DNA of 64,000 bases. Origin: Halegenticoccus soli (lineage in GTDB: Archaea; Halobacteriota; Halobacteria; Halobacteriales; Haloferacaceae). Position 1 is the stretch's first letter, and every line of letters starts with the position of its first letter. Location of the stretch: NCBI RefSeq assembly GCF_002844195.1, contig NZ_PEND01000004.1, positions 62,001-126,000 on the forward strand, given 5' to 3'. The notes under the pieces are model-generated. The model worked only from the letters and a program-made list of their open reading frames with translations, did not search any database and was not told where the DNA came from. Shown here one piece after another: positions 1 through 64,000 of this stretch. Both the position numbers and the translations under genes were made by a program.

Positions 1-856
1 CCTCGGTCCGAACGTAGCGGAAGCGAGCGCAGCTCCCGCAGTAGCTGTCGCCGGCCGTCGCCCGCGGCGCGTCGTCCAGTATCTCCGCGTCGCCCGCCGA
101 TCCGGACGCGGACGGTCGCAGGGTGCCGTCGCCCGGGGTTCGGACGTCGTTCGCGGCCGCGCCGCCGTCGCTGACGGTCGCCCCCGGTGCTCCCGCCCGC
201 GGTCCCGTCGCCGTCGTCCGGGAACCCGTCCCCCGCGACCCGGTCGACCGGTTCGTCTGCGTTTCGACCTCGCCGTCGGGCGCTTCTCCGAGAAGTCCGA
301 CGCCGCCGAGGCCGCCCCGCCGGGAGCGGTCGACCTCGACGATCCTCGTTTCGCCCCGACGGGTCACTTCCATCTTGACCGTCCCGACCGGGTCGTTTCG
401 CGTCTTGAAGTTCGCGACGCCGACGAGCAGGCACCACAGGACGGCGATGAGGCCGAAAAAGTAGACGCCGACGGTCGGGAGGGTGAGATCGATCGCCCCT
501 TCCGGGATCGTCGCGCCGGTCCACCGGTACGGGTAGGCGTGCGAGAACAGGGCGACACCCATCATCGAGACGCTCGCGCCGATCACCGACGCCGCGCGCG
601 TCGTCCGCCCGGCCGGCAACGCGGTGACGACGCCGAGGAGGACCGCCGGAACGCCGACGCCGGCGAGCAGACCGCCGTACTTCCTGGCGACGAATAGATC
701 CCCGCTGGTCAGCCCCGCCGGTACCGTCGTCGCGACGACGATTCCGGCGACGACGAGAAGCGACCCGAGGGCGAACAGTCCCACGCCGAAGTACAGCCGT
801 CGGAGGTCCGGTCCCACCCCCGATCCGCCGCCGTAAACCTCCCCCAGACTGGTCAT
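1..856 (-). CDS. Haloarchaeal four-helix membrane protein with C-terminal zinc ribbon (partial, C-terminus off the window)
   Basis: The frame is open from an ATG at 856 down to the window edge, giving 285 residues. Four hydrophobic helices lie near residues 18-40, 52-70, 80-98 and 118-138. A hydrophilic variable tail follows, and the visible end holds a CGSC pair (Cys273, Cys276) that looks like the first half of a zinc ribbon whose second half lies outside the window. The overall plan resembles haloarchaeal membrane proteins grouped as DUF7139; that assignment is from memory. No enzymatic motif is visible. It is divergent from the DUF5789 gene at 994. Function unknown. Confidence 0.75.
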   Translation of the reverse strand, partial: MTSLGEVYGGGSGVGPDLRRLYFGVGLFALGSLLVVAGIVVATTVPAGLTSGDLFVARKYGGLLAGVGVPAVLLGVVTALPAGRTTRAASVIGASVSMMGVALFSHAYPYRWTGATIPEGAIDLTLPTVGVYFFGLIAVLWCLLVGVANFKTRNDPVGTVKMEVTRRGETRIVEVDRSRRGGLGGVGLLGEAPDGEVETQTNRSTGSRGTGSRTTATGPRAGAPGATVSDGGAAANDVRTPGDGTLRPSASGSAGDAEILDDAPRATAGDSYCGSCARFRYVRTE

Positions 857-993
857 GTCCGCACTTACACGACAGGTACACAAAACGATACGTCAGACAC
901 TCGCCAGACTGTCGGCGGGCCGACGACGCGGAGGGTCGGAGGCGGCGGAACCGTTCCGAAGGGATTAATGTCGGCCGTGGCGAACCGGGGAGC

Positions 994-1281
994 ATGGCTG
1001 ACGACGAAGCGGAAGACGAGGGCCCCGCGGTCGAACTCGGCGAGGGGAAGCCGGTCGAGGGCGCCCCGATCGCGCGAGTCGCCTCCCGGCTCACGTGGCC
1101 ACAGGAAAAGAGCAGCATCCTTCGCAAGGAGGGCGACGCCGTCATCCGGACGCCGAGCGGCCCGCAGACGCTCTCGGACGTGCTCGACCGTGTCGACGAA
1201 ACCTACTTCGACTCGCGGCAGACGTTCGTGACCTCGGTTCACGACGTCATCGGCACCGGGCCGGTTCGAACGAGCGAGTGA
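994..1281 (+). CDS. DUF5789 family protein
   Basis: A 95-residue acidic protein with no membrane segment or signal peptide. It matches the small haloarchaeal DUF5789 family (recognised from the conserved core with ASRLTWPQEKS and the ending built around FVTSVHDVIGTGP). The family has no established function; the compact, charged sequence suggests a cytosolic protein. A TATA-like GGGATTAATG stretch sits about 30 bases upstream of the ATG at 994. It is followed by the DUF302 gene 64 bases downstream on the same strand, but a separate TATA-like TTTTTC lies between them, so co-transcription is uncertain. Confidence 0.75.
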   Translation: MADDEAEDEGPAVELGEGKPVEGAPIARVASRLTWPQEKSSILRKEGDAVIRTPSGPQTLSDVLDRVDETYFDSRQTFVTSVHDVIGTGPVRTSE

Positions 1282-1345
1282 GTCGGGGCCCGCGCGTCCG
1301 CGTCGCCCCAATTGCTTTTTCGGCCTCGAAATCCAAGCGGCGAGC

Positions 1346-1795
1346 ATGGCGCTCCCAATCGATCCGACGGCGCTCGGAGCGGCGGACATCGGCGAGGAAC
1401 GAGCGACGCTGCGGATGCCCCACGAGGAGGCGATCGAGCACGTCCGCGAGACGTTTCTCGACGCCGGCTTCGGCGTCGCGACCGAGTTCTCCCCGTCGGA
1501 CCTGCTCAACGAGAAGATCGACGCCGACCGCGAGCCGTACTACGTTCTCGGCGCGTGTAACCCGCGGATGGCGGACCGGGTGCTCACGTCCTCCGACAAC
1601 CGTCTCGGGGCGCTGTTTCCCTGTAACGTGGTGATCTGGGAGGAAGAGCCGGGCGTCCAGACGGTCTACCACGTCAGCATCATGCGGATCGGTCGGCTCG
1701 GCGGCCTCGCGCCGAACGACGAGGAGATGCGCGACATCATCGCGGAGACGGGGGAGATGGTCGACGAGGCGTTCTCGAACCTCGACGCGGCCTGA
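1346..1795 (+). CDS. DUF302 domain protein
   Basis: A 149-residue soluble protein. The middle and C-terminal parts (about residues 30-130) match the DUF302 fold: an alpha/beta domain with the conserved stretch YYVLGACNPRMADRVL and the hydrophobic strand pattern around FPCNVVIWEE. The family is widespread in bacteria and archaea; its biochemical role is not settled. The ATG at 1346 lies about 25 bases after an AT-rich TTGCTTTTTCGG stretch that can serve as the TATA element of a leaderless transcript. Its 3' end converges on nreA, whose stop is at 1830. Confidence 0.8.
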   Translation: MALPIDPTALGAADIGEERATLRMPHEEAIEHVRETFLDAGFGVATEFSPSDLLNEKIDADREPYYVLGACNPRMADRVLTSSDNRLGALFPCNVVIWEEEPGVQTVYHVSIMRIGRLGGLAPNDEEMRDIIAETGEMVDEAFSNLDAA

Positions 1796-1829
1796 GCCCG
1801 AACCGCGACCCGCGTTTTCCCGCCGACGC

Positions 1830-3143
1830 CTACCGGTTGACGGTTCCGCCGGCGTTCGTGAAGTCCGCGAGGCTCGTCTGGAGGCCGGCGACCATCTCGG
1901 ACTTTCGCCGGAGGTCCGACGTCGAGACGGGAAGCCGGTCTGCGACCTCCCGGACGGCCGTTCCGAACGTTTCGGCCTCGCCGTGTGCGCCCTCGAAGGC
2001 GTGGCGAACGGCTTCGCGGACCTGCCAGACGCCGACGGGGCCCCAGTAGTCGTCGGAGACGTGCCGGAGGACGAGACACTTCGCCTGCCGTCCGACCTCC
2101 GAGAGGTGCTCTAACACGGCCAGGCGGGACGCGTAGTACGCGCCGGCCGTCTCCTCGACGTACCCCGTCCTCCCCTCGTACCCCTCGCGGTCGCTCGCGA
2201 TCCACATCCCCGCGGCGGGGTCGGGATTCCAGATGCTCCCCGGCGCCTTCATCTCGACGAGTTCGAACTCCCACCGGCCGGGCGCGAGTATCACCCAGAA
2301 GGCGTTCCCGAGGTACTCGTTGCGCCACACCTGTACCGCGTCGACGCTCGGCGCGTCGCGGAGCGTTCCGCGGAGGAACTGCCCGACGGTGTCGTCGACG
2401 GCGGTGATCGACCAGCGCGTCGGGACGAGGCGTCGGTTTCGCCCCTGTCCGAGCGCGCCGGCGGAGAGAATGCGCGTGATGTCGTACACGTCGAAGCCCC
2501 GCCGGTAGAGGTAGTTCATCGCGCCCTGCGCCTGCCAGTCGTCGTCTTCGAGCGTCTTCTTCACCGGCCGCGGCACGTGCGGATTCTCGGCCAGGTCGGC
2601 CGACCGGGCGCGGGCGCGCGGTCCGGTCGGCGTCGCGATGTCGTCGCGCGTCACGTCGAAATCGAGCTTCGGTCGCCCGTCGAGGCCGATCTCGACGCTC
2701 ACCGGACGATCGGCGATGGCGACCTCGCGCTGCGCGCCGAGAAATCCGTCCCAGGCGTCGTGGACGTTGAGGCCGTCGCCCCGCCGGGCGCCGACCCTGA
2801 CGTCGACCGGCCGGTTCGAGTTGAGCAGGCTCGTCCGGCGCTCGAACACGTCCCCGATACTGACCCCCTCGTCGTACCACGACGCGCTCGTCTCGAACTT
2901 GTCGGCGTCGCCCTCGTGGCCGACGGGCGAGAGGATGCCGGTCGAGACGTTCGGGTAGTTCGAGCGACCGACGAAGATGGAGGGGGAGACGCTCCCGAAG
3001 AGCGAATCGCCCTGCACCGCGTCGTCGAACCGGTGCCGGAAGTCTTCCAGGTGGTCGACGATCGCGTAGGACTTCTCCATCGCCAGGCGGCGTCGCTCGG
3101 CGCGTTCGTTCACCTCCATCTCGATGTAGTCGTCCAGCCGCAT
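1830..3143 (-). CDS. nreA: DNA repair protein NreA
   Basis: A 437-residue protein of the archaeal NreA family, implicated in repair of DNA damage together with PCNA. The start is placed at MRLDDYIEMEV because family similarity begins there; upstream in-frame sequence is not conserved. The C-terminus carries QTSLADF (residues about 422-428), a fit to the Q-x-x-L-x-x-F PCNA-interacting (PIP) motif known for NreA. The body keeps family blocks such as FVGRSNYPNVSTG and LYRRGFDVYDITR. Its promoter region is the 287-base gap up to the TFB gene stop. Both genes run on the minus strand. Confidence 0.9.
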   Translation of the reverse strand: MRLDDYIEMEVNERAERRRLAMEKSYAIVDHLEDFRHRFDDAVQGDSLFGSVSPSIFVGRSNYPNVSTGILSPVGHEGDADKFETSASWYDEGVSIGDVFERRTSLLNSNRPVDVRVGARRGDGLNVHDAWDGFLGAQREVAIADRPVSVEIGLDGRPKLDFDVTRDDIATPTGPRARARSADLAENPHVPRPVKKTLEDDDWQAQGAMNYLYRRGFDVYDITRILSAGALGQGRNRRLVPTRWSITAVDDTVGQFLRGTLRDAPSVDAVQVWRNEYLGNAFWVILAPGRWEFELVEMKAPGSIWNPDPAAGMWIASDREGYEGRTGYVEETAGAYYASRLAVLEHLSEVGRQAKCLVLRHVSDDYWGPVGVWQVREAVRHAFEGAHGEAETFGTAVREVADRLPVSTSDLRRKSEMVAGLQTSLADFTNAGGTVNR

Positions 3144-3430
3144 TCGAACGAGGTAGGGGTCGGACGGGTATGAAGGTTCGGCGAGCGACGCTCGACACGA
3201 ATCATCGCGCCGGTAGTGGCGAACAGGCGACACTGCGGACGGTCCCGAAACGACGTGTCGCGCTCCCGCGGCCCGTTCCGGGGCGTGATTCAGCTCACGG
3301 CCGTCGCTGGTTCCGTCATCCGACTTGAACCTTCGGCCCCGGAGGACCTCAATCCCGGTGATCGAGGCGGCGGCGTTCGACGGCGTGGGCGGTGCTGTTC
3401 GGCGGCGCGTGCGACGCGATTCGGCGGCGG
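3144..3430. other. Intergenic region between nreA and the TFB gene
   Basis: This 287-base stretch lies upstream of nreA and downstream of the TFB stop on the minus strand. It should hold the nreA promoter and the TFB transcript end. I see no convincing gene: open frames here lack family similarity and shadow other frames. A part near 3325-3365 superficially resembles a tRNA T-arm but does not fold as one. Confidence 0.5.
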
Positions 3431-4408
3431 TCAGCCGTGAATGCCCATCGCTTCGATCTGTTCTTGATACCTGTTGCGGATGGTGACTTCGGTGACTTGC
3501 GCGACGTCGGCGACCTCTCGCTGGGTCTTTTTTTCGTTGCAGAGGAGCGACGCCGCGTAGATCGCCGCGGCCGCGAACCCCGTCGGCGACTTCCCCGATA
3601 ACAACCCCTTCTCGGCGGTCGTTTCGATGATGTCGTTCGCCTTGCTCTGTACCTCCCCGCTCAGCTCCAGTTCGGAGCAGAAGCGCGGGACGTACTTCTT
3701 CGGGTCGACGGGCTTGAGTTCGAGGCCGAGCTCCTGGGAGATGTACCGGTACGTCCGTCCGATCTCCTTGCGGTCGACGCGCGAAACCTCGGAAATCTCT
3801 TCGAGGCTGCGCGGGATGCCCTCCTGGCGGCAGGCGGCATAGAGGGCGCTCGTGGCGACGCCCTCGATCGAGCGCCCGCGGATCAGGTCCTCGTTGAGCG
3901 CGCGGCGGTAGATCACGGACGCGACCTCCCGAACCGATCGCGGCACGCCGAGCGCGGAGGCCATGCGGTCGACCTCGGAGAGCGCGAACTGGAGGTTGCG
4001 CTCGCCCGCGTCCTTCGTGCGGATGCGCTCCTGCCACTTGCGGAGGCGGTGCATCTGGCTGCGCTTTTCCGAGGAGAGCGACCGTCCGTAGGCGTCCTTG
4101 TCCTTCCAGTCGATCGTCGTCGTGAGCCCCTTGTCGTGCATCGTCTGAGTGGTCGGCGCGCCGACGCGGGACTTCTTTTGCCGTTCGGAGTGGTTGAACG
4201 CGCGCCACTCCGGGCCGGGGTCGATCTGCTCCTCCTCGATGATGAGACCGGTTTCCTCGTGAATGAGTTCCCCGTCCGCGGTCCTGACGAGATCCTCCTC
4301 GTCGATGTCGTCGAGGTCGATCTCGTCGCCGTCGACCTGCTCGTCCGCGCCCTGCCACGTTCGCTCCGATGCGGTATCGCGCTCCCGCTGGCGGGTGGGC
4401 CGTGTCAT
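3431..4408 (-). CDS. tfb: Transcription initiation factor IIB (TFB) paralog lacking zinc-ribbon cysteines
   Basis: A 325-residue TFB: the B-reader/linker ([13 protein letters not shown], then KSRVGAPTT) is followed by two cyclin-like repeats (about residues 125-215 and 225-320), the second with a recognition helix ending [15 protein letters not shown]. These contact TBP, the BRE and RNA polymerase. The N-terminal zinc ribbon is unusual. Where typical TFBs have CPEC and CEDC, this protein has acidic residues near 33-36 and HEET at 50-53, so all four cysteine ligands are gone while the following GLII-EEE-ID-GPEW segment aligns well. Haloarchaea usually encode several TFBs; this looks like a specialised member. 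A TATA-like ACTTAAATC sits about 33 bases upstream. Confidence 0.92.
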
Positions 4409-4410
4409 CG

Positions 4411-4445
4411 CATTTTTATAATAGAAAGCGCGCGCAACTTAAATC
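4411..4445 (-). promoter_or_regulatory. Probable TFB gene promoter (TATA-like boxes)
   Basis: Two AT-rich boxes precede the TFB start: GATTTAAGT (4437-4445 read on the minus strand), about 33 bases upstream and the better-spaced TATA element, and the run around TATTATAAAAATG immediately before the start. The surrounding DNA is otherwise GC-rich. The same gap serves the divergent rnhA gene. Confidence 0.5.
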
Positions 4446-4547
4446 CCCGTGATGTTTCACCGAGAAAATGAGCGAAATCAGCCGGCGCGATCCTTCTCGC
4501 ACGCTCGGAACGAACGCCCTTTATCCGACGGCGCGGATGGTCGACCC

Positions 4548-5153
4548 ATGCCGACGATCGAATGCGACCCCGACGACGCCCGAGACGTCCTCCGGGAGGC
4601 CGGCGCGGAGATTCGGCCGGGGAACACGGAACACGAACGCTGGCGCGCCGAGCGGGGCGACGCCCTCGCCGTGGCGTACGACGGCAAGGTCGTCGTGCAG
4701 GGGTCGAACCCGAACGACATCGTGCTCCCGCTTCGCCGCGCGGGCGACGGAACGGCCCGGCGGGGTCACGTCTACTTCGACGGCGCGAGCCGCGGGAACC
4801 CTGGCCCGGCGGCGATCGGGTGGGCTATCGTCACGAGCGACGGCATCGTCGCGGAGGGCTCCGAGCGCATCGGCCGCACGACGAACAACCGGGCGGAGTA
4901 CGAGGCGCTGATCCGGGCGCTGGAGGCCGCCTGGGACTACGGCCTTCGGGAGATAGACGTCCGCGGCGATTCGGAACTGGTGGTAAAACAGGTGCGCGGC
5001 GAGTGGCGGACGAACGATCCGGGCCTGCGCGAGCGACGCGTGCGCGTGCGAGAACTCCTGGAACCGTTCGATCGCTGGTCGCTGGCGCACGTACCGCGAG
5101 AGATAAACGAACGCGCCGACACCCTAGCAAACGAGGCGCTCGACGATGGCTGA
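4548..5153 (+). CDS. rnhA: Ribonuclease HI
   Basis: A 201-residue RNase HI that cuts RNA in RNA-DNA hybrids. The catalytic acidic residues are visible in order: Asp in YFDGASRGNPG, Glu in NNRAEYEAL, Asp in RGDSELV and Asp in NERADTLAN. A roughly 70-residue N-terminal extension of the type found in the characterised Halobacterium enzyme precedes the catalytic domain. ATG 4548 is chosen because family similarity starts at MPTIECD and a CTTTATCC TATA-like box lies 26 bases upstream. Its end overlaps the next gene by 8 bases, so the two are co-transcribed and probably translationally coupled. Confidence 0.93.
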   Translation: MPTIECDPDDARDVLREAGAEIRPGNTEHERWRAERGDALAVAYDGKVVVQGSNPNDIVLPLRRAGDGTARRGHVYFDGASRGNPGPAAIGWAIVTSDGIVAEGSERIGRTTNNRAEYEALIRALEAAWDYGLREIDVRGDSELVVKQVRGEWRTNDPGLRERRVRVRELLEPFDRWSLAHVPREINERADTLANEALDDG

Positions 5154-5706
5154 ACTCCCCCCCGACGTCATCGAGGAAGCGGAACGGCTGACGCGGCTCG
5201 CTCGCTCCGCGGTCGACGGGAACGAGCGCGACGCGTACGAGTCGCGCCGGTCCGATCTCCTCGAAGAACACGGGTACGCGGCGCGGATCCGGCCCGAAGA
5301 CGACGTGCTCGTCCTCCACCCGTCGGAGTGGGTCGTCGACGGGACGATCCGGGTGGATCGCATCGACGACACCGACCGGGCGGTCGAACGGCCGCTGTCG
5401 GCTTCCGGGGACGAAGACGACTGGGAGGCGGTCGAGGCGCACAACGCGGCGATCGTCGCGGAGATCGCGGCGGCGCACGGCGACGTCCACGGCGCCAACG
5501 CCCGCGCGTTCGCCGACTTCATGGGCAACCACTACGTGCGGCGGGTGGAGGACGCGACCGCGGAGGAGATCGCGGTGTTCCTCGAAGAGTACTACCCGCG
5601 GAACGCGTGGCCGACGGCCGAAGAAAAATCGGTGATCGCGGAGTCGCTCGAACTCCTGTTCGCCGCCGCCGACGCGGACGTGCCCGGGTTCGCCGCGCGG
5701 CGGTAG
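5146..5706 (+). CDS. rnhA-operon protein (haloarchaeal conserved)
   Basis: A 186-residue soluble acidic protein whose ATG lies inside the last codons of rnhA (8-base overlap). It belongs to the haloarchaeal family annotated as RnhA operon protein (DUF7108 in my recollection). The C-terminal half has helical, conserved segments such as RAFADFMGNHYVRRV and FLEEYYPRNAWPT. No catalytic motif is evident. The tight coupling with RNase HI suggests a linked role in RNA-DNA hybrid handling, but this is inference from position only. Confidence 0.8.
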   Translation: MAELPPDVIEEAERLTRLARSAVDGNERDAYESRRSDLLEEHGYAARIRPEDDVLVLHPSEWVVDGTIRVDRIDDTDRAVERPLSASGDEDDWEAVEAHNAAIVAEIAAAHGDVHGANARAFADFMGNHYVRRVEDATAEEIAVFLEEYYPRNAWPTAEEKSVIAESLELLFAAADADVPGFAARR

Positions 5707-5717
5707 TTCCGACCGCG

Positions 5718-6077
5718 CTACAGCTGCGAGTCGACGAGGTCGCGCACCTCGTCCGCGCGCTCGTCGCCGGTGACGAACTTCGAGAGCATCCAGTTGAGCC
5801 GATCGACGACGGCGTCGTGGCCCTTCTCGGTCAGTTCGTACTGGTTCGTCCGCTTGTCGAGCTCGCTCTTCTCGACGAGACCCAGGTCGACGAGATCGTC
5901 GAGGTTCGGGTAGAGCCGCCCGTGGTTGACCTCCGTCCCGTAGTAGTCCTCGAGGCTCCGCTTGATTGCGAGCCCGTACATCGGTTCCTCGGCCAGGATG
6001 ACGAGGATGTTCTGCTGGAACGCCGTGAGGTCCCGTGCGATGCTTGCAACGTCGTTGATTGTTTGTGCCTCTGACAT
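5718..6077 (-). CDS. PadR family transcriptional regulator
   Basis: A 119-residue winged-helix protein. Residues about 20-85 form the PadR/HTH core (FQQNILVILAEEPMYGLAIK, then NHGRLYPNLDDLVDLGLV), followed by the beta wing with RTNQYELTEKG and a short C-terminal helix for dimerisation. PadR proteins usually repress nearby genes in response to a ligand; none is identifiable here. It converges with the rnhA-operon gene and is divergent from ppa. AT-rich sequence directly upstream (6090-6115) can hold its promoter. Confidence 0.88.
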   Translation of the reverse strand: MSEAQTINDVASIARDLTAFQQNILVILAEEPMYGLAIKRSLEDYYGTEVNHGRLYPNLDDLVDLGLVEKSELDKRTNQYELTEKGHDAVVDRLNWMLSKFVTGDERADEVRDLVDSQL

Positions 6078-6384
6078 GCGTGTTGAAATGTCACCGTGCT
6101 ATTTAACGTTTCTCAACTCCCTTCGCGTTTCGGTCTTCCCCGCCGGAATTCGGTGTTTCCGGCCGCAAACCCGGTGCGAACGCCTGCGAGTGCGATCGCC
6201 CGGATGCACCGGGCCGTGTCAGACCGTTATGAGATCCGTTCTTCTCTATGTACCCGAGTGGGATGGTGTAGGGATTCCCACAGGAATATTGGAACCGCGA
6301 GTGAAAGTACTTTATGGCGTCCGGTCGATCCGACGCGCCGCGATGCCGAAAGGACTTTCCCGAGTTTCGCGGAAGTACGAACGC
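6078..6384. other. Regulatory gap between the PadR gene and ppa
   Basis: About 300 bases without a gene. It contains the divergent promoters: an AT-rich ATTTAACG stretch next to the PadR start and a TATA-like TACTTTATGG at 6308-6317 before ppa. A short inverted repeat ATTCC-CACA-GGAAT lies at about 6274-6287, upstream of the ppa TATA element, and could be an operator. Confidence 0.4.
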
Positions 6385-6918
6385 ATGCCGAACCTCTGGG
6401 AAGACCTGGAAACGGGCCCGAACGCGCCCGAGACGATCTACGCCGTCGTCGAGTGTTTGAAAGGCGAGCGGAACAAGTACGAGTACGACAAGGACGTCCC
6501 CGGCGTCGTTCTCGACCGCGTCCTCCACAGCAACGTTCACTACCCCAGCGACTACGGCTTCATCCCGCGGTCGTACTACGACGACGAGGACCCCTTCGAC
6601 GTCCTCGTGCTCGTCGAGGACGCGACGTTCCCCGGCTGCGTCATCGAGGCGCGCCCCGTCGCGCTCATGCGGATGGACGACGACGGCGAGCAGGACGACA
6701 AGGTGATCGCCGTCCCGACCGAGGATCCCCGCTTCGACCACATCCAGGATCTCGAAGACATCCCCCAGCAGACGCAGGACGAGATCGACGAGTTCTTCTC
6801 GACCTACAAGAACCTCGAAGCCGGCAAGGAGGTCGAGACGCTCGGCTGGGAGGACAAGCGGGCGGCCCACGACGCGATCGAGCACGCGCAGGACCTCTAC
6901 GAGGAGCACTTCGGCTGA
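6385..6918 (+). CDS. ppa: Inorganic pyrophosphatase (type I)
   Basis: A 177-residue family I soluble pyrophosphatase that hydrolyses PPi to phosphate and drives biosynthetic reactions. Signature parts are EYDKD near the N-terminus, HYPSDYGFIP, and the metal-binding DEDPFDVLVLV, followed by DDKVIAVPTEDPR. Length and motifs fit the archaeal family. The start at MPNLWEDLETG follows family alignment. An in-frame ATG at 6343 would add 14 residues and sits 28-30 bases after a TATA-like box, so a longer leaderless form cannot be excluded. Confidence 0.93.
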   Translation: MPNLWEDLETGPNAPETIYAVVECLKGERNKYEYDKDVPGVVLDRVLHSNVHYPSDYGFIPRSYYDDEDPFDVLVLVEDATFPGCVIEARPVALMRMDDDGEQDDKVIAVPTEDPRFDHIQDLEDIPQQTQDEIDEFFSTYKNLEAGKEVETLGWEDKRAAHDAIEHAQDLYEEHFG

Positions 6919-7150
6919 CCGCGCGGTCGCCGGGTTTCTTTCTCGCGCCCGAGAGGACGCACAGCAGCGACGCCTTCGGCCACTCTCTCGCGCTACGAAC
7001 CCCGCCCGTTCCTCGAATCCCATCCGTTTCTCGGCCCGACCTCGTTCCCTCGCGAACCGATCTCATGTCCGCCGGTCATGAGAGCCCTCCCCGGAATGAA
7101 TTATGCGCATGGGTAATTTTTTGTGCCGGAAGGCGCTATCTCCTCCCGTC

Positions 7151-7291
7151 ATGGCAGTCAAGCAACCCAGACTCGGGCTGAACCACGTCACGGTCGTCCC
7201 GACGAACTTCGAGCCCGACCGTCCGATCCCGTCCGAAGCCGACCGTCGCCCGGACGCGGATCGGACCGACGACGGGTCGGACGCCCGGTAA
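7151..7291 (+). CDS. Small hypothetical protein (46 aa)
   Basis: A short reading frame beginning MAVKQPRLGLNHVTVVPTNF and ending in a charged, Asp/Arg-rich tail. Codon use is strongly G/C in the third position over the N-terminal half, as in neighbouring real genes. An AT-rich TAATTTTTTGTG lies about 34 bases before the ATG and may be its promoter. No family was recognised. It stands alone between ppa and the rhomboid gene. It may be a genuine small protein or a chance frame. Confidence 0.5.
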   Translation: MAVKQPRLGLNHVTVVPTNFEPDRPIPSEADRRPDADRTDDGSDAR

Positions 7292-7412
7292 TCCGAGTCG
7301 CCTCCGCCGCCCCGCTCCGCTCCGGTCCGTCTCGATCGGCTTTGCACCGGTCCGTTCGAATCCGGTCCCTTTCCCCGCGGCAGCGCGAACCGCGCGCGCG
7401 ATAGCCAAACCC

Positions 7413-7420
7413 CTTTTAGT
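7413..7420 (+). promoter_or_regulatory. TATA-like box of the rhomboid gene
   Basis: CTTTTAGT at 7413-7420 lies 27 bases upstream of the ATG at 7443 in otherwise GC-rich DNA, the spacing expected for a leaderless haloarchaeal transcript. This supports ATG 7443 over the in-frame GTG at 7437. Confidence 0.5.
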
Positions 7421-7442
7421 ACCAAGCATCTATCGTGTGGTA

Positions 7443-8363
7443 ATGGCCGAATGTGACGCGTGCGGCAAGTACGAGAACTTGCCGTACCAGTGCCGGCGCT
7501 GCGGGCGGACGTTTTGCGCCGAACATCGGTTGCCGGAGAACCACGACTGTCCGGGCCTCCAGAACTGGGACGATCCGAGCGGGGTTTTCGACAGCGGCTT
7601 CGACGACAGCGTGAACGATCGGGGTCGGACCGGAAGCGCCGTCGATCGACTGACGAGCACCGGCGGACCGCTGGGGTACTTCCGGGGGAACCTCGCGTAC
7701 ACGTTTCTCGCGATCATCTGGGTGGTGTTTCTCTTGGAGTACGTCGTCGGGCTCCTCGTCGCCGGCACGCTCGACCCCGGCGTGTTCGTCGCCAACGAGG
7801 CGTGGCAGTCCATCTTCACGCTGTCGACGGCGCACCCGCTGTACGTGTGGACGTGGATCACGTCGATCTTCTCCCACAGCCCCGGCTTCTTCTTCCACAT
7901 CGCCGGCAACAGCATCGCGCTGTACTTCTTCGGCCCCCTCGTCGAGCGGCAGATCGGCTCCCGGAAGTTCGCCCTCCTGTTCCTGGCGAGCGGCGTCGCC
8001 GCGGGCCTCGCGCAGGTCGGGACCGCGCTGGCGTTCGGCAATCCGACGGTCGTCCTCGGGGCCAGCGGCGCGATCATGGCGATCCTGGGCGTGATCACGA
8101 TCCTCAACCCCGACCTCCGCGTCATGCTCATCATCCCGCCGATCCCGCTGCCGATCTGGGTGCTCACCGCGTTCTACGCCGGCGCGTCCGTGCTCGGTAT
8201 CCTCGCGCCGGTTTCGGGCGGCATCGCACACTGGGCGCACCTCGTCGGGCTCGTCATCGGCCTCGCGTACGGGCAGCGCGTGAAAGCGAGCCGCAGCATT
8301 CCGAACCGGATCACACTCGGCCGCGGGGGTCCGGGCGGTCCGGGCGGCCGGGGTCCGTTCTGA
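7443..8363 (+). CDS. Rhomboid family intramembrane serine protease with AN1-type zinc finger
   Basis: A 306-residue membrane protein. Residues 1-35 hold an AN1-like zinc finger (CDACGK, CRRCGRTFC, H, H-C). About six membrane helices follow from residue 75. The catalytic serine is in GASGAIMA and the partner histidine in HWAHLVGL, with the conserved HIAGN in the earlier helix, so the protease is expected to be active. The C-terminus is Gly/Pro-rich. Rhomboids cleave substrate transmembrane segments; no substrate is evident. Its stop overlaps the endonuclease V start by one base (TGATG), indicating an operon. Confidence 0.92.
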   Translation: MAECDACGKYENLPYQCRRCGRTFCAEHRLPENHDCPGLQNWDDPSGVFDSGFDDSVNDRGRTGSAVDRLTSTGGPLGYFRGNLAYTFLAIIWVVFLLEYVVGLLVAGTLDPGVFVANEAWQSIFTLSTAHPLYVWTWITSIFSHSPGFFFHIAGNSIALYFFGPLVERQIGSRKFALLFLASGVAAGLAQVGTALAFGNPTVVLGASGAIMAILGVITILNPDLRVMLIIPPIPLPIWVLTAFYAGASVLGILAPVSGGIAHWAHLVGLVIGLAYGQRVKASRSIPNRITLGRGGPGGPGGRGPF

Positions 8364-9133
8364 TGCGGCCCGCTCGCCCGGACCTCGTGCCGGACTCCGC
8401 GCTCTCCCGCGAGGAGATGGAGGGGCTTCAGCGCGAGGTCGCCGACGCCGCCGTCTTCGCCGACGGACTCGGCTTCGATCCCGCGGCCGTCTCCCTCGCC
8501 GGGTCGACGCTCCTCGACGACGGGGAGCGCCCGACCGTCGCCGGCGTCGACCAGGCGTTCCTCGACGACCGGGCGGTGAGCGCGATCGTCGTGCTCCGCG
8601 GCGGCGAGGTGATAGAGCGCGCGCACGCCGTCTCGGAGCTTTCGATCCCGTACGTACCGGGGCTGCTCTCGTTCCGCGAGGGCGGCCCGATCCTCGACGC
8701 GTTCGAGTCGCTCTCGGCGACGCCCGACCTCGTCGTCTTCGACGGGAGCGGCCGCATCCACTTCCGGGAGGCCGGGATCGCGACGCACATGGGGGTCGTG
8801 CTCGACGTGCCGAGCGTCGGCGTGGCGAAGAGCCTGCTCTGCGGGCGACCGCGGGAATCGGTCGACGGCCGTCCGGAGGGCTGGCGGACGCCGATCGAGG
8901 CGACCGATCGCGTCTCGGCCCCGAACGGCACCGTCATCGGCTACGCCTACCAGTCGCGGCAGTACGACTCGAACCGGACGATCAACCCGCTGTACGTCAG
9001 CCCCGGTCACCGCGTCTCGGCCGAGACGGCCGTCGACGTGATCGCCCGCCTCGGCGGCGGGTACAAGCTGCCGGAGCCGACCCGGCTGGCGGACGCGTAC
9101 GCCGCCGAGGTCAAACGGTCCGCGGGCAACTGA
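8363..9133 (+). CDS. nfi: Endonuclease V
   Basis: A 256-residue endonuclease V, which nicks DNA (and RNA in some lineages) next to deoxyinosine and so repairs deaminated adenine. Motifs in order: AGVDQAF with the first metal-binding Asp, Y-x-PGLLSFREG, FDGSGRIHFREAGIATHMGV with the second acidic centre, and GVAKSLLCG with the conserved Lys. The start is the ATG overlapping the rhomboid stop. Length is slightly longer than bacterial Nfi, mostly at the N-terminus, as in other haloarchaea. Confidence 0.92.
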   Translation: MRPARPDLVPDSALSREEMEGLQREVADAAVFADGLGFDPAAVSLAGSTLLDDGERPTVAGVDQAFLDDRAVSAIVVLRGGEVIERAHAVSELSIPYVPGLLSFREGGPILDAFESLSATPDLVVFDGSGRIHFREAGIATHMGVVLDVPSVGVAKSLLCGRPRESVDGRPEGWRTPIEATDRVSAPNGTVIGYAYQSRQYDSNRTINPLYVSPGHRVSAETAVDVIARLGGGYKLPEPTRLADAYAAEVKRSAGN

Positions 9134-9165
9134 ACTGTTAACTGGCCCCGCTCCGACGTGGGGAT

Positions 9166-10008
9166 GTGAAACCCGAGACTGTCCTGATCACTGGCTGTTC
9201 TTCCGGCATCGGTCGGGCGACCGCGCGCGCCTTTCTCGACGAGGACTGGATCGTCTACGCCACCGCGCGCAACCCCGCGGACGTCGAGACGCTCGGCGAG
9301 GAGGGCTGTGCGATCGCGACGCTCGACGTGACCGACGACGGGGACGTAGAGCGCGTCGTCTCGCGGATGATCGACGAGGAGGGCAAGATCGACTGTCTCG
9401 TGAACAACGCCGGGTACGGCCAGCTCGGCCCGATCGAGGACGTGCCCGTCGATCAGGTCCACCGGCAGTTCGACGTGAACGTGTACGGTCCGCACCGACT
9501 CACCAGGGCCGTCCTCCCCCATATGCGGGAACGGGAGTCCGGGACGATTGTCAACGTCTCCAGCGTCGCGGGGCGGGTCTCCTTCCCCTTCGGCGGCGTC
9601 TACAGCGGATCGAAGTTCGCCCTCGAAGCGATGACGGACGCGCTGCGGGCCGAGGTCGCGGAGTACGGCATCGACGCGGTTCTGATCGAACCGGGGCCGG
9701 TCGAGACGAGCTTCGCCGAACGGACGGCCGCCGAAGTCACGGACGAGGGCGACGTTCCGGGCGTCGAGCGGTCGGGCGCGTACGAGAAGTTCTACGAGCT
9801 GTTCGAGGACCGACGCGCGATCGGCGGGGGCGGTCCCGGGGCCGTCCCGCCCGAGCGGGTCGCCGAAGACGTACTGAACGCCGCCAGCGCGACGAAGCCG
9901 GCGTCCCGGTACCCCGTGGGGATCGTCGGACGGGCGGGTGTGCTCGGCCGGCTGCTCCCCGACTCGGTGCGCGACGACCTCTTCAGACTCGCGCGGAAAC
10001 TGACCTAG
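9166..10008 (+). CDS. SDR family oxidoreductase
   Basis: A 280-residue classical short-chain dehydrogenase/reductase starting with GTG (an ATG two bases earlier runs straight into TGA). The cofactor site TGCSSGIG is near residue 10, NNAGYG near 85, and the catalytic YSGSK (Tyr-x-x-x-Lys) near 149, after the Ser in NVSSVAGR. The sequence resembles the SDR subgroup with broad or lipid/steroid-like substrates, but the substrate cannot be deduced. It ends 4 bases into the oppositely oriented ATPase gene. Confidence 0.88.
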   Translation: MKPETVLITGCSSGIGRATARAFLDEDWIVYATARNPADVETLGEEGCAIATLDVTDDGDVERVVSRMIDEEGKIDCLVNNAGYGQLGPIEDVPVDQVHRQFDVNVYGPHRLTRAVLPHMRERESGTIVNVSSVAGRVSFPFGGVYSGSKFALEAMTDALRAEVAEYGIDAVLIEPGPVETSFAERTAAEVTDEGDVPGVERSGAYEKFYELFEDRRAIGGGGPGAVPPERVAEDVLNAASATKPASRYPVGIVGRAGVLGRLLPDSVRDDLFRLARKLT

Positions 10009-11159
10009 TCGAGGCAGGCGGCGACGACGCGGAGCGCCTTCTCGCCCTGCACTTCGTCCGCGAGCAGCGGGACGCGTTTGACGGACCGACCCCGGAAAAG
10101 TTCCGTCGCCCGCCCGAGCGCCTTCTGCTGGACCTGCCACCGCCGCTGGCAGAACTCGCAGGACTCCAGGTCCGGCGCGACGATCCACTCCGGATCCACG
10201 TCGGCGACGGCCGAGACGTCCTCCATGACCCGATTCACCACGACCGTCTGCACCGGAATCCCGAACTCCCCGAGCCGCCGGACGAGCCGCTCGGACTCCA
10301 CGACGCTCATCTCCTCCGGGATCATCACCACCCGGAAGTCCGTCTTCTCGGGGTCTCTGAGCACGGCCCGGAGCCGCTCGATCCGATCGCTCAGTTCGTC
10401 GAGATCCGGCACTCCGGCGTCCGCGGAACCGGCCGCGCCGAACATCCCCTTGATTCCCTCCATCATTCCGCCGAACCGCTGCCGGAGTTTGACGAGCCGT
10501 CCGACCATCGAATCCAGCATCTCCGGTAGCTGGAGCAGCCTGAGCGTGTGTCCCGTCGGGGCGGTGTCGACGATCACCCGCTCGAACCGCGGATCGTCGA
10601 GGTGTTCGAGGAGCTGTCGCATCGCCGCGGCCTCGTCCGCGCCCGGCATCGTCCCGCCGAGCAGCGGTCCGAACTCCTCGTCTTCGAACACCCCGCCGAT
10701 TCCGCCGATTCCGCCCACCTCGCCCGTGGCTCCCGTTTCGCCCAGTTCGCCTATCCCGCCGAGGGGTTCGTCGCCCTCGCCGAACAGGCCCTCCTCCATC
10801 GCGGCGTCGGGGTCGATCTCGGCCGCGTACAGGGGCACGTCCTCGCGGATCTGCGTCGGCGTCGGCGGGATGTCGGTCTCGAGCGTGTCGGACAGCGAGT
10901 GGGCGGGATCGGTCGAGACGACGAGCGTCGAGGTTCCGCCGGCGGCGCTCGCGAGCGCCGTCGCCGCCGCGCACGTCGTCTTCCCGACGCCGCCCTTTCC
11001 GCCGTAGAGCACGTACTCCGGGGCGTCGACGCCGCTCGGCAGGCCGTCCCGGTCGTCCACCGCCTGCACCGGGATCTCCGCGGGACCCTCCCGTCCGTCG
11101 TCCGCCGGCCGCTCGTCGTCCTCGACGGCGTCGACGGGTTCGACATCGAGTTCTGCCAT
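10005..11159 (-). CDS. ArsA/Get3-type ATPase
   Basis: A 384-residue P-loop ATPase of the ArsA/GET3 group. The deviant Walker A GGKGGVGKTT is near residue 53. Switch I region DPAHSLSD and the A-loop-like DTAPTGHTLRLL follow, and a CEFC pair lies late in the protein, as in Get3 homologs that handle tail-anchored membrane proteins. No ars genes are nearby, so a membrane-protein targeting role is more likely than arsenite export. A Gly/Glu-rich insert with repeated GGIG units (about residues 132-155) interrupts the domain. The N-terminal 45 residues are acidic and variable. Confidence 0.88.
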   Translation of the reverse strand: MAELDVEPVDAVEDDERPADDGREGPAEIPVQAVDDRDGLPSGVDAPEYVLYGGKGGVGKTTCAAATALASAAGGTSTLVVSTDPAHSLSDTLETDIPPTPTQIREDVPLYAAEIDPDAAMEEGLFGEGDEPLGGIGELGETGATGEVGGIGGIGGVFEDEEFGPLLGGTMPGADEAAAMRQLLEHLDDPRFERVIVDTAPTGHTLRLLQLPEMLDSMVGRLVKLRQRFGGMMEGIKGMFGAAGSADAGVPDLDELSDRIERLRAVLRDPEKTDFRVVMIPEEMSVVESERLVRRLGEFGIPVQTVVVNRVMEDVSAVADVDPEWIVAPDLESCEFCQRRWQVQQKALGRATELFRGRSVKRVPLLADEVQGEKALRVVAACLD

Positions 11160-11319
11160 ACGTGTCGTCTCTCCCGCGGGCTTGTGTACTCGTCGGTCCG
11201 AGAGTTCAAATACTTGAACGGAGCCATCTCCGGACGGACGCACAGGGTCGCGCTCCGAACCCCCCGCAGGAACGCGGACGGACCCGCAGTCCGACTACTC
11301 CGGACAGGTCGGAGACGGA

Positions 11320-12417
11320 TCAGAAGAACGCGGCCAGCCGCGCCGCCGCCTCCTCGACCTCGGGCGTGACGAGCGCGAAGCGGATCCAGTCGGCGCGGGA
11401 CTCGCCGAACGCCTCGCCCGGCATGCCGGCGACGCCGGCCTCGTCGATGAGCCGCTCGACGTTCGAGAGGGTTCCCGGGAACCCCTCGAACCGCGCGAGC
11501 ACGTAGAACGCCCCGTCCGGACGAGTGTACTCGGCCCCCGCCTCGTCGAGCGCGTCGGTGAACGTGGCGATGCGGTCCGCGAGCGCGTCGCGGGCCTCCT
11601 CGTAGTACTCCGGTCCCGTCGCCCGGAGCGCATCCAGCACGGCCTGCTGAGCCGGACGGCTGCCCGCGACGTTCACGAGCATGTGTCGCGTTTTCGCCGC
11701 GTCGACGAGTTGGCGCGGGAACACCGCGTACCCGACGCGGAATCCGGTTATCGCCATCGACTTCGAGAAGCCGCTGGTGACGATCCTGCGATCCGATTCG
11801 AGCGTCAGCGCGCTCTCGAACCGACCGGAGAAGTCGAAGTGGTCGTACACCTCGTCGCTCACGAGCAGCGCGTCGTTCTCCTCCGCGATCTCGGCGAGTT
11901 CGCGCATCGTCTCGCGCTCGTAAACGGCCCCCGTCGGGTTGTTCGGCGTGTTGACGAGGATTAGCGCCGTCTCCTGCCCCGCGGCCTCCCGGACGCGGTC
12001 GGGGTCGAGCGATCCGTCGCGGTCGACCGGAACGTACCTCGCCTCCCCGCCGAGCATCGTCGTCTTCCCGGGGTAGTAGGGGTAGACCGGATCCGTGAGG
12101 ATCACCTCGCTCCCGGCGTCTCGTTCGAGCGCCCGCGCCATCGCGAGGTAGTTCGCCTCGCCGGTCCCGTTCGTGACGACGACCCGCTCCTCGTCGACGT
12201 TCCGGCGGTCGGCGATCTCCGCTCTGAGCCCGCGCAGTCCCTCGCTCGGCGGGTACTGGAACTCGCTGGAATCGGCGTCGGCGTACTCGCGGAGGCCGGC
12301 GCGGATCGCCGCCGGCGGCTCCCAGTCGGGGTTGCCGCTCACCATGTCGATCACGTCGCGGTCGGCTCGCGCCGCGTACCGCATGACGCGGAAGAAAAGC
12401 GGCGTCTCGTACTCCAT
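11320..12417 (-). CDS. Pyridoxal-phosphate aminotransferase, class I/II
   Basis: A 365-residue fold-type I aminotransferase. Visible motifs are NPDW near the N-terminus, the aromatic stacking region DPVYPYYPG, NTPNNPTGAV with the conserved Asn, SDEVYDHF with the Asp that binds the pyridine nitrogen, and the PLP lysine in SGFSKSMAITGFRVGY. The C-terminal Arg in WIRFALV is the expected carboxylate ligand. It probably transfers amino groups to a 2-oxo acid; the exact substrate (aspartate, aromatic or other) is not readable. It is divergent from the CinA-domain gene with an 81-base gap. Confidence 0.88.
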   Translation of the reverse strand: MEYETPLFFRVMRYAARADRDVIDMVSGNPDWEPPAAIRAGLREYADADSSEFQYPPSEGLRGLRAEIADRRNVDEERVVVTNGTGEANYLAMARALERDAGSEVILTDPVYPYYPGKTTMLGGEARYVPVDRDGSLDPDRVREAAGQETALILVNTPNNPTGAVYERETMRELAEIAEENDALLVSDEVYDHFDFSGRFESALTLESDRRIVTSGFSKSMAITGFRVGYAVFPRQLVDAAKTRHMLVNVAGSRPAQQAVLDALRATGPEYYEEARDALADRIATFTDALDEAGAEYTRPDGAFYVLARFEGFPGTLSNVERLIDEAGVAGMPGEAFGESRADWIRFALVTPEVEEAAARLAAFF

Positions 12418-12498
12418 ATCCGAGCGTCGGCGGGCGGGGTGTTCGCTCTTTCGCCATCGGACGCACCGCTTTTCGGGGCCCGCCGCGTAGCGACGGCC

Positions 12499-13011
12499 AT
12501 GCGCGAATTCGCCGCCGACCCCCCGGTCGAAGAACGCCTCGGGGAGGCGCTCCGCCGGACCCACGCGACGCTCGCGGTCGCCGAATCGTGTACGGGCGGG
12601 CTCATCGGCTCGCTGCTCACGGACGTCCCCGGCGCGAGCGACTACTTCGACCGCTCGCTCGTCGCGTACTCTTACGACTCGAAGCGGACGGTCCTGGCGG
12701 TCAGCCGCGAGGCGCTCGACGAGCACGGCGCGGTCTCCGGAGCCGTCGCGACGGAGATGGCGCGGGGGGCGCGGGACACGGCCGACGCCACGTGGGGCCT
12801 CGCCACCACGGGGGTCGCCGGCCCCGGCGGCGGCACGGAGGACAAGCCGGTCGGAACCGTGTACGTCGGCGTCGCGTACGCCGGCGAGTGGGGAACCGGG
12901 GACTCGTACGCGCGGGCGACACGCTACGAGTTCGACGGCACCCGCCGGCAGATCAAAGAACGGATCGCCAGGCGGGCGCTTTCCGACCTCCTCGAAGCCG
13001 TCGAATCCTGA
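12499..13011 (+). CDS. CinA C-terminal domain protein (NMN deamidase-like)
   Basis: A 170-residue single-domain CinA/PncC-type protein. The conserved AESCTGGLIGSLLTDVPGAS and GVAGPGGGTEDKPVGTVYVG blocks define the family. Bacterial members deamidate nicotinamide mononucleotide for pyridine-nucleotide recycling; the archaeal role is presumed similar. Length matches stand-alone forms. The ATG at 12499 follows the aminotransferase promoter region on the other strand. Confidence 0.88.
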   Translation: MREFAADPPVEERLGEALRRTHATLAVAESCTGGLIGSLLTDVPGASDYFDRSLVAYSYDSKRTVLAVSREALDEHGAVSGAVATEMARGARDTADATWGLATTGVAGPGGGTEDKPVGTVYVGVAYAGEWGTGDSYARATRYEFDGTRRQIKERIARRALSDLLEAVES

Positions 13012-13199
13012 CCGTCGACGTGTCGCCGCCGACCCTCGTCGGATCGTCGGCCCGCCTTCGCTCGAACCGTTCGTTCGTCCGCCGCCCGCCCACCGTCCGA
13101 TCGCTGCCCCCGATCACCGCCCTCGAACGCCGTCCGTCAGCCGCGCGTCGGACGACGGTGAGAAACGTTTGTACCGCCGGCGGCAAAACAGCGCCGCGA

Positions 13200-13688
13200 A
13201 TGAACAAGAAAGGGCACGTGTTGAACGCGGTGCTTCTGAGCGTCGGGCTGGGATACGTCCTCGAACCGTCGGGCGACGTCCCGACGTTCGTCAAGATCGC
13301 GCAGCTGTCCGTTCCGATCACGCTCGGGGCGCTCTTTCCCGACGTGGACACGGCGTTCGGAAGGCACCGGAAGACGCTGCACAACCTTCCCGTTCTCGCG
13401 GTGTTTCTCGCGTATCCCTACTACTTCAACAACCTCCACTACGTCTGGGTGGGCGTCCTCACCCACTACGTCCTCGACTACTTCGGGAGCAAACGCGGCC
13501 TCGCGCTGTTTTACCCGTGGTCCCGGGAGTTCAGCTTCCCGTCGGGCGTCGCGACCAGCAGCCGGTGGGCGGGCGTCGTGATGGTGATGATCACCGCCGT
13601 CGAGCTCGCGCTCTTCGCGAGCGTTCACTACTACGTGCGGTCGCTCGATGTCGATCTCGGGACGGCCGCCGCGTTCCTCCTCCCCTGA
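13200..13688 (+). CDS. Membrane-bound metal-dependent hydrolase family protein (DUF457/YdjM-like)
   Basis: A 162-residue integral membrane protein with about four hydrophobic helices. It begins MNKKGHVLNAVLLSVGLGY; the His in KKGH, the Asp pair in LFPDVDTAFG, RKTLHN, and LTHYVLDYFGSKRG form the conserved His/Asp pattern of the YdjM-type membrane hydrolase family. The substrate is unknown. An AAACGTTTG stretch about 30 bases before the ATG may be the promoter. It converges with the PHP-domain gene. Confidence 0.8.
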   Translation: MNKKGHVLNAVLLSVGLGYVLEPSGDVPTFVKIAQLSVPITLGALFPDVDTAFGRHRKTLHNLPVLAVFLAYPYYFNNLHYVWVGVLTHYVLDYFGSKRGLALFYPWSREFSFPSGVATSSRWAGVVMVMITAVELALFASVHYYVRSLDVDLGTAAAFLLP

Positions 13689-13701
13689 GCGGCGCTTCCG
13701 G

Positions 13702-14466
13702 TCAGTACACGCTCACGTCGTCGAATCGACCCTCGTACGCGACGTGGTGCGGGTGCGTCGGCTCCATCCCCGACAGGAACAGCCGATCGACCTTCCCCCA
13801 GGTGTTCTCGTACCCCAGGTGAGCGAACTCCGCGAGGCTCCTGAGTCGGTGTTCCAGACCCGAACGGCGGAAGACGCGGCGCGGCTCCCCCTCGACGAGC
13901 GCCGACGCGAGGTCGGCCTCCGAGTCTATGACGCGGTCGAACCGCGTCCACGCCTCTCCCACCGTCGATCGGAGGTGGGCGTAGGACGAGCCGAACCCGG
14001 GGAGGCCGAGATCGCGCGCGACCCGCCGACAGCGGCGGTTCTGCGGCGGCAGGCACTTCGCGTTGTACGTCTCCACCCCGTGGATCCGGTCGGCGTAGGA
14101 TGCGACGTCCTCCCGGCCCATGCTGACGTTCAGGAGCGACGGATGCGGCACGAGCACCGCGGCCCCCTGGCGCTCGAACTCCGCCATCGCGCCTTCGAGC
14201 GTGATGAAGTCGGGGACGGGATCCGTCAGTCCGACGGCGAGCAGGTGCCGCCGATCGCGCCACGACCCGGTGAACACCTCCCGGGCGGGGACGACGAGGA
14301 GTTCGTCGTCAGAAAAGCGCTCCGCCGCCGCCCGGATCCGGGGGAGGCGCGTGAAGTGCGGCGCGTACACCACCGCGTCGAGTCCGCGCGCCTTCGCCCG
14401 TTCGACCACGCGTTCGTCGAGTACCTTCACGTGCATGTCGACCCGAGTCGTCGCGGACGCGCTCAC
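13702..14466 (-). CDS. PHP domain protein
   Basis: A 254-residue protein with a PHP (polymerase and histidinol phosphatase) fold. The N-terminal DMHVKVLD corresponds to the H-x-H strand but only one of the two histidines is kept. LVVPAREVF carries the usual Glu, and VLVPHPSLLN the later His. GVETYNAKCLPPQN and FGSSYAHLRSTVG occupy the positions of the last metal ligands (Asn and the Asp/His pair). PHP proteins are metal-dependent phosphoesterases; partial loss of ligands makes activity uncertain. It starts 93 bases from the divergent zinc-finger gene. Confidence 0.78.
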   Translation of the reverse strand: MSASATTRVDMHVKVLDERVVERAKARGLDAVVYAPHFTRLPRIRAAAERFSDDELLVVPAREVFTGSWRDRRHLLAVGLTDPVPDFITLEGAMAEFERQGAAVLVPHPSLLNVSMGREDVASYADRIHGVETYNAKCLPPQNRRCRRVARDLGLPGFGSSYAHLRSTVGEAWTRFDRVIDSEADLASALVEGEPRRVFRRSGLEHRLRSLAEFAHLGYENTWGKVDRLFLSGMEPTHPHHVAYEGRFDDVSVY

Positions 14467-14559
14467 GACGAACCGTGCTCACAGCCGTCAGTTAGTGGTT
14501 ACTATTCCGCCGCTTCGGGAGGGAAAACGGTTTTGTCCCCCGCACGTCTGAGGGGGGAC

Positions 14560-14862
14560 ATGTCCCTCTGGACGTGCGGTATCGACGGCTGCGACGCGCG
14601 GTTCGGCGACGTCGAGTCCGCAATCCTCCACCAGACGACGGAGCACGAGCGCCACGAGTGCCGGGTCTGCGGCGCGGTCGTCCCGGAGGGGTACTTCGCG
14701 ATCCGCCACGCCTTCGACGAACACACCCGCGCGGAGTACGTCCGCGCCTACGAGGCCGACTCGTCGGCGGTCCGCGAGCGCGAGCGGATCAAAGCCGAGA
14801 TCGAGGCGAAGGCGGACGTCGAGCGGATCGTCGCGCGGCTGAACGAAGACGGAGACGACTGA
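14560..14862 (+). CDS. Small protein with two C2H2-type zinc fingers
   Basis: A 100-residue protein with two zinc-binding units: Cys6, Cys11, His24, His29, then Cys34, Cys37, His50, His55. A charged alpha-helical C-terminus rich in Glu, Lys and Arg follows. It resembles small haloarchaeal zinc-finger proteins of unknown function (possibly DUF7565). It could bind nucleic acid or a protein partner. An AACGGTTTTGTC box about 28 bases upstream of ATG 14560 fits a leaderless promoter. Confidence 0.75.
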   Translation: MSLWTCGIDGCDARFGDVESAILHQTTEHERHECRVCGAVVPEGYFAIRHAFDEHTRAEYVRAYEADSSAVRERERIKAEIEAKADVERIVARLNEDGDD

Positions 14863-14952
14863 GCGACCCGTCCTCCGCCCCGGCGTCGCCGCCAAAATCG
14901 GGACCGCCCGTCCGGGCGAAAGAGAGCCGAATCGAAGAGAGCCGAAAAACCG

Positions 14953-15390
14953 CTACCGCTCTTCGCTGTCGAGCACGCGGATCTGGTCACCGCGGACGGT
15001 GACCGGGATCGGCACCGTCGCCTCGTACAGTTCGACCGTCACCTGGTCCTTGCCCTCGTCGATGCGCTGGACGCGGGCCTTCTCGCCCTTGAACGGGCCG
15101 GCGATGAGCTCGACGATGTCGCCCTCGGCGATCCCTTCGACGTCCGGCGTCGGCGAGAGGAAGTGCTCCACCTCGGCGAGGCTCGACGTGCCGGGGACGA
15201 TACTCCGCGCGTGCGGAATCTCGTCGAGGACGCGCTCTATGACGGCGTCGTTGTCCGCCTCCACCATCACGTAGCTGGTCAGCGAGTCCGGCGCGAGCAC
15301 CGCGTGGATCTCCGACTCCTCCTTGTTGGCGATCATGTCGGCGACGGTCCGCTCCTGGCTCGCGGTGGTCTTGACGGCGAATATCGGCAT
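14953..15390 (-). CDS. spt5: Transcription elongation factor Spt5 (NusG-like)
   Basis: A 145-residue archaeal Spt5: an N-terminal NGN domain (residues 1-85, beginning [20 protein letters not shown]) that binds the RNA polymerase clamp, and a C-terminal KOW domain (from about 90) with [18 protein letters not shown]. It increases processivity, normally with Spt4, which is not encoded here. Its start is one base after the secE stop, so the genes are a tight operon. The secE-spt5 order is widely conserved in archaea. Confidence 0.95.
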
Positions 15391-15391
15391 T

Positions 15392-15565
15392 TCACACGCC
15401 CCCGGGGAGCAGGCTCATGATCGCGAAGATGACGAACCCGAGCAGCCCGACGAGGAAAATCCCGGCGCCCGCGATCTTCGCGATCTGTGAGAACTCCTGC
15501 CACGACGGCGTGCTCGCCATCTTCAACACCCGCACGTAGCTCGTGAGATCGTATTTGACGTCCAT
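15392..15565 (-). CDS. secE: Preprotein translocase subunit SecE
   Basis: A 57-residue single-span membrane protein. It begins [17 protein letters not shown], has the amphipathic SecE segment with [12 protein letters not shown], then one hydrophobic helix (about residues 31-53) and a short GG-V tail. This is the typical archaeal SecE/Sec61-gamma plan, which clamps SecY. Size agrees with the family. It lies directly upstream of spt5 (one-base gap) and downstream of ftsZ, with its own promoter region containing a 15-base palindrome at 15604-15618. Confidence 0.93.
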
Positions 15566-15603
15566 CGTTACTCGGAGGTAGCACGCCCCTCCTTTTCTAT
15601 CTA

Positions 15604-15618
15604 TTGAATGGCATTCAA
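15604..15618. repeat. Perfect palindrome upstream of secE-spt5
   Basis: TTGAATG-G-CATTCAA is a perfect 7-base inverted repeat around one central base. It lies between the ftsZ stop and the secE start, about 40-53 bases upstream of the secE ATG, where the TATA element should be. It could be an operator site or the end of the ftsZ transcript. Confidence 0.55.
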
Positions 15619-15692
15619 ACGCGGTACGGCGCGTGCACCGATCGAAGAGGGCGTCCGTCGGCTGTTCGACGTGAGTCGACGTTCCTTCGTCT

Positions 15693-16841
15693 CTACTCGA
15701 CGTAGTCGATGTCTTCGAGCCTACGGGCCGCCTGCGCCTGGGTCGCCTCGCTGCGGCCGTAGATCTGCGGCGACTCGACCCCCGTGACGACGATCATCGT
15801 CCGCATCATGCCGTCGAGCTCCTCGTCGATCGACGTCCCCCAGATGATGCGGGCGTCGGGGTCGATCCGGTCGTAGATCTCCTCGACGACGCCCTCGGCC
15901 TCTTCGATGCTCATGTCGCTGCCGCCGGTGACGTTGACGAGCGCGGAGTTCGCGCCGGAGATGTCCACGTCGAGAAGCGGCGAGCGGAGCGCCGACTTGA
16001 CCGAGTCCTGCGCCTTGGACTCCGAATCGCTCTCGCCGAGACCGATCATGGCGACGCCGCCCTTCTCCATCACCGTGCGCACGTCGGCGAAGTCGAGGTT
16101 GACGAGGCCGGGCTTGGTGATCAGCTCGGTGATGCCCTTCACGGAGCGCATCAGCACTTCGTCGGACACCTTGAACGCCTGCCGGACGGGGAGCTTCCCG
16201 ACGGCGTCGAGCAGCCGGTCGTTCGGGACGACGATGACCGTATCGGCGACGTCGCGGAGGCGTTCGAGGCCGGCCTCGGCGTTCGTCCGACGGACCTCGC
16301 CCTCGGCGGTGAACGGCGTCGTGACGATGGCGATGGTGAGCGCGCCGATGTCGCGGGCGGCCTTGGCGACGACGGGCGCGGACCCCGTGCCGGTTCCGCC
16401 GCCGAGGCCCGCCGTGACGAACACCATGTCGGACCCTTCGAGGGCGTCGTAGATCTCCTCCTGGCTCTCGAGGGCGGCCTCCTCGCCGACCTGCGGGAGC
16501 GATCCCGCGCCGCGGCCCTGCGTCTTCTGCTGGCCCATCAGGATCTTCGTGTCGGCCTCGATGTTGACGAGGTGCTGGACGTCCGTGTTCGCCGCGACGA
16601 GCGAGGCACCGTGGATGCCCTCCTCGGCCATCCGGTTGACGGTGTTCCCGCCGGCCCCGCCGCAGCCGACGACGGTGATGTCGGTCTGGAGGTCCTGGAG
16701 GATGTCGTGTAGTTCTTCGTCGGTCATCTTCCCCGACGATCGGGGGGTGGCCTCCGCCTCCGACGACCCGTCTCCGTTCCTGTCGAAGCCGTCGTCCGGG
16801 TTCTCGGCCTCTTCGATCGCGTCCTCGACGATAGAGTCCAT
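15693..16841 (-). CDS. ftsZ: Cell division protein FtsZ (FtsZ1 type)
   Basis: A 382-residue tubulin-like GTPase that polymerises at mid-cell. The tubulin signature [10 protein letters not shown] is near residue 145, preceded by [13 protein letters not shown] and followed by the T7 loop region [11 protein letters not shown]. An acidic N-terminal tail of about 40 residues and the secE-spt5 context match haloarchaeal FtsZ1. A TATA-like AGATAATTAC box lies about 30 bases upstream, so the mRNA is probably leaderless. Confidence 0.95.
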
Positions 16842-16866
16842 TTATGGCCAACGCTTGCAGACCAAG

Positions 16867-16876
16867 CGTAATTATC
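16867..16876 (-). promoter_or_regulatory. TATA-like box of ftsZ
   Basis: AGATAATTAC read on the minus strand, centred about 30 bases before the ftsZ ATG, in a short AT-rich window. Spacing fits a leaderless haloarchaeal promoter. Confidence 0.5.
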
Positions 16877-16962
16877 TTTCCCCCTTCCGTCAGACGGATG
16901 TCTGACGATTGTCCCGGAGAAAAACATGCACGGATATCTGGATAGATATATGGAAAACCGCC

Positions 16963-18288
16963 TCACGCCGGGAATTTCCGCGTCCGCTCGCGCCGCACCG
17001 ACTCCGGTTCGACGACCGCTCCGTCGACCTCGACGGACTCGCCGGCCGCGAGTCGCCCGAACGCCGGTCCCTCGGGAACGCCTAGCTCGCGCGCCGCGGC
17101 CGGGTCGAACGCCGTCTCCCGCGCGATCACGACCCCGTCCTCCCGATCGACGGCGTCGTATTTCCGCTCCAGGACGGCCGCGAGGTCGTCGACCAGCGCG
17201 TCCCGGTCGGCCGGCTCGGCGACGGCCGCGCGGCCGACGGCGCGCGTCCCGCCCTGTTCTGTCTCGAAGGCGACCGCGTTCGCCTCGACGGCCCCGCGCG
17301 CCGCGTCGGCGTCAACGCCCTGCGCCTCGGCGAGCAACTCGTCGGGAAGGGGGACGACCGCGAACGCCCCGTCGTCGGGAACGCGGTCGCCGAACCGCAG
17401 CCCCTCGTCGACCGTCGCGAGGTCGGCCTCCAGCCGGTCGACGAGATCGAGCGGTCGCTCGCCGACCTCGCGGACCCACGTCTCGCTCGCGACGCGGTAG
17501 CCGAGATCCTCGATCGTCGCTTCGAGCTCCGGGTAGTCGCCGTCGATCACGGCGTGCGCCGCGTCGCTCGCCTCGAACGCCCGGCGGATCACGTCGCGGC
17601 GCTCGCTCGGGTCCCCCATCGCCTCCAGCTGCCAGTCGGAGCCGACGTGACCCACGGCCCACGGCGTCTCGCGGAGGATCCGGTGGAAACGAGGGGCGTA
17701 GTGGCCGCCGCCGAAGCCGACGAGCTGCCGCTCGCGGTCCGGGCTCGTCCCGCGGAGATCCAGCACGGCCCGGGCGACCGCCCGTGCGCCCTCGGGGTCT
17801 TCCCACTCGGGCTCGGCGCTCCCGAGTTCGACGAACATCGACGGCACCTCGACCTCGCTCGGGCCGTGGTGGGTGCACTCGACGCCGACTTCGTATCTCC
17901 CGGGCGCGTAGTCCTCGAACGCGTCTACCAGGGCGGCGAGCGCGTTCGGGCACGCTCGGGCGAAGCGCCCGGGCTCGCCGCCGTACTCCGCGGGGCCGAA
18001 GTTCCCGGTGAAGTGCGCCGTCAGAAGCGGCCCCGTGTCGCCGGAGTGGCGGGAGACGAAGAGCAGGAGGTCGGGATCGGCCTCGAACGCGGGGACGGGA
18101 TCGGCCGCGTAGATGTGGAGCTCGTCGAAGGTGCGCAGTTCGAAGCCCGCTGTCCGGTAGTACGTCCCGCCGCCGTCGGCGTCCGGCCGGGCGTCGTCCC
18201 CGTGTTCCTCCCAGTCGGCGAGGTCGAGCAGGTGCTCGCCGATGTGCTCCGATGCGCGGTCGGCGCGGCTGACGACTATCGCGATCAC
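16963..18288 (-). CDS. dtdA: D-aminoacyl-tRNA deacylase (DtdA)
   Basis: A 441-residue archaeal DtdA, which removes D-amino acids from mischarged tRNAs. The N-terminal catalytic domain (about 1-280) carries FVSRHSGDTGPLLTAHFTGN, VGVECTHHGPSEVEVPSMFVE and GFGGGHYAPRFHRIL, the conserved His/Cys/Gly blocks of the zinc-dependent enzyme. A C-terminal region of about 160 residues, acidic and less conserved, is typical of haloarchaeal members. It reads on the same strand as ftsZ and the exchanger gene. Confidence 0.92.
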   Translation of the reverse strand: MIAIVVSRADRASEHIGEHLLDLADWEEHGDDARPDADGGGTYYRTAGFELRTFDELHIYAADPVPAFEADPDLLLFVSRHSGDTGPLLTAHFTGNFGPAEYGGEPGRFARACPNALAALVDAFEDYAPGRYEVGVECTHHGPSEVEVPSMFVELGSAEPEWEDPEGARAVARAVLDLRGTSPDRERQLVGFGGGHYAPRFHRILRETPWAVGHVGSDWQLEAMGDPSERRDVIRRAFEASDAAHAVIDGDYPELEATIEDLGYRVASETWVREVGERPLDLVDRLEADLATVDEGLRFGDRVPDDGAFAVVPLPDELLAEAQGVDADAARGAVEANAVAFETEQGGTRAVGRAAVAEPADRDALVDDLAAVLERKYDAVDREDGVVIARETAFDPAAARELGVPEGPAFGRLAAGESVEVDGAVVEPESVRRERTRKFPA

Positions 18289-18387
18289 GCCCGACGGTAG
18301 GCGAGCGGGCGCAAAAACCGGTCGGTGTCTCCCGGCGCGTCGGCGCGATAGCGATAGCGCCTCGCCGCCGCACGCTGTGCCCGGTGC

Positions 18388-19725
18388 TCAGTCGGCGCGC
18401 TCCGGCTGCGTCGTCCCGGTGCCCATGGCGTCCTGCGCGGTCGTGGCGGTGAGGCCCACCAGCTTCCGGAAGTCCTCGCGCCGCTGGATGAACATCACGA
18501 GGCCGAGGACGATGTAGACGACGGTGTAGCCGATCAGGACGTCGTACGCGGTGAACGGGAGGACGACGAGCTCGCGGACGATGAGGAACTCGATGAACAC
18601 CTGCGAGACGAACAGCACGAGCAGCGCGACGGCCTCGCGGATGCTGATGGAGAAGTTCACGAGCACCGCGATGGCGAAGAAGCTCTGGGCGGCGGTGATC
18701 CAGATCTCCGCCGACTGCTTCGAGTCGAACTGCAGCGTCCCGATCTGGCCCAGCGCGATGCTGTAGACGACTGCCAGCGTCCCGATGAGCAGCGTCCACT
18801 GGTTGAGCTTCGAGGAGATCAAGGCGTTGAACCCCGCGGTCGAGCGCGCCTTGTTCACCAGGTACGCGACGACGATGAGTTCGGGGCTCTCGCTCGCCAG
18901 CGGCGCGATCCACTGGATCATGAAGAAGGGGGGGACGCCGATGGACTCCCCGAGCACTTCGAGCCCGTGGGCGAACGGGTGGACCGCGGTGTAGATCATC
19001 GTACCGGAGTAGGCGAACAGGAACAGCACGACGGCGACGCGGGCGGGACGGGGGTAGCCGTGGAAGTACGCCGGCACGCCGACCTGCTCTTCGATCTCCT
19101 CGACGTCGCCCTGGATGATGATCGAGATGTAGAGGACGTAGAGGCCGACGAGCACGAGCGTGTCGAACATGCCGATGCCGCCGCTGAGCGGCACGAAGAA
19201 GGCGTAGGCCGTGGCGGCGAGCAGGAAGGCGATCTCCAGGGCGATGTCCCGGTCGAGGCGGACCGCGTCCGCGAGAAAGCCCGAGCGCCGCTGGACCGCG
19301 GGGTCGTGCGTCTGCTTCGCCCGGTAGATCGTGAACAGCGCGATCCCGGACCAGCCCAGGCCGATGAGAATCCGGTTCGCGCCGGTCATGTTGGCGACCG
19401 CGAGGTTCGCGGCTTCCGTGCCGCGCGGAGTTCCGAAGTTCGCCCCCGCGGTCCACGCGTACAGCGCGTCGACGGCGTACTCCGGTGCCACGGCGAGCAC
19501 GGCGAGCACGGCGATGGCGAACGCCCGGGGCACGTCCTTCTCCGCCGTCTCCGCGCCCCACGCGAGCAGGAAGGACGAGCCGAGCACGGCGAACCCGCTG
19601 ACGGCGACGACCGTCAACGTCGAGAGCGATTCGGCGGAGCCGGTCGCCCAGAAGAGCAGCCACGGAAACGTCATGAGGCTCGCGCCGCCGACGGCGGCGA
19701 GCGGATGACGAAGTAACGAGGGCAT
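18388..19725 (-). CDS. Sodium/calcium exchanger family membrane protein
   Basis: A 445-residue integral membrane protein with about 10-11 helices and two inverted Na_Ca_ex repeats. The first repeat has [16 protein letters not shown] and [12 protein letters not shown]; the second has [20 protein letters not shown] and the following [14 protein letters not shown], corresponding to the alpha-repeat ion-binding segments with conserved Glu and Asn/Ser. It should exchange Na+ for Ca2+ or another cation across the membrane. A hydrophilic loop near residues 225-240 separates the halves. The start [14 protein letters not shown] gives an immediate first helix; AT-rich CATAATTATC flanks it. Confidence 0.9.
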
Positions 19726-19941
19726 AATTATCTGGTGTGGGAGAGGAAAGGTAGCTTTTCTGTTTCTGTACGCCCGGGGAACTCGCCACTCGGAGGATCG
19801 TTCATGGCGTGCACACCGCCGTCGGACGTACTCGCTCGATCCGTTTCCGTCCGTCGGCCCATCGGGGCGAGTGTCTTCCCCCGCAGGTGGCGATTCCGCC
19901 GCGAGCGACGCCTTTTATTGACCTCCGACCGGTGTCCGAGT

Positions 19942-20850
19942 ATGCACGTCTTCGGCCTCATCGGCAACCCCGTCGGCCACTCGCTCTCGCCGCCGATGCA
20001 CGAGGCCGCCTACGAGGCGCTCGGGATGGACGCCCGGTACGTCACGTTCGAGCCGGATCCCGGCGACCTCGACGCGGCCCTCCGGGGCGCGGCGGCGCTC
20101 GGCATCGAGGGACTGAACGTCACGATCCCCTTCAAGCGCGACGCGCTCGACCTCGTCGAACCCGACGACCTCGCCGCCCGGATCGGGGCGGTGAACACGA
20201 TCGACTTCTCCGGCGGTTCGGCGGGCGACCGCGGCGGCGACGCCCGGAGCGGACTGCCGGGCGCTTCCGAGACCGACGCCCGCGGCGGTTCGCCGCGGGG
20301 TTACAACACTGACGCCCGCGGTGACCGACCGCGGGGCTACAACACCGACGCCGCCGGGGTGCGGCGGGCCTTCGAGCGCCACGACGTTCCCCTCGACGAC
20401 GCCGAGGCAGTCGTCGTCGGCGCGGGCGGCGCGGGGCGGGCGACCGCCTTCGCGCTGGCCGACGCCGGCGCGTCCGTCCACGTGGCGAACCGGACCGAGG
20501 AGACCGCCCGGGAACTGGCGTCGGCGGTGCCGGGCGCGACCGGCGGCGGCCTCGACTCGCTCGCGTCGACCGTCCCGGCGGCCGAGGTGCTCGTGAACGC
20601 GACGAGCGTCGGTATGGAAGAGGAACGAACCCCCGTCCCGGCCGATCTCCTGCACGCGGACCTCTCGGTGCTCGACGCGGTGTACGCGCCGCTCGACACG
20701 CGGCTCCTCCGCGACGCGAGGCGCGCGGGCGCGTCGACGATCGACGGCGCGTGGATGTTGTTGTATCAGGGCGTCGAAGCGTTCGAACGCTGGACGGGTG
20801 TCGACGCGCCGGTCGAGGAGATGAACGCGGCGTTGCGGTCCGAGCTGTGA
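19942..20850 (+). CDS. aroE: Shikimate dehydrogenase (AroE) with internal tandem repeat insertion
   Basis: A 302-residue NADP-dependent shikimate dehydrogenase of the aromatic amino acid pathway. The substrate domain has [13 protein letters not shown] and the catalytic Lys65 in NVTIPFKRD; the cofactor domain has [15 protein letters not shown] and ANRTEE. The conserved NTD occurs twice, at about 122-124 and 134-136, because residues about 91-136 contain tandem 12-residue units. The protein is about 30-35 residues longer than usual. The second NTD, followed by AAG, is in the native position. A TTTTATTG box 26 bases upstream fits a leaderless start. Confidence 0.93.
20239..20346 (+). repeat. Three 36-base tandem units inside aroE
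   Basis: Three consecutive 36-base units, each beginning GACGCC: 20239-20274, 20275-20310 and 20311-20346. They encode [24 protein letters not shown] and [12 protein letters not shown]. Units two and three are clearly similar; the first has drifted but keeps frame and length. The duplication copies the conserved GYNTD substrate-binding motif. Confidence 0.85.
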
Positions 20851-20894
20851 CGTGGCGGCGGTTTTTAAATATCGGGCACACATAGTGTCGATCA

Positions 20895-21623
20895 ATGGCA
20901 CTACTGGACAAGCTGAAATCGTTGCTCGGTCTAGACGGCTCGTCCGGCGACCGGGAGCGCCGCGAACCCGGCGTGACGGTCGAGCGCGACAGGCGAGCCC
21001 AGCCGAAGACGGACGCCGAGGCGGCCGTCAAAGGCACCGAGGAGCCCGAAGAGCCGGCCGCCGAGGAGACGGACGCCGCGGCGTCGACCGACTCGATGGT
21101 CGACGAGGACCGCGAGCCCGCGGAGGCGGCCGAGCCGGGGGAGGCGACCGAGGGTTCCACCGTCGAACCGGGGGAGCCGGAGGTCGACGCGGACGAGCAA
21201 GCGACCCCCGCCCGGGTGGAGGAGGCCGAATCCGACACCGGGGAGGTACCGGAGGTGGAGGACGCGGCCGCCGGGGAGACGGACGCCGCGGCGTCGACGG
21301 ACGCGATCGTCGACGAGGAAGCGGAGGGAGCCGAGGCGGCCGAACCGGCCGAAGCGACGGGTCCCGAAACCGAGGACGTCGACGCCTCGATCGAGGAGGC
21401 CGAGCCCGAGCGGGCGGCGGACGAGGTCGAACCGGAGGACGAACCGGACGCGTCCGTGGACGAGATCCGGGGCATCGGCCCGGCGTACGCGGAGCGCCTC
21501 GCGGACGCGGGAGTCGAATCGGTGGACGACCTCGCGGACGCGGACGCGGAGGAGGTCGCGGATCAGATCGGCGTGTCGGAAAAGCGGGTCCGGCGCTGGA
21601 TCGACCGCGCGAGGGACCGATAG
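20895..21623 (+). CDS. Acidic protein with C-terminal helix-hairpin-helix domain
   Basis: A 242-residue protein. Residues 1-20 form a short amphipathic helix (MALLDKLKSLLGLDG), residues 20-185 are a highly acidic, Ala/Glu-rich low-complexity region with internal duplication, and the last 55 residues are a helix-hairpin-helix unit (IRGIGPAYAERLADAGVESV, then VADQIGVSEKRVRRWID). Such HhH domains bind DNA non-specifically or act as protein docking modules. GTTTTTAAATAT about 29 bases before the ATG is a good TATA element. The role is unknown; a DNA-associated function is inferred from the HhH only. Confidence 0.82.
   Translation: MALLDKLKSLLGLDGSSGDRERREPGVTVERDRRAQPKTDAEAAVKGTEEPEEPAAEETDAAASTDSMVDEDREPAEAAEPGEATEGSTVEPGEPEVDADEQATPARVEEAESDTGEVPEVEDAAAGETDAAASTDAIVDEEAEGAEAAEPAEATGPETEDVDASIEEAEPERAADEVEPEDEPDASVDEIRGIGPAYAERLADAGVESVDDLADADAEEVADQIGVSEKRVRRWIDRARDR
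21061..21330 (+). repeat. Diverged 210-base direct duplication in the HhH protein gene
   Basis: The block starting at 21061 recurs at 21271, exactly 210 bases later. A 24-base core around GAGACGGACGCCGCGGCGTC is identical, followed by a similar VDE and AEAAEP-EAT segment. It encodes two copies of an ETDAAASTD-VDE motif in the acidic linker. Confidence 0.7.
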
Positions 21624-21707
21624 GCGGAGTCGGCGGTCGCGTCCGTCTTTCCGCCGCTCCGGACGCGTCGCGAAACCGTTACCTCCGTCGACGATCACCG
21701 GGTACGC

Positions 21708-23243
21708 ATGGTTGAACCGACCGTCGCCACCGACCCCGCGGATTTTCGCGCCACCGCGGCCGCCGCGCCGCGAGGAGCGCGGGTTCCGGTCGAGGTGCGC
21801 GCGACGGTCGCGGACCCGTTCGACGCGTACCGGCGGGCGCGCGACGGCCCGAGCGGCGTCTTCCTCGAAACCACCGGCGGACAGCGCGGCTGGGGGTACT
21901 TCGCGGTCGACCCGGTCGAGCGGTTGCGGGTCTCCGCCGCCGCCGTCCGCGTCGATCCCGGCTCCGATTCCGATCCCGCCTCGGACCGCGCGCTCGCGGA
22001 CCGTTCGCCCACCCTCTCGGCGCTCGACGGACTTCTCGCCGGAGAGGCGCTCGTCCGCGGCGGCTGCGACGTGCCGTACCCGTGCGGCGCGTTCGGCTGG
22101 CTCTCCTACGACGTCGCCCGGGAGCTCGAATCGCTCCCCGGCGACGCGCGCGACGATCGGGGCCTTCCGCGGCTCCAGCTCGGCGTGTACGACCGCGTCG
22201 CCGCCTGGCGCGAGCCGCGGGAGGGGGAGACGACGCTCCGGATCACCGCCTGTCCGCGGGTCGACCCGGACGACCCCGGCGCGGCGTACGAGGCCGGCCT
22301 CGACCGCGCGCGGGAACTCGTCCGGGCGATCGAGACCGGCGACCCCTCGGTCGGACCGCCGCCGGTCGAGGCACCCGCCGCCAGGTTCGAGAGCGCCTGC
22401 GGGCGCGACCGGTTCGCCGAACGCGTCCGTCGGGTGAAAGCGCACGTCCGCGCCGGCGAGACGTTCCAGGCGAACGTCTCCCAGCGGCTGGTCGCGCCCG
22501 CCGCGGTCCACCCGGTCGAGGCGTACGCCGCGCTGCGGCGGGTGAACCCGGCCCCGTACTCCGGCCTCCTCGAACTGCCCGGCGTCGACCTCGTGAGCGC
22601 GAGCCCGGAGCTTTTGCTCCGCCGCGAGGGCGACCGACTCGTCACCGAGCCGATCGCCGGGACGCGACCCCGCGGGACGACGCCGGGGGAGGACACGGAC
22701 CTGGAGGCGGATCTCCTGAGCGACGAGAAGGAGCGAGCCGAGCACGCGATGCTCGTCGACCTCGAACGGAACGACCTCGGGAAGGTCTGCGAGTACGGCA
22801 CCGTCGAGGTGAGCGAGTACCGGCGGGTCGACCGCTACGCCGAGGTGATGCACCTCGTCTCGGTCGTCGAGGGCCGCCTCCGCGAGGGCGCGCGGCTGGT
22901 GGACGCGATCGCGGCGACGTTCCCCGGCGGCACCATCACCGGCGCGCCGAAGCCGCGGACCATGGAGATCATCGACGAGCTCGAATCGACCCGCCGGGGG
23001 CCGTACACCGGGAGCGTCGGCGTCTTCGGCTTCGACGGCCGGGCGACGCTGAACATCGTCATCCGGACGCTCGTCCGCTTCGGCGACGAGTACCACCTCC
23101 GCGTCGGCGCGGGGATCGTCCACGACTCCGTCCCGGACCGCGAGTACGAGGAGACGCTGGCGAAGGGCAGAGCGCTCGTGAACGCCGTCGACGAGGCGCT
23201 CGGCGAGCGGGCGGAACTGACCGTCGAGGGGTCGGAGACGTGA
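21708..23243 (+). CDS. pabB: Aminodeoxychorismate/anthranilate synthase component I
   Basis: A 511-residue chorismate-utilising enzyme. The C-terminal catalytic half has the family motifs [56 protein letters not shown] and GVFGFDG. The N-terminal half is the less conserved regulatory domain. It makes aminodeoxychorismate (or anthranilate) from chorismate and amide nitrogen. The class IV aminotransferase-like lyase two genes downstream points to 4-aminobenzoate synthesis, hence PabB rather than TrpE; the PIAGTRPRG motif alone does not separate them. The stop overlaps the next gene by four bases (GTGA). Confidence 0.88.
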
Positions 23244-23908
23244 TCCTCGTCGTCGACAACTACGACTCGTTCGCGTACAACCTCGTCCAGTACGTCGGCG
23301 AGTGCGCCCGGGAGATCGGCGGGACGAGGCGGCACGTCGCCGCAGAGATCGGCGGGACGAGGCGGTCCGACACCGCCGAGGTCGTCGTCCGCCGCAACGA
23401 CGCGATCGACGCCGACGGGATCCGCGACCTCGACCCGGACGGGATCGTCGTCTCGCCCGGTCCCGGAACGCCGGCGGACGCCGGCGTCTCGATCCCGGTC
23501 TTCGCCGACCTCGACTATCCGACGCTCGGCGTCTGCCTCGGCCACCAGGCGCTCTGTGCGGCCCACGGCGCGCCGATCGGGCGCGCCCCCGAAGTCGTCC
23601 ACGGGAAGCCCTCGCGGATCACCCACGACGGGCGCGGAATCTTCGCCGGCCTCCCCGAACGGCTGTCGGTCGGGCGGTACCACTCGCTGGCCGTCGAGCG
23701 CGCGGACCTGCCCGACGACCTCGTCGAGACGGCGTGGACCGACGACGAACGCCGCGTCGTCATGGGCGTCCGCCACCGGACGAAGCCGCACGCCGGCGTG
23801 CAGTTCCACCCGGAAAGCATACTGACCGAGGGCGGCAAACGGATGGTGCGAAACTTCGTCGCCGGTTGCTACGACCGCGATTCCGACTCCGCCCCCGACC
23901 GAACCTGA
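23240..23908 (+). CDS. pabA: Aminodeoxychorismate synthase glutamine amidotransferase subunit
   Basis: A 222-residue class I glutamine amidotransferase that supplies ammonia to PabB. It starts with GTG overlapping the pabB stop and begins [16 protein letters not shown]. The oxyanion SPGPGTP, nucleophile Cys in [10 protein letters not shown], and the His-x-Glu pair in [10 protein letters not shown] are all present. Between residues about 25 and 46 it has a duplicated 11-residue unit (EIGGTRR followed by HVAA or SDTA) not found in typical homologs. It is co-transcribed with pabB and, 36 bases later, pabC. Confidence 0.9.
23312..23377 (+). repeat. 33-base tandem duplication inside pabA
   Basis: Units 23312-23344 and 23345-23377 share an identical 21-base core (GAGATCGGCGGGACGAGGCG plus one G) and encode [11 protein letters not shown] and [11 protein letters not shown]. 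The second copy leads directly into the conserved EVVVRRND strand. Confidence 0.8.
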
Positions 23909-23944
23909 TCTCCGTCACCAACGCGATCGCCACGTTTCCCGACC

Positions 23945-24871
23945 ATGCCAGACTCCGACGCGCACCTGTACCACGTCGACGGCGAACTCGTCCCGGCCGA
24001 GGAGGCGACCGTGAACGTCCGCGACCGCGGGTTCCTGTACGGCGACGCCGCCTTCGAGACGATCCGCGCCTACGGCGGGACGCCGTTCGAGTGGCGGGCG
24101 CACGCGGACCGCCTCCGCGAGACCTGCGAGGCGCTCGCGCTCGACCACGGGCTCTCCGACGCCGACCTCCGCGAGCGCGTCGCCGAGACGCTCGACGCGA
24201 ACGACCTCGAAGACGCCTACGTCCGCCTCTCGATCACCCGCGGCGTCCAGCCGGGGAAGCTCACGCCCGCGCCCGAGGTCGACCCGACGGTCGTCGTGAT
24301 CGTCGACGATCTCCCCCGCGGCGGGCGCGCGGGGGCGCCGGTCTGGGACGGTCCGGCGTCGCTCCGGACGGCGAAGACGCGGCGCGTCCCCGACCAGTCG
24401 ATGCCCGCGCGCGCGAAGACGCACAACTACCTGAACGGCATTCTGGCCAGGATCGAACTCCGGGACGCCGACGCGGACGAGGCGCTGCTCCTGGACGCCG
24501 ACGGCCGGGTCACGGAGGGGGCGACGAGCAACGTCTTCTTCGTCGCCGACGACGCGCTCCGGACGCCGAGCCTCGACGGCCCCGTCCTCCCCGGCGTCAC
24601 TCGGTCGGTGGTGCTCGACCTGGCGCGCGCCGAGGGGATCCCGGTCGAGGAGGGGTCGTACGCGCCGGCCGACCTGCGACGGGCGGACGAGGTGTTCCTC
24701 ACGAACACGACGTGGGAGATCCGTCCGGTCGCGGCCGTCGACGGGGTCGAAGTCGGCCGAACCGGCGGCGACGGTGACCTCGCGGACGCCCCCGACGACG
24801 CGCCGGCCGGCGGGCCGGTGACGCGGCTGCTCGCGCGGCTGTTCGACGAACGGGTCGAGGCGCTCTACTGA
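23945..24871 (+). CDS. pabC: Class IV aminotransferase / 4-amino-4-deoxychorismate lyase
   Basis: A 308-residue fold-type IV PLP protein. NVRDRGFLYGDAAFETIRAY near the N-terminus, the PLP lysine in ARAKTHNYLNGILARIE, and the phosphate-binding VTEGATSNVFFV with LPGVTRSVVLDLA are all present. Family members are branched-chain aminotransferases, D-amino acid aminotransferases or aminodeoxychorismate lyases; the pabB-pabA context argues for the lyase releasing 4-aminobenzoate and pyruvate. The last 40 residues are a variable acidic segment. Its 3' end overlaps the convergent DICT gene by seven bases. Confidence 0.88.
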   Translation: MPDSDAHLYHVDGELVPAEEATVNVRDRGFLYGDAAFETIRAYGGTPFEWRAHADRLRETCEALALDHGLSDADLRERVAETLDANDLEDAYVRLSITRGVQPGKLTPAPEVDPTVVVIVDDLPRGGRAGAPVWDGPASLRTAKTRRVPDQSMPARAKTHNYLNGILARIELRDADADEALLLDADGRVTEGATSNVFFVADDALRTPSLDGPVLPGVTRSVVLDLARAEGIPVEEGSYAPADLRRADEVFLTNTTWEIRPVAAVDGVEVGRTGGDGDLADAPDDAPAGGPVTRLLARLFDERVEALY

Positions 24872-25641
24872 CTCGGGTCGGGCCCGCCCTCCGAGCGGCG
24901 GCGGTCCGGCGCGTACGTCGCCGCGAGGTACCCGTCGACGCTCTCGACGAGGTACGGCTTCAGCGTCCAGAACCCGTAGTACCCGTCCTCGCGCTCCTCG
25001 GCGACGAGCGCCGCCATCCGCGTCCGCCGTCCGCCGCCGTCGTAGACGACGAACCACGTCCGCGCGATCTCGTCGCTGTCCGCGCCGTGGATCGAAACCC
25101 CCGGCACGTCCGGGTAGGCGTCGGGGAGACCGTAGGCGTGGACCTCCACGCCGCGCTCGGCGGCGCGCTCGTACACCCCGCGCGTTTCGGGGTCGTCGTC
25201 CAGTCGGGACAGGCGCTGAAACCCGGCTCGAAGGACGCCGTCGCCGGTCCGGACGGCCAGCTCTTCGATGTCGCGGGCGATCCGCAGCAGGAGCGGCCTG
25301 TCCTCGCCGGCGACCGTGAACAGCGTGTCGTCGAGCTTCGAGAGCACCGCGGGAAAGCCGGCGTCGGTGGGGTAGTCGCGCTTTGCGACGGGGAGCCGGT
25401 CGCCCAGCCGGACGTGCTCGCGGAGTTCGTCGACCGTCGAGGTGGCGATGACGCCGTCGTCGTCGTACAGGACGACGAAGTTCCGGGGCTTGTCCGGATC
25501 CGTGTGTCCGTACTCGACTTCGACGTTGTGAAACGAGAAGAACCGATCCAGGCGCCGTCGGACCCGCTCCGACCCGTCGTAGTTGAACACCGTCAACCGC
25601 TTTTGCCGGGATGCGACACCGGCGATCGTCTCTCCGAGCAC
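24865..25641 (-). CDS. DICT sensory domain protein
   Basis: A 258-residue soluble protein resembling the haloarchaeal DICT-domain proteins, a sensory domain often linked to histidine kinases or GGDEF proteins but here alone. It begins at a GTG (LGETIAGVASRQKRLTVFNY) because similarity starts there and longer forms would run into the divergent Rieske gene. The body has repeated alpha/beta segments such as RNFVVLYDDDGVIATSTVDE and TWFVVYDGGG. It may sense light or small molecules; this is family inference. ACTTTTCA about 35 bases upstream may be the TATA element. Confidence 0.7.
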   Translation of the reverse strand: MLGETIAGVASRQKRLTVFNYDGSERVRRRLDRFFSFHNVEVEYGHTDPDKPRNFVVLYDDDGVIATSTVDELREHVRLGDRLPVAKRDYPTDAGFPAVLSKLDDTLFTVAGEDRPLLLRIARDIEELAVRTGDGVLRAGFQRLSRLDDDPETRGVYERAAERGVEVHAYGLPDAYPDVPGVSIHGADSDEIARTWFVVYDGGGRRTRMAALVAEEREDGYYGFWTLKPYLVESVDGYLAATYAPDRRRSEGGPDPSQ

Positions 25642-25780
25642 GGACCTTCCTGCGGTCCTTCTCGCGACCCCTTGAAAAGTGTACCGTCGGGGCGGATTCG
25701 GCCCCGAACCGCGAAATCGACCGCGAGCGGCCGTCCGCGAATGCCAAACGTTGATGCGCGCGCGGACGCGAAGCCCCGGT

Positions 25781-26200
25781 ATGGACGACAGCCGCCGCAT
25801 CGTCGCGGTCGAGGAGGTCCCGTCCGACGGGACCCTCCTGTTCACGGTCCGCTCGGGCTTCGACAAGGAGGAGGCGATCCTGACGCGGCTCGACGACGGG
25901 AGCGTCGTCGCGTTCAAGAACTACTGCCAGCACTGGACCGACGTCCGCCTCGACAAGGGCTCCGGCGCTCTGGTCCGGAACGACGAGATCGTCTGTCAGA
26001 AACACGGCGCGACGTTCGAACGGGACACCGGCTACTGCAACTTCGGCCCCTGCGAGGGGGCCGTGCTGGACGCCCTGGAAGTCGCCGTCGAGGGCGACGC
26101 CGTCTACCTCGCCGACGAGGAGTACGAGTTCGAACACCTCGGCCCTTCCGGCGAACACGACCTCTCTACGGGGAGCCGGATCGACTTCACCGGTTCGTAG
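25781..26200 (+). CDS. Rieske [2Fe-2S] ferredoxin-like protein
   Basis: A 139-residue soluble Rieske protein. The cluster ligands are CQH in KNYCQHWTDV and CQKH in IVCQKHGATF, the first slightly unlike the common CTH-G. There is no signal peptide or membrane anchor, so it is a cytoplasmic Rieske ferredoxin delivering electrons to an oxygenase or reductase that is not encoded nearby. Start ATG 25781 is supported by alignment to stand-alone haloarchaeal Rieske proteins. It is divergent from the DICT gene. Confidence 0.87.
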   Translation: MDDSRRIVAVEEVPSDGTLLFTVRSGFDKEEAILTRLDDGSVVAFKNYCQHWTDVRLDKGSGALVRNDEIVCQKHGATFERDTGYCNFGPCEGAVLDALEVAVEGDAVYLADEEYEFEHLGPSGEHDLSTGSRIDFTGS

Positions 26201-26442
26201 CGGTCCGATGCCCCCTGTTCCGGCGGGAAGGCGATTACCGGATTCCGGACCGGCGTCGAGCCGAACCGCTACGATCGGCTCTTCGGTTCGTGTCCGTTCG
26301 CTTCGCTCACTCCGTTGAGGAAGGGGCCTCCGCCTCGCAATTTAGGCGAAGACGGCGCTCCCTACGGGAACCACGGCGGTTCCCGCAACGCGCGTTCGCC
26401 AGATTCCGCGGACCCCGGCGGGCTGTCGGACGCTTCGAGTCT
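26201..26442. mobile_element. Degenerate insertion-element debris downstream of the Rieske gene
   Basis: Non-coding DNA between the Rieske gene and the peroxiredoxin stop. The part 26280-26342, read on the minus strand, starts AATTGCGAGGCGGAGGCCCC and continues TTCCTCAACGGAGTGAGCG. It resembles the stem region seen again at 27210-27281 and typical of haloarchaeal IS200/IS605-type right ends. No intact open reading frame remains. Confidence 0.4.
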
Positions 26443-26521
26443 GACAACGTCGCGGAGGCAGGAAGCCCCCCCTTCGAGGAACGAGCCGCGTCAGCGGCGA
26501 GTGAGTAGGTGAGGGTAGTTC
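26443..26521 (+). pseudogene. TnpB C-terminal relic plus reRNA-like (omega RNA) right end
   Basis: One frame encodes DNVAEAGSPPFEERAASAAS-E followed by TAG at 26506-26508, matching the usual C-terminal tail of haloarchaeal IS1341-type TnpB (of the kind SPxLKE...ASAxSE). The overlapping DNA has the features of the RNA that overlaps tnpB ends: GGCAGGAAGCCCC, a GCCGC-GTCA-GCGGC hairpin, GTGAGTAGGTGAGGG and a terminal GTAGTTCAC. The rest of tnpB is absent, so this is a fossil or a solo reRNA. Identification rests on remembered family tails. Confidence 0.5.
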
Positions 26522-27086
26522 ACCGGGAACTGTTCCGTACCCACTCCAGAACCTCGCCCGCGTGTTCGTCCGGCGGGAAAATCGGGTAGAAGACGTGTTC
26601 GATGCGCCCATCTGAGACGACCAGCGTCAATCGCTTCAGATAATCGTCGCCCTCGATGGTGAACGTCGGCAAGTCGAGTTCGTTCGTCAACTCCCGCTCG
26701 GCATCGCTGAGCATCTCGAAGGGGAGGTGCAGACGATCGCGGGCCTCGCGTTGGTACTCGCTTGACTGGGTAGATAGTCCGAATACCTCCCCGACTCCCT
26801 CATCTCGGAGTTCGTCGTAATGGCTGCGAAAGCCGCGCGACTCGGGAGTACAACCGCGGGCACCCGGGACGTCTTCCCACCCTTCCGGGATCACGTCCTC
26901 GTCCGGCCGCCCCGTCAGCGGATAGACGTAGATAACCGTTCGAGGGGGGAGCTCTCGGAGGTTGATCGTCGCGCCGTCGGTCGCCGGGAGTGAGACGGCG
27001 GGCATCTCCGTCCCTCGGAGATGGTCGGCCGCTCCATCGTCTTCCGGTACTGGCAGGTCGTCTGGGAGTGGAAAGTCCTCGGACAT
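26520..27086 (-). CDS. Peroxiredoxin
   Basis: A 188-residue thioredoxin-fold peroxiredoxin of the AhpC/TSA-redoxin group. The peroxidatic cysteine is in PGARGCTPESRGFR, preceded by the strand RTVIYVYPLTGRP. No clear resolving cysteine is present, so it is likely a 1-Cys or partner-dependent enzyme that reduces peroxides. Base composition is lower in GC than neighbours and codon use is more mixed, suggesting acquisition. Start ATG 27086 is favoured over 27101 because GATTTTATC lies 29 bases upstream of it. Its stop codon coincides with the end of the TnpB/reRNA relic. Confidence 0.85.
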   Translation of the reverse strand: MSEDFPLPDDLPVPEDDGAADHLRGTEMPAVSLPATDGATINLRELPPRTVIYVYPLTGRPDEDVIPEGWEDVPGARGCTPESRGFRSHYDELRDEGVGEVFGLSTQSSEYQREARDRLHLPFEMLSDAERELTNELDLPTFTIEGDDYLKRLTLVVSDGRIEHVFYPIFPPDEHAGEVLEWVRNSSR

Positions 27087-27110
27087 GTACCGGAGAACCA
27101 CCGATTGATA

Positions 27111-27119
27111 GATAAAATC
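27111..27119 (-). promoter_or_regulatory. TATA-like box of the peroxiredoxin gene
   Basis: GATTTTATC on the minus strand, centred 29 bases before ATG 27086, in an AT-rich region extending to 27185. Fits a leaderless promoter. Confidence 0.55.
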
Positions 27120-27209
27120 TTCCGATATCAGAAATAGTCGGATGAGGTTCGATAATCACCCTTAAAACTAGATTCAACCTAAATAAACGGCTTCAGCCGA
27201 ATCGAGGCG

Positions 27210-27281
27210 CTGTCTCCCCTCCCTACTCGTGCTTTTTCTTCGGTCGGCGCTCGCCGAGGAAGGGGGCGTAGCGCATCAATT
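27210..27281 (-). mobile_element. IS200/IS605-like right-end relic upstream of the peroxiredoxin gene
   Basis: Read on the minus strand this segment runs AATTGATGCGCTACGCCCCC, TTCCTCGGCGAGCGCCGACC, then CACGAGTAGGGAGGGG. The GCCCCCTTCC and GGGAGGGG ends can pair into a long stem, as at right ends of haloarchaeal IS1341-type elements. The AATT...GCCCCTTCCTC part resembles 26280-26342. No transposase frame is left. The remaining 27087-27396 DNA has AT-rich promoter sequence and no gene. Confidence 0.35.
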
Positions 27282-27396
27282 CAGCTACCGATCGGAGCGT
27301 TTAGTCGAGGTTGTGAGCGGGATAACCCTTCCCTCCGCCGCTCACTCGCTCACGAAGGGCGCGGAGTGTTCTCTCCGCGCAATGTTCGCTCGAAAA

Positions 27397-27471
27397 TAGC
27401 GGGAGGTAGATTTGAACTACCGATCTCCGGGTTATGAGCCCGGCGGAATCTCCTGGCTATCCCATCCCGCT
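27397..27471 (-). tRNA. Initiator tRNA-Met (CAU)
   Basis: The minus strand folds as a 75-base tRNA: acceptor AGCGGGA pairing with TCCCGCT, D-arm, anticodon stem CCGGG-CTCATAA-CCCGG with CAU anticodon, and T-arm GGTAG-TTCAAAT-CTACC. The A1-U72 closing pair and the three consecutive G-C pairs in the anticodon stem are initiator features. CCA is not encoded; a TTTT run follows the 3' end. A TATA-like CCTTAAC lies about 29 bases upstream (27497-27505). No intron. Confidence 0.95.
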
Positions 27472-27648
27472 ACATCACTCAAATCGACACTGACTGTTAA
27501 GGGTTGTGATTCCGTCGCCGTATGTGTGTTTTCGTCCCGCACGCCGGGGTGAGAAACGCCGATCCGGCGGCGTCGCTTTCGAGAGGCAGTCATCCCCGCT
27601 TTCGAGAGACGCTCCACCGGACGGCGGAATCCGATGCGACCGACGGCG

Positions 27649-28122
27649 TCACTCGGCGGTCGCCGCGATCCGCCAGGTGAACAGGCTTTCGGCCACGTAG
27701 TTGACGAGCGTCCCGGAGGCGATGCCGACGCCGTTGGCGACGACCAGCCACAGCTCCTCGCCGCCGACGGGAAGGCGCACGTCGAGCCCGGAGACGTGGA
27801 CGAAGACGACCGTCGCGACGAGCACGCCCCCCGCCCGGACGGCGTTCGACTTCGCGAACCGCCACAGGACGCTCCGCCGCCCGCCGTCGGCCTCGTCGGC
27901 GAACGTCCAGTTCTCGTTGAGCAGGAACATCAGCACGATGGCGAGCTCCGCGCCCGCGAGCTTCGCGCTGCCGCGGTAGACGCCCAGCCCCGCCGTGAGC
28001 GCGACGACGGTGGCGGTGTCGACCACCGCGCCGACGGCCCCGACGGAGACGAATCGCCCGATCCGCATCCCCGAAGCGAGTTCCCCGAGGCGGCTACTCG
28101 TCGACCGCCCCCGGCTACTCAT
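27649..28122 (-). CDS. GtrA family membrane protein
   Basis: A 157-residue protein with four hydrophobic helices and the GtrA/DPMS signature pattern: RFVSVGAVGAVVDTATVVAL, NENWTFAD between helices, RFAKSNAVRAGGVL, and NYVAESLFTWRI near the C-terminus. GtrA-like proteins are thought to move or stabilise polyprenyl-linked sugars. It follows a family 2 glycosyltransferase with an 8-base overlap, the common partner arrangement, implying joint action on lipid-linked sugars. Confidence 0.88.
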   Translation of the reverse strand: MSSRGRSTSSRLGELASGMRIGRFVSVGAVGAVVDTATVVALTAGLGVYRGSAKLAGAELAIVLMFLLNENWTFADEADGGRRSVLWRFAKSNAVRAGGVLVATVVFVHVSGLDVRLPVGGEELWLVVANGVGIASGTLVNYVAESLFTWRIAATAE

Positions 28123-28900
28123 CGACCGCCTCCCCCGCGAGCCGGTCGATGAGGGACGACCGGGTCCCCCGCCGAGCGTCGAGCGCGGCGTGTAGCCCGT
28201 CCTGACGGAGGAGCTTCGCCCGGTGACGCGCGGTCAACAGCCCGCGGCCGAGGCGGATCGACGCGCGGATCGGCGAGACGGTCGACCCCGGCTGGTCCTC
28301 CCACGTCACCGGCACCTCGACGAGGCGCGCGTCGAGCGCGGCCGCGACCGCGACGAGCTCGACGTCCCAGGCGAATCCCGGCTCGTACAGGTGCTCTCTC
28401 ACCCGATTCCACGTCTCCCGCGCGAGCGCCTTCGCACCGCACTGGTAGTCGTACAGCTCCGCGTCGAGCAGCAGCCGACCGAGGCGCGCGAAGCAGTCTC
28501 CGAGGTGCCGCCGGGCGAACGTCTGGTGGGCCGCGACCCGCGCCGCCGGGTGCCGCCGGGAGCCGACGGACAGGTCCGCGTCCCCGGCGCGGACCGGCGC
28601 GAGCACGTCGGCGACCGAGTCGGGGGGCGTGCTGCCGTCGGCGTCGGCGAACGCGAGCACGTCCGTGTCGAGCGCCTCGAACCCGGCCGTGATCGCCGCG
28701 CCCTTCCCGCGGCGAACGGGACTGGTCGAAACGGTCGCGGGGAGGGCGGAGAGGTCGGCGACCGTCCCGCGCCTCGGGGCGTCGAGTTCGACGCGGATGG
28801 CGTCGGGAGCGAGCCGCTCGTCGAGCGTCCGCACGTACGCGCCGAGCGCGGCCGCGTCGGGGCGGTAGGCGGGAACGACGATCCCGACGGAGCGATCCAT
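28115..28900 (-). CDS. Glycosyltransferase family 2 (dolichyl-phosphate sugar synthase-like)
   Basis: A 261-residue GT-A fold enzyme. It begins VGIVVPAYRPDAAALGAYV, has RRGKGAAITAGFEA, the metal-binding FADADGSTPPDSV, and the acceptor-side YDYQCGAKALARETW. There is no membrane domain; the neighbouring GtrA protein may provide it. The pattern resembles dolichyl-phosphate glucose/mannose synthases that feed protein glycosylation. A GATTAAAAAG box 26 bases upstream supports the ATG at 28900. Confidence 0.88.
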   Translation of the reverse strand: MDRSVGIVVPAYRPDAAALGAYVRTLDERLAPDAIRVELDAPRRGTVADLSALPATVSTSPVRRGKGAAITAGFEALDTDVLAFADADGSTPPDSVADVLAPVRAGDADLSVGSRRHPAARVAAHQTFARRHLGDCFARLGRLLLDAELYDYQCGAKALARETWNRVREHLYEPGFAWDVELVAVAAALDARLVEVPVTWEDQPGSTVSPIRASIRLGRGLLTARHRAKLLRQDGLHAALDARRGTRSSLIDRLAGEAVDE

Positions 28901-29076
28901 GTGTCGGCGTTTCACGCAGGGGATTAAAAAGCGTTTGACTCTCGATCGTTGATGTGTCCGAATCGCGTCACCTCTCCCGGGCGGTGCGCGCCGGCGCTTC
29001 CGTCCCGCGGAGGGCGCCGCCCGTCGACCGCCGAACCCAAAAAACGTATGCCAGCGGCGTCACGTTCCCCCGATAG

Positions 29077-31623
29077 ATGGAATACGCCCTGGTCGTCGGC
29101 TGGCTGATCGCGTACGCGGCGCTAGCCGCCGCCGGCCTGCCCCTCGCACTCCGCCTGTTCCCCCGCCTCCCGGGGCGCGGGGCCGGCTTCGCGCTCCCGA
29201 TCTCGCTCGTCGTGGTGACGACCGTCGTCTACTGGGTCGGCCGCGTCTCATTTGGCCCGGTCGCCGTCGGCGTCGGCGTCGCGGCGCTCCTCGTCGCCTC
29301 GCTCGCCGCGGGGCTGGACCTGTCTGCACTCCGGGATGGCCGGATCGAACTCGCCCGCGGTCTCCTCGAAGGCGAGAGCGGCCCGTCCACCCGGTTCGAC
29401 GACGGGGACGGTCGATCCGCCCGACTGGACACCGACGGCGGGGCGCGCGCGGACGCGTCGACCGAGCGAGGGGCCCGGTCGCCGTCGGAGCGGGCCGGCT
29501 CCGGAGGCGACGCCGTCCGCCTCCGGATCGCCCTCGGCGAGGTGGCCGCCGTGTTCGTCCTCGGGTTCCTGTTCGTGCTCGCCTTCCGCGCGGTCGATCC
29601 CGCCGTCCACGCGGGCGGCGGCGAGAAGTTCCTCGACTTCGGGCTCCTGAAGTCGCTCTCCCGCGCGGACGCGCTCCCGCCGGAGGACGTGTGGTTCGCG
29701 GGCGAGCCGGTCCGGTACTACTACGGCGGTCACCTGATGGCGAGCGTCCTCTCGACGCTCACGGGCACCGCGCCCGCGTACGCGTACAACCTCGCCCTCG
29801 CGGGCTTCTACGGGATGCTCGTCGCGGCGGCCTACGACCTCGCCGGGGCGATCGCGGCCGCCCGCGGAGCGTCCCGGCGGCTGGCGGGCGGCCTCGCGGC
29901 GTTCTTCGTCGGCTTTGCGGGGAACCTCGTCACCGTCGGTTGGCTGGCGCTCTTTTTCCTGCCGCGGTCGCTCAGGCGGGCGGTCGCAGAGCGCATCGCC
30001 GGGCACACGTCGGAATACACCGCGGAGGCGGTGCTCGCCGAATTTGCCGATTTCAACTACTGGCACGCGAGCCGGGTCATCCCCGACACGATAAACGAGT
30101 TCCCCCTCTTCTCCTGGCTCAACGGCGACCTCCACGCGCACATGATGGGCACGCCCTTCCTCCTGCTCGGGGCGGCCCTCGCGTACAGCTACTACCGGAC
30201 ACCCGCGGCGGAGACGCGGCGCCGGTGGGCGGTGGTGTTCGTCGCCGGGCCCGTCCTCGCGGGGTTGCAGGTGGTCGTCGACACGTGGAGCTTCCCCTCC
30301 ATCTTCGGGCTCCTCTGGCTGTCGCTCGTGTTCGCCCCCGCGAACCCGCTCACGCTCCTCCCGGGCCGGCTCGCCGATCGGTTCGCCCCGCTCGCCGGCG
30401 AATCGTGGCTCGCCGCCGAGGCGATCAGGGCCGCCGGCGCGCTCGTCGTCGCCGCGAGCGCCGGCGGCCTCGCGCTGCTGCTCGGGCTCCCGTTCCTCCT
30501 CGGCGCGGGGGCGGGCCGGGAGATCGCCGTCCTCGCGCCCGACGCGCGGAGCGCGTTCGGCCCGCTGGTGTTCGTCCACGGCGCGTTTCTCGTCGCCTTC
30601 TTCGTCTACCTGCTCGGCCGACTCCGCGTCGAGCGGCCGTGGCTGCTCGTCGGTTCGCTTCTCGCGCTCGGGGTCGTCGCCCTGCTCCAGAACGCGGCGG
30701 TCCTGCTCCTCGTGGCTCCGCTTCTCGTGTTCGGCTGGCTCGCGCTGCGGCTGGACCGGAACGTCGGCTACGAGACGGCGCTCGTCGTCGCCGGCGCCGG
30801 CCTGGTGCTCCTGGTCGAGTTCGTCTACGTCAAGGAGCAGGCCGGTCCGCTCCGGATGAACACCGTCTTCAAGACGTACATGCAGGTGTGGGTGCTCTGG
30901 GGGACCGCCGCGGGGGCGGCGCTCGCCCTCCTCGTTCGGGGTCGCGCGACCGAGACGGCGGCGACGGAGCGGACGGTCGGCGATCGAATCGCCCCGGCCG
31001 CCGGCGGACTCCGTCGGATGGCGGCGCCGGCCTTCGTCGCGCTCCTCGTCCTGTCCACGGTCCCGTACGGCGCGCTGGCGCTCTACGATCACTTCGACTC
31101 CCACGCCGGCGACGAGCCGACCCTGTCGGCGACCGCGTTCGTCGAGCGCGACCACCCGGAGGAGGCGCCGGCGATACGGTGGCTCGACGCGAGGGGGGGA
31201 CAGCCGGCGATCCTCTCCGCGCCCGCGACGAGCGCCTATCCGGGGACTGAGCGCGGGAGCTACCCGTACCCGCCGGGGATGTACTCCTGGGATTCGAGTC
31301 CGGCCGCGAGCCTCACCGGCGTCCCGACCGTCGCCGGCTGGGCGCACGAAGTGGGGTACCGCGGGTCGGACGCGTACTACGGGCGCGTCGTCGATGTCGA
31401 CGCGGCCTACACCGGGCCGACCGAGAAGCGGGTCGCGATCCTCAAGAAGTACGAGGTTCGGTATATCTGGGTCGGCCCGGCCGAGCGCGCCCGCTACGCG
31501 GAGATCACGGTCGACGAGACGCCGGGCGTCGAAGTCGCGTTCGAGAGCCCCGCGGTGACCGTGTACGAGGTCGATCGGGAGCGGCTTCCGGCGGGCGGTG
31601 CGGACGCGGAGCGAGAGAACTGA
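29077..31623 (+). CDS. DUF2298 large membrane protein (glycosyltransferase-like)
   Basis: An 848-residue polytopic membrane protein of the DUF2298 family, with roughly 15 or more hydrophobic helices and the family blocks YYYGGHLMASVLSTLTG, VIPDTINEFPLFSWLNGDLH, TWSFPSIFGLLWLS and RMNTVFKTYMQVWVLWG. It is thought to be related to GT-C type glycosyltransferases. The cytosolic or external C-terminal domain (from about 690) has AGWAHEVGYRG and KKYEVRYIWVG. A variable hydrophilic insert of about 48 residues lies after helix 4 (about 95-145). Adjacent GT2 and GtrA genes on the other strand point to a shared surface-glycan role. Confidence 0.88.
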   Translation: MEYALVVGWLIAYAALAAAGLPLALRLFPRLPGRGAGFALPISLVVVTTVVYWVGRVSFGPVAVGVGVAALLVASLAAGLDLSALRDGRIELARGLLEGESGPSTRFDDGDGRSARLDTDGGARADASTERGARSPSERAGSGGDAVRLRIALGEVAAVFVLGFLFVLAFRAVDPAVHAGGGEKFLDFGLLKSLSRADALPPEDVWFAGEPVRYYYGGHLMASVLSTLTGTAPAYAYNLALAGFYGMLVAAAYDLAGAIAAARGASRRLAGGLAAFFVGFAGNLVTVGWLALFFLPRSLRRAVAERIAGHTSEYTAEAVLAEFADFNYWHASRVIPDTINEFPLFSWLNGDLHAHMMGTPFLLLGAALAYSYYRTPAAETRRRWAVVFVAGPVLAGLQVVVDTWSFPSIFGLLWLSLVFAPANPLTLLPGRLADRFAPLAGESWLAAEAIRAAGALVVAASAGGLALLLGLPFLLGAGAGREIAVLAPDARSAFGPLVFVHGAFLVAFFVYLLGRLRVERPWLLVGSLLALGVVALLQNAAVLLLVAPLLVFGWLALRLDRNVGYETALVVAGAGLVLLVEFVYVKEQAGPLRMNTVFKTYMQVWVLWGTAAGAALALLVRGRATETAATERTVGDRIAPAAGGLRRMAAPAFVALLVLSTVPYGALALYDHFDSHAGDEPTLSATAFVERDHPEEAPAIRWLDARGGQPAILSAPATSAYPGTERGSYPYPPGMYSWDSSPAASLTGVPTVAGWAHEVGYRGSDAYYGRVVDVDAAYTGPTEKRVAILKKYEVRYIWVGPAERARYAEITVDETPGVEVAFESPAVTVYEVDRERLPAGGADAEREN

Positions 31624-31872
31624 CCCGGAGGTGGAGGTATCCCGCCGATCGTGCGGCGGGATCGACGGGATCGCGGGGCTCAGAGAGGGAGTATCGGAGC
31701 CCGCCGGCGGTTCCGAAGCCCGTCCCTGGGCGGTGTCTCTCGGTTCTTCGCCGGGAATCTATGAACTCCTCCGATACTCCCGATGAGCTCTCGGAGGGGT
31801 TGAACGCCGGAGAAATCGAAGAAACCCGAAAAGCGAGGGGAGACGGCGGTACGACTCGTCGCGGCGGCGCGG
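31624..31872. other. Convergent intergenic region with inverted repeats
   Basis: No gene is seen. It contains a hairpin CCCGCCG-ATCGTG-CGGCGGG at 31641-31660 and a 13-base perfect inverted repeat, GGGAGTATCGGAG at 31687-31699 with its complement at 31769-31781. The flanking genes converge here, so these may end transcription or form a structured RNA. Confidence 0.45.
31687..31781. repeat. 13-base perfect inverted repeat
   Basis: GGGAGTATCGGAG (31687-31699) and CTCCGATACTCCC (31769-31781) are exact complements separated by 69 bases. They could close a 95-base stem-loop or be the ends of a small element. Confidence 0.6.
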
Positions 31873-32139
31873 TCAGACCGCCATCTTGCCGCGCGCCTTG
31901 ATCACGTCGAGTGCCTCGGCGTCGATGGCGTCCACGTCGAGGAAGTGGGGAACGTACTCGCGCTTCTCGTACGCTTCGCGCTCGTCCTCGGTGCCGATCG
32001 TGCACCACAGCTGGACCTCGTCGGGGCCGTGGTAGTCGCCCTGCCGCTGGATGGCGAAGCAGATCTGTTCCTCGCCGTCGTACTCGATGATGGCGCCCTT
32101 TCGGATGCCGGGGTCCCCACGAACGATGAGGTGCTGCAT
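31873..32139 (-). CDS. HAH_0734 family protein (small haloarchaeal)
   Basis: An 88-residue soluble protein beginning MQHLIVRGDPGIRKGAIIEY. It matches the small conserved haloarchaeal family named after HAH_0734. Beta-rich sequence (EQICFAIQRQGDYHGPDEVQ, then LWCTIGTE) followed by a helical tail ending KARGKMAV. The function is not known. It is divergent from the 32275 gene and sits next to the ribosomal cluster. Confidence 0.8.
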   Translation of the reverse strand: MQHLIVRGDPGIRKGAIIEYDGEEQICFAIQRQGDYHGPDEVQLWCTIGTEDEREAYEKREYVPHFLDVDAIDAEALDVIKARGKMAV

Positions 32140-32274
32140 GGGCGGAGGTTTGCCCACTCCGGGCTTAACGGCTTCGGTCACTCTCTCCGCCGCTCCCGGC
32201 GTCGAATCGGACGGACGGGCCGGACGCCGCGGAGCGGCCCAACAGCCAAGCCGGTCGCGTCCGCAGTACCGCCC

Positions 32275-32943
32275 GTGAGACGGGTTCCCGAGCGGACGGT
32301 GATCGACCACTGGCTGGCGCACGAACCCCTCGCGGACGGGATCGATCCGACGGCGCTCGACGACGCGGCGGCGCTGGACAGCCTCCTCCGGGCGAAACCC
32401 GGCGCGGCGGCGTTCCTCTGGCGGGAGGCCCCGATCGACTGGTACCGCGTGCGGCCGACGCCGGGACAGCTGGGTCGGCTCCGCGTCGGGGAGGGGCCGC
32501 CCGACATGCTCTGGCGCGCGCTGTCGCCCGACGGCACCGTCGACGGGGCCGCCCGACGCGTCACCGCCGGGGACCCCGACCGACTGACGGAGCGGACCGG
32601 CGTCGACGTTCGTCGGGTGCTGCGGCTCGCTGCCGAAATCGAACGCCGGACGGAGACGGAGATGGCGACGAAAATCGAAGGCGGAAACGGGGTCCGGAAC
32701 GGACTCCCCGCTCTCGTCTGCTTCGCCCGCCGGCCGTGGGCCCGGCCGTTCGTCGCCGACGGGAACCACCGCGCCGTCGCCGCCGCGGTCGCCCTCCGCG
32801 GGGGCGCGTCGGTTCGCCCGCCCGGCGCGTACCTGGGCGTCGGTCGGAACCGCCCACTGGCGGAGGCGAAAACGGCCCTCCGGTCGCTCCTGTGGTCGGT
32901 TCGCGCGCGTCTCGCGGGCCGTGACGAACCAAACGGGTTTTAA
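32275..32943 (+). CDS. Hypothetical protein with ParB-like nuclease-fold motif
   Basis: A 222-residue protein starting with GTG (RRVPERTVIDHWL), chosen because the conserved-looking frame begins there and no upstream start fits. The C-terminal VADGNHRAVAAAVALRGG resembles the DGNHR signature of ParB/Srx-like domains, and the central RWYRV-like region (APIDWYRVRPTPGQLGRLR) is compatible. It may act as a nucleotidase-like or ParB-fold enzyme; no firm function. Its stop codon (TAA at 32941-32943) is part of the TTTTAA promoter box for the L44e gene. Confidence 0.65.
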   Translation: MRRVPERTVIDHWLAHEPLADGIDPTALDDAAALDSLLRAKPGAAAFLWREAPIDWYRVRPTPGQLGRLRVGEGPPDMLWRALSPDGTVDGAARRVTAGDPDRLTERTGVDVRRVLRLAAEIERRTETEMATKIEGGNGVRNGLPALVCFARRPWARPFVADGNHRAVAAAVALRGGASVRPPGAYLGVGRNRPLAEAKTALRSLLWSVRARLAGRDEPNGF

Positions 32944-32978
32944 CGGACGGGGGCCAAACCCGCACAAGGTAGATATCT

Positions 32979-33263
32979 ATGCAGATGCCACGCCGATTCA
33001 ACACGTACTGCCCGTTCTGCAGGGAACACCAGGAACACGAGGTCGAGAAGGTCCGAACCGGCCGCTCGACCGGGATGAAGAAGGTCCAGCACCGCCAGCG
33101 GCGGCGCCAGATGGCGCACATCGGGAACGCCGGCAAGTTCTCGAAGGTGCCCGGCGGCGACAAGCCGACCAAGAAGACGAACCTGAAGTACCGGTGCAGC
33201 GAGTGCGGCAAGGCGCACATGCGCGAGGGCTGGCGCGCCGGCCGGCTGGAGTTCCAGGAGTGA
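32979..33263 (+). CDS. rpl44e: 50S ribosomal protein L44e
   Basis: A 94-residue zinc-binding large-subunit protein beginning [20 protein letters not shown]. The Cys4 zinc motif is CPFC and CSEC, and [20 protein letters not shown] is family-typical. Size and start match haloarchaeal L44e. A TTTTAAC box lies about 39 bases upstream, giving a leader of about a dozen bases. It begins the translation gene cluster that continues with S27e. Confidence 0.96.
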
Positions 33264-33267
33264 GATC

Positions 33268-33441
33268 ATGGCCGGGAGCTTCCACAAGGTGACGTGCTCG
33301 GACTGCGGGAACGAACAGGTCGTCTTCGACCGCGTCGCGACCGTCGTCAACTGCGCGGTCTGCGGGACGACGCTCGCCCGACCGACGGGCGGGAAAGCGG
33401 CCTTCGAGGGCGAGGTAAGCGAAACCGTCGAGGCGCGGTAA
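33268..33441 (+). CDS. rps27e: 30S ribosomal protein S27e
   Basis: A 57-residue small-subunit protein with a CxxC...CxxC zinc ribbon: CSDC near residue 10 and CAVC near 29. It begins MAGSFHKVTCSDCGNEQVVF and ends EGEVSETVEAR. It starts four bases after the L44e stop, so the two are co-transcribed, an order conserved in archaea. Confidence 0.95.
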   Translation: MAGSFHKVTCSDCGNEQVVFDRVATVVNCAVCGTTLARPTGGKAAFEGEVSETVEAR

Positions 33442-33462
33442 CCTCTCCGAGGTGACCTACGA

Positions 33463-34263
33463 ATGAAGTACAGTGGTTGGCCCGACAAGGGCGATCTCGT
33501 GGTCGGAAAGGTCGACGAAATCGCCGACTTCGGCGTGTTCATCGACCTCGAGGAGTACGAGGACAAGCGCGGACTCGTCCACATCAGCGAGGTCGCGAGC
33601 GGCTGGATCAAGAACGTCCGCGACCACGTCCGCGAGGGGCAGACGGTGGTCGCGAAGGTGCTCGGAGTCGACGAGGGGTCACAGCAGATCGACCTCTCGC
33701 TGAAAGACGTCAACGAGCACCAGCGCAAGGAGAAGATCCAGGAGTGGAAGAACGAGCAGAAGGCCGACAAGTGGATGGGCCTCGCGTTCGGCGACGACGT
33801 CACCGACGAGCAGTACGGCGCGGTCGCCAACGCCCTGCTCGCCGAGTTCGGCAGCCTCTACGACGGGTTCGAGCAGGCGGCAATCCACGGCACCGAGGCG
33901 CTCTCCGACGTCGACCTCGACGAGGAGGAAAAGCGCGCAATCGTCGAGACGGCCCGCGAGAACGTGTCGGTCCCCTACGTCAACGTGACCGGCTACGTCG
34001 ACCTGCGGTGCCCCTCGTCGGACGGCGTCGACGCCATCCGCGAGGCGCTCCGGGCCGCCGAGGGCGACGGCGACCTCCCCGACGAAGTCGAGCTGACGGT
34101 CTCGTACGTCGGCTCGCCGGAGTACCGGATCAAGGTCAAGGCCCCCGACTACAAGATGGCCGAGGCCCAGCTGGAGGCCAGCGCGGACCGCGCCCGCGAG
34201 GCGATCGAGGCCGCGGGCGGCACCGCGAGCTACCACCGCGAGCGCAACGAGGAAGACGAGTAG
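33463..34263 (+). CDS. eif2a: Translation initiation factor 2 subunit alpha (aIF2-alpha)
   Basis: A 266-residue aIF2-alpha. The N-terminal S1/OB domain (1-85) has [20 protein letters not shown] and [17 protein letters not shown]; a helical domain and a C-terminal alpha/beta domain ([20 protein letters not shown]) follow. With beta and gamma subunits it brings initiator tRNA to the ribosome. It lies 21 bases after the S27e gene and 3 bases before nop10, in the conserved archaeal order. Confidence 0.96.
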
Positions 34264-34266
34264 CGG

Positions 34267-34449
34267 ATGAAATCGGACATCCGGGTGTGTTCCGCGTGGC
34301 GCGACCGCCACGACCGCCCGGTGTACACCCTGTCTACCACCTGCCCCGAGTGCGGCGCGGAGGCGGTGAACAGCGCCCCCGCGCCGTTCAATCCCGAGGA
34401 TCCCCACGGCGAGTACCGACGCGCCCAGAAGCGCCGGGCGCGCGACTGA
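34267..34449 (+). CDS. nop10: Nop10-like H/ACA RNP protein
   Basis: A 60-residue Nop10, a component of the H/ACA ribonucleoprotein that pseudouridylates rRNA with Cbf5, Gar1 and L7Ae. The zinc-ribbon has CPEC as its later half, while the first pair is reduced to a single Cys at residue 8. STTCPECGAEAVNSAPAPF and the C-terminal helix with GEYRRAQKRRARD are characteristic. It is translationally linked to aIF2-alpha. Confidence 0.93.
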   Translation: MKSDIRVCSAWRDRHDRPVYTLSTTCPECGAEAVNSAPAPFNPEDPHGEYRRAQKRRARD

Positions 34450-34545
34450 AGAGAGGGGCCCGCTTTTCGAGCGCGCGATCCGGTTCCGAGCGGCGGTCGG
34501 CGGGGCCGCTCGCCGCCGAGCGGCGACGCTTCCCCGGATGGTGAC

Positions 34546-34554
34546 TTACTTAAG
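34546..34554 (+). promoter_or_regulatory. TATA-like box of the PAC2-family gene
   Basis: TTACTTAAG at 34546-34554 in GC-rich DNA, 27 bases from its centre to ATG 34577 and 21 to ATG 34571. It suggests the gene has its own promoter besides read-through from the translation operon. Confidence 0.45.
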
Positions 34555-34576
34555 ACGCGCCGCCCCGAGTATGGGC

Positions 34577-35332
34577 ATGGACGACATCGAGGTCGACGCG
34601 CTCGCGGACCCGACGCTCGACGAGCCGGTGCTGATCGAGGGCCTGCCGGGCGTCGGTCACGTCGGGAAGTTGGCCGCCGAGCACCTGCTGGAGGAGTTCG
34701 AAAGCGAGCTCGTCCGGCGCGTCTACGCCGACGAGTTCCCCCCGCAGGTGAACATCGAAGACGGCGTCGCGTCGCTCACCTGCGCCGAGTTCCACGCCGT
34801 CGACGCGGACGGCGCGGACCTGCTCGTGCTCACCGGCGACCACCAGGCGCAGAGCAACGCGGGCCACTACCACCTCGCGGACGCCTTCCTCGACATCGCC
34901 GAGGAGTTCGGCGCGGCGCGGGCGTTCGCGCTCGGCGGCGTTCCGACCGGGGAACTCATCGAGGAGTACACCGTCCTCGGGGCGGTGACCGACTCCGACC
35001 TGATCGAACCGCTGGAGGAGGCGGGCGTCGAGTTCCGCGAGGACGAACCCGCCGGCGGCATCGTCGGCGTCAGCGGCCTGCTGCTCGGGCTCGGTTCCAG
35101 GCGCGGCCTCGAGGTCGCCTGCCTGATGGGCGAGACGAGCGGGTACCTCGTCGACCCGAAGAGCGCCAGGGCCGTGCTCGAAGTGCTCCAGGGGCTCCTC
35201 GACTTCGACGTCGACTACGCCTCCCTGGAGGAGCGCGCAGAGGAGATGGAGGAGGTCGTCGGCAAGATCCAGGAGATGCAGCAACAGCAGGCCGGCGGCA
35301 TCTCCGGCGAGGATCTGCGGTACATCGGCTGA
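34577..35332 (+). CDS. Proteasome assembly chaperone family protein (PAC2)
   Basis: A 251-residue protein of the PAC2 family. It has EPVLIEGLPGVGHVGKLAAE, DLLVLTGDHQAQSNAGHYHL, GGVPTGELIEEYTVLGAVTD and GVSGLLLGLGSRRGL, and ends in a coiled, Gln-rich helix. The archaeal homologs assist 20S proteasome assembly. ATG 34577 is preferred because of TATA spacing; ATG 34571 would add two residues. The C-terminal tail GGISGEDLRYIG is an HbYX-like ending (hydrophobic-Tyr-x near the end) only in part. Transcribed after nop10. Confidence 0.88.
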   Translation: MDDIEVDALADPTLDEPVLIEGLPGVGHVGKLAAEHLLEEFESELVRRVYADEFPPQVNIEDGVASLTCAEFHAVDADGADLLVLTGDHQAQSNAGHYHLADAFLDIAEEFGAARAFALGGVPTGELIEEYTVLGAVTDSDLIEPLEEAGVEFREDEPAGGIVGVSGLLLGLGSRRGLEVACLMGETSGYLVDPKSARAVLEVLQGLLDFDVDYASLEERAEEMEEVVGKIQEMQQQQAGGISGEDLRYIG

Positions 35333-35398
35333 CCGTCGCGGCCGTCGGCGCATCCCTCTGCGGCGGGTTCCCGCCCCCGCCTCGTCGGCGTTGCGGTA

Positions 35399-35455
35399 TT
35401 CTTCCTTTCCTTTCTTTTCTTCCCATCTTTTCCTTTCCCTTCCCTTTCTCCTTCC
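35399..35455 (+). terminator. 57-base polypyrimidine tract between convergent genes
   Basis: An almost pure C/T run with one A, containing many TTCC and TTTC units, between the PAC2 gene (ending 35332) and the arylsulfotransferase-like gene (ending 35589). T-rich tracts terminate archaeal transcription; here it would serve the plus-strand gene. Confidence 0.5.
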
Positions 35456-35588
35456 GCGGGCGAGTATCAAACGCGGCGGAGCGACCGCTCTTCGGCGCGA
35501 CGGTCTGGTTCGAACGTTCGAAAAGCGAGGTCGAGTTCGAAACGCGGGATCGGCGTCGAGTTCGATCGGATCCGACCGCGATCGGCGG

Positions 35589-37064
35589 TCAGTCCTGCTC
35601 GCTCGGCGAGTCGTCCAGCCCGGCGTTCGCCGCGTCGTTCCCGCGGGACTTCCTGTGCCACCGGAACTCCAGCCCGCCCCAGGCGAGGAGCGTGACGACG
35701 CCGAGCGCGAGCGCCATCACTTCGGCGAGCCCCATCCAGACCGGCGTGATGTACATCAGCCCGTTCAGGTACCGGCCGGGGAGGAGGTTCTTGACCGAGA
35801 TCCAGAACCAGTCGCCGACGGAGCCGCTCCGGGAGGCGACGTCGGCGGAGGCCGCGCTCGGGCCGCCGGTGGACTCGTCGCCCGTGCCGAGCCGCTCGGC
35901 CTCGTAGGGGAACGCGATGTCGAGGCTCCAGACGATCTCGCCCTCGGGGTTCACCTCGAAGACGCGGTTGCCGTTCGAGTCGGCGATCAGGGTGTTGCCG
36001 TTCGGCAGGCGGTCGGCGTCGCGGGGCCACTGCATCCGGGCGTCCCGCCAGGTCCACGTCCGCTCCCAGTCGCCGTCGTCCGTGCGCTGGTACTCGACGA
36101 CGCGGTTGTTCTCGCTGTCGGCGACGATGGCTGCCGGGCCGCCGTTGCTCTCGTTGATGAAGTCCGGGTTGTGCTGCTCGTAGATGATCTCGTAGTTGTC
36201 CTCCTCGCCCAGCGTCCAGTCCTTGTCGACGCCGCCGAGGTCGGGTTCGAGGAAGATCACGCGGTCGAGGTTCCGCGCGCTCACCATGATGCGCCCGTCC
36301 TCCAGCACCTCCACGTCGTTGATGTGCGACCAGTCCTTCGGGTGCTCGTCGCCGGTCCCGTCGACGGGGAACGAGTCGGAGGCGTTCCAGCGCTTTTCGA
36401 CCTCGTCGGTCTCGGTGTTCACGACGAACACGCCGTCGAAGTAGATGTCCGCGACCGCGATGTGGGTCTCGTTGATGCGGTCGACGTCGTGGTACCGGCT
36501 GGCTTCCTTGCCTGGCGTCGGGTGGCCCCAGACGTGCTCGACCTCGCCGGTCGTGAGGTTCACCCGCTCGACGCCGTTGTACGTGCAGGCGTCGACGTCG
36601 CCGTGCTCCTCGTAGTAGGTGTCCCACGTCTCCCGGCTCACGCCGTACTCGCTCGCGTTCCACTCGTCGGCGGCGGGACACTCCGCGGCGTCGAGGTGGT
36701 CCGCGTAGGAGTACTCGACCGTGGTTTCCGTGCCGGGGACGGGATCGACGTCCCAGTACCGGGTGTGACTGTCGTTGTAGTAGAGGACCGTGCCGTCGGG
36801 GTTGAACGCGACTAGCTCGGAGAGCGCGCGCGGCCCCTCGCTGCGCTCGCCCCGCCAGGAGTTCGAATCCGTCGCGACGACGGTGATGCCGTCGGTCTCC
36901 GGCGCGATCTGCGCCTCGCGGTCGACGTCGCCGTTCCCGTCGAGGAACTGCTCGAACCGCGTGTCCGTCGCCGACATCGCGAACGCGAGGCCAACCGTCA
37001 CGAGCGAGAGCGCGAGGAGGGCCGCGAGGACGATCCGAAGACGGCTCTTCGAGAGCGGTAACAT
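35589..37064 (-). CDS. Arylsulfotransferase (ASST)-like membrane-anchored protein
   Basis: A 491-residue protein anchored by an N-terminal hydrophobic helix (about 9-30) and a C-terminal helix (about 435-460), with the body outside. The body is a beta-propeller with repeated blades: FNPDGTVLYYNDSHTRYWDV, GEVEHVWGHPTPGKEASRYH, HINDVEVLEDGRIMVSARNL, DRLPNGNTLIADSNGNRVFE. This resembles the ASST/arylsulfotransferase family of haloarchaea. The usual catalytic His (in HDVDR-like position) is present. Several N-x-S/T sequons suggest glycosylation. The substrate is unknown. The AT-poor upstream region to 37342 holds two divergent promoters. Confidence 0.8.
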   Translation of the reverse strand: MLPLSKSRLRIVLAALLALSLVTVGLAFAMSATDTRFEQFLDGNGDVDREAQIAPETDGITVVATDSNSWRGERSEGPRALSELVAFNPDGTVLYYNDSHTRYWDVDPVPGTETTVEYSYADHLDAAECPAADEWNASEYGVSRETWDTYYEEHGDVDACTYNGVERVNLTTGEVEHVWGHPTPGKEASRYHDVDRINETHIAVADIYFDGVFVVNTETDEVEKRWNASDSFPVDGTGDEHPKDWSHINDVEVLEDGRIMVSARNLDRVIFLEPDLGGVDKDWTLGEEDNYEIIYEQHNPDFINESNGGPAAIVADSENNRVVEYQRTDDGDWERTWTWRDARMQWPRDADRLPNGNTLIADSNGNRVFEVNPEGEIVWSLDIAFPYEAERLGTGDESTGGPSAASADVASRSGSVGDWFWISVKNLLPGRYLNGLMYITPVWMGLAEVMALALGVVTLLAWGGLEFRWHRKSRGNDAANAGLDDSPSEQD

Positions 37065-37342
37065 TACTGCCCCAGTTACCCTCCGTGCGTTTAGCCATTC
37101 TGGTATCGAGGGGCGGTTCGCCCGGCGTACCAGTGCCGTCGGTCGACAAGTCCGAAAGCGCCGCGCGCGGACTCGTCGGTCGCGTCCGTCTCCGTCGATT
37201 CGGTCGGCCGTCCGGGAAACGTTCTTTGCGACGCCGGTCGTCCAATCACGTCGATGCACGCCGCCGCGTCCGGTTCGATCGAGGACGGTGGTCCCGGACT
37301 GAGACGGGGCGCTCCCCGGGTGCCGCGGAGGGGCCGCCGGTA

Positions 37343-38698
37343 ATGGTCGAGGCGTCGACGGACGGGACGACGCGTGCGTACCGCGGAGACGCCACGTCGG
37401 CGAAGCTGGTCGAGGTCGCGCTGTTCTTCCTGAAGATCGGCGTCGTCGGATTCGGCGGTCCGCTCGTCCACATCGCGATGATGGAGGACGAACTCGTCGG
37501 CGAGGGGAGCGCGGAGTGGACCGACGAGGGCGTGTTCATGGAGGGCCTCGCCATCTGTAACACGCTCCCGGGGCCGGCCTCCACGCAGCTCGGGATCTTC
37601 ATGGGGTGGGTCTACGCGGGCGTTCCGGGCGCGCTTGTCGCGGGCCTCTGTTTCATGCTCCCGACGTTCGTGATCGTCGTCGCGTTCTCGTACCTGTACT
37701 TCGCGTACCGGGCGCTGCCCTCGCTCGAAGCGTTCTTCTACGGGATCAACCCCGTCGTCATCGGACTCATCGTCGGCGCGTCGTACTCGATGGCGCAGAG
37801 CGCGCTGAAGGAGGAGAACGACGACCTCCGGTTCGAAATCGGCGGCGACGAGTGGGTCGTCGACTACAAGCTCCTCGCGCTGCTCATCGGCGCGCTCGGC
37901 GCGACCGTCGCGTTCAATCCCAATCCCGTCCTCGAGTTCGTCGTCGCGGGCGTCGTCGCGGTCGCGGTGTACCGTCCCGACTGGGTGCGGGCGAACGCCC
38001 TGAAGGCCTCCGCCGTCGGCGTCGCGGTCGCGGCGCTCGGCCTCGGTTCGCTGCTGTGGGACCGGCTCTCCGCCGCGCTCGGCGCGTCGTTCGTCGGCGG
38101 GATCGAGCGGAGCCCGTTCGCCGCGCCCGCGTTCGCGCTGTGGGCGAACCCGTGGGTCAAGCTCTTTTTGTTCATGGTGTACACGGGGTCGTTCATCTAC
38201 GGCGGCGGACTGGTGCTCATCCCCTTCATCGAGAAGTACGTCGTCGGCGAGTTCGGGTGGATGAACGCGAAGGTGTTCGTCGACGGGATCGCCATCGGTC
38301 AGTTCACGCCCGGCCCGGTCGTGATGACGACGGCGTTCATCGGCTACGAGCTCATGCTCGACACCTACGGCAGCGTCCCGCTGGCCGTCCTCGGGGCGTT
38401 CGTCGCGGCCGTCGGCGCGTTCGGCCCGTCGTTCGTCTTCATCGTGGCCTTCTTCCCGTACTTCGCGCGCGTCAGGGAGAACGAGATCGTCCAGACCGCG
38501 CTCTCGGGGGTCAACGCCGCGGTCGTCGTCGCGATCCTCGGCGCGACCGCGACGCTCGCCCGGGAGGGGATCGTCGACCCGCTCACCGCCGGGCTGGCCG
38601 TCGCCACGTTCGCGCTCTTCGTGCGCGGCGCGGGGGCCGTCTACCTCATCCTGGGGGGCGGCGGGATCGGCGTGCTCGTCGGGCACTTCCTCGCGTGA
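37343..38698 (+). CDS. chrA: Chromate transporter (ChrA, long form)
   Basis: A 451-residue membrane protein made of two homologous chromate-transport halves. Each half opens with a conserved block: FLKIGVVGFGGPLVHIAMME and GSFIYGGGLVLIPFIEKYVV, followed by NTLPGPASTQLGIFMGW and GQFTPGPVVMTTAFIGYEL. It is expected to export chromate (CHR superfamily) or a related anion. A helix-poor hydrophilic linker near 165-180 is present in the first half. ATG 37343 follows MVEASTDGTTR, the first plausible start; the gene converges with DUF420 with a three-base gap. Confidence 0.9.
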   Translation: MVEASTDGTTRAYRGDATSAKLVEVALFFLKIGVVGFGGPLVHIAMMEDELVGEGSAEWTDEGVFMEGLAICNTLPGPASTQLGIFMGWVYAGVPGALVAGLCFMLPTFVIVVAFSYLYFAYRALPSLEAFFYGINPVVIGLIVGASYSMAQSALKEENDDLRFEIGGDEWVVDYKLLALLIGALGATVAFNPNPVLEFVVAGVVAVAVYRPDWVRANALKASAVGVAVAALGLGSLLWDRLSAALGASFVGGIERSPFAAPAFALWANPWVKLFLFMVYTGSFIYGGGLVLIPFIEKYVVGEFGWMNAKVFVDGIAIGQFTPGPVVMTTAFIGYELMLDTYGSVPLAVLGAFVAAVGAFGPSFVFIVAFFPYFARVRENEIVQTALSGVNAAVVVAILGATATLAREGIVDPLTAGLAVATFALFVRGAGAVYLILGGGGIGVLVGHFLA

Positions 38699-38701
38699 GT
38701 C

Positions 38702-39319
38702 TCAGAGCGCGGGGACCGAGATCACCGCCTCGACGAACTCCCACTCGTAGACGTGGTTCAAAAGCAGGTACGTCACGACGCCGAGCGCGAGCGACAGGAT
38801 CCACGACCCGGCGGCGATCCGGCCGATCCGCCTGTGCGGGGTGTCCCGGCGGAGTTCCTCTGGCGTGTGCGTCAACCCGAGGACGAGCGCGTACAGCACC
38901 ACGGGCACGGCCACGATGGAGAGGACGATGTGGACCGCGAGCATCAGCAGGTAGGCGTAGTACACCGCCTCCGGGCCGACGAACTCCTTCGTCCCGCCGC
39001 CGCCGATCTTCGTCAGGTAGAGGACGAGAAACAGGAGGATCAGCGCGAACGACGAGGTCATCGCCGCGGCGTGCTTGCGCACCTCCCCCGTCCGGATCCA
39101 GTACCACCCGGCGACGAGCAGGACCGTCGTGACCGTGTTGACGACGGCGATGGCGTCCGCGAGGAGGTTCACCTGCGCGAGCGTGAGCTCCGGGAACACC
39201 GACTCGGGGACGAAGCCGAGGAACGTGCCGACGACGATGCCGTACCCCAGAACCGACAGGAGGGCGGTCACGGCCCGCGGGTGCTCCTTGACGGGGCCGC
39301 GGACGCTGGCGGTTGCCAT
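38702..39319 (-). CDS. DUF420 membrane protein
   Basis: A 205-residue protein with five predicted helices, matching the DUF420 family. ALILLFLVLYLTKIGGGGTK and LMLAVHIVLSIVAVPVVLYA, with conserved His residues (HAAAMTSS, AVHIVLS, LTHTPEELRRD), are family-like. It may be linked to cytochrome oxidase assembly, by analogy to the ypmQ/CtaA-related neighbours of other species; none are here, so no function is assigned. Starts at MATASVRGPVKEHPR. Confidence 0.85.
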   Translation of the reverse strand: MATASVRGPVKEHPRAVTALLSVLGYGIVVGTFLGFVPESVFPELTLAQVNLLADAIAVVNTVTTVLLVAGWYWIRTGEVRKHAAAMTSSFALILLFLVLYLTKIGGGGTKEFVGPEAVYYAYLLMLAVHIVLSIVAVPVVLYALVLGLTHTPEELRRDTPHRRIGRIAAGSWILSLALGVVTYLLLNHVYEWEFVEAVISVPAL

Positions 39320-39439
39320 GGCCGACCGTTGGAACAGGGAGGATATGCGCTTTCGGGTTTCCGACGGGCCTTCGAGCCCCGTACCACGCGGGGGCCGTAC
39401 GTTCGAGGCGTCTCCGTCGGAACTCGCCGACGATCGCTC

Positions 39440-40495
39440 TCAGCCCTCGATGACGCCGGTCACCGTCGCGACCTCCCAGGCGGCGGCCTCGCTGACCCCG
39501 TTTCCGAGGATGGTGTACCGGTCGCGGATCTCGTGGGCGGTCGTCAGCGCCTCGATCACCTCCTCGTCGGTGACGCCGAGGTCGGCCGCCGTCGTCGGCG
39601 CGTCGATGCTGGCGAGCGCGTCGCGGATGTCGCGCCACTCGCCCTTCGCGCCGCTGTGGAGGTACTCGGTCATGATCGACCCCACGCCGACCTGGTGGCC
39701 GTGCAGCGCCTTCCCCGGCGCGATGCGGTCGAGCTGGTGCGAAAAGAGGTGCTCGGCCCCGCTGGCCGGCCGCGAGGTGCCCGCGATCGACATCGCCACG
39801 CCCGAGGAGACGAGCGCCTTCACGACGAGCCACGCCGACTCCTCCAGCCCCGGCCTGATCGAGTCCGCGCTTTCGACGAGCATCTCCGCGGTCATCTGCG
39901 AGAGCGCCCCGGCGTACTCCGAGTACTCGACGTTCTTCAGCCGGTGGGCCAGCTGCCAGTCCTTGACCGCGGTGTAGTTCGAGATGATGTCCGCGCAGCC
40001 GGCGGTCGTCAGCTCCCACGGGGCCCGCGCCAGGATCTCCGTGTCGGCGACGACCGCGAGCGGCGGGTCGGCGGCGACGCTGTGTCGGGTGTCCCCCTCG
40101 GGGATGGACGACCGGCCGGAGACGATGCCGTCGTGGCTCGCCGCCGTCGGCACCGAGACGAACCCGACGCCGAGGTCCTCGCTCGCCATCTTGGCGATGT
40201 CGACCGCTTTCCCGCCGCCGAGTCCGACGAGGAAGCCGATCTCCTCGCCGCGCGCGGCCTCGACGACCCGCTCCACGGACGCGAAGCTGGCCTCCTCGAC
40301 GACGAGCGTCCTCGGCTCCGCGTCGAACTGCGCGGCGATCCGCTCGCCGGCGAGTTGGTGCGGCGTGGGGCTCGTGACGACGAACGGCGGCCCGGAGAGG
40401 TAGAGCTCGGCCACCGCCTCGCCCAGCTCGTCGAGGACGCCGTGACCGACGAGGACGTTCCGCGGCAGTTTGATCCACGTCGACTTGTCGAACAT
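39440..40495 (-). CDS. egsA: sn-glycerol-1-phosphate dehydrogenase
   Basis: A 351-residue NAD(P)-dependent glycerol-1-phosphate dehydrogenase, the enzyme that forms the archaeal-specific glycerol backbone from dihydroxyacetone phosphate. GGGKAVDIAKMAS is the nucleotide site, VPTAASHDGIVSGRSS a substrate loop, and GAEHLFSHQLD plus ALHGHQVGVG carry the zinc-binding His residues. Length and alignment (MFDKSTWIKLPRNVLVGHG start) match the family. This gene is diagnostic for archaea. Confidence 0.95.
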   Translation of the reverse strand: MFDKSTWIKLPRNVLVGHGVLDELGEAVAELYLSGPPFVVTSPTPHQLAGERIAAQFDAEPRTLVVEEASFASVERVVEAARGEEIGFLVGLGGGKAVDIAKMASEDLGVGFVSVPTAASHDGIVSGRSSIPEGDTRHSVAADPPLAVVADTEILARAPWELTTAGCADIISNYTAVKDWQLAHRLKNVEYSEYAGALSQMTAEMLVESADSIRPGLEESAWLVVKALVSSGVAMSIAGTSRPASGAEHLFSHQLDRIAPGKALHGHQVGVGSIMTEYLHSGAKGEWRDIRDALASIDAPTTAADLGVTDEEVIEALTTAHEIRDRYTILGNGVSEAAAWEVATVTGVIEG

Positions 40496-40600
40496 ACGCG
40501 GAACTCACGCGCCCCGGATGAAACTGTTTTGTGTCCGATCGATCGGGACGCCGACGCCGTCCGCCACTGATCACCACCCCACCGCCTTCGTCCGCCCTGT

Positions 40601-40638
40601 ACCGTTATTTACAATATATAAAACAAATTTATTATAGG
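40601..40638 (+). promoter_or_regulatory. Unusually AT-rich promoter upstream of a truncated Tat gene
   Basis: The tract TTATTTACAATATATAAAAC and the following AAATTTATTATAGG is the strongest AT-rich stretch near this region. Its TATA-like AATATATAAAA lies about 25-30 bases before the ATG at 40639. It is typical of highly expressed solute-binding or stress genes in haloarchaea, yet no intact gene follows. Confidence 0.6.
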
Positions 40639-40746
40639 ATGGGGGACGCGTATAACCAGTCCGCGCGACTGTCGCGCGAAAGGACACGACACGCGCGCGC
40701 CAACCGACGACGGTTCATCAAGGTCGCGGGCGGAGTTACGGCGTAG
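40639..40746 (+). pseudogene. Truncated secreted-protein gene: Tat signal peptide remnant
   Basis: A 35-codon frame beginning MGDAYNQSARLSRERT and ending RRRFIKVAGGVTA then TAG. The RRRFIK plus a short hydrophobic start is a twin-arginine signal, usually followed by a lipobox or mature domain, but the frame stops at once and the LysE gene's 3' end follows 6 bases later. A 10-base direct repeat (CGGAGTTACG) flanks the stop, at 40731-40740 and 40748-40757, consistent with a deletion joining the signal to the neighbour. Most likely a decapitated substrate-binding or other secreted protein gene. Confidence 0.65.
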
Positions 40747-40752
40747 ACGGAG

Positions 40753-41457
40753 TTACGCCGCGAACGCGCTCGCGGCGTCGTAGAGGAACGCGACGCCGAA
40801 CCCGGCCAGCACGGCGGCGCTGGTCCCCGCGACGACGGGGGCGAACGAGTCGACCCGCCGGCCGGCGGTGACGAGCGCCGCCGGAAAGCCGGTCACCCAC
40901 AGGCCGATCCCGACGAAGAAGCCGAACAGGAGCGCCGGGCTCCCGGTCTCGACGATCAGCAGCCCGGCGAGCTCGGGGCCGACGTACGGCGCCTGCCCGA
41001 GCACGTCGACGCGGCCGGGCCTGAGCAGGCCGACGCCGATCGTCAGCCAGAAAAGGAGCTGGTAGGGGTTCGTCAGCGCGAGGACGAACGCCTTTCTGAA
41101 CCCCGTCGAGACGCCCGCACGCTCGTCGGCGTCGGCCGCGGCGGGTTCCCCGTTTCCGAGGAACGCCCCCGTCTCCCGAACGGCTCCCCAGGCGAAGTAC
41201 AGCATGAGCAGGCCGCCGCCGCCGACCATGACCGTCCGCACCGTGGGGAACCGCTCGACGAACCCGACGACGCCGAGGAAGGCGAGGACGAAGAAGGCGG
41301 CGTCGGCGCTCATCGCTCCCAGCCCGGCCCGGACGCCCGACGCCCAGCCGCGGACGACGCTCTCCTCGGCGATGACGGCGTTCATCGGCCCCGGAGGCGC
41401 CGCCAGCGCGAGGCCGAAGACGACGCCGGAGAGCAGTGATCCCGCGAATCCGACCAT
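40753..41457 (-). CDS. LysE family amino acid/small-molecule exporter
   Basis: A 234-residue membrane protein with six helices of the LysE/RhtB type. The N-terminal LALAAPPGPMNAVIAEESVV contains the PGP-NA motif, and ALTNPYQLLFWLTIGVGL matches the NP-x-L-LFW region. It probably exports basic amino acids or other compounds. ATG 41457 gives the first helix directly; a GTG at 41472 could add five residues. A hydrophilic loop near 115-125 lies between helices 3 and 4. The DtxR regulator gene is immediately upstream on the same strand (52 bases). Confidence 0.87.
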   Translation of the reverse strand: MVGFAGSLLSGVVFGLALAAPPGPMNAVIAEESVVRGWASGVRAGLGAMSADAAFFVLAFLGVVGFVERFPTVRTVMVGGGGLLMLYFAWGAVRETGAFLGNGEPAAADADERAGVSTGFRKAFVLALTNPYQLLFWLTIGVGLLRPGRVDVLGQAPYVGPELAGLLIVETGSPALLFGFFVGIGLWVTGFPAALVTAGRRVDSFAPVVAGTSAAVLAGFGVAFLYDAASAFAA

Positions 41458-41509
41458 GGCTTCCAAAGGCACCGGAGCGGTGAAAAGTAGTGCGAGTTCC
41501 GAGCGGGCT

Positions 41510-42184
41510 TCAGGCCGCCTCTTCGACGGCCGCGCTGACGCGGATCGATCCCGCGACCGACTCGGGGAGGCTCTGCTCCCGCCCGTCGGCGAGCCGGACG
41601 GTCACCATGCCGAACGGGGCCACGTCGACGATTTCGAGCTCGGTTCCGGGCGTGATCCCCGCCGCTTCGAGGTACTCCAGCTCCTCCTCGTCGCGGTCGC
41701 TGACCCGGACGACGGCCACCCGCGTCCCCTCTCCGTGGTCGCTGAGGCGGGTCGAGTCGTCCTCCCCGAGCGGTTCGAGGTCCGCCCCCGGGATGGGATC
41801 GCCGTGGGGGTCGACCGTCGGGTTGCCGAGCGCGTCGGCCATCCGGCGCTCGAACTCCTCGCTGATGTGGTGTTCGAGCGCGTCGGCCTCGTCGTGGACC
41901 TCCGACCACGAGTAGTCGAGGTGCTCCGTCAGGTACGCCTCCAGGAGCCGGTGGTGGCGGAGCACCTCCAGCGCGACCGTCTCGCCCTCCTCGGTGAGTT
42001 CCGCGCCCTTGTACTTCTCGCGCGCCACGAGCCCGCGCTCTTCGAGCTTGCCGAGCATGCTCGTCACCGTCGGCGGGGTCTTGCCGAGGTAGTCGGCGAT
42101 GGCGGAGGTGGAGACCGGCGGCCCGTCCTCCGCCTGGAGGACGTATATCGCCTTCAGGTAGTCCTCCATCACGTCGCTGAGCAT
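41510..42184 (-). CDS. Metal-dependent DtxR/SirR family transcriptional regulator
   Basis: A 224-residue regulator. The winged-helix N-terminus MLSDVMEDYLKAIYVLQAED, with TPPTVTSMLGKLEERGLV, binds DNA; the dimerisation and metal-binding region has HHRLLEAYLTEHLDYSWSEV, ADALEHHISEEF, and the C-terminal FeoA-like SH3 domain (DVAPFGMVTVRLADG). It likely responds to Fe2+ or Mn2+. Its position upstream of LysE suggests, but does not prove, metal control of that exporter. Its own promoter is the 69-base gap to the threonine-synthase-like gene. Confidence 0.92.
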   Translation of the reverse strand: MLSDVMEDYLKAIYVLQAEDGPPVSTSAIADYLGKTPPTVTSMLGKLEERGLVAREKYKGAELTEEGETVALEVLRHHRLLEAYLTEHLDYSWSEVHDEADALEHHISEEFERRMADALGNPTVDPHGDPIPGADLEPLGEDDSTRLSDHGEGTRVAVVRVSDRDEEELEYLEAAGITPGTELEIVDVAPFGMVTVRLADGREQSLPESVAGSIRVSAAVEEAA

Positions 42185-42253
42185 ACCCGATCTAGACGCG
42201 TCGAACGCAAATAGTTGATGGGACGAATCGACGGTTCGACGCCCGGAGCCGGG

Positions 42254-43438
42254 TCAGATTCCCTGTCCCATCAGGTGGCTGCGGAGGATGTCCGGGGTCT
42301 TGCCGCCGGCCTCCGTGTTGACGAGCGCGAGCGTGTCGTCCGGGCCGAACTCCTCGGCGAGTTCCCACGCGCCCGCGGCGGCCGCGCCGCCGGCGACGCC
42401 CATCTCGATCCCCTCGCGGCGGGCCGCGGCGACAGCGCTTTCGAGGATCGCGGGGTCGTCGACTGTCGCCGCGCCGCCGTCCGTCTCCGCGAGCGCCCGG
42501 ATCGCCAGCTCCCCGCCGGCCGGGTCCGCCACCTCCAGCTCGCCGCAGATCGTGTCCGGCGTCGCCCACGGTTCGGGGTCGTCGAGCCCGCGCTCCCACG
42601 CGGCCGCGATCGGCGCGCAGCCGCTCGGCTGGACGGCGTACAGCGGCGGCACGCCGTCGACGAACCCCAGGTCGCGGAGCTCGCGCAGCCCCTTCGCGAC
42701 GCCGACGAGCACCTCGCCGGTGCCGGTCGGCACGAACACGGCGTCGGGGACGTCCCAGTCGAGCCCCGCGAGGAGCTCGTAGGCGAGCGTCTTGATCCCC
42801 TCGTGGCGGTAGGGCGTGGCGAACTCCCGAACCGAGCGCCACTCCTCTTCCCCCTCGCGTTCCTCCTCGAACGCCTCGACGGCGTCGGGGTAGCGCCCGC
42901 CGACGACGTGCATGTCGCCGCCGTGGACGTTCACCATCGCCTTGTTCGAGAAGGCGGACCGGGCGGGCACGAACGCGTGGCACTCGATCCCCACGCGCCC
43001 GGCGTAGGCGGCGGCGGACTGCGCGCCGTTGCCGGGCGATGCGAGCGCGACGTGCGCCGCGCCGCTCGCCCGCGCCGCCGTCACCGCGACCGACAGCCCC
43101 CGGTCGAGGACGGTCCCCGTCGGATTCCTCCCCTCGTCCTTGATCGCCACGCGTCCGACGCCGAGTTCCCCGGCGATCGCCGGGGCGTCGACGAGCGGGG
43201 TCGCCCCCTCGGGGATCGAGACCGCGTCGTCGGCCGGAAACGGGAGCAGATCGGCGTATCCCCACAGCGACTCCCGGCCATCCCCTCCGAACGCCGATCG
43301 GTCCGCCGAAACCGCGTCGTAATCGTAGACTGGGTCGAGCGGGCCGCCGCACTCCGGGCAGCGACCGGGTTCGCTCCGGTCGAACGGCTCCCCGCACGCC
43401 GCGCACTCCAGCCCGCGGAACGCCTCCGTCGTCTCCAT
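42254..43438 (-). CDS. Threonine-synthase-like fold-type II protein lacking the PLP lysine
   Basis: A 394-residue member of the tryptophan-synthase-beta fold group. An N-terminal zinc ribbon (C12, C15, C27, C30) precedes the domain, as in many archaeal threonine synthases. The VAIKDEGRNPTGT segment aligns well, but the next residues are VLDRG, where the PLP-binding Lys of FKDRG is replaced by Leu111. Other motifs such as ASPGNGAQSAAAYAGRVG and VPTGTGEVLVGVAKGL remain. It may be a catalytically altered or non-enzymatic paralog. It is likely not the housekeeping ThrC. Confidence 0.82.
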   Translation of the reverse strand: METTEAFRGLECAACGEPFDRSEPGRCPECGGPLDPVYDYDAVSADRSAFGGDGRESLWGYADLLPFPADDAVSIPEGATPLVDAPAIAGELGVGRVAIKDEGRNPTGTVLDRGLSVAVTAARASGAAHVALASPGNGAQSAAAYAGRVGIECHAFVPARSAFSNKAMVNVHGGDMHVVGGRYPDAVEAFEEEREGEEEWRSVREFATPYRHEGIKTLAYELLAGLDWDVPDAVFVPTGTGEVLVGVAKGLRELRDLGFVDGVPPLYAVQPSGCAPIAAAWERGLDDPEPWATPDTICGELEVADPAGGELAIRALAETDGGAATVDDPAILESAVAAARREGIEMGVAGGAAAAGAWELAEEFGPDDTLALVNTEAGGKTPDILRSHLMGQGI

Positions 43439-43606
43439 ACGGCGAGGTTCGGCGCGACCGACTAAGGCCTTCCCGTCCGCCGTCGGGGGAACGCGGGTCG
43501 GGAGCGCGGGCCGGCGGATCGGCTACCCGGCTCGGACCGCACCCCCGCGGTGACCGGTGCGTGCCCTCGCGGTGGGACTTAATAGCCCCCGGAAGAAGTG
43601 TGCAAC

Positions 43607-44884
43607 ATGGACGAGGACGCTTCCGTCGCCGTCGTCGGCGCGGGTCTGGCCGGCCTCGTCGCGGCCCGCCGGCTCGCCGCCGCCGGCGCGGACGTGACGG
43701 TGTACGAGCGCCGCGAGGAAGTGGGCGGGCGGGTCCGGACCCGCCGGAAGGACGGATTCACGCTCGATCGGGGGTTTCAGGTGCTCTTCACCGCCTACCC
43801 GATGGTCCGCCGCGAGCTGGACCTCGACGCGCTCGACCTCCGGCACTTCGCGCCGGGGGCGTGCATCGCCCGACCCGGCGGGCGGTCGATCGTCGCGGAC
43901 CCGCTCCGGGACCCCGCCGCGCTCTTCGAGACGCTCGCCTGCGGCGAAGTGACGACGACCGACAAGCTCCGGACGCTCGCGCTCCGCCAGCACGTGCGGA
44001 GCCGGGAGGAGCGCGAGTTCTTCCGCGGCCGGGACGCCTCGATCCGCGAGTACCTCCGCGACTGGGGGTTCTCTGAGAAGTACCTCAGGAACTTCGTCGC
44101 CCCCTTCTACGGCGGGATCACGCTCGACCGCTCGCTTTCGACCTCGAAGCACGTCTTCGAGTACACGTTCCGCGCGCTCAGCGAGGGCGCGACGGCCCTC
44201 CCGGCGGACGGGATGGGCGCGATCCCCGGACAGCTCGCCGAGAACGCCCGGGACGCGGGCGCCGAGATCCGGCTGGGCGAGGAAGTGACGGCGATCGACG
44301 ACGACGGCTCGGCGGTCGAGGTGGAGACCGCCGGGGGGACCGTCCGGGCCGACGCGGCGGTCGTCGCCGCCGACCCGTCCAGCGCGCGAGAGCTGACGGG
44401 CGTCGACGCGATTCCGACCGACGCGCGGGGCTGCGTCACGCAGTACTACCGCCTCCCGCGGGGGACGCAGCTCGGCGCCGGCAAGCGGCTCATCCTCAAC
44501 GCGACGGACGCCTCCCCCAACACCGTCGTCCCGCTCTCGGCGGTCGCCCCGGAGTACGCCCCGCCGGACTACGAGCTCCTCAACGCGACCTTCCTGGGGT
44601 CCGACGCGCAGGACGCGACCGAGGGGGAACTCGCGACCGAGACGAAGGCGGCGCTCGCGTCCTGGTTCCCCGAGCGGAGCTTCGAGTTGCTCGAACCCGT
44701 CCACACGGAGCGCGTTCCGTTCGCGCAGTTCGCCCAGCCGCCCGGCGTGTACGACCGGCTGCCCGACGCCCGCGCGGCCGGCGGCCGGACGTACCTCGCC
44801 GGCGAGTACACCAAGTGGTCCTCGATCCAGGGTGCGATGCAGAGCGCCCACGAGGCCGTCGACGCGATCGTCTCCGACCTCTGA
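43607..44884 (+). CDS. FAD-dependent oxidoreductase (phytoene desaturase / amine oxidase-like)
   Basis: A 425-residue flavoprotein with the N-terminal Rossmann signature VAVVGAGLAGLVAARRLAAA and the GG motif EVGGRVRTRRKDGFTLDRGF. The C-terminal FAD-binding AGEYTKWSSIQGAMQSAHEA closes the domain. Middle segments such as FYGGITLDRSLSTSKHVFEY resemble the protoporphyrinogen oxidase/carotenoid desaturase group. The substrate is not known; haloarchaea carry several paralogs. ATG 43607 is preferred; AGGACTTAATAG about 28 bases upstream is a TATA-like box. Confidence 0.87.
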   Translation: MDEDASVAVVGAGLAGLVAARRLAAAGADVTVYERREEVGGRVRTRRKDGFTLDRGFQVLFTAYPMVRRELDLDALDLRHFAPGACIARPGGRSIVADPLRDPAALFETLACGEVTTTDKLRTLALRQHVRSREEREFFRGRDASIREYLRDWGFSEKYLRNFVAPFYGGITLDRSLSTSKHVFEYTFRALSEGATALPADGMGAIPGQLAENARDAGAEIRLGEEVTAIDDDGSAVEVETAGGTVRADAAVVAADPSSARELTGVDAIPTDARGCVTQYYRLPRGTQLGAGKRLILNATDASPNTVVPLSAVAPEYAPPDYELLNATFLGSDAQDATEGELATETKAALASWFPERSFELLEPVHTERVPFAQFAQPPGVYDRLPDARAAGGRTYLAGEYTKWSSIQGAMQSAHEAVDAIVSDL

Positions 44885-44990
44885 GCGCGGTCCGTCGGAC
44901 GACCCGGAGCGCCGCCGGCGCTCGGGCCGGGCGGGATCGAGACCGACGCGGCGGCGCTCCGACCCCGGCGCGGCCGACCGAGCGACCGGC

Positions 44991-45044
44991 TACGGGGTGG
45001 TGACCGATTACGGGGTGGTGATCGATTACGGGGTGATGACCGCC
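44991..45044. repeat. Three 18-base tandem repeats carrying stop codons at the alcohol dehydrogenase 3' end
   Basis: Units 44991-45008, 45009-45026 and 45027-45044 share TACGGGGTG-TGA-CGAT. In the minus-strand frame of the dehydrogenase the units read VITP-stop, SITTP-stop, SVTTP-stop, so the gene end has been copied twice beyond the real stop at 45026-45028. Confidence 0.75.
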
Positions 45045-46066
45045 CGCCCCTCGATCTCGCCGTGTTCGAGCCGCTCGGCGACGGTGTTCACGTCGTCGAG
45101 GTCGTACCGCGAGGTCCGAAGCTCCACGTCGCCGCGCTCGACAAGCGCGACGAGCTCCTGAAGTTCGGTGTACTCGCCGACGAGCGTCCCCCGGTAGGCG
45201 AACTCGCCGTTGACGAGCGTCTGCGACGGCTGGTGGACGTGGCCGCCGTAACCGACGATGTGGTGGTCTCCCCCGGCGGCGGTGATGTCCGGCCCGTACG
45301 CGGTCGTCTCGTCCCGGCCGACGAAGTCGATCACCTGCTGGGCGCCGACGCCGTCCGTGATCTCGTCGATCGCGTCCGCCACGCTCTCCGACGTCGGATC
45401 GACCGTGTGGTGCGCGCCGAGTTCCTCGGCGAGCTCGCGGGCCTCCTCCTTGAGGTCGATCGCGGTGATCGTCACGGGGCTCATCGCCTCCAGGCACTGC
45501 AGGCCGATGTGGCCGAGGCCGCCGACGCCGATGACGACCGCGTGGTCGCCCGGGTTGAGCTCCCGGTCGGCCTTCTTGACCGCGTGGTACGCCGTGATCC
45601 CGGCGTCGGCGTGGGGCGCGATGTCCGTTGTGTCGACTCCCTCGGGGAGCGGGATGACCGACCGCTCCGAGGTGAACAGGTACTCCGCGAACCCGCCGTC
45701 GGTCGTCAGCCCGGGGAATTCGAGGTTCTCGCAGTACATGTCCTGGCCGAGCCGGCAGGGGCGGCACTTCCCGCAGGTCATCACCGGGTGGCAGATCACC
45801 TTGTCGCCCTCCCCGACGAGGTCGACCTCCTCGCCCACCTCGACGACCTCGCCCGCGTTCTCGTGGCCGAGCGTCATCGGCAGGTCCTGCTCGACGTAGT
45901 CGGTCCACATCCCCTCGATGATGTGGTTGTCCGTCTGGCACCACCCCGCCCCCTCCACCTCGATGACGACGCCGTCGGAGCGCGTGATCTCCGGGCGGTC
46001 GATCTCCTCGACGGTGAGCGCCTGGCTCATGTCCTCCGTGTACTCGTGCAGTCTCGCTGCTTGCAT
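45026..46066 (-). CDS. Zinc-containing NAD(P)-dependent alcohol dehydrogenase
   Basis: A 346-residue medium-chain alcohol dehydrogenase. Catalytic zinc ligands are Cys in GWCQTDNH, GHENAGEVVEVG and the downstream Asp/Cys region; the structural zinc loop is CGKCRPCRLGQDMYC. The nucleotide site is VVIGVGGLGHIGLQ. It resembles dehydrogenases acting on alcohols after oxidative attack, and sits divergent from an amidohydrolase-DUF59 pair, as in alkane-oxidation loci. Its 3' end is followed by tandem 18-base copies of its stop region. Confidence 0.88.
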   Translation of the reverse strand: MQAARLHEYTEDMSQALTVEEIDRPEITRSDGVVIEVEGAGWCQTDNHIIEGMWTDYVEQDLPMTLGHENAGEVVEVGEEVDLVGEGDKVICHPVMTCGKCRPCRLGQDMYCENLEFPGLTTDGGFAEYLFTSERSVIPLPEGVDTTDIAPHADAGITAYHAVKKADRELNPGDHAVVIGVGGLGHIGLQCLEAMSPVTITAIDLKEEARELAEELGAHHTVDPTSESVADAIDEITDGVGAQQVIDFVGRDETTAYGPDITAAGGDHHIVGYGGHVHQPSQTLVNGEFAYRGTLVGEYTELQELVALVERGDVELRTSRYDLDDVNTVAERLEHGEIEGRAVITP

Positions 46067-46203
46067 GACGGTATCCTATGCCACGCTGAGGGGCAAAGGT
46101 CTTGCGCGCGCTCTCCCCGACGAGGGGGTACTCGCCGCCCGATTCTCCTGTCGCGCGACGAGAACAAACTATAATGTTCTTTGATGTTCAACCGTGCCAC
46201 GCT
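46067..46203. promoter_or_regulatory. Shared divergent promoter of the dehydrogenase and amidohydrolase genes
   Basis: A 137-base gap between the two divergent genes. AACTATAATG at 46167-46176 is a TATA-like element located about 30 bases upstream of ATG 46204 and supports that start for the amidohydrolase. CATACGC-like and ATCCTATGCC sequences lie near the dehydrogenase start. Co-regulation of both directions is plausible. Confidence 0.5.
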
Positions 46204-47250
46204 ATGTACCGACACGAAGGGGAGGACGTGTTCGTCATCGACTCGCACGTCCACTTCTGGGACGCGAGCGAGGAGAACATCACGCACGACGGCGGAGAGC
46301 AGTTCATCCAGTGCTTCTACGACTACCACACCGGGTTCACCCCGGAGGACAGGCAGTGGACGCTGGAGGAGTACCGCAAGTACTCGCCGGAGCGGATGGT
46401 GCGCGACGTGTTCGGGAAGGGGTACGTCGACATGGCGATCTTCCAGCCGACGTACCTCTCGGACTTCTACGCCGACGGGTTCAACACCGTCGAGCGGAAC
46501 GCCGAGCTCGCCGAGGAGTACCCCGAACGGTTCGTCCTGAACGGCCGGTTCGACCCCCGCGACGGCGAGGCGGGCCTGCGCGAGCTCGAACGGCAGAAGG
46601 AGGAGTACGACATCGACGGGGTGAAGCTCTACACCGCCGAGTGGAACGGCGATTCGAAGGGGTGGCGGCTCGACTCCGAGGAGTGCTTCGAGTACCTGGA
46701 GAAGTGCCGGGAGCTCGGCATCACGAACATCCACCCGCACAAGGGGCCGACGATCCGCCCGCTGAACCGCGACGCGTTCGACGTGAGCGATGTCGACGAC
46801 GCGGCCACGTCGTTCCCCGAGCTGAACTTCGTCGTCGAGCACGTCGGCCTCCCGCGGCTGGACGACTTCTGCTGGATCGCCGCGCAGGAGCCGAACGTCT
46901 ACGGCGGCCTCGCGGTCGCCGCGCCCTTTGCGGCGGTGCGGCCGAGGAAGTTCGGCGAGATACTTGGCGAACTCCTCTTCTGGCTGGGCGAGGACCGGAT
47001 CCTCTTCGGCAGCGACTACGCCATCTGGGAGCCGGAGTGGCTGATCGAGGCCGTGATGGAGTTCGAGCTCGCGCCCGATCAGCGCGACGAGTACGGCGTC
47101 GAGTTCGACCTCGACGCGAAGCGGAAGATCATGGGGGAGAACGCCGCCGACCTCTACGACATCGACCTCGACGAGAAGAAGCAGGAGCTGCGCGACGACT
47201 CGGTCAGCGCCGAGTTCGGGCTCGGCGACGGGGAGGCCGCGGCCGACTGA
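46204..47250 (+). CDS. Amidohydrolase family metal-dependent hydrolase
   Basis: A 348-residue TIM-barrel amidohydrolase related to the 2-amino-3-carboxymuconate decarboxylase-like group. The metal-binding DSHVHFWDA begins the protein after a short leader, EHVG carries the later His, and LFGSDYAIWEPEW the catalytic Asp. The central FDPRDGEAGLRELERQ and DGVKLYTAEWN are typical of a subgroup whose genes lie next to di-iron monooxygenases. ATG 46204 is chosen from TATA spacing; an in-frame ATG at 46174 would add ten residues and overlap the box. It is followed after three bases by the DUF59 gene. Confidence 0.83.
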   Translation: MYRHEGEDVFVIDSHVHFWDASEENITHDGGEQFIQCFYDYHTGFTPEDRQWTLEEYRKYSPERMVRDVFGKGYVDMAIFQPTYLSDFYADGFNTVERNAELAEEYPERFVLNGRFDPRDGEAGLRELERQKEEYDIDGVKLYTAEWNGDSKGWRLDSEECFEYLEKCRELGITNIHPHKGPTIRPLNRDAFDVSDVDDAATSFPELNFVVEHVGLPRLDDFCWIAAQEPNVYGGLAVAAPFAAVRPRKFGEILGELLFWLGEDRILFGSDYAIWEPEWLIEAVMEFELAPDQRDEYGVEFDLDAKRKIMGENAADLYDIDLDEKKQELRDDSVSAEFGLGDGEAAAD

Positions 47251-47253
47251 ACC

Positions 47254-48231
47254 ATGGCCGGATCCAATCCCGCGGACGCCGGCGGGGACGCGACGCCGGC
47301 GGACGCGGACGAGACTGCGACGCCGGCGGACGCCGCGCCACCCACCCGCGAGGCGGTCCTGGGACGGCTCGATCGCGTGACCGACCCCGAACTCGATCGG
47401 TCGCTGGTCGAACTCGGGTACGTCGACGAGATCGAGATCGATCCGCCGCGCGTGTCGGTCGCGTTCAGACTTCCGACGGCCTGGTGTTCGCCCGCGTTCG
47501 CCTGGATGATGGCGACGGACGCCCGCGAGGAGATCGAGGCGCTCGACGGCGTCGCGTCCGCGACCGTCGAACTCCGCGATCACGTGCACGAGACGGAGAT
47601 CAACGACGGCGTGAACCGGGGACTGCCGTTCGAGGAGGTCTTTCCGGACGCCGACGGCGGGGTCGAGGCGGTCCGCCGCGAACTCGACGAGAAGGCCCGC
47701 CTCGCCCGGCAGTACCGCGCGGTGTCGACGCTCCTGGAGGCGGGGCTCTCCCCCGAGCAGATCGTCCGGCTCGCGCCCGCGGACGTCGAGTTCGACGGCG
47801 CTCCCGACTCCCCGCCGCCGATCACGGGCGACGAGGCGGGAGTCGGACGCGACGACGGAGCGAGCACCGAACGCGACGGCGAGACGGAGGCCGGACGCGA
47901 CGACGGAACGACGGACGACCGCGACGGCGGGACGGCGACGGTGTACGTCCGCGGCGGGACCGTCGGCGTCGCGTTCTCGGCGTCGTCGATCCGCGAGTAC
48001 CTGGAGAAGGCCGAGGCGCTCGGGCTCGTCTCGGGGGCGGACGACGACCGCCCGCTGTTCAGGACGCCGGACGGGAATCCGATCCCCGCGGACGAGTTCG
48101 ACATGGTCCGTCGGCGGGCGCGGCTGGCGCACGTGAACATGGACGGCCAGGGCGGCGTCTGCGCGTACCTGCACGAGGCCCGGTACGGCGACCGGGGAGT
48201 CGACGCCTCGAACGCGCCGGAGTCCGCCTGA
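47254..48231 (+). CDS. Iron-sulfur assembly-like DUF59 protein with acidic repeat insertion
   Basis: A 325-residue protein with an N-terminal DUF59/MIP18-like domain (about 30-120; DPELDRSLVELGYVDEIEID, and the metal-ligand Cys in TAWCSPAFAWMMATDA). A second, less conserved region follows. Between about 190 and 235 is an Asp/Arg/Gly/Glu-rich insertion with repeated GRDDG and RDG units. The first residues are also Ala/Asp/Thr-rich. It may help mature an Fe-S or di-iron enzyme. It starts three bases after the amidohydrolase stop, so the two are co-transcribed. Confidence 0.8.
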   Translation: MAGSNPADAGGDATPADADETATPADAAPPTREAVLGRLDRVTDPELDRSLVELGYVDEIEIDPPRVSVAFRLPTAWCSPAFAWMMATDAREEIEALDGVASATVELRDHVHETEINDGVNRGLPFEEVFPDADGGVEAVRRELDEKARLARQYRAVSTLLEAGLSPEQIVRLAPADVEFDGAPDSPPPITGDEAGVGRDDGASTERDGETEAGRDDGTTDDRDGGTATVYVRGGTVGVAFSASSIREYLEKAEALGLVSGADDDRPLFRTPDGNPIPADEFDMVRRRARLAHVNMDGQGGVCAYLHEARYGDRGVDASNAPESA

Positions 48232-48239
48232 CCGGCGCG

Positions 48240-48932
48240 TCAGAGCATCCGCCGGAACGCTCCCAGGGGCGGGAACCAGAGCGTTTCGTGGCTCTCCCGG
48301 TCGTAGACGATCGGGCGCAGCGCGTCCGCGTCGGTCACGAGCGGGCACTGGAAGTCCGCGGTTCGCATGCCGTTTACCGTCGCGCCCGCCGCCAGCCGGT
48401 TGAACGCGGGGAGCATCAGCACGTCCGCGCCGCGGTACGTCCCCTCGCCGTAGAGGTAGCAGGGGCGCTTTCGCCCCTCGATGGCGATCGCGGGGTGGTC
48501 GTGGCCGACGACGTACAGGTCGGCCTCCCGGTCCGGCGCCTCGTGGCCGTGGCAGACGACGGTCCCGCCGTCCAGGGGGTACTCGTCGTGGACGGTCCCG
48601 TCCCAGACGCGTTCGAGCGCGGCGTCGTGGTTGCCGGCGACGAGCACCGGCCGCGCCCCCGCGGCGCGACACGCGTCCGCGACGGCGCGCAGGCCCTCCC
48701 TCGCGTCGGCGGACGGACCCGAAAAGCTGTGGAGGACGTCGCCCGCGACCACGACCTCCGCGGGGTCGAAGTGCGCGAGAAGCGCCGTCAGGCGGTCTTC
48801 GAGGTCCGACCGCTCGCCGAGCGGGAACTCGACGCTCGACGCCTCGTCGCGGCCGACGTGGAGATCGGCGAGCACCAGCGCCGCCGCGTCGGGGACGAAC
48901 ACCGCGCGGTCGCGGAACGCGAGGTCGCTCAC
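48240..48932 (-). CDS. Metallophosphoesterase (ICC-like)
   Basis: A 230-residue calcineurin-like phosphoesterase. Motifs: LVLADLHVGRDEA (Asp, His), VVAGDVLHSF (GD-x-x-H), AGNHDAALERV (GNHD), and VVGHDHPAIAI (GHDH). Likely binds two metals and hydrolyses phosphodiesters or nucleotides. It converges with the DUF59 gene, with nine bases between stops, and starts 188 bases from the regulator gene. Confidence 0.88.
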   Translation of the reverse strand: MSDLAFRDRAVFVPDAAALVLADLHVGRDEASSVEFPLGERSDLEDRLTALLAHFDPAEVVVAGDVLHSFSGPSADAREGLRAVADACRAAGARPVLVAGNHDAALERVWDGTVHDEYPLDGGTVVCHGHEAPDREADLYVVGHDHPAIAIEGRKRPCYLYGEGTYRGADVLMLPAFNRLAAGATVNGMRTADFQCPLVTDADALRPIVYDRESHETLWFPPLGAFRRML

Positions 48933-49092
48933 GTTCCGAAGATGGGTGCAGACCCATAAATCGCTGCCGTCTACGGTCGCGCCGTCCGGACTGACCGGTT
49001 CGGCGGAGGTTCGCGTCAGCGGGACGCTCCCTCCGAGCGGTCGATCCTCCGGCCTCGGCCGCGCGTCCGACCGCCTCGGCCGTCCACATCGC

Positions 49093-49098
49093 TTTTAA
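49093..49098 (+). promoter_or_regulatory. TATA-like box of the 49121 regulator gene
   Basis: TTTTAA at 49093-49098, centred 26 bases upstream of ATG 49121, in GC-rich DNA; typical of a leaderless haloarchaeal promoter. Confidence 0.5.
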
Positions 49099-49120
49099 CG
49101 GACCCGCGCTACCTCGGAGT

Positions 49121-49900
49121 ATGAACGGGGCCCTGGAGGACAAGCGCACCGCCACCCGGTTCCGCATTCTCGTCCAGATCGCGGACCGCCAACCCGCGGT
49201 GAGTCAGGGCGAGATCGCGGACGCCGTCGGCATCACCAGTCAGGCGGTCAGCGAGTACATCCGCGCACTCGTCGAGGACGGGCTCGTCGACAAGGAGGGT
49301 CGATCGCGGTACCGCGTGACGAAGGAGGGCGTGGACTGGCTGTTTCAGGAGGCGAAGTCCATCAGGCGGTACGCCGACCACGTCACCGAGGACGTGCTCG
49401 GCAGCGTCCAGGAGGACGCCGCCGTCGCGACCGAGGACGTCTCGGCGGGCGAAACCGTCACGCTGACGCTGCGGGAGGGGCTGCTCCACGCGACTCCGGG
49501 GGCTGACGGCCCGGCGACGGGGGTCGCGACGACCGACGCCGAGGCGGGGACCGACGTGAGCGTCACCGGCTTCGAGGGCGTCATCGAGATGGAACCGGGC
49601 AACGTGGCCGTCGTGCAGGTGCCGTCGATCCGAGCGGGCGGCAGCCGAGCGGTCGACCCGGACGTCCTCCGGGCGGCCTGCGAGGGCGCCGACGTGGTCG
49701 TCGCCGCCGGCGTCGAGGCCATCGTCGCGCTCCGGTCGACCGGGATCGAGCCGGCGGTGACGGTCGCCGCGGGATCGGTCGCGGCGGAGGCGGCCGCCCG
49801 CGGCCAGTCCGTCGCCGTGGTCGCGACGACGGACGTCGTCGGGCGGGTGACGGACGCCCTCCGCGACGGGGAGGTCACGTACGAGGTCGTCGAGGCGTAG
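49121..49900 (+). CDS. Winged-helix transcriptional regulator (MarR-like, haloarchaeal conserved)
   Basis: A 259-residue protein. Residues 8-75 form a winged helix-turn-helix (FRILVQIADRQPAVSQGEIA, ITSQAVSEYIRALVEDGLVD, SRYRVTKEGVDWLFQEA). The rest (about 90-259) is an alpha/beta domain with GNVAVVQVPSIRAGGSRAVD and repeated Val/Ala-rich strands that may bind a ligand. It is a conserved haloarchaeal family in which the second domain is not characterised. Target genes are not evident. Confidence 0.85.
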   Translation: MNGALEDKRTATRFRILVQIADRQPAVSQGEIADAVGITSQAVSEYIRALVEDGLVDKEGRSRYRVTKEGVDWLFQEAKSIRRYADHVTEDVLGSVQEDAAVATEDVSAGETVTLTLREGLLHATPGADGPATGVATTDAEAGTDVSVTGFEGVIEMEPGNVAVVQVPSIRAGGSRAVDPDVLRAACEGADVVVAAGVEAIVALRSTGIEPAVTVAAGSVAAEAAARGQSVAVVATTDVVGRVTDALRDGEVTYEVVEA

Positions 49901-49929
49901 CGCGGGCGAGCGCCGACCGCCCGGGCCGA

Positions 49930-50526
49930 TCAGTCGGCGTGGTTCCTCGCGGTCGCGTACGCCTCGCGGAGCCGCCGGAACTCCTCCCTGTCGCCCCCGT
50001 GGTCGGGGTGCGCGTCCTTCACCCGCGACCGGTAGGCGGCCTTGACCTCGTCGGCGCTCGCGCTCGACGGGAGTCCGAGCCGTTCGAACGCCGCCCGGAC
50101 CGGATCGGGGAGGTTCTCGATCCGGGATTCGACCTCGGGCACGTCGAAGGGGAGCCGCCGCCCGATCGCCGCGCCCGGCAGCTCGTGTTCGCAGAGGACG
50201 GCGTACGTGCCGTGGCGCTCGATGTGGAAGTACGCCATCGCGTCGAAGGTGATTGCCACGTCCCGGAGCGGCAGGTAGAAGGCGACCGTCCGGCCGTGGA
50301 TCTGGTAGTCCTCGACGAAGCGCTCGTCGATCGCCGAGAGGTAGTCCCGAATCTCCGCGCGTCGACGGGCCGTCCCGTCGATCCGCTCGGACTCGCGGAT
50401 CGGCGCGGTGGGGTAGAGGCGATCCCCGACGACGAAAATGCCGGCGAACAGGAGGGTGGCGACCGCGCCGAGGCCGAGGCCGGCGAGGAGCCACGTCGGG
50501 ATGAGAGAGAGCCACTCCGGCAGCAC
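49930..50526 (-). CDS. Membrane-anchored J-domain protein
   Basis: A 198-residue protein. A hydrophobic helix lies at about residues 13-33, then a haloarchaeal alpha/beta region with FYLPLRDVAITFDAMAYFHI, and a C-terminal J domain (about 145-195) with the HPD tripeptide in KDAHPDHGGDREEFRRL. This would stimulate DnaK ATPase near the membrane. ATG 50526 is supported by MLPEWLSLIPTW leading into the helix. Its promoter region also serves the divergent 50598 gene (71-base gap). Confidence 0.85.
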   Translation of the reverse strand: MLPEWLSLIPTWLLAGLGLGAVATLLFAGIFVVGDRLYPTAPIRESERIDGTARRRAEIRDYLSAIDERFVEDYQIHGRTVAFYLPLRDVAITFDAMAYFHIERHGTYAVLCEHELPGAAIGRRLPFDVPEVESRIENLPDPVRAAFERLGLPSSASADEVKAAYRSRVKDAHPDHGGDREEFRRLREAYATARNHAD

Positions 50527-50597
50527 ACTCCGAATTGGGGGCGAGAGCTAAAGAATGGCTCGCCAGCGTTTATGCCCGCGGCGACCCGAGAACCGGT

Positions 50598-50960
50598 ATG
50601 CGGCCGATCCGATTCGAGGCGGCGGACTCCCGCGAGCGAACCCAGATCGGCGAGGGGCTGACCCGACCGGCGGTGAAGGCCGGCCGGCTGGAGACCGGCC
50701 GAAAGGAGGGCAAATACTTCCTCAGGCACGACGACGGCTGCGCCGCCTGCGGCGCGCCGGTCGAACCGGGCGAGCCGTTCTACCTCGACCCCGAAACGGG
50801 CGAGATCCTTTGCGAGGAACACGGGCGCGAACGCCGCGGCGAGAGCGAGAGCGGGGAGAACGCGGAGGTCGGGGAGAACGCGGAGGGCGGGCCCGACTCC
50901 GGCGTCGCGGAGGGGACGGACGGATCCGACGAGGAGCCGAACGGGTCCGAACGCGGGTGA
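50598..50960 (+). CDS. Small haloarchaeal protein with treble-clef-like zinc site
   Basis: A 120-residue protein. Residues about 50-80 contain CAACGAPVEPGEPFYLDPET and CEEHG, a four-ligand Cys/His zinc site (CxxC...CxxH). The C-terminal 45 residues are an acidic Glu/Gly/Ser tail with repeated GENAE units. N-terminus is basic (MRPIRFEAADSRERTQIGEG). No known function; the site suggests a small adaptor or RNA-binding role. Start ATG 50598 has no strong TATA box but is the first of the frame. Confidence 0.7.
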   Translation: MRPIRFEAADSRERTQIGEGLTRPAVKAGRLETGRKEGKYFLRHDDGCAACGAPVEPGEPFYLDPETGEILCEEHGRERRGESESGENAEVGENAEGGPDSGVAEGTDGSDEEPNGSERG

Positions 50961-51074
50961 CCGCGAGGGAACCGGCGATCTCCGCGACCGGAATCGACCG
51001 CGCCGCTCGCCGCGGGAGCGTTCGAAGCGAAGCCCGACGGAGTGACCGCGAGTAGGGGTTTCGAGCCGCCGCGC

Positions 51075-51344
51075 TCAGATCATCCCTTCTTCGCGGAGGC
51101 CGTCCATCACGTCGTCGACGAGCTCCTCCGCGGAGTCGTAGGGGAACTCCTGGTGGCTGCCGAGTTTGGCGGCCATCTCCATCGCCGTGAAGCTCACCTC
51201 GCCGTCGCCGGCCTTGAACCGGGTACCCGGTCCGTTCGGCAGGGCGGGGACGAGGTCCATCTGGTTTTGCACGGGGTAGTCGGCACCTTCGAACGCCGCG
51301 AGGAGCTGCTCGCGCAGTTCCGCTTCGACCGCTTCGTCAGCCAT
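51075..51344 (-). CDS. MTH865-like family protein
   Basis: An 89-residue soluble acidic protein matching the MTH865-like family. It has repeated helix segments: LREQLLAAFEGADYPVQNQM, LVPALPNGPGTRFKAGDGEV and AAKLGSHQEFPYDSAEELVD. The structure is a small helix bundle; function unknown. It is divergent from the M42 peptidase gene. Confidence 0.88.
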   Translation of the reverse strand: MADEAVEAELREQLLAAFEGADYPVQNQMDLVPALPNGPGTRFKAGDGEVSFTAMEMAAKLGSHQEFPYDSAEELVDDVMDGLREEGMI

Positions 51345-51457
51345 GGCTACCAGTGCTCACAACGGGCGCAAAAGCGTTCCGGAACCACGCAAAACCGGTT
51401 TGACGTTTACGCGCCGCTGACCGGTGGAATTTTCGCGGGCGGCGGCTAGCGCTCCGC

Positions 51458-52504
51458 ATGGATTTCGACTTCGACCTCCTGCGGGAGCTGACGGAGGCGA
51501 GCGGCGTTCCGGGGTACGAGGACCGGGTCCGGGACGTCGTCCGCCGCGAGCTGACCGCCGCCGTCGACGACGTTCGCTCGGACGCGATGGGGAACGTCGT
51601 CGGGACGCTGCGCGGCGAGCGCGACTACGAGGTCGTCGTCGCCGCGCACATGGACGAGGTCGGCTTTATGATCAGACACGTCGACGACGACGGCTTCCTC
51701 CGGGTCGACGCCCTCGGCGGCTGGGACCCGGCAGTCCCGAAGGCCCAGCGCGTCCGCGTCCACGCGGCCGACGGCGACCTCACCGGCGTCGTCGGCGCAG
51801 CGCCGCCGCACGCGCTCGACGAGGGGGACGAGGGGGAGAAACCGACGGTCGAGAAGCTGTACGTCGACGTCGGGCTGCCCGCCGACGAGGTCGAGGCCCG
51901 GGTGTCGGTCGGCGATCTGATCACGCTGGACCAGACGACCGTCGAGATGGGCGATCTCGTCACGGGGAAGGCGCTCGACGACCGGGTCTGCCTCCTGGCG
52001 ATGCTCGAAGCCGCCCGACGCGTCGAGGACCCCGAGGCGACGATCCACTTCGCCGCGACCGTCCAAGAGGAGGTCGGCCTGCGCGGCGCGAGCGCCCTCG
52101 GCGCGGATCTCGACCCCGACCTCGCCGTCGCGCTCGACGTGACCGTCGCCAACGACGTTCCGCACTTCGAGGACGACGAGCGCGTCACGCGGCTCGGCGA
52201 CGGCGCGGCGATCAAGCTCAAGGATTCGAGCGTCATCACGAACCCGAAGGTCAATCGCCGCCTCCGGGCGGTCGCGGCGGACGAAGGCGTCCCCTACCAA
52301 CTCGAAGTGCTGCCACGGGGCGGCACCGACACCGCGGGGTTCCAGAAGGCGCACGGCGCGAAGCCGGTCGGCGCGATCTCGATCCCGACGCGGTACCTCC
52401 ACACGCCGGTCGAAAGCGCCCACCGGGACGACGTCGCGGCCGCGATCGACCTCCTGACGGCGCTCCTCGCCAGCGAAACCGGCCACCACGACTACACGCT
52501 GTAA
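51458..52504 (+). CDS. M42 family metallopeptidase (TET-type aminopeptidase)
   Basis: A 348-residue M42 aminopeptidase. Conserved parts: AAHMDEVGFMIRHVDDDG (first metal His/Asp), TGKALDDRVCLLAMLEAAR, VQEEVGLRGASAL (catalytic Glu pair), AVALDVTVAND and SIPTRYLHTPVESAHRDDV with the last His ligand. M42 enzymes form tetrahedral (TET) particles that trim peptides downstream of the proteasome. Length fits the family. GTTTACGCG stretch upstream may contain its promoter. Confidence 0.93.
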   Translation: MDFDFDLLRELTEASGVPGYEDRVRDVVRRELTAAVDDVRSDAMGNVVGTLRGERDYEVVVAAHMDEVGFMIRHVDDDGFLRVDALGGWDPAVPKAQRVRVHAADGDLTGVVGAAPPHALDEGDEGEKPTVEKLYVDVGLPADEVEARVSVGDLITLDQTTVEMGDLVTGKALDDRVCLLAMLEAARRVEDPEATIHFAATVQEEVGLRGASALGADLDPDLAVALDVTVANDVPHFEDDERVTRLGDGAAIKLKDSSVITNPKVNRRLRAVAADEGVPYQLEVLPRGGTDTAGFQKAHGAKPVGAISIPTRYLHTPVESAHRDDVAAAIDLLTALLASETGHHDYTL

Positions 52505-52671
52505 CTCCCGTCGCGCCGTCCTTCGACCTCCGCCGCGCCGCCCTCCGAGTCCCGCCGCGCCGCCGTCTCCGAGAAATCGCGTCATCCGGCGCGCGCACCG
52601 GCCCGCCGCCTCGCGGATCGCGGAAGGCGGAAACCAAAGTATTCACTACGGCGCGTCTCCAAGCGCCGTTC

Positions 52672-53334
52672 ATGACCGACGGCAACGAGGGTCTCTCCCG
52701 GCGGGCGTTCCTCCGGTCTGCGACGGCGGGTACCGTCGCGGCGGGGGCGACGACGAACGCGGCCGCACAGGAGGGCAACGAATCGTCCGGCAACGAGTCG
52801 GGCGGCGGGAACGAATCGGCCGGCGGCAACCAGTCCGCTGGTGGCAACGAGTCGGGCGGCAACGAATCCGGCGGCAACCAGTCGGGGGGCGGCGGTGGCG
52901 GCGGCACCGAGGAGGTCATCGTCGGTCCCGGCGGCGAACTCGTCTTCGAACCGGTCGATCTCCAGATCACCCCGGGGACGACGGTGAAGTTCGTCTGGGA
53001 GTCGGACGGGCACAACGTCGTCCCGGACGAGGGCGACTGGGGTCACGAGCCCATCGAGGACACGGGGTTCGAGTTCTCGCACACGTTCGAGGAGGAGGCC
53101 TCCTACCACTACGTGTGCGAACCGCACGCGAGCGCCGGCATGGAGGGCAACATCGAGGTCACCCAGGACGCCGGCGGCGGTGGCGGCGGTGGAGGCGGCG
53201 GCTCGTCCGTCCCGACCGTCCCGGACAGCGCGAAGTCGCTCGGCGTGGCGACGACGTTCGCCATGATCACGACGCTCGGCCTGGCGTACTTCTTCATCAA
53301 GTACGGCGGCGATTACGACTACGAGGTCGAGTAG
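52672..53334 (+). CDS. Membrane-anchored halocyanin-like copper protein
   Basis: A 220-residue blue copper protein exported by Tat: SRRAFLRSATAGTVAAGATT. A Gly/Asn/Glu/Ser linker with seven N-x-S sequons (residues about 36-78) may be heavily N-glycosylated. The cupredoxin domain has copper ligands His in SDGHNVV, and Cys, His and Met in YVCEPHASAGMEG. A Gly-run spacer then leads to a C-terminal membrane helix (about 190-210). It would carry electrons at the outer membrane face. No partner oxidase genes are nearby. AAAGTATTCACT about 30 bases upstream may be the promoter. Confidence 0.9.
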   Translation: MTDGNEGLSRRAFLRSATAGTVAAGATTNAAAQEGNESSGNESGGGNESAGGNQSAGGNESGGNESGGNQSGGGGGGGTEEVIVGPGGELVFEPVDLQITPGTTVKFVWESDGHNVVPDEGDWGHEPIEDTGFEFSHTFEEEASYHYVCEPHASAGMEGNIEVTQDAGGGGGGGGGGSSVPTVPDSAKSLGVATTFAMITTLGLAYFFIKYGGDYDYEVE

Positions 53335-53761
53335 GCCGTAGCCGCGCTTCCTTCCTTCTTTTTCTCCGTAGCTTTTCCCCGCCGTATCACTCTCTGCGTC
53401 CTGAACGAACGATACCTCATTGAAAGATCGCTCGTTCTTGGCTACGCGAACGAACTCGGAAGAGATAATCACGCGCACTTCTGGCCTTTATACATGTATA
53501 TCGTATTACTGTGTTCAGAGTGTAACAACAGATTTAACAAAAACCGTGCTGATCGAGGATTGTAGCGTACGACACGTGGCGGACAGGTGTCGACGCGTTC
53601 GGCGCGTCGCGCCGGAAGCCGCACTCGGCACGACGGACGATCAGCATTACCATGATTCACAGAGAGGCATCCCTCCGATACGATTCCGGGCACCGCGCGC
53701 ATCGAACGGCTCATCTCCCGTCCGCTCCGACGGGATTCGACTCCGAGAGGAGGCGATCGGC
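53335..53761. other. AT-richer intergenic stretch with transcription end and promoter
   Basis: About 430 bases without a convincing gene. A polypyrimidine run at 53347-53367 probably ends the halocyanin transcript. The segment 53465-53560 is markedly AT-rich (TTATACATGTATATCG and AACAACAGATTTAACAAAAA), unlike flanking DNA, and may contain a promoter or small RNA. A Shine-Dalgarno-like GAGGAGG at 53747-53753 precedes the next gene. Confidence 0.45.
53347..53367 (+). terminator. Polypyrimidine terminator after the halocyanin gene
   Basis: A 21-base pure C/T run with five consecutive Ts, 13 bases after the halocyanin stop. T-rich tracts at gene ends terminate archaeal transcription. Confidence 0.5.
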
Positions 53762-54142
53762 GTGAGCAAAGCGTCGGCGGGAGGGCGGCGAGCCGCGCAC
53801 GAACTGGCCGACGATGCGGACGACGTCCTGTCGGAGTTCGATCCCCAGCGAGCGATCGTCGAGGCGCTCCGGGAGAGCGGCGGCGAGCTGGAGGTGTCGG
53901 AGCTCGTAGACGAGGTCGTGCGACGGGAGCGGGACGCGCGACCGACTCCGCGAACGGTCGAGAAAGCGCGCGCCGCCGTCCCGGACTGGGTGTTCTGCCT
54001 CGTGAGCCTCGGCGGCCTCGTCAGCGTCGTCGGGTCGTACTTCGGCGTGCTCTTTTTCTCCCTGCTGTCGGTCCTGAGCTGGGCGACCCTCGCGTTCGGG
54101 ACCCTCGCGCTCCTCCAGCTCGTCTCGCTGCGCCGCGAGTGA
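53762..54142 (+). CDS. Small membrane protein of unknown function
   Basis: A 126-residue protein beginning at GTG, chosen because GAGGAGG lies eight bases upstream as a ribosome binding site and upstream in-frame sequence has poor codon use. The N-terminal 75 residues are soluble and helical (VSELVDEVVRRERDARPTPR), somewhat like a partial winged-helix or YVTN-like region. Two hydrophobic helices follow (about 80-100 and 103-122). It belongs to no family I can name. It may be regulated by the AT-rich region before it. Confidence 0.6.
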   Translation: MSKASAGGRRAAHELADDADDVLSEFDPQRAIVEALRESGGELEVSELVDEVVRRERDARPTPRTVEKARAAVPDWVFCLVSLGGLVSVVGSYFGVLFFSLLSVLSWATLAFGTLALLQLVSLRRE

Positions 54143-54176
54143 ACGACCCCGAGCGGCCCCGATAGCCTTCGGCGGT

Positions 54177-55235
54177 TCAGAAGACGCCGTATCCATCGAT
54201 CACGTCCCGGTAGCAGTCGAGATACCGCTCCAGCACGGGTCGTCGGTCGAACGCCGCGAACGCCTCGTTCTCCGTCGCGCGCTCGACGTCGGCCGCGGCG
54301 ACGAGTTCGTCGGCGAGTTCCTGCGGGTTCGTCACGAGCCGTCCGCGGTCTCGCCCCTCGACGAGTTCGTGCGCGCTCGACCCCGCCTGGTACTCGACGA
54401 TCCCGACGCAGCCGCATGCGAGCGCCCAGAGGAGGTTCGTCGCGAACGGCTCACGGGTCGCGGTCTGTGCGAACACGTGGGCGCCCTTCAGGATCGGCAC
54501 GCGCTCTTCGAGGGGGAGGTCGCCGAGGAACTCCAGGCGGTCGTCGATCGGCAGGTCGCGGGCGGTCCGCTCGGCCCGTCCGCGCTCGGGGCCGTCGCCG
54601 ATGACCGTCGCGCGCCACGCGCTGTCACGGAGTTCGGCCAACGCGAGGAGGAAGCTCTCGACGTTGGCGTCCCCGTCGAGGCGGCGGGCGTACACCACGT
54701 CGGCGCGGTCGTCGACCGCGCTCTCGCGGACGAGCGACAGGTCGACGCTCTCGGGGACGACGCGCACGTCCCCCTCGCGCGCGCCGTACTCTCTGACCCG
54801 CGTTCTGACGGTCTCGGAGGGGACGACGACCGCGTCCGCCCGGCGCGCGACCCGCCGGTAGCCGCGGCGGGAGTCGCCCGAGACGTCGTCCCACCAGTCG
54901 ACGACGACGGGGGTCCTGAGGAGCCGCCCCGCCGTTTTCGCCGCTGCGACGTGCGACGGCGGGCTGTTGACCGCCTGAATCACGTCCGGACGGACCTTAC
55001 GGAGCGCGAACGGGAGCTTCGAGGCGAACGACCGCTCCGCGGGGGCGTCCGTCACCGCGCGGTAGACGACCCCGTCCCGCTTGAAGCGCCGGGGCTCGCC
55101 GTCCCACCACCGCGAGCACAGCACCGTGACCTCGTGACCCCGCGCCGCCAGACCAGCGGCGACGCGTCCCGTCCGCCGAGTCGCCGGCGTCTCCCGCGAG
55201 CTCGCCGTGACCATCGTGACGAACGCGACGTGCAT
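54177..55235 (-). CDS. Glycosyltransferase family 4
   Basis: A 352-residue GT-B fold enzyme. It begins MHVAFVTMVTASSRETPATR; the nucleotide-sugar site includes VIGDGPERGRAE, EFLGDLPLEERVPIL, and EPFATNLLWALACGCVGIVE with the E-x7-E type motif (REPFATNLLWALACG). The N-terminal half has the conserved HVAAAKTAGRLLRTPVVVDW. It would add a sugar to a lipid or polysaccharide acceptor. A GATAAAAAAC box (minus: GTTTTTTATC) 27 bases upstream supports ATG 55235. Confidence 0.88.
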   Translation of the reverse strand: MHVAFVTMVTASSRETPATRRTGRVAAGLAARGHEVTVLCSRWWDGEPRRFKRDGVVYRAVTDAPAERSFASKLPFALRKVRPDVIQAVNSPPSHVAAAKTAGRLLRTPVVVDWWDDVSGDSRRGYRRVARRADAVVVPSETVRTRVREYGAREGDVRVVPESVDLSLVRESAVDDRADVVYARRLDGDANVESFLLALAELRDSAWRATVIGDGPERGRAERTARDLPIDDRLEFLGDLPLEERVPILKGAHVFAQTATREPFATNLLWALACGCVGIVEYQAGSSAHELVEGRDRGRLVTNPQELADELVAAADVERATENEAFAAFDRRPVLERYLDCYRDVIDGYGVF

Positions 55236-55257
55236 GCGGTTCGGGTCGGAGTCGTCC

Positions 55258-55267
55258 GATAAAAAAC
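55258..55267 (-). promoter_or_regulatory. TATA-like box of the GT4 gene
   Basis: GTTTTTTATC on the minus strand, centred about 27 bases from ATG 55235, within GC-rich DNA. It fits a leaderless promoter. Confidence 0.55.
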
Positions 55268-55419
55268 CCTCGTCTTTCGGACATGAACGCCGAACGCGGC
55301 CCGTCGAGACTGCCGGGGACGACCGGACGTGCTGCTCGCCGTAGTCGGTGCGGGTCGAGACCGCCGGAGACGACCGCCCCGACGCGAAACGTTTTGTCGC
55401 GGGCGCCGGAGTCCGAAGC

Positions 55420-57243
55420 ATGGCGACCTACGACATCGAGCGCTACCTCAACATCCGCAGCGCCTACGGGGCCTCGTTCGCCCCCGGCGGCGAGCGGCTG
55501 TCGTTCCTCATGGACACGACCGGCACGCCGCAGGTGTGGACCGTCGACGGGCCGGGGCGCTGGCCCGAACAGCGCACCTTCTACGACGAGCGGGTCACTT
55601 TCGCCTCGTGGTCCCCGGAGCGGCCGGAACTCGTCTTCGGCATGGACGAGGGCGGCAACGAGCGGGCGCAGCTGTTCCGCCTCGACGCAGTCTCGGGCGG
55701 GATCACGAACCTGACGCGGGCGCCCGAGGCGAAGCACCGCTGGGGCGGGTGGAGCCACGACGGCGAGCGCTTCGCGTTCACGTCGAACCGCCGGGACAAC
55801 GCCGTGTTCGACGTGTACGTCCAGGGCCGGGACGAAGTCGGCGACGACGCCCGACTCGTCCACGAGGGCGACGGCTGGCTCACGCTCGGGGGCTGGAGCC
55901 CCGACGACTCGCGGCTCGTCGTCAACGAGGCGTACTCCAACTTCGATCAGGACGTGTACGTCCTCGACGTCGAGTCGGGGGAGCTCGACCACGTCACGCC
56001 ACACGAGGGGACCGTCCGCCACCTGAGCGCCGAGTGGGGGCCCGACGGCGAGAGCCTCTACCTCGCTACCGACCGCGACGGCGACACCCTCCGGCTGGTC
56101 AGGGTCGACCTCGACACCGGCGAGTTCACGACGGTCGAAGAGGGGGGCGACTGGGAGCTCGACGGCGTCGCGATCGACCAGGAGAGCCGGCGGATCGTCT
56201 ACTCGCGGAACGTCGAGGGGTACACGGAGCTCTCGGCCGGTGAACTCGTCGAACCGGACCGCATCGACCCGCTCCCGGACCCCGAACTCCCCGATGGCGT
56301 CGCGGGCGGGGTGAGCTTCGGCCCGGACGGGAACCGCTTTGCGATCACCGTCACCGGGAGCGCCGACAACACGAACGTCTACGTCGTCGACGCGCGGACC
56401 GGCGAGGCCGAGCGCTGGACGCGCGCGGCCACCGCGGGCATCCCCCGCGAGACGTTCGTCGAGCCGGAGCTCGTGCACTATCCGACGTTCGACGGCCGGG
56501 AGATCCCCGCGTTCTTCACGCTCCCGGAGGAAACGGACGCCGGGGCGGCCGGAAGCGCCGACGGGGTGCCGGTCATCGTCGACATCCACGGCGGTCCCGA
56601 GTCCCAGCGCCGGCCCTCCTTCAGCCCCGTCAAGCAGTACCTCCTCCGGCACGGTTACGCGGTGTTCGAGCCAAACGTCCGCGGGTCGGCGGGCTACGGC
56701 AAGGCGTACGGCCACCTCGACGACGTGGAAAACCGGATGGACTCGGTCGCCGACGTCGAGGCCGGCGTCGAGTGGCTCCACGACCACCCCGTCGTCGACC
56801 CTGACCGAATCGTCGCCATGGGCGGCTCCTACGGCGGCTTCATGGTGCTCGCGTCGCTGACGGAGTACCCGGATCTCTGGGCCGCCGGGATCGACATCGT
56901 CGGCATCGCCAACTTCGTCACGTTCCTGGAGAACACCGGCGACTGGCGGCGCGAGCTCCGGGAGGCCGAGTACGGCTCGCTCTCGGAGGATCGGGAGTTC
57001 CTCGAATCGATCAGCCCGATCAACAACATCGAGAAGATACGCGCGCCGCTTTTCGTCCTCCACGGCGCGAACGACCCGCGCGTCCCCGTCGGCGAGGCCG
57101 AGCAGATCGTCGAGAAGGCGCGCGAGCGGGGCGTCCCGGTCAGGAAGCTGATCTTCGAGGACGAGGGCCACGGCTTCACGAAGCTCGAAAACAGGATCGA
57201 GGCGTACTCGGCGATCGTCGACTTCCTCGACGAGCACGTGTGA
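55420..57243 (+). CDS. S9 family prolyl oligopeptidase-like peptidase
   Basis: A 607-residue protein of the acylaminoacyl peptidase/DPP-IV group (S9C). A seven-blade beta-propeller (about 10-340) with WSPDG-like motifs (GGWSPDDSRLVV, AEWGPDGESLYLAT) precedes the alpha/beta hydrolase domain. The catalytic Ser is in MGGSYGGFMV, Asp in HGANDPRVPV, and His in FEDEGHGFTK. It has no signal peptide, so it acts on peptides in the cytoplasm. ACGTTTTGTC about 28 bases before ATG 55420 is a probable TATA box. Confidence 0.92.
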   Translation: MATYDIERYLNIRSAYGASFAPGGERLSFLMDTTGTPQVWTVDGPGRWPEQRTFYDERVTFASWSPERPELVFGMDEGGNERAQLFRLDAVSGGITNLTRAPEAKHRWGGWSHDGERFAFTSNRRDNAVFDVYVQGRDEVGDDARLVHEGDGWLTLGGWSPDDSRLVVNEAYSNFDQDVYVLDVESGELDHVTPHEGTVRHLSAEWGPDGESLYLATDRDGDTLRLVRVDLDTGEFTTVEEGGDWELDGVAIDQESRRIVYSRNVEGYTELSAGELVEPDRIDPLPDPELPDGVAGGVSFGPDGNRFAITVTGSADNTNVYVVDARTGEAERWTRAATAGIPRETFVEPELVHYPTFDGREIPAFFTLPEETDAGAAGSADGVPVIVDIHGGPESQRRPSFSPVKQYLLRHGYAVFEPNVRGSAGYGKAYGHLDDVENRMDSVADVEAGVEWLHDHPVVDPDRIVAMGGSYGGFMVLASLTEYPDLWAAGIDIVGIANFVTFLENTGDWRRELREAEYGSLSEDREFLESISPINNIEKIRAPLFVLHGANDPRVPVGEAEQIVEKARERGVPVRKLIFEDEGHGFTKLENRIEAYSAIVDFLDEHV

Positions 57244-57269
57244 CCGGCGATCGCCCGCACCGAACCCGC

Positions 57270-57851
57270 TCAGCGCTCTCTCGGCTTCGCTTCCCCCTCG
57301 ACCTCCCGGATGACCCTCGCGGGGTTTCCGCCGACGACGACCCCGTCGGGAACGTCTCGGGTCACAACCGCCCCCGAGGCGACGACCGAGCCGTCGCCGA
57401 TCGAGACGCCGGGGTTGATCACGGCCCTCCCGCCGAGCCACACGTCGTCGCCGACCGTGACGGGTTCGCCGTACTCCGGCCCCTCGATACGCCGTGCGGC
57501 GTCGACGGGGTGGGTGGCCGCGTAGATGTGCACGCCCGGTCCGAGGAGGCAGTTGTCGCCGATCTCCACCCGGCGCACGTCGAGGATCACGCAGTCGAAG
57601 TTCGCGTAGAAGCCGTCGCCGACGTGGACGTTGTACCCGTAGTCGCAGCGGAACGGCGGGTCGACGTAGGCGTCCTCCCCCGCCGACCCGAACAGCTCGC
57701 TCACCAGCGATCGGCGGGCCTCGTGCTCCGTCTCAGTCGTCCGGTTGAGCCGCCGGGTGAGCTCCCTCGCCGCCTCGCGCTCTCTCACGAGCGTCGGGTC
57801 GCTCGCGTCGTACAGGTCCCCGCTCAGCATCTTCTCTTTCTCCGATCTCAC
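57270..57851 (-). CDS. Sugar O-acetyltransferase (maltose acetyltransferase family)
   Basis: A 193-residue left-handed beta-helix acetyltransferase. The N-terminal [20 protein letters not shown] is the maltose acetyltransferase (Mac) domain. Hexapeptide repeats follow: [38 protein letters not shown] with the catalytic His, and [20 protein letters not shown]. It transfers acetyl from acetyl-CoA to sugars. It converges with the S9 peptidase gene and is divergent from the B12 gene. Confidence 0.92.
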
Positions 57852-57963
57852 GGCTGGTCACTCCGTTCGGGGTCCGGACACAAGTAGGTGGGCCGCCCGA
57901 CGACCGCCGATCCCTCAGGAACATCCGTTAGAGTCAAACCGGCGGACGGCGAACCAATGGCGT

Positions 57964-58383
57964 ATGAGTGCAGACCAGGAGCAGAGAGCGATCCGGTGCC
58001 TCGTCGCGAAGGTCGGGCTGGACGGACACGACCGGGGGGCGCACGTCATCGCCCGCGCTTTTCGCGACGCGGGGTTCGAGGTCATCTACTCGGGGTTGCA
58101 CCGCTCGCCCGACGAGATCGTCCAGGCGACGGTGCAGGAGGACGCCGACGTGCTCGGCATCTCCATCCTCTCGGGGGCGCACAACACGCTGGTTCCGAAG
58201 ATCGTGGACGGACTGAAGGAGTACGACGCCTTCGACGACACGCTCATCATCGTCGGCGGGATCATCCCGGACGACGACCGGGAGAAGCTGAAGGAGATGG
58301 GCGTCGCCGAGGTGTTCGGCCCCGGGACGCCGATGAAGGAGACCATCGAGTTCGTCCGCGACAACGCCCCCGCGCGACGATGA
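57964..58383 (+). CDS. Cobalamin-binding subunit of acyl-CoA (methylmalonyl-CoA) mutase
   Basis: A 139-residue B12-binding domain. The cobalamin motif is VGLDGHDRGAHVIARAF (Asp-x-His-x-x-Gly), followed by GLHRSPDEIVQATVQED, GISILSGAHN and IVGGIIPDDD. It is the small/C-terminal part of a mutase whose large, CoA-binding subunit is encoded elsewhere, as is common in haloarchaea. It overlaps meaB by four bases (ATGA), indicating coupling. Start ATG 57964 follows MSADQEQRAIRC. Confidence 0.92.
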   Translation: MSADQEQRAIRCLVAKVGLDGHDRGAHVIARAFRDAGFEVIYSGLHRSPDEIVQATVQEDADVLGISILSGAHNTLVPKIVDGLKEYDAFDDTLIIVGGIIPDDDREKLKEMGVAEVFGPGTPMKETIEFVRDNAPARR

Positions 58384-59495
58384 GCCGGGCGGAAGAGACC
58401 GACCCGGAGCTCGTCGAGGAACTCCTCGGCGGGAAGCACCGCGCGCTCGCCCGCGCCATCACGAAGATCGAGAACCGGTCGCCGGGCTACCGCGAGATCG
58501 TCTCCGCGCTCCACCGCCACACCGGAAACGCGGAGGTGATCGGGATCACGGGCAGCCCCGGCGCGGGGAAGTCGACGCTCGTCGACAAGCTGGCGAGGGC
58601 GTACCGGGACGCCGGACACACCGTGGGCGTCATCGCGGTCGATCCCTCCTCACCGTTCACCGGCGGGGCGGTCCTGGGCGACCGCATCCGGATGGCCTCG
58701 AACATCGGCGACATGGACGTGTTCTTCCGGTCGATGAGCGCCCGGGGCACCCTCGGCGGGCTCTCGACCGCGACCGCCGACGCGGTGAAGGCGCTCGACG
58801 CGTTCGGCAAGGACAAGATCATCATCGAGACGGTCGGGGCCGGCCAGAACGAGGTGGACATCGTGCGCACGGCGGACACCGTGACGGTGCTCGTCCAGCC
58901 GGGGAGCGGCGACGACGTCCAGATGCTCAAGGCCGGCATCCTGGAGATCGGCGACGTGTTCGTCGTCAACAAGGCCGACATGGACGGCGCCGCGCGAACC
59001 GTGAGCGAGCTGGAGGAGATGATCCACATGCGCGAGGACCCGAGGGCGAACCTGAACGTCGGACACCACGGCGCCGACGCGTTCTCCGGGGACGACCGCG
59101 GGGGCGAACCGCACGGGTCGGTCGGCGATTCGGATTCGATCGGCGGTTCCGACGCGGACGACGAGGAACGCGGCGACGGCGGCTGGACCCCGAAGGTCGT
59201 CGAGACGGTCGCGACGTCGGGCGAGGGGATCGACGACCTCGTCGGCGTTCTCGCGGAACACCGGGCGTACCTGGAGCGCTCGGGGCGGCTCGAAGCGAAG
59301 GCGCGGACCCGGTACGCGGAGGAGATCCGCCAGCTCGTGCGGAGCGACGCGGCGGCGCTGTTGGAGCGCGAACTCGACCGCCGGGGCGGCGTCGAAGCGC
59401 TCGCGGAGGCCGTGCGCGAGCGCGAGACGGACCCCTACGCGGTCGCCGCGGAGATCGTCGGCCCGCTCGAAGCGTGCGTCGAAGGGGATCGGTAG
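58380..59495 (+). CDS. meaB: MeaB/ArgK-type GTPase, mutase chaperone, with acidic loop insertion
   Basis: A 371-residue P-loop GTPase that protects and reloads B12-dependent methylmalonyl-CoA mutase. Walker A GITGSPGAGKSTLVDKLARA, VIAVDPSSPFTGGAVLGDRIRM, ETVGAGQNEVDI and VNKADMDGA are typical. An Asp/Gly/Ser-rich loop of about 40 residues (about 228-268) with repeated acidic units interrupts the C-terminal part before GWTPKVVETVA. Co-transcription with the mutase B12 subunit confirms its role. Confidence 0.92.
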   Translation: MSRAEETDPELVEELLGGKHRALARAITKIENRSPGYREIVSALHRHTGNAEVIGITGSPGAGKSTLVDKLARAYRDAGHTVGVIAVDPSSPFTGGAVLGDRIRMASNIGDMDVFFRSMSARGTLGGLSTATADAVKALDAFGKDKIIIETVGAGQNEVDIVRTADTVTVLVQPGSGDDVQMLKAGILEIGDVFVVNKADMDGAARTVSELEEMIHMREDPRANLNVGHHGADAFSGDDRGGEPHGSVGDSDSIGGSDADDEERGDGGWTPKVVETVATSGEGIDDLVGVLAEHRAYLERSGRLEAKARTRYAEEIRQLVRSDAAALLERELDRRGGVEALAEAVRERETDPYAVAAEIVGPLEACVEGDR

Positions 59496-59544
59496 GGCCG
59501 GGAACCCCCGGGTATCGGCCGGCGACCGATCGCCGGCTGCAAAT

Positions 59545-59552
59545 CTTATAAG
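59545..59552 (+). promoter_or_regulatory. TATA-like box of the alpha/beta hydrolase gene
   Basis: CTTATAAG at 59545-59552, centred 29 bases upstream of ATG 59577. Together with spacing it supports that start over an in-frame GTG at 59556. Confidence 0.55.
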
Positions 59553-59576
59553 TCCGTGGCAGACGTGCTATTCGCC

Positions 59577-60524
59577 ATGAGAGTTCGACGAGCCCTCGGC
59601 GCCGCCGTGGCCGGAATCGGGCTGACCGCGCTGGCGAACCGTACGCTCCGACAGCGGGCGGGCGCGCTCGAACCGGCCCTCGTCGGCGAGCAGAAGACGT
59701 TCCGGTGGCGCGGCATGGACGTCGCCTACACCGAAGCGGGCGACCCGGAGAACCCGACCCTGGTGCTGCTCCACGGCATCAACGCCGCCGGTTCGAGCGG
59801 CGAGTTCCGCGAGGTGTTCGACGGGCTCGCCGCGGAGTGCCACGTCGTCGCGCCCGACCTCCCCGGCTTCGGCCGCTCGGATCGTCCGCCGCTCCGCTAC
59901 TCCGCCGCGCTGTACGAGGACTTCGTCGCGGACTTCCTCGGGGAGTTCGATTCGCCCGCGGTCGTCGCGTCGTCGCTGACGGGCGCCTACGTCGCCGCGG
60001 CCGTCCGGGGCGGCGGCGTCGACGTGTCGGGGCTCGTGCTCGTCTGCCCGACGACGAAGGCGGGCCCGCAGCCGAAGCGGTGGCTCCGCGAGCTGCTCCG
60101 CGCGCCGCTTGTCGGCCCCGCGGTCTTCAACGCCCTCACCTCGAAGCCGGCCATCCGGTACTTCAACGCCGACCACGGCTACTACGACACCGACAACGTC
60201 TCGGAGGAGTGGACGGTCTACGAGTGGCGGACGAGCCACCAGCCGAACGCCCGGTTCGCCCCCGCGTCGTTCGTCAGCGGCTACCTGAACTCCGACGTCG
60301 ATCTCGGGGAGGCGCTCCGCGAGGCCGACGTTCCGATCACGCTGGTCTGGGGGCGGGAAGCCGACATCACGCCGCTTTCGGACGGCCGCGACCTCGCCGA
60401 GGAGGCGGACGCGCGGCTCGTCGTCTTCGACGACGCGATGTTGCTCCCACACGTCGAACACCCCGATCGGTTCCTCGACGCCATCCGCGAGGAACTGCCG
60501 CCGGCGCAGGAACAGCAGGGGTAG
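59577..60524 (+). CDS. Alpha/beta hydrolase
   Basis: A 315-residue alpha/beta hydrolase. The oxyanion loop is LVLLHGINAAGSS; the nucleophile region VVASSLTGAYVAAAV has Ser in a relaxed GxSxG motif (ASSLT); the acid is probably Asp in VWGREADITPLSD, and the final His is in LLPHVEHPDRF. It is cytosolic apart from a weak N-terminal hydrophobic segment (about 7-22). The substrate is unknown; it is not obviously linked to the mutase genes before it. Convergent with the OB-fold gene, 19 bases between stops. Confidence 0.85.
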   Translation: MRVRRALGAAVAGIGLTALANRTLRQRAGALEPALVGEQKTFRWRGMDVAYTEAGDPENPTLVLLHGINAAGSSGEFREVFDGLAAECHVVAPDLPGFGRSDRPPLRYSAALYEDFVADFLGEFDSPAVVASSLTGAYVAAAVRGGGVDVSGLVLVCPTTKAGPQPKRWLRELLRAPLVGPAVFNALTSKPAIRYFNADHGYYDTDNVSEEWTVYEWRTSHQPNARFAPASFVSGYLNSDVDLGEALREADVPITLVWGREADITPLSDGRDLAEEADARLVVFDDAMLLPHVEHPDRFLDAIREELPPAQEQQG

Positions 60525-60543
60525 GGGAGCGCCCCTCGATCGG

Positions 60544-60918
60544 TCAGCGGGGCCGGAACGCGAGCAGCCGCTCGCCGGCCGTTTCGCTCTTTTCGACGCT
60601 CGCCTCGACCGGCATCCCCGCCTGGACCGCGTCCGGGTCGACGCCGCGGAGGACCCCGGTCAGGCGAACCGTCCCGAACGCGCACACGGCGGACACGTAC
60701 GGCACGTCGTCGGCGAAGTTGGGGGCGGCGACGCGGATCACCGTGAACGTCTCGACCGTTCCGGACTCGGGCAGATTCGCCTCTCGGAGTTCCGCGGAGC
60801 CGCAGTGCGGGCACGTCCGCCGCGGCGGGAGCGATCCGTGACCCCGGTCGCATTCGAGGTAGTAGCCGCGGCCGTCGGCCAGGCCGTCGAGCCACTCGTC
60901 GTAGCCGGTGTCCGTCAC
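60544..60918 (-). CDS. OB-fold/zinc-ribbon acyl-CoA-associated protein (DUF35 family)
   Basis: A 124-residue protein of the DUF35/ChsH2 type, with rubredoxin-like zinc ribbon (LECDRGHGSLPPRRTCPHCG) and an OB-fold (about 50-120; GTVETFTVIRVAAPNF, VRLTGVLRGVDPDAVQAGMP). Such proteins form complexes with thiolases and channel acyl-CoA intermediates. It begins with GTG and overlaps the thiolase stop by four bases, in the usual thiolase-DUF35 order. Confidence 0.9.
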   Translation of the reverse strand: MTDTGYDEWLDGLADGRGYYLECDRGHGSLPPRRTCPHCGSAELREANLPESGTVETFTVIRVAAPNFADDVPYVSAVCAFGTVRLTGVLRGVDPDAVQAGMPVEASVEKSETAGERLLAFRPR

Positions 60919-62081
60919 GCCGCCACCTCCAGCACGTGGACGACGGCGCTCGCCACCGTCCCGCCCGCGTTGTGGGTGAGCCCCACCCGAGCGTCGGAGA
61001 CGACGTCGCTGTTGGGATGGTCGCCCCGGAGCAGCCGCGTCATCTCGACGAGCTGGCTGCCGCCGGTCGCGCCGACGGGGTGACCCTTCGCCTTCAGCCC
61101 GCCGGAGAGGTTGATCGGGAGGTCGCCGCCGACGGTCGTCTCCCCCCGCCGAGCCGCGCCGATCCCCTCGCCCGGTTCGTAGAACCCGAGCGACTCGATC
61201 GCCATCACCTCCGCGACGGTGAAGCAGTCGTGCACCTCGGCGACCTCGATCTCGTCCGGCCCGCGGCCCGCGTCCGCGTACGCCTCCTCGGCCGCCTTCG
61301 TCGCCGCCGGGGTCCGCGCGAGGTACTCGCGGTCCTGCAGCGCCATCTTGTCCCCGCCCTGCCCCGTTCCGGTGATCGCGACCGGCGCGTCGAGGTCTCG
61401 CTCCTCGGCGTACTCGTCGCTCACGAGGACCAGCGCGCTCGCGCCGTCGGTGATGGGGCAGGCGTCGAACAGGTGCAGCGGGTCGGCGACGGGCGGGCTG
61501 TCGAGCGCCTCCTCGACGTCGATCTCCCGCTGGTACTGGGCGTACTCGTTGTCCACCGCGTGCCGGTGGTTCTTGGCGGCGACGTGCGCGAGGTCCTCGC
61601 GGGAGCCGCCGTACCGCTCGAAGTACGCCCGGGCCATGAGTGCGTACGCCCCGGGGAAGGTGATCCCGGCGCGCACCTCGTACAGTTCGTCGGCGGCGAC
61701 GGCGAGCGCCTCGGTCGCGCCCGCGGTGTCGAGGTTCGTCATCCGCTCCATCCCGCCGACGAGCATCACGTCGCGCTCGCCCGACCGGATGGACTTCACC
61801 GCCTCGCGGGCGGCGACGCCCGACGACGCGCAGGCCTCCTCGTAGCGCGTCGCGGGGCAGGACAGCCCCGCCGCCTCGGCCATCAGCGGCCCCTGGTGCC
61901 CCTGTCGCTCGGCGAACGCGCCCATGAAGTTCCCGTAGTTGAGGTGCTCTATCTCCTCGCGCGGGACGCCCGCGTCCTCGCGGGCAGCCAGGGCGGCCTC
62001 GGCGAAGAGATCCCGCCCGGTGCGCCCGGGATAGCTGCCGAAGCGGGTCAGTCCGACCCCGGCCACTCGTACGCCGTTCAT
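60915..62081 (-). CDS. Thiolase family protein (SCP-2/non-specific lipid-transfer type)
   Basis: A 388-residue thiolase-fold enzyme. The acyl-binding Cys is in YEEACASSGVAAREA, and the later active-site residues are EVHDCFTVAEVMA (His) and GGLKAKGHPVGATGGSQLVE (His). The pattern is of the SCP-x/thiolase II group used for acetoacetyl-CoA or branched acyl-CoA chemistry, here paired with the DUF35 protein. It could catalyse condensation (mevalonate) or cleavage; the neighbouring acyl-CoA ligase leans toward degradation or assimilation. Confidence 0.91.
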   Translation of the reverse strand: MNGVRVAGVGLTRFGSYPGRTGRDLFAEAALAAREDAGVPREEIEHLNYGNFMGAFAERQGHQGPLMAEAAGLSCPATRYEEACASSGVAAREAVKSIRSGERDVMLVGGMERMTNLDTAGATEALAVAADELYEVRAGITFPGAYALMARAYFERYGGSREDLAHVAAKNHRHAVDNEYAQYQREIDVEEALDSPPVADPLHLFDACPITDGASALVLVSDEYAEERDLDAPVAITGTGQGGDKMALQDREYLARTPAATKAAEEAYADAGRGPDEIEVAEVHDCFTVAEVMAIESLGFYEPGEGIGAARRGETTVGGDLPINLSGGLKAKGHPVGATGGSQLVEMTRLLRGDHPNSDVVSDARVGLTHNAGGTVASAVVHVLEVAA

Positions 62082-62187
62082 ACACGAACGTAGATGAGGG
62101 ACGGCGTAAAGTACTGCCGAAACCGGCTTTCGTCGGGCGATTTTTTTCGTACAACGATAGTAAAACGATAGAGCCAGTCGCCGCCGA

Positions 62188-63804
62188 CTACCCCTCGCCG
62201 ACCATCCGCCCCTCTTCCTCCCACTCTCGCTCTCTCAGCTCGTACTTCTGGATCTTCCCGGTCGCCGTCTTCGGCAGCTCGGCCACGAACTCGATCTCGC
62301 CGGGCACCTTGTACGTGGCGATGCGCTCGCGGCAGAACTGGACGAGGTCGTCGCTCGTCACGCCCGGGCTCTCCGGGTCGCCGCTCGTCGGCACGACGAA
62401 CGCCTTCGGCGTCTCGCCCCACTTCTCGCTCGGCGCGGGGATCACGGCGACGTCGGCGACGGTCTCGTGGTCGAACAGCGTGTCCTCCAGCTCGATGCTG
62501 GAGATGTTCTCGCCGCCGGAGATGATGATGTCCTTCTTCCTGTCCTGGATGTTGATCATCCCGTTCTCGTCGACGGTGGCGAGATCGCCCGTGTGGTAGT
62601 ACCCCTCGACGCGGTCGTTGAACGCCTCGTCCGTCTCCTCGGGCTTCTCCCAGTAGCCGTCCATCACCTGGTTGCCGCGGACGACGATCTCGCCGATCGT
62701 CTCGCCGTCGTGCGGCACGTCCTCGCCGTCCTCGTCGACGACCCGGACCTCGGTGCCGATGTAGCCGATGCCCTGGCGCTTCTTGACGGCGAAGCGCGCG
62801 GGGTCGTCCTGGTCGAAGAAGCGCCGGGCGTCGGATGTCGTGATGAGCGGCCCCGTCTCCGTCGCGCCGTAGACGTGCTTCAGGTACCACCCGAACTCGT
62901 CTTCGACGGTCCGGATCGTCGCCTCCGGCGGGGCGGCCCCGGCGGTCGCCACGCGAACCGGGTTGTCGCCGACCGTCTCCGGGTCGTGCTCGCGGTGGTA
63001 GTCGAGCAGCATGTTCAGCACCGTCGGCGCGGCGCAGAGGTAGGAGACGCCCTCCTCGCGGATCGCCTCGAAGATCGACGCGGCGTCGACGCCGCGGGTA
63101 CAGACGTGGCGCGCTCCGGCGCCCGTGACCGCGAAGACGTGCCCCCAGCCGTTGACGTGGAACATCGGCAGCGTCCAGAGGTACACGTCGTCGTCGCGGA
63201 TCTCCTGGTGCGCCGTGACGAGGTACGCGTGGAGCGTCTCCGTCCGGTGGGTCCGGCAGACGCCCTTCGGGTCGCCCGTCGTCCCGGAGGTGTAGTTGAT
63301 GGTGATTATCTCGTCCTCGTCCATCTCGGGTCGGTCGTACTCGGTCGACTCGGCGATCACCTCGTCGAAGGACTCCCACTCGCCGTCGCTCTCGACGGCG
63401 TCCGGATCGTTCGTGACGAACGTCTCCGTCGGCACGTCGTCCCTGATCGCGTCGATCTTCTCCGCGTACTCGTAGTCGGCGTAGATCGCCTTCACGCCCG
63501 CGTCGTCGAGGATGTACTCGAAGTCCGACGGCACCAGCCGGTAGTTCAGCGGCGTGTGGATCGCGCCGATCTGCATCGCGCCGTACGCCGCTTCGAGGTG
63601 GTAGTGCGTGTTCGGGTCCAGCACCGCGACGCGGTCGCCCTTCTCCACGCCCCGCGCCCGCAGCGCCGCCGAGAAGCCGTCGGCCCGCTCGCCGAGTTCG
63701 TCGTACGTGTACCGTTCGCCCGTCGTCGCCAGCACGGCCTCCTTGTCGCCGTAGTGGCGCCGCGCCCTGTCCAGAAACTCCGTCGCGAGGAGCGGTTTCT
63801 TCAT
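62188..63804 (-). CDS. Acyl-CoA synthetase (AMP-dependent ligase)
   Basis: A 538-residue ANL-superfamily enzyme activating a fatty or other carboxylic acid to the CoA thioester. AMP-binding motif YTSGTTGDPKGVCRTHRTE, GATETGPLITTSD, the YHTGDLATVDENGMINIQDR hinge with following KKDIIISGGENISSIELED, and the final catalytic Lys in LPKTATGKIQKYELRERE. The acid cannot be told; medium- or long-chain is likely. It starts 196 bases from the window end and may be co-regulated with thiolase (106-base gap, same strand). Confidence 0.92.
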   Translation of the reverse strand: MKKPLLATEFLDRARRHYGDKEAVLATTGERYTYDELGERADGFSAALRARGVEKGDRVAVLDPNTHYHLEAAYGAMQIGAIHTPLNYRLVPSDFEYILDDAGVKAIYADYEYAEKIDAIRDDVPTETFVTNDPDAVESDGEWESFDEVIAESTEYDRPEMDEDEIITINYTSGTTGDPKGVCRTHRTETLHAYLVTAHQEIRDDDVYLWTLPMFHVNGWGHVFAVTGAGARHVCTRGVDAASIFEAIREEGVSYLCAAPTVLNMLLDYHREHDPETVGDNPVRVATAGAAPPEATIRTVEDEFGWYLKHVYGATETGPLITTSDARRFFDQDDPARFAVKKRQGIGYIGTEVRVVDEDGEDVPHDGETIGEIVVRGNQVMDGYWEKPEETDEAFNDRVEGYYHTGDLATVDENGMINIQDRKKDIIISGGENISSIELEDTLFDHETVADVAVIPAPSEKWGETPKAFVVPTSGDPESPGVTSDDLVQFCRERIATYKVPGEIEFVAELPKTATGKIQKYELREREWEEEGRMVGEG

Positions 63805-63888
63805 GCGCTTTCACGTTCAGGAACGTTCGTGATATACGTTGCGGGGGAACGGCGTCGTCCGGCCGCCCGGCCGGTGTGGGAACGATAT

Positions 63889-63900
63889 CCCTCCGGAGGG
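63889..63900. repeat. 12-base perfect palindrome in the intergenic end
   Basis: CCCTCCGGAGGG is a perfect 12-base palindrome between the acyl-CoA ligase start and the window end. Similar TCTTGGAGGG occurs 16 bases later. It could be an operator shared by the two flanking genes. Confidence 0.4.
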
Positions 63901-63960
63901 CTCAGTACCGGTCTCTTGGAGGGATTGACACTATATTGCTACGTACAACTACCAACAGAA

Positions 63961-64000
63961 ATATCATATTTTCCCGACCCGTACGGTCCCGCATGGCGCT
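63961..64000 (+). CDS. Possible start of a further plus-strand gene (cut by window end)
   Basis: ATG at 63993 begins MA before the sequence ends. It is preceded by AAATATCATATTTTC at about 63959-63973, 26 bases upstream, an AT-rich TATA-like element. Divergent placement relative to the acyl-CoA ligase gene fits, but only two codons are visible. Confidence 0.3.
   Translation, partial: MSYFPDPYGPAWR

Follow-up and report, generated by a model that had tools for sequence, protein, structure and literature searches.

The window analysed here, a stretch of 64,000 nt on contig C4 of a haloarchaeal genome of 4.6 Mb (G000), very probably carries a dead and truncated relic of an IS605/IS1341-type TnpB transposon that landed on the stop codon of a peroxiredoxin gene. 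Sequence comparison supports this reading by homology to other copies, by the boundaries of the element, by the missing tnpB body, by the pieces nested in one another, by damaged RNA helices and by the absence of the element from orthologous loci. The relatives of the tnpB 3′ end at 26350–26523 are called here subfamily Y; L numbers designate individual loci and G numbers genomes (Table 1).

Table 1. Positions of the features discussed (window coordinates unless a contig is given)
Feature	Position	Strand	Evidence
Left-end relic of a second TnpB element (X), adjoining and truncating Y	26293–26349	−	92–98% identity
3′ remnant of IS605/IS1341-type tnpB (subfamily Y) with right end (RE)	26350–26523	+	DNA matches, R2
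reRNA hairpin P3 (GGGAACC/GGTTCCC), intact	26366–26384	+	7/7 pairs; covaries across 21 linked copies
Double-hairpin cassette inside the tnpB tail, first hairpin decayed	26393–26447	+	Model R1; same site in other copies
Putative out-of-frame relic of the TnpB C-terminal tail	26449–26508	+	tblastn
Right-end hairpin, weakened	26465–26516	+	8/10 stem pairs; not the minimum-energy fold
TTCAC, right terminus of the element	26519–26523	+	Unrelated flanks beyond that point in other copies
Peroxiredoxin gene, stop codon supplied by the element	26520–27086	−	PF08534
Separate Y-type left-end relic, upstream of peroxiredoxin	27206–27287	−	Alignment score
Copies of the ~377-bp tnpB-less element in G000 (L267–L273)	C5:427435, C5:473410, C5:462519, C5:421839, C5:357693, C3:479760, C3:497377		

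The remnant and its boundaries

The remnant contains about 119 nt of Y sequence, plus a nested cassette, and is matched over its full length by L077/L049 and L009. Its right end (26448–26523) shares 80–84% DNA identity over 76 nt with the RE of TnpB-linked copies, both from G000 and from other genomes. A preliminary description of this DNA had proposed such a comparison with related genomes, and a search for another tnpB with the same right end in this genome; both gave matches, that in the own genome with E = 4.6e-15. Matches to the RE occur also on plasmids and in the genomes of relatives (51 of 99 relatives matched a query that also spanned the X piece and the 3′ end of peroxiredoxin). Nearly all Y copies end in GTAGTTCAC, or a close variant, and then run into unrelated flanks. 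Because the window RE finishes in the same way with GTAGTTCAC, the boundary is placed at 26523, and not at 26521, where the earlier description had put it exactly on the peroxiredoxin stop; the TGA does lie inside the terminus. The conserved right end with its subterminal hairpin is present, the hairpin being weakened.

The frame ending at 26508 (with VAEAGSPPFEERAASAASE before its stop) matches the C-terminus of haloarchaeal TnpB (with VVEAGSPTLKERTASAVSE) at 63–74% over 19 residues, and tblastn gives an E of about 1e-4 when the tail is counted jointly with an upstream piece. The TnpB tail motif EAGSP..ERAASAASE is a further mark of the homology. The fossil IS1341-type tail recognized earlier is thus retained, and the frame is best read as a relic of an older state of the tnpB tail. 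The body of tnpB is gone, as had also been noted: Y-type sequence begins only at 26350, where the left end of another element, X, stands in its place, and no matching Y left end was found for the window RE. The X sequence is 92–98% identical to DNA lying 5′ of intact tnpB genes in G001 (L054, L089) and to its copies in two further genomes, G085 and G086. A tblastn match at 26238–26396 (36% identity), which would have meant a longer tnpB remnant upstream, was rejected, since 26293–26349 is the left end of X. On this evidence, the locus is to be taken as an IS605-type remnant, not a complete element, with TnpB left only as an out-of-frame C-terminal tail. The X left end, the nested cassette and the separate Y-type left end (alignment score 77 vs. 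a maximum of 27 in 200 shuffles) are additions to the earlier description; a tRNA-Met gene (27396–27472, minus strand) is close to the latter.

Haloarchaeal IS1341-type elements, the tnpB-only members of the IS200/IS605 family, carry reRNA (omegaRNA), known as sotRNA in Halobacterium (RF02656/RF02657; PMC12558985, PMC8612924). The RE, TnpB tail and reRNA helices of the window are homologous to those of TnpB-linked copies of such elements; it differs by the missing body, the cut closing helix, the out-of-frame tail and a subfamily that the Rfam models do not cover. In Haloquadratum walsbyi, PATEs and terminal-only IS605 remnants are known, among which HqIRS71 takes in a portion of the C-terminal region of tnpB (PMC3119063). 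The window is likewise a non-coding IS605-derived remnant with a terminal palindrome kept. PATEs, however, have near-terminal palindromes at both ends, whereas the window has the right end only, its left being truncated by another element, so that it falls outside the PATE definition. It is nevertheless conceivable, if rather unlikely, that the copy arrived already tnpB-less and PATE-like instead of losing its body later, since tail-only copies that share the cassette site are known, and some of these have a left end but no tnpB (L060, L079, L081). The lack of a Y left end paired with the window RE argues against such an arrival, as do the tnpB-bearing kin with the cassette (L077, L086, L088), and the cut of Y exactly where X starts indicates a secondary truncation.

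The peroxiredoxin stop codon and the reRNA fold

The convergent gene matches Redoxin PF08534 with E = 1.3e-13, and its TGA (26520–26522) is the complement of the TCA inside the TTCAC terminus. The element is absent from the 3′ end of the gene in all ten haloarchaeal orthologues compared, a single congener among them; those with readable ends have native TAA, TAG or TGA stops. At the homologous site, one orthologue has TTAC/CGGGA and another TTCAC/CGGGG. The left flanks of intact Y copies are TTAN, which the TTAC of the first orthologue fits; both facts led us to drop TTCAC as a target rule. Insertion of Y at a TTAC site turns ...GTAA into ...GTGAA, with an in-frame stop retained. Over 32 right ends, no clear enrichment was found for right ends that supply stops to convergent genes; the idea of Y right ends as general stop-codon suppliers was therefore rejected and the overlap is read as target and stop codon happening to coincide. 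It is explained by the landing site, without a regulatory role.

As to the order of events, we infer that a Y element whose tnpB tail already contained the cassette landed at the 3′ end of peroxiredoxin, where its right end (...TTCAC) would have swapped the native stop for an equivalent in-frame TGA, the protein being hardly disturbed. Element X would later have inserted in, or recombined with, Y, the bodies of both would have been lost, and the X left end would have come to adjoin the final ~120 nt of Y with the cassette. The leftover, devoid of the reRNA closing helix, would drift neutrally. The preliminary description had suggested that the copy could act as an antisense RNA. Read-through from the plus-strand remnant, which adjoins the end of the minus-strand gene in a convergent layout, could in principle regulate peroxiredoxin; we hold this to be very unlikely, since convergent read-through requires no transposon and the element is a recent arrival that the orthologues lack.

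The covariance-type model R2 was built from 21 TnpB-linked copies, in which the fold comprises P1 (CCTGT/GCAGG), P2, the covarying hairpin P3 and the right-end hairpin. In these copies, 97.6% of the cells pair, and sliding the partner by 1–3 columns brings this to about 50% or less. R2 matches the window with 65 bits (E = 7.5e-11 genome-wide), and the reRNA-like end described earlier is right by homology. Family copies that have a complete TnpB domain immediately upstream reach ~76–145 bits, and the cassette itself lowers the score of the window. The Rfam models RF02656/RF02657 give no match in the window at gathering or relaxed thresholds, nor in the Y relatives tested, and the subfamily lies outside both. 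In G000, RF02656 matches beside a TnpB domain score 60–109 bits and the nine without one at most 58, as expected of decaying solo tails.

With nearly full pairing in the 21 linked copies, the window copy keeps 7/8 pairs in P2 besides the intact P3, but only 1/5 in P1 because X replaces its 5′ strand; the full scaffold (P1, P2, P3 and RE hairpin) is not present. The RE hairpin folds with z = +0.4, vs. −1.5 to −5 in most linked copies (the shuffles keep base composition only). The window departs at 7 of the 58 columns invariant in the 21 copies, while 18 of these copies have 0 to 1 changed. On the other side, P2, P3 and most RE pairs can still form, and RE pairing of 8/10 or less occurs also in some TnpB-linked copies (L002, L007, L013, L065), which counts against the fossil reading.

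The other earlier suggestion is that the remnant could still work as a solo reRNA, made from the plus strand and bound in trans by TnpB of the genome; its guide would then be CGGGAACTGTTCCGTA, from the peroxiredoxin 3′ end. The recognizable reRNA region with its intact P3, the 35 TnpB domain matches in G000 that could act in trans and the intact tnpB-less reRNA-like elements of the same genome (see below) speak for it. Yet the invariant positions are changed and the closing strand and RE hairpin damaged, the guide has an exact match only at its own locus, and the locus is not conserved; such a role appears extremely improbable. With the P1 5′ strand deleted, the RE hairpin eroded and the orthologous loci without the element, nothing indicates that the copy is maintained, and neither role put forward for it earlier is supported. 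We conclude that it is most probably a fossil and not a working reRNA, its absence of function being deduced from these sequence features. Chance resemblance in GC-rich sequence, although long open frames do arise by chance in the window DNA, has practically no probability in view of the match to another copy in the same genome and of the matching nested structure in other genomes.

The double-hairpin cassette

In the window, the cassette is 55 nt long and lies between AACGCG and CGTCGCGG, with two hairpins around GGGCT; model R1 matches 26388–26454 (47 bits, E = 1.3e-10). An insert, usually of 46 nt, occurs at the same site in more than a dozen other Y copies. The usual length is 1 mod 3 and the cassette supplies its own TGA (26442–26444 in the window), so that the old TnpB frame stops inside the insert and the tail is out of frame. 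The tnpB frame of the window's lineage accordingly stops at this TGA, out of frame with the tail ending at 26508. Against the Y reRNA consensus, the insert splits the 3′ strand of P2 into halves, opposite a bulged base, a position from which we infer that the reRNA helices can survive insertion of the cassette. At another tnpB site, just 5′ of P1, cassettes are present in L006, L007, L009, L010, L055, L074, L079, L081 and L088. Their lengths (57, 60 or 63) are all multiples of three, so that the reading frame can be kept there.

Overall, the cassettes measure 46–63 bp and were matched in 48 of the 60 genomes searched. In G000, all 19 copies are within IS605-type elements or relics of them; in G001, 31 of 41 are within 2 kb of a TnpB domain; and in G003, just 2 of 36 are near one. 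Strict confinement of the cassette to IS605 elements holds in the first genome, fails in the last and was rejected. In two G003 loci (L227 and L252), the cassette is in frame within long ORFs resembling S9 peptidases, which recalls the in-frame palindromic elements of Rickettsia.

PATE-like IS605 remnants are known targets of other small repeats (PMC3119063). The small mobile repeat SMR-A similarly consists of short palindromes in head-to-head pairs and is reported to prefer IS605-type elements (PMC3119063); it is, however, ~110 bp long with prominent terminal inverted repeats, whereas the cassette is shorter and has a GGGCT or TGTGCG spacer between its two hairpins. The cassette also resembles the CGTC-tagged REP dimers (PMC3733652), of which four families are published, in its head-to-head palindromes and CGTC/CGTT-like outer tags, although it is archaeal. 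The comparison covered the CGT[C/T] outer tags and the paired hairpins, and a term search of the REP survey found no haloarchaeal name (PMC3733652).

tnpB-less elements with a putative reRNA-like RNA

The general idea of solo reRNAs, set aside above for the window copy, finds support elsewhere in the sequence of G000, in an intact tnpB-less family. Seven copies (six distinct) of a ~377-bp IS605-type element are bounded on both sides by Y-type ends, and their interior shows no similarity to TnpB. Those at C5:427435 and C5:473410 have the same sequence in different flanking DNA, which points to recent movement. Relative to C5:427435, substitutions show no preference for third codon positions (91/86/67, in the one frame tested). 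The 3′ part of the element, 245 nt long, is apparently a covarying non-coding RNA related to reRNA. In alignment A4 (seven sequences), a structure of 63 pairs has 95.5% of its cells paired (as for A3, counted on the sequences from which the structure was derived). In it, 17 pairs are changed on both sides, vs. 5.8 in shuffles, a control that leaves the relatedness of the sequences in place, and at most 3 when slid.

Model R3, built from A4, was searched in 40 genomes. Among the matches listed, 40 score 110 bits or more (in G000, G001 and G006), and 39 of these have no TnpB TNB domain on their own strand in the 500 nt upstream; the absence of TnpB was judged by PF07282 and tblastn. None of a further 36 R3 loci (L309–L344, in G001, G006 and others) was used for the model, and five of them show TnpB similarity by tblastn. 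The 37 R3 matches of these loci have 92.5% of cells paired and 36/63 pairs changed on both sides (22 in shuffles), in an alignment fitted to the model and so biased towards it. In the genome-wide RF02656/RF02657 searches, the loci of the tnpB-less elements are not among the matches listed, and one copy (L104) gave no match in an Rfam scan at relaxed thresholds.

Elements of this general type have been on record since 2011, when the PATEs of Haloquadratum were described as IS605 elements with a deleted core (PMC3119063). The covarying reRNA-type structure in tnpB-less elements appears new, as far as open-licence papers show. We put forward, tentatively and at less than even confidence, that these haloarchaeal IS605-type elements of ~380 bp, with a reRNA-like RNA of ~245 nt as main conserved content, may be guide-RNA-only transposons, their RNA being under selection for its structure and employed in trans by resident TnpB proteins; the window relic would then be a TnpB-linked relative from this pool that has decayed, not an active member.

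The window locus itself is one more IS605-type fossil, an ordinary relic, and covariance matches to reRNA tails include many relics. The lesson of the locus is to search for tnpB-less elements that combine an intact covarying reRNA-type structure with signs of recent movement. Should TnpB use the RNA of such elements in trans, then non-autonomous elements could draw on TnpB for their own persistence in the genome.
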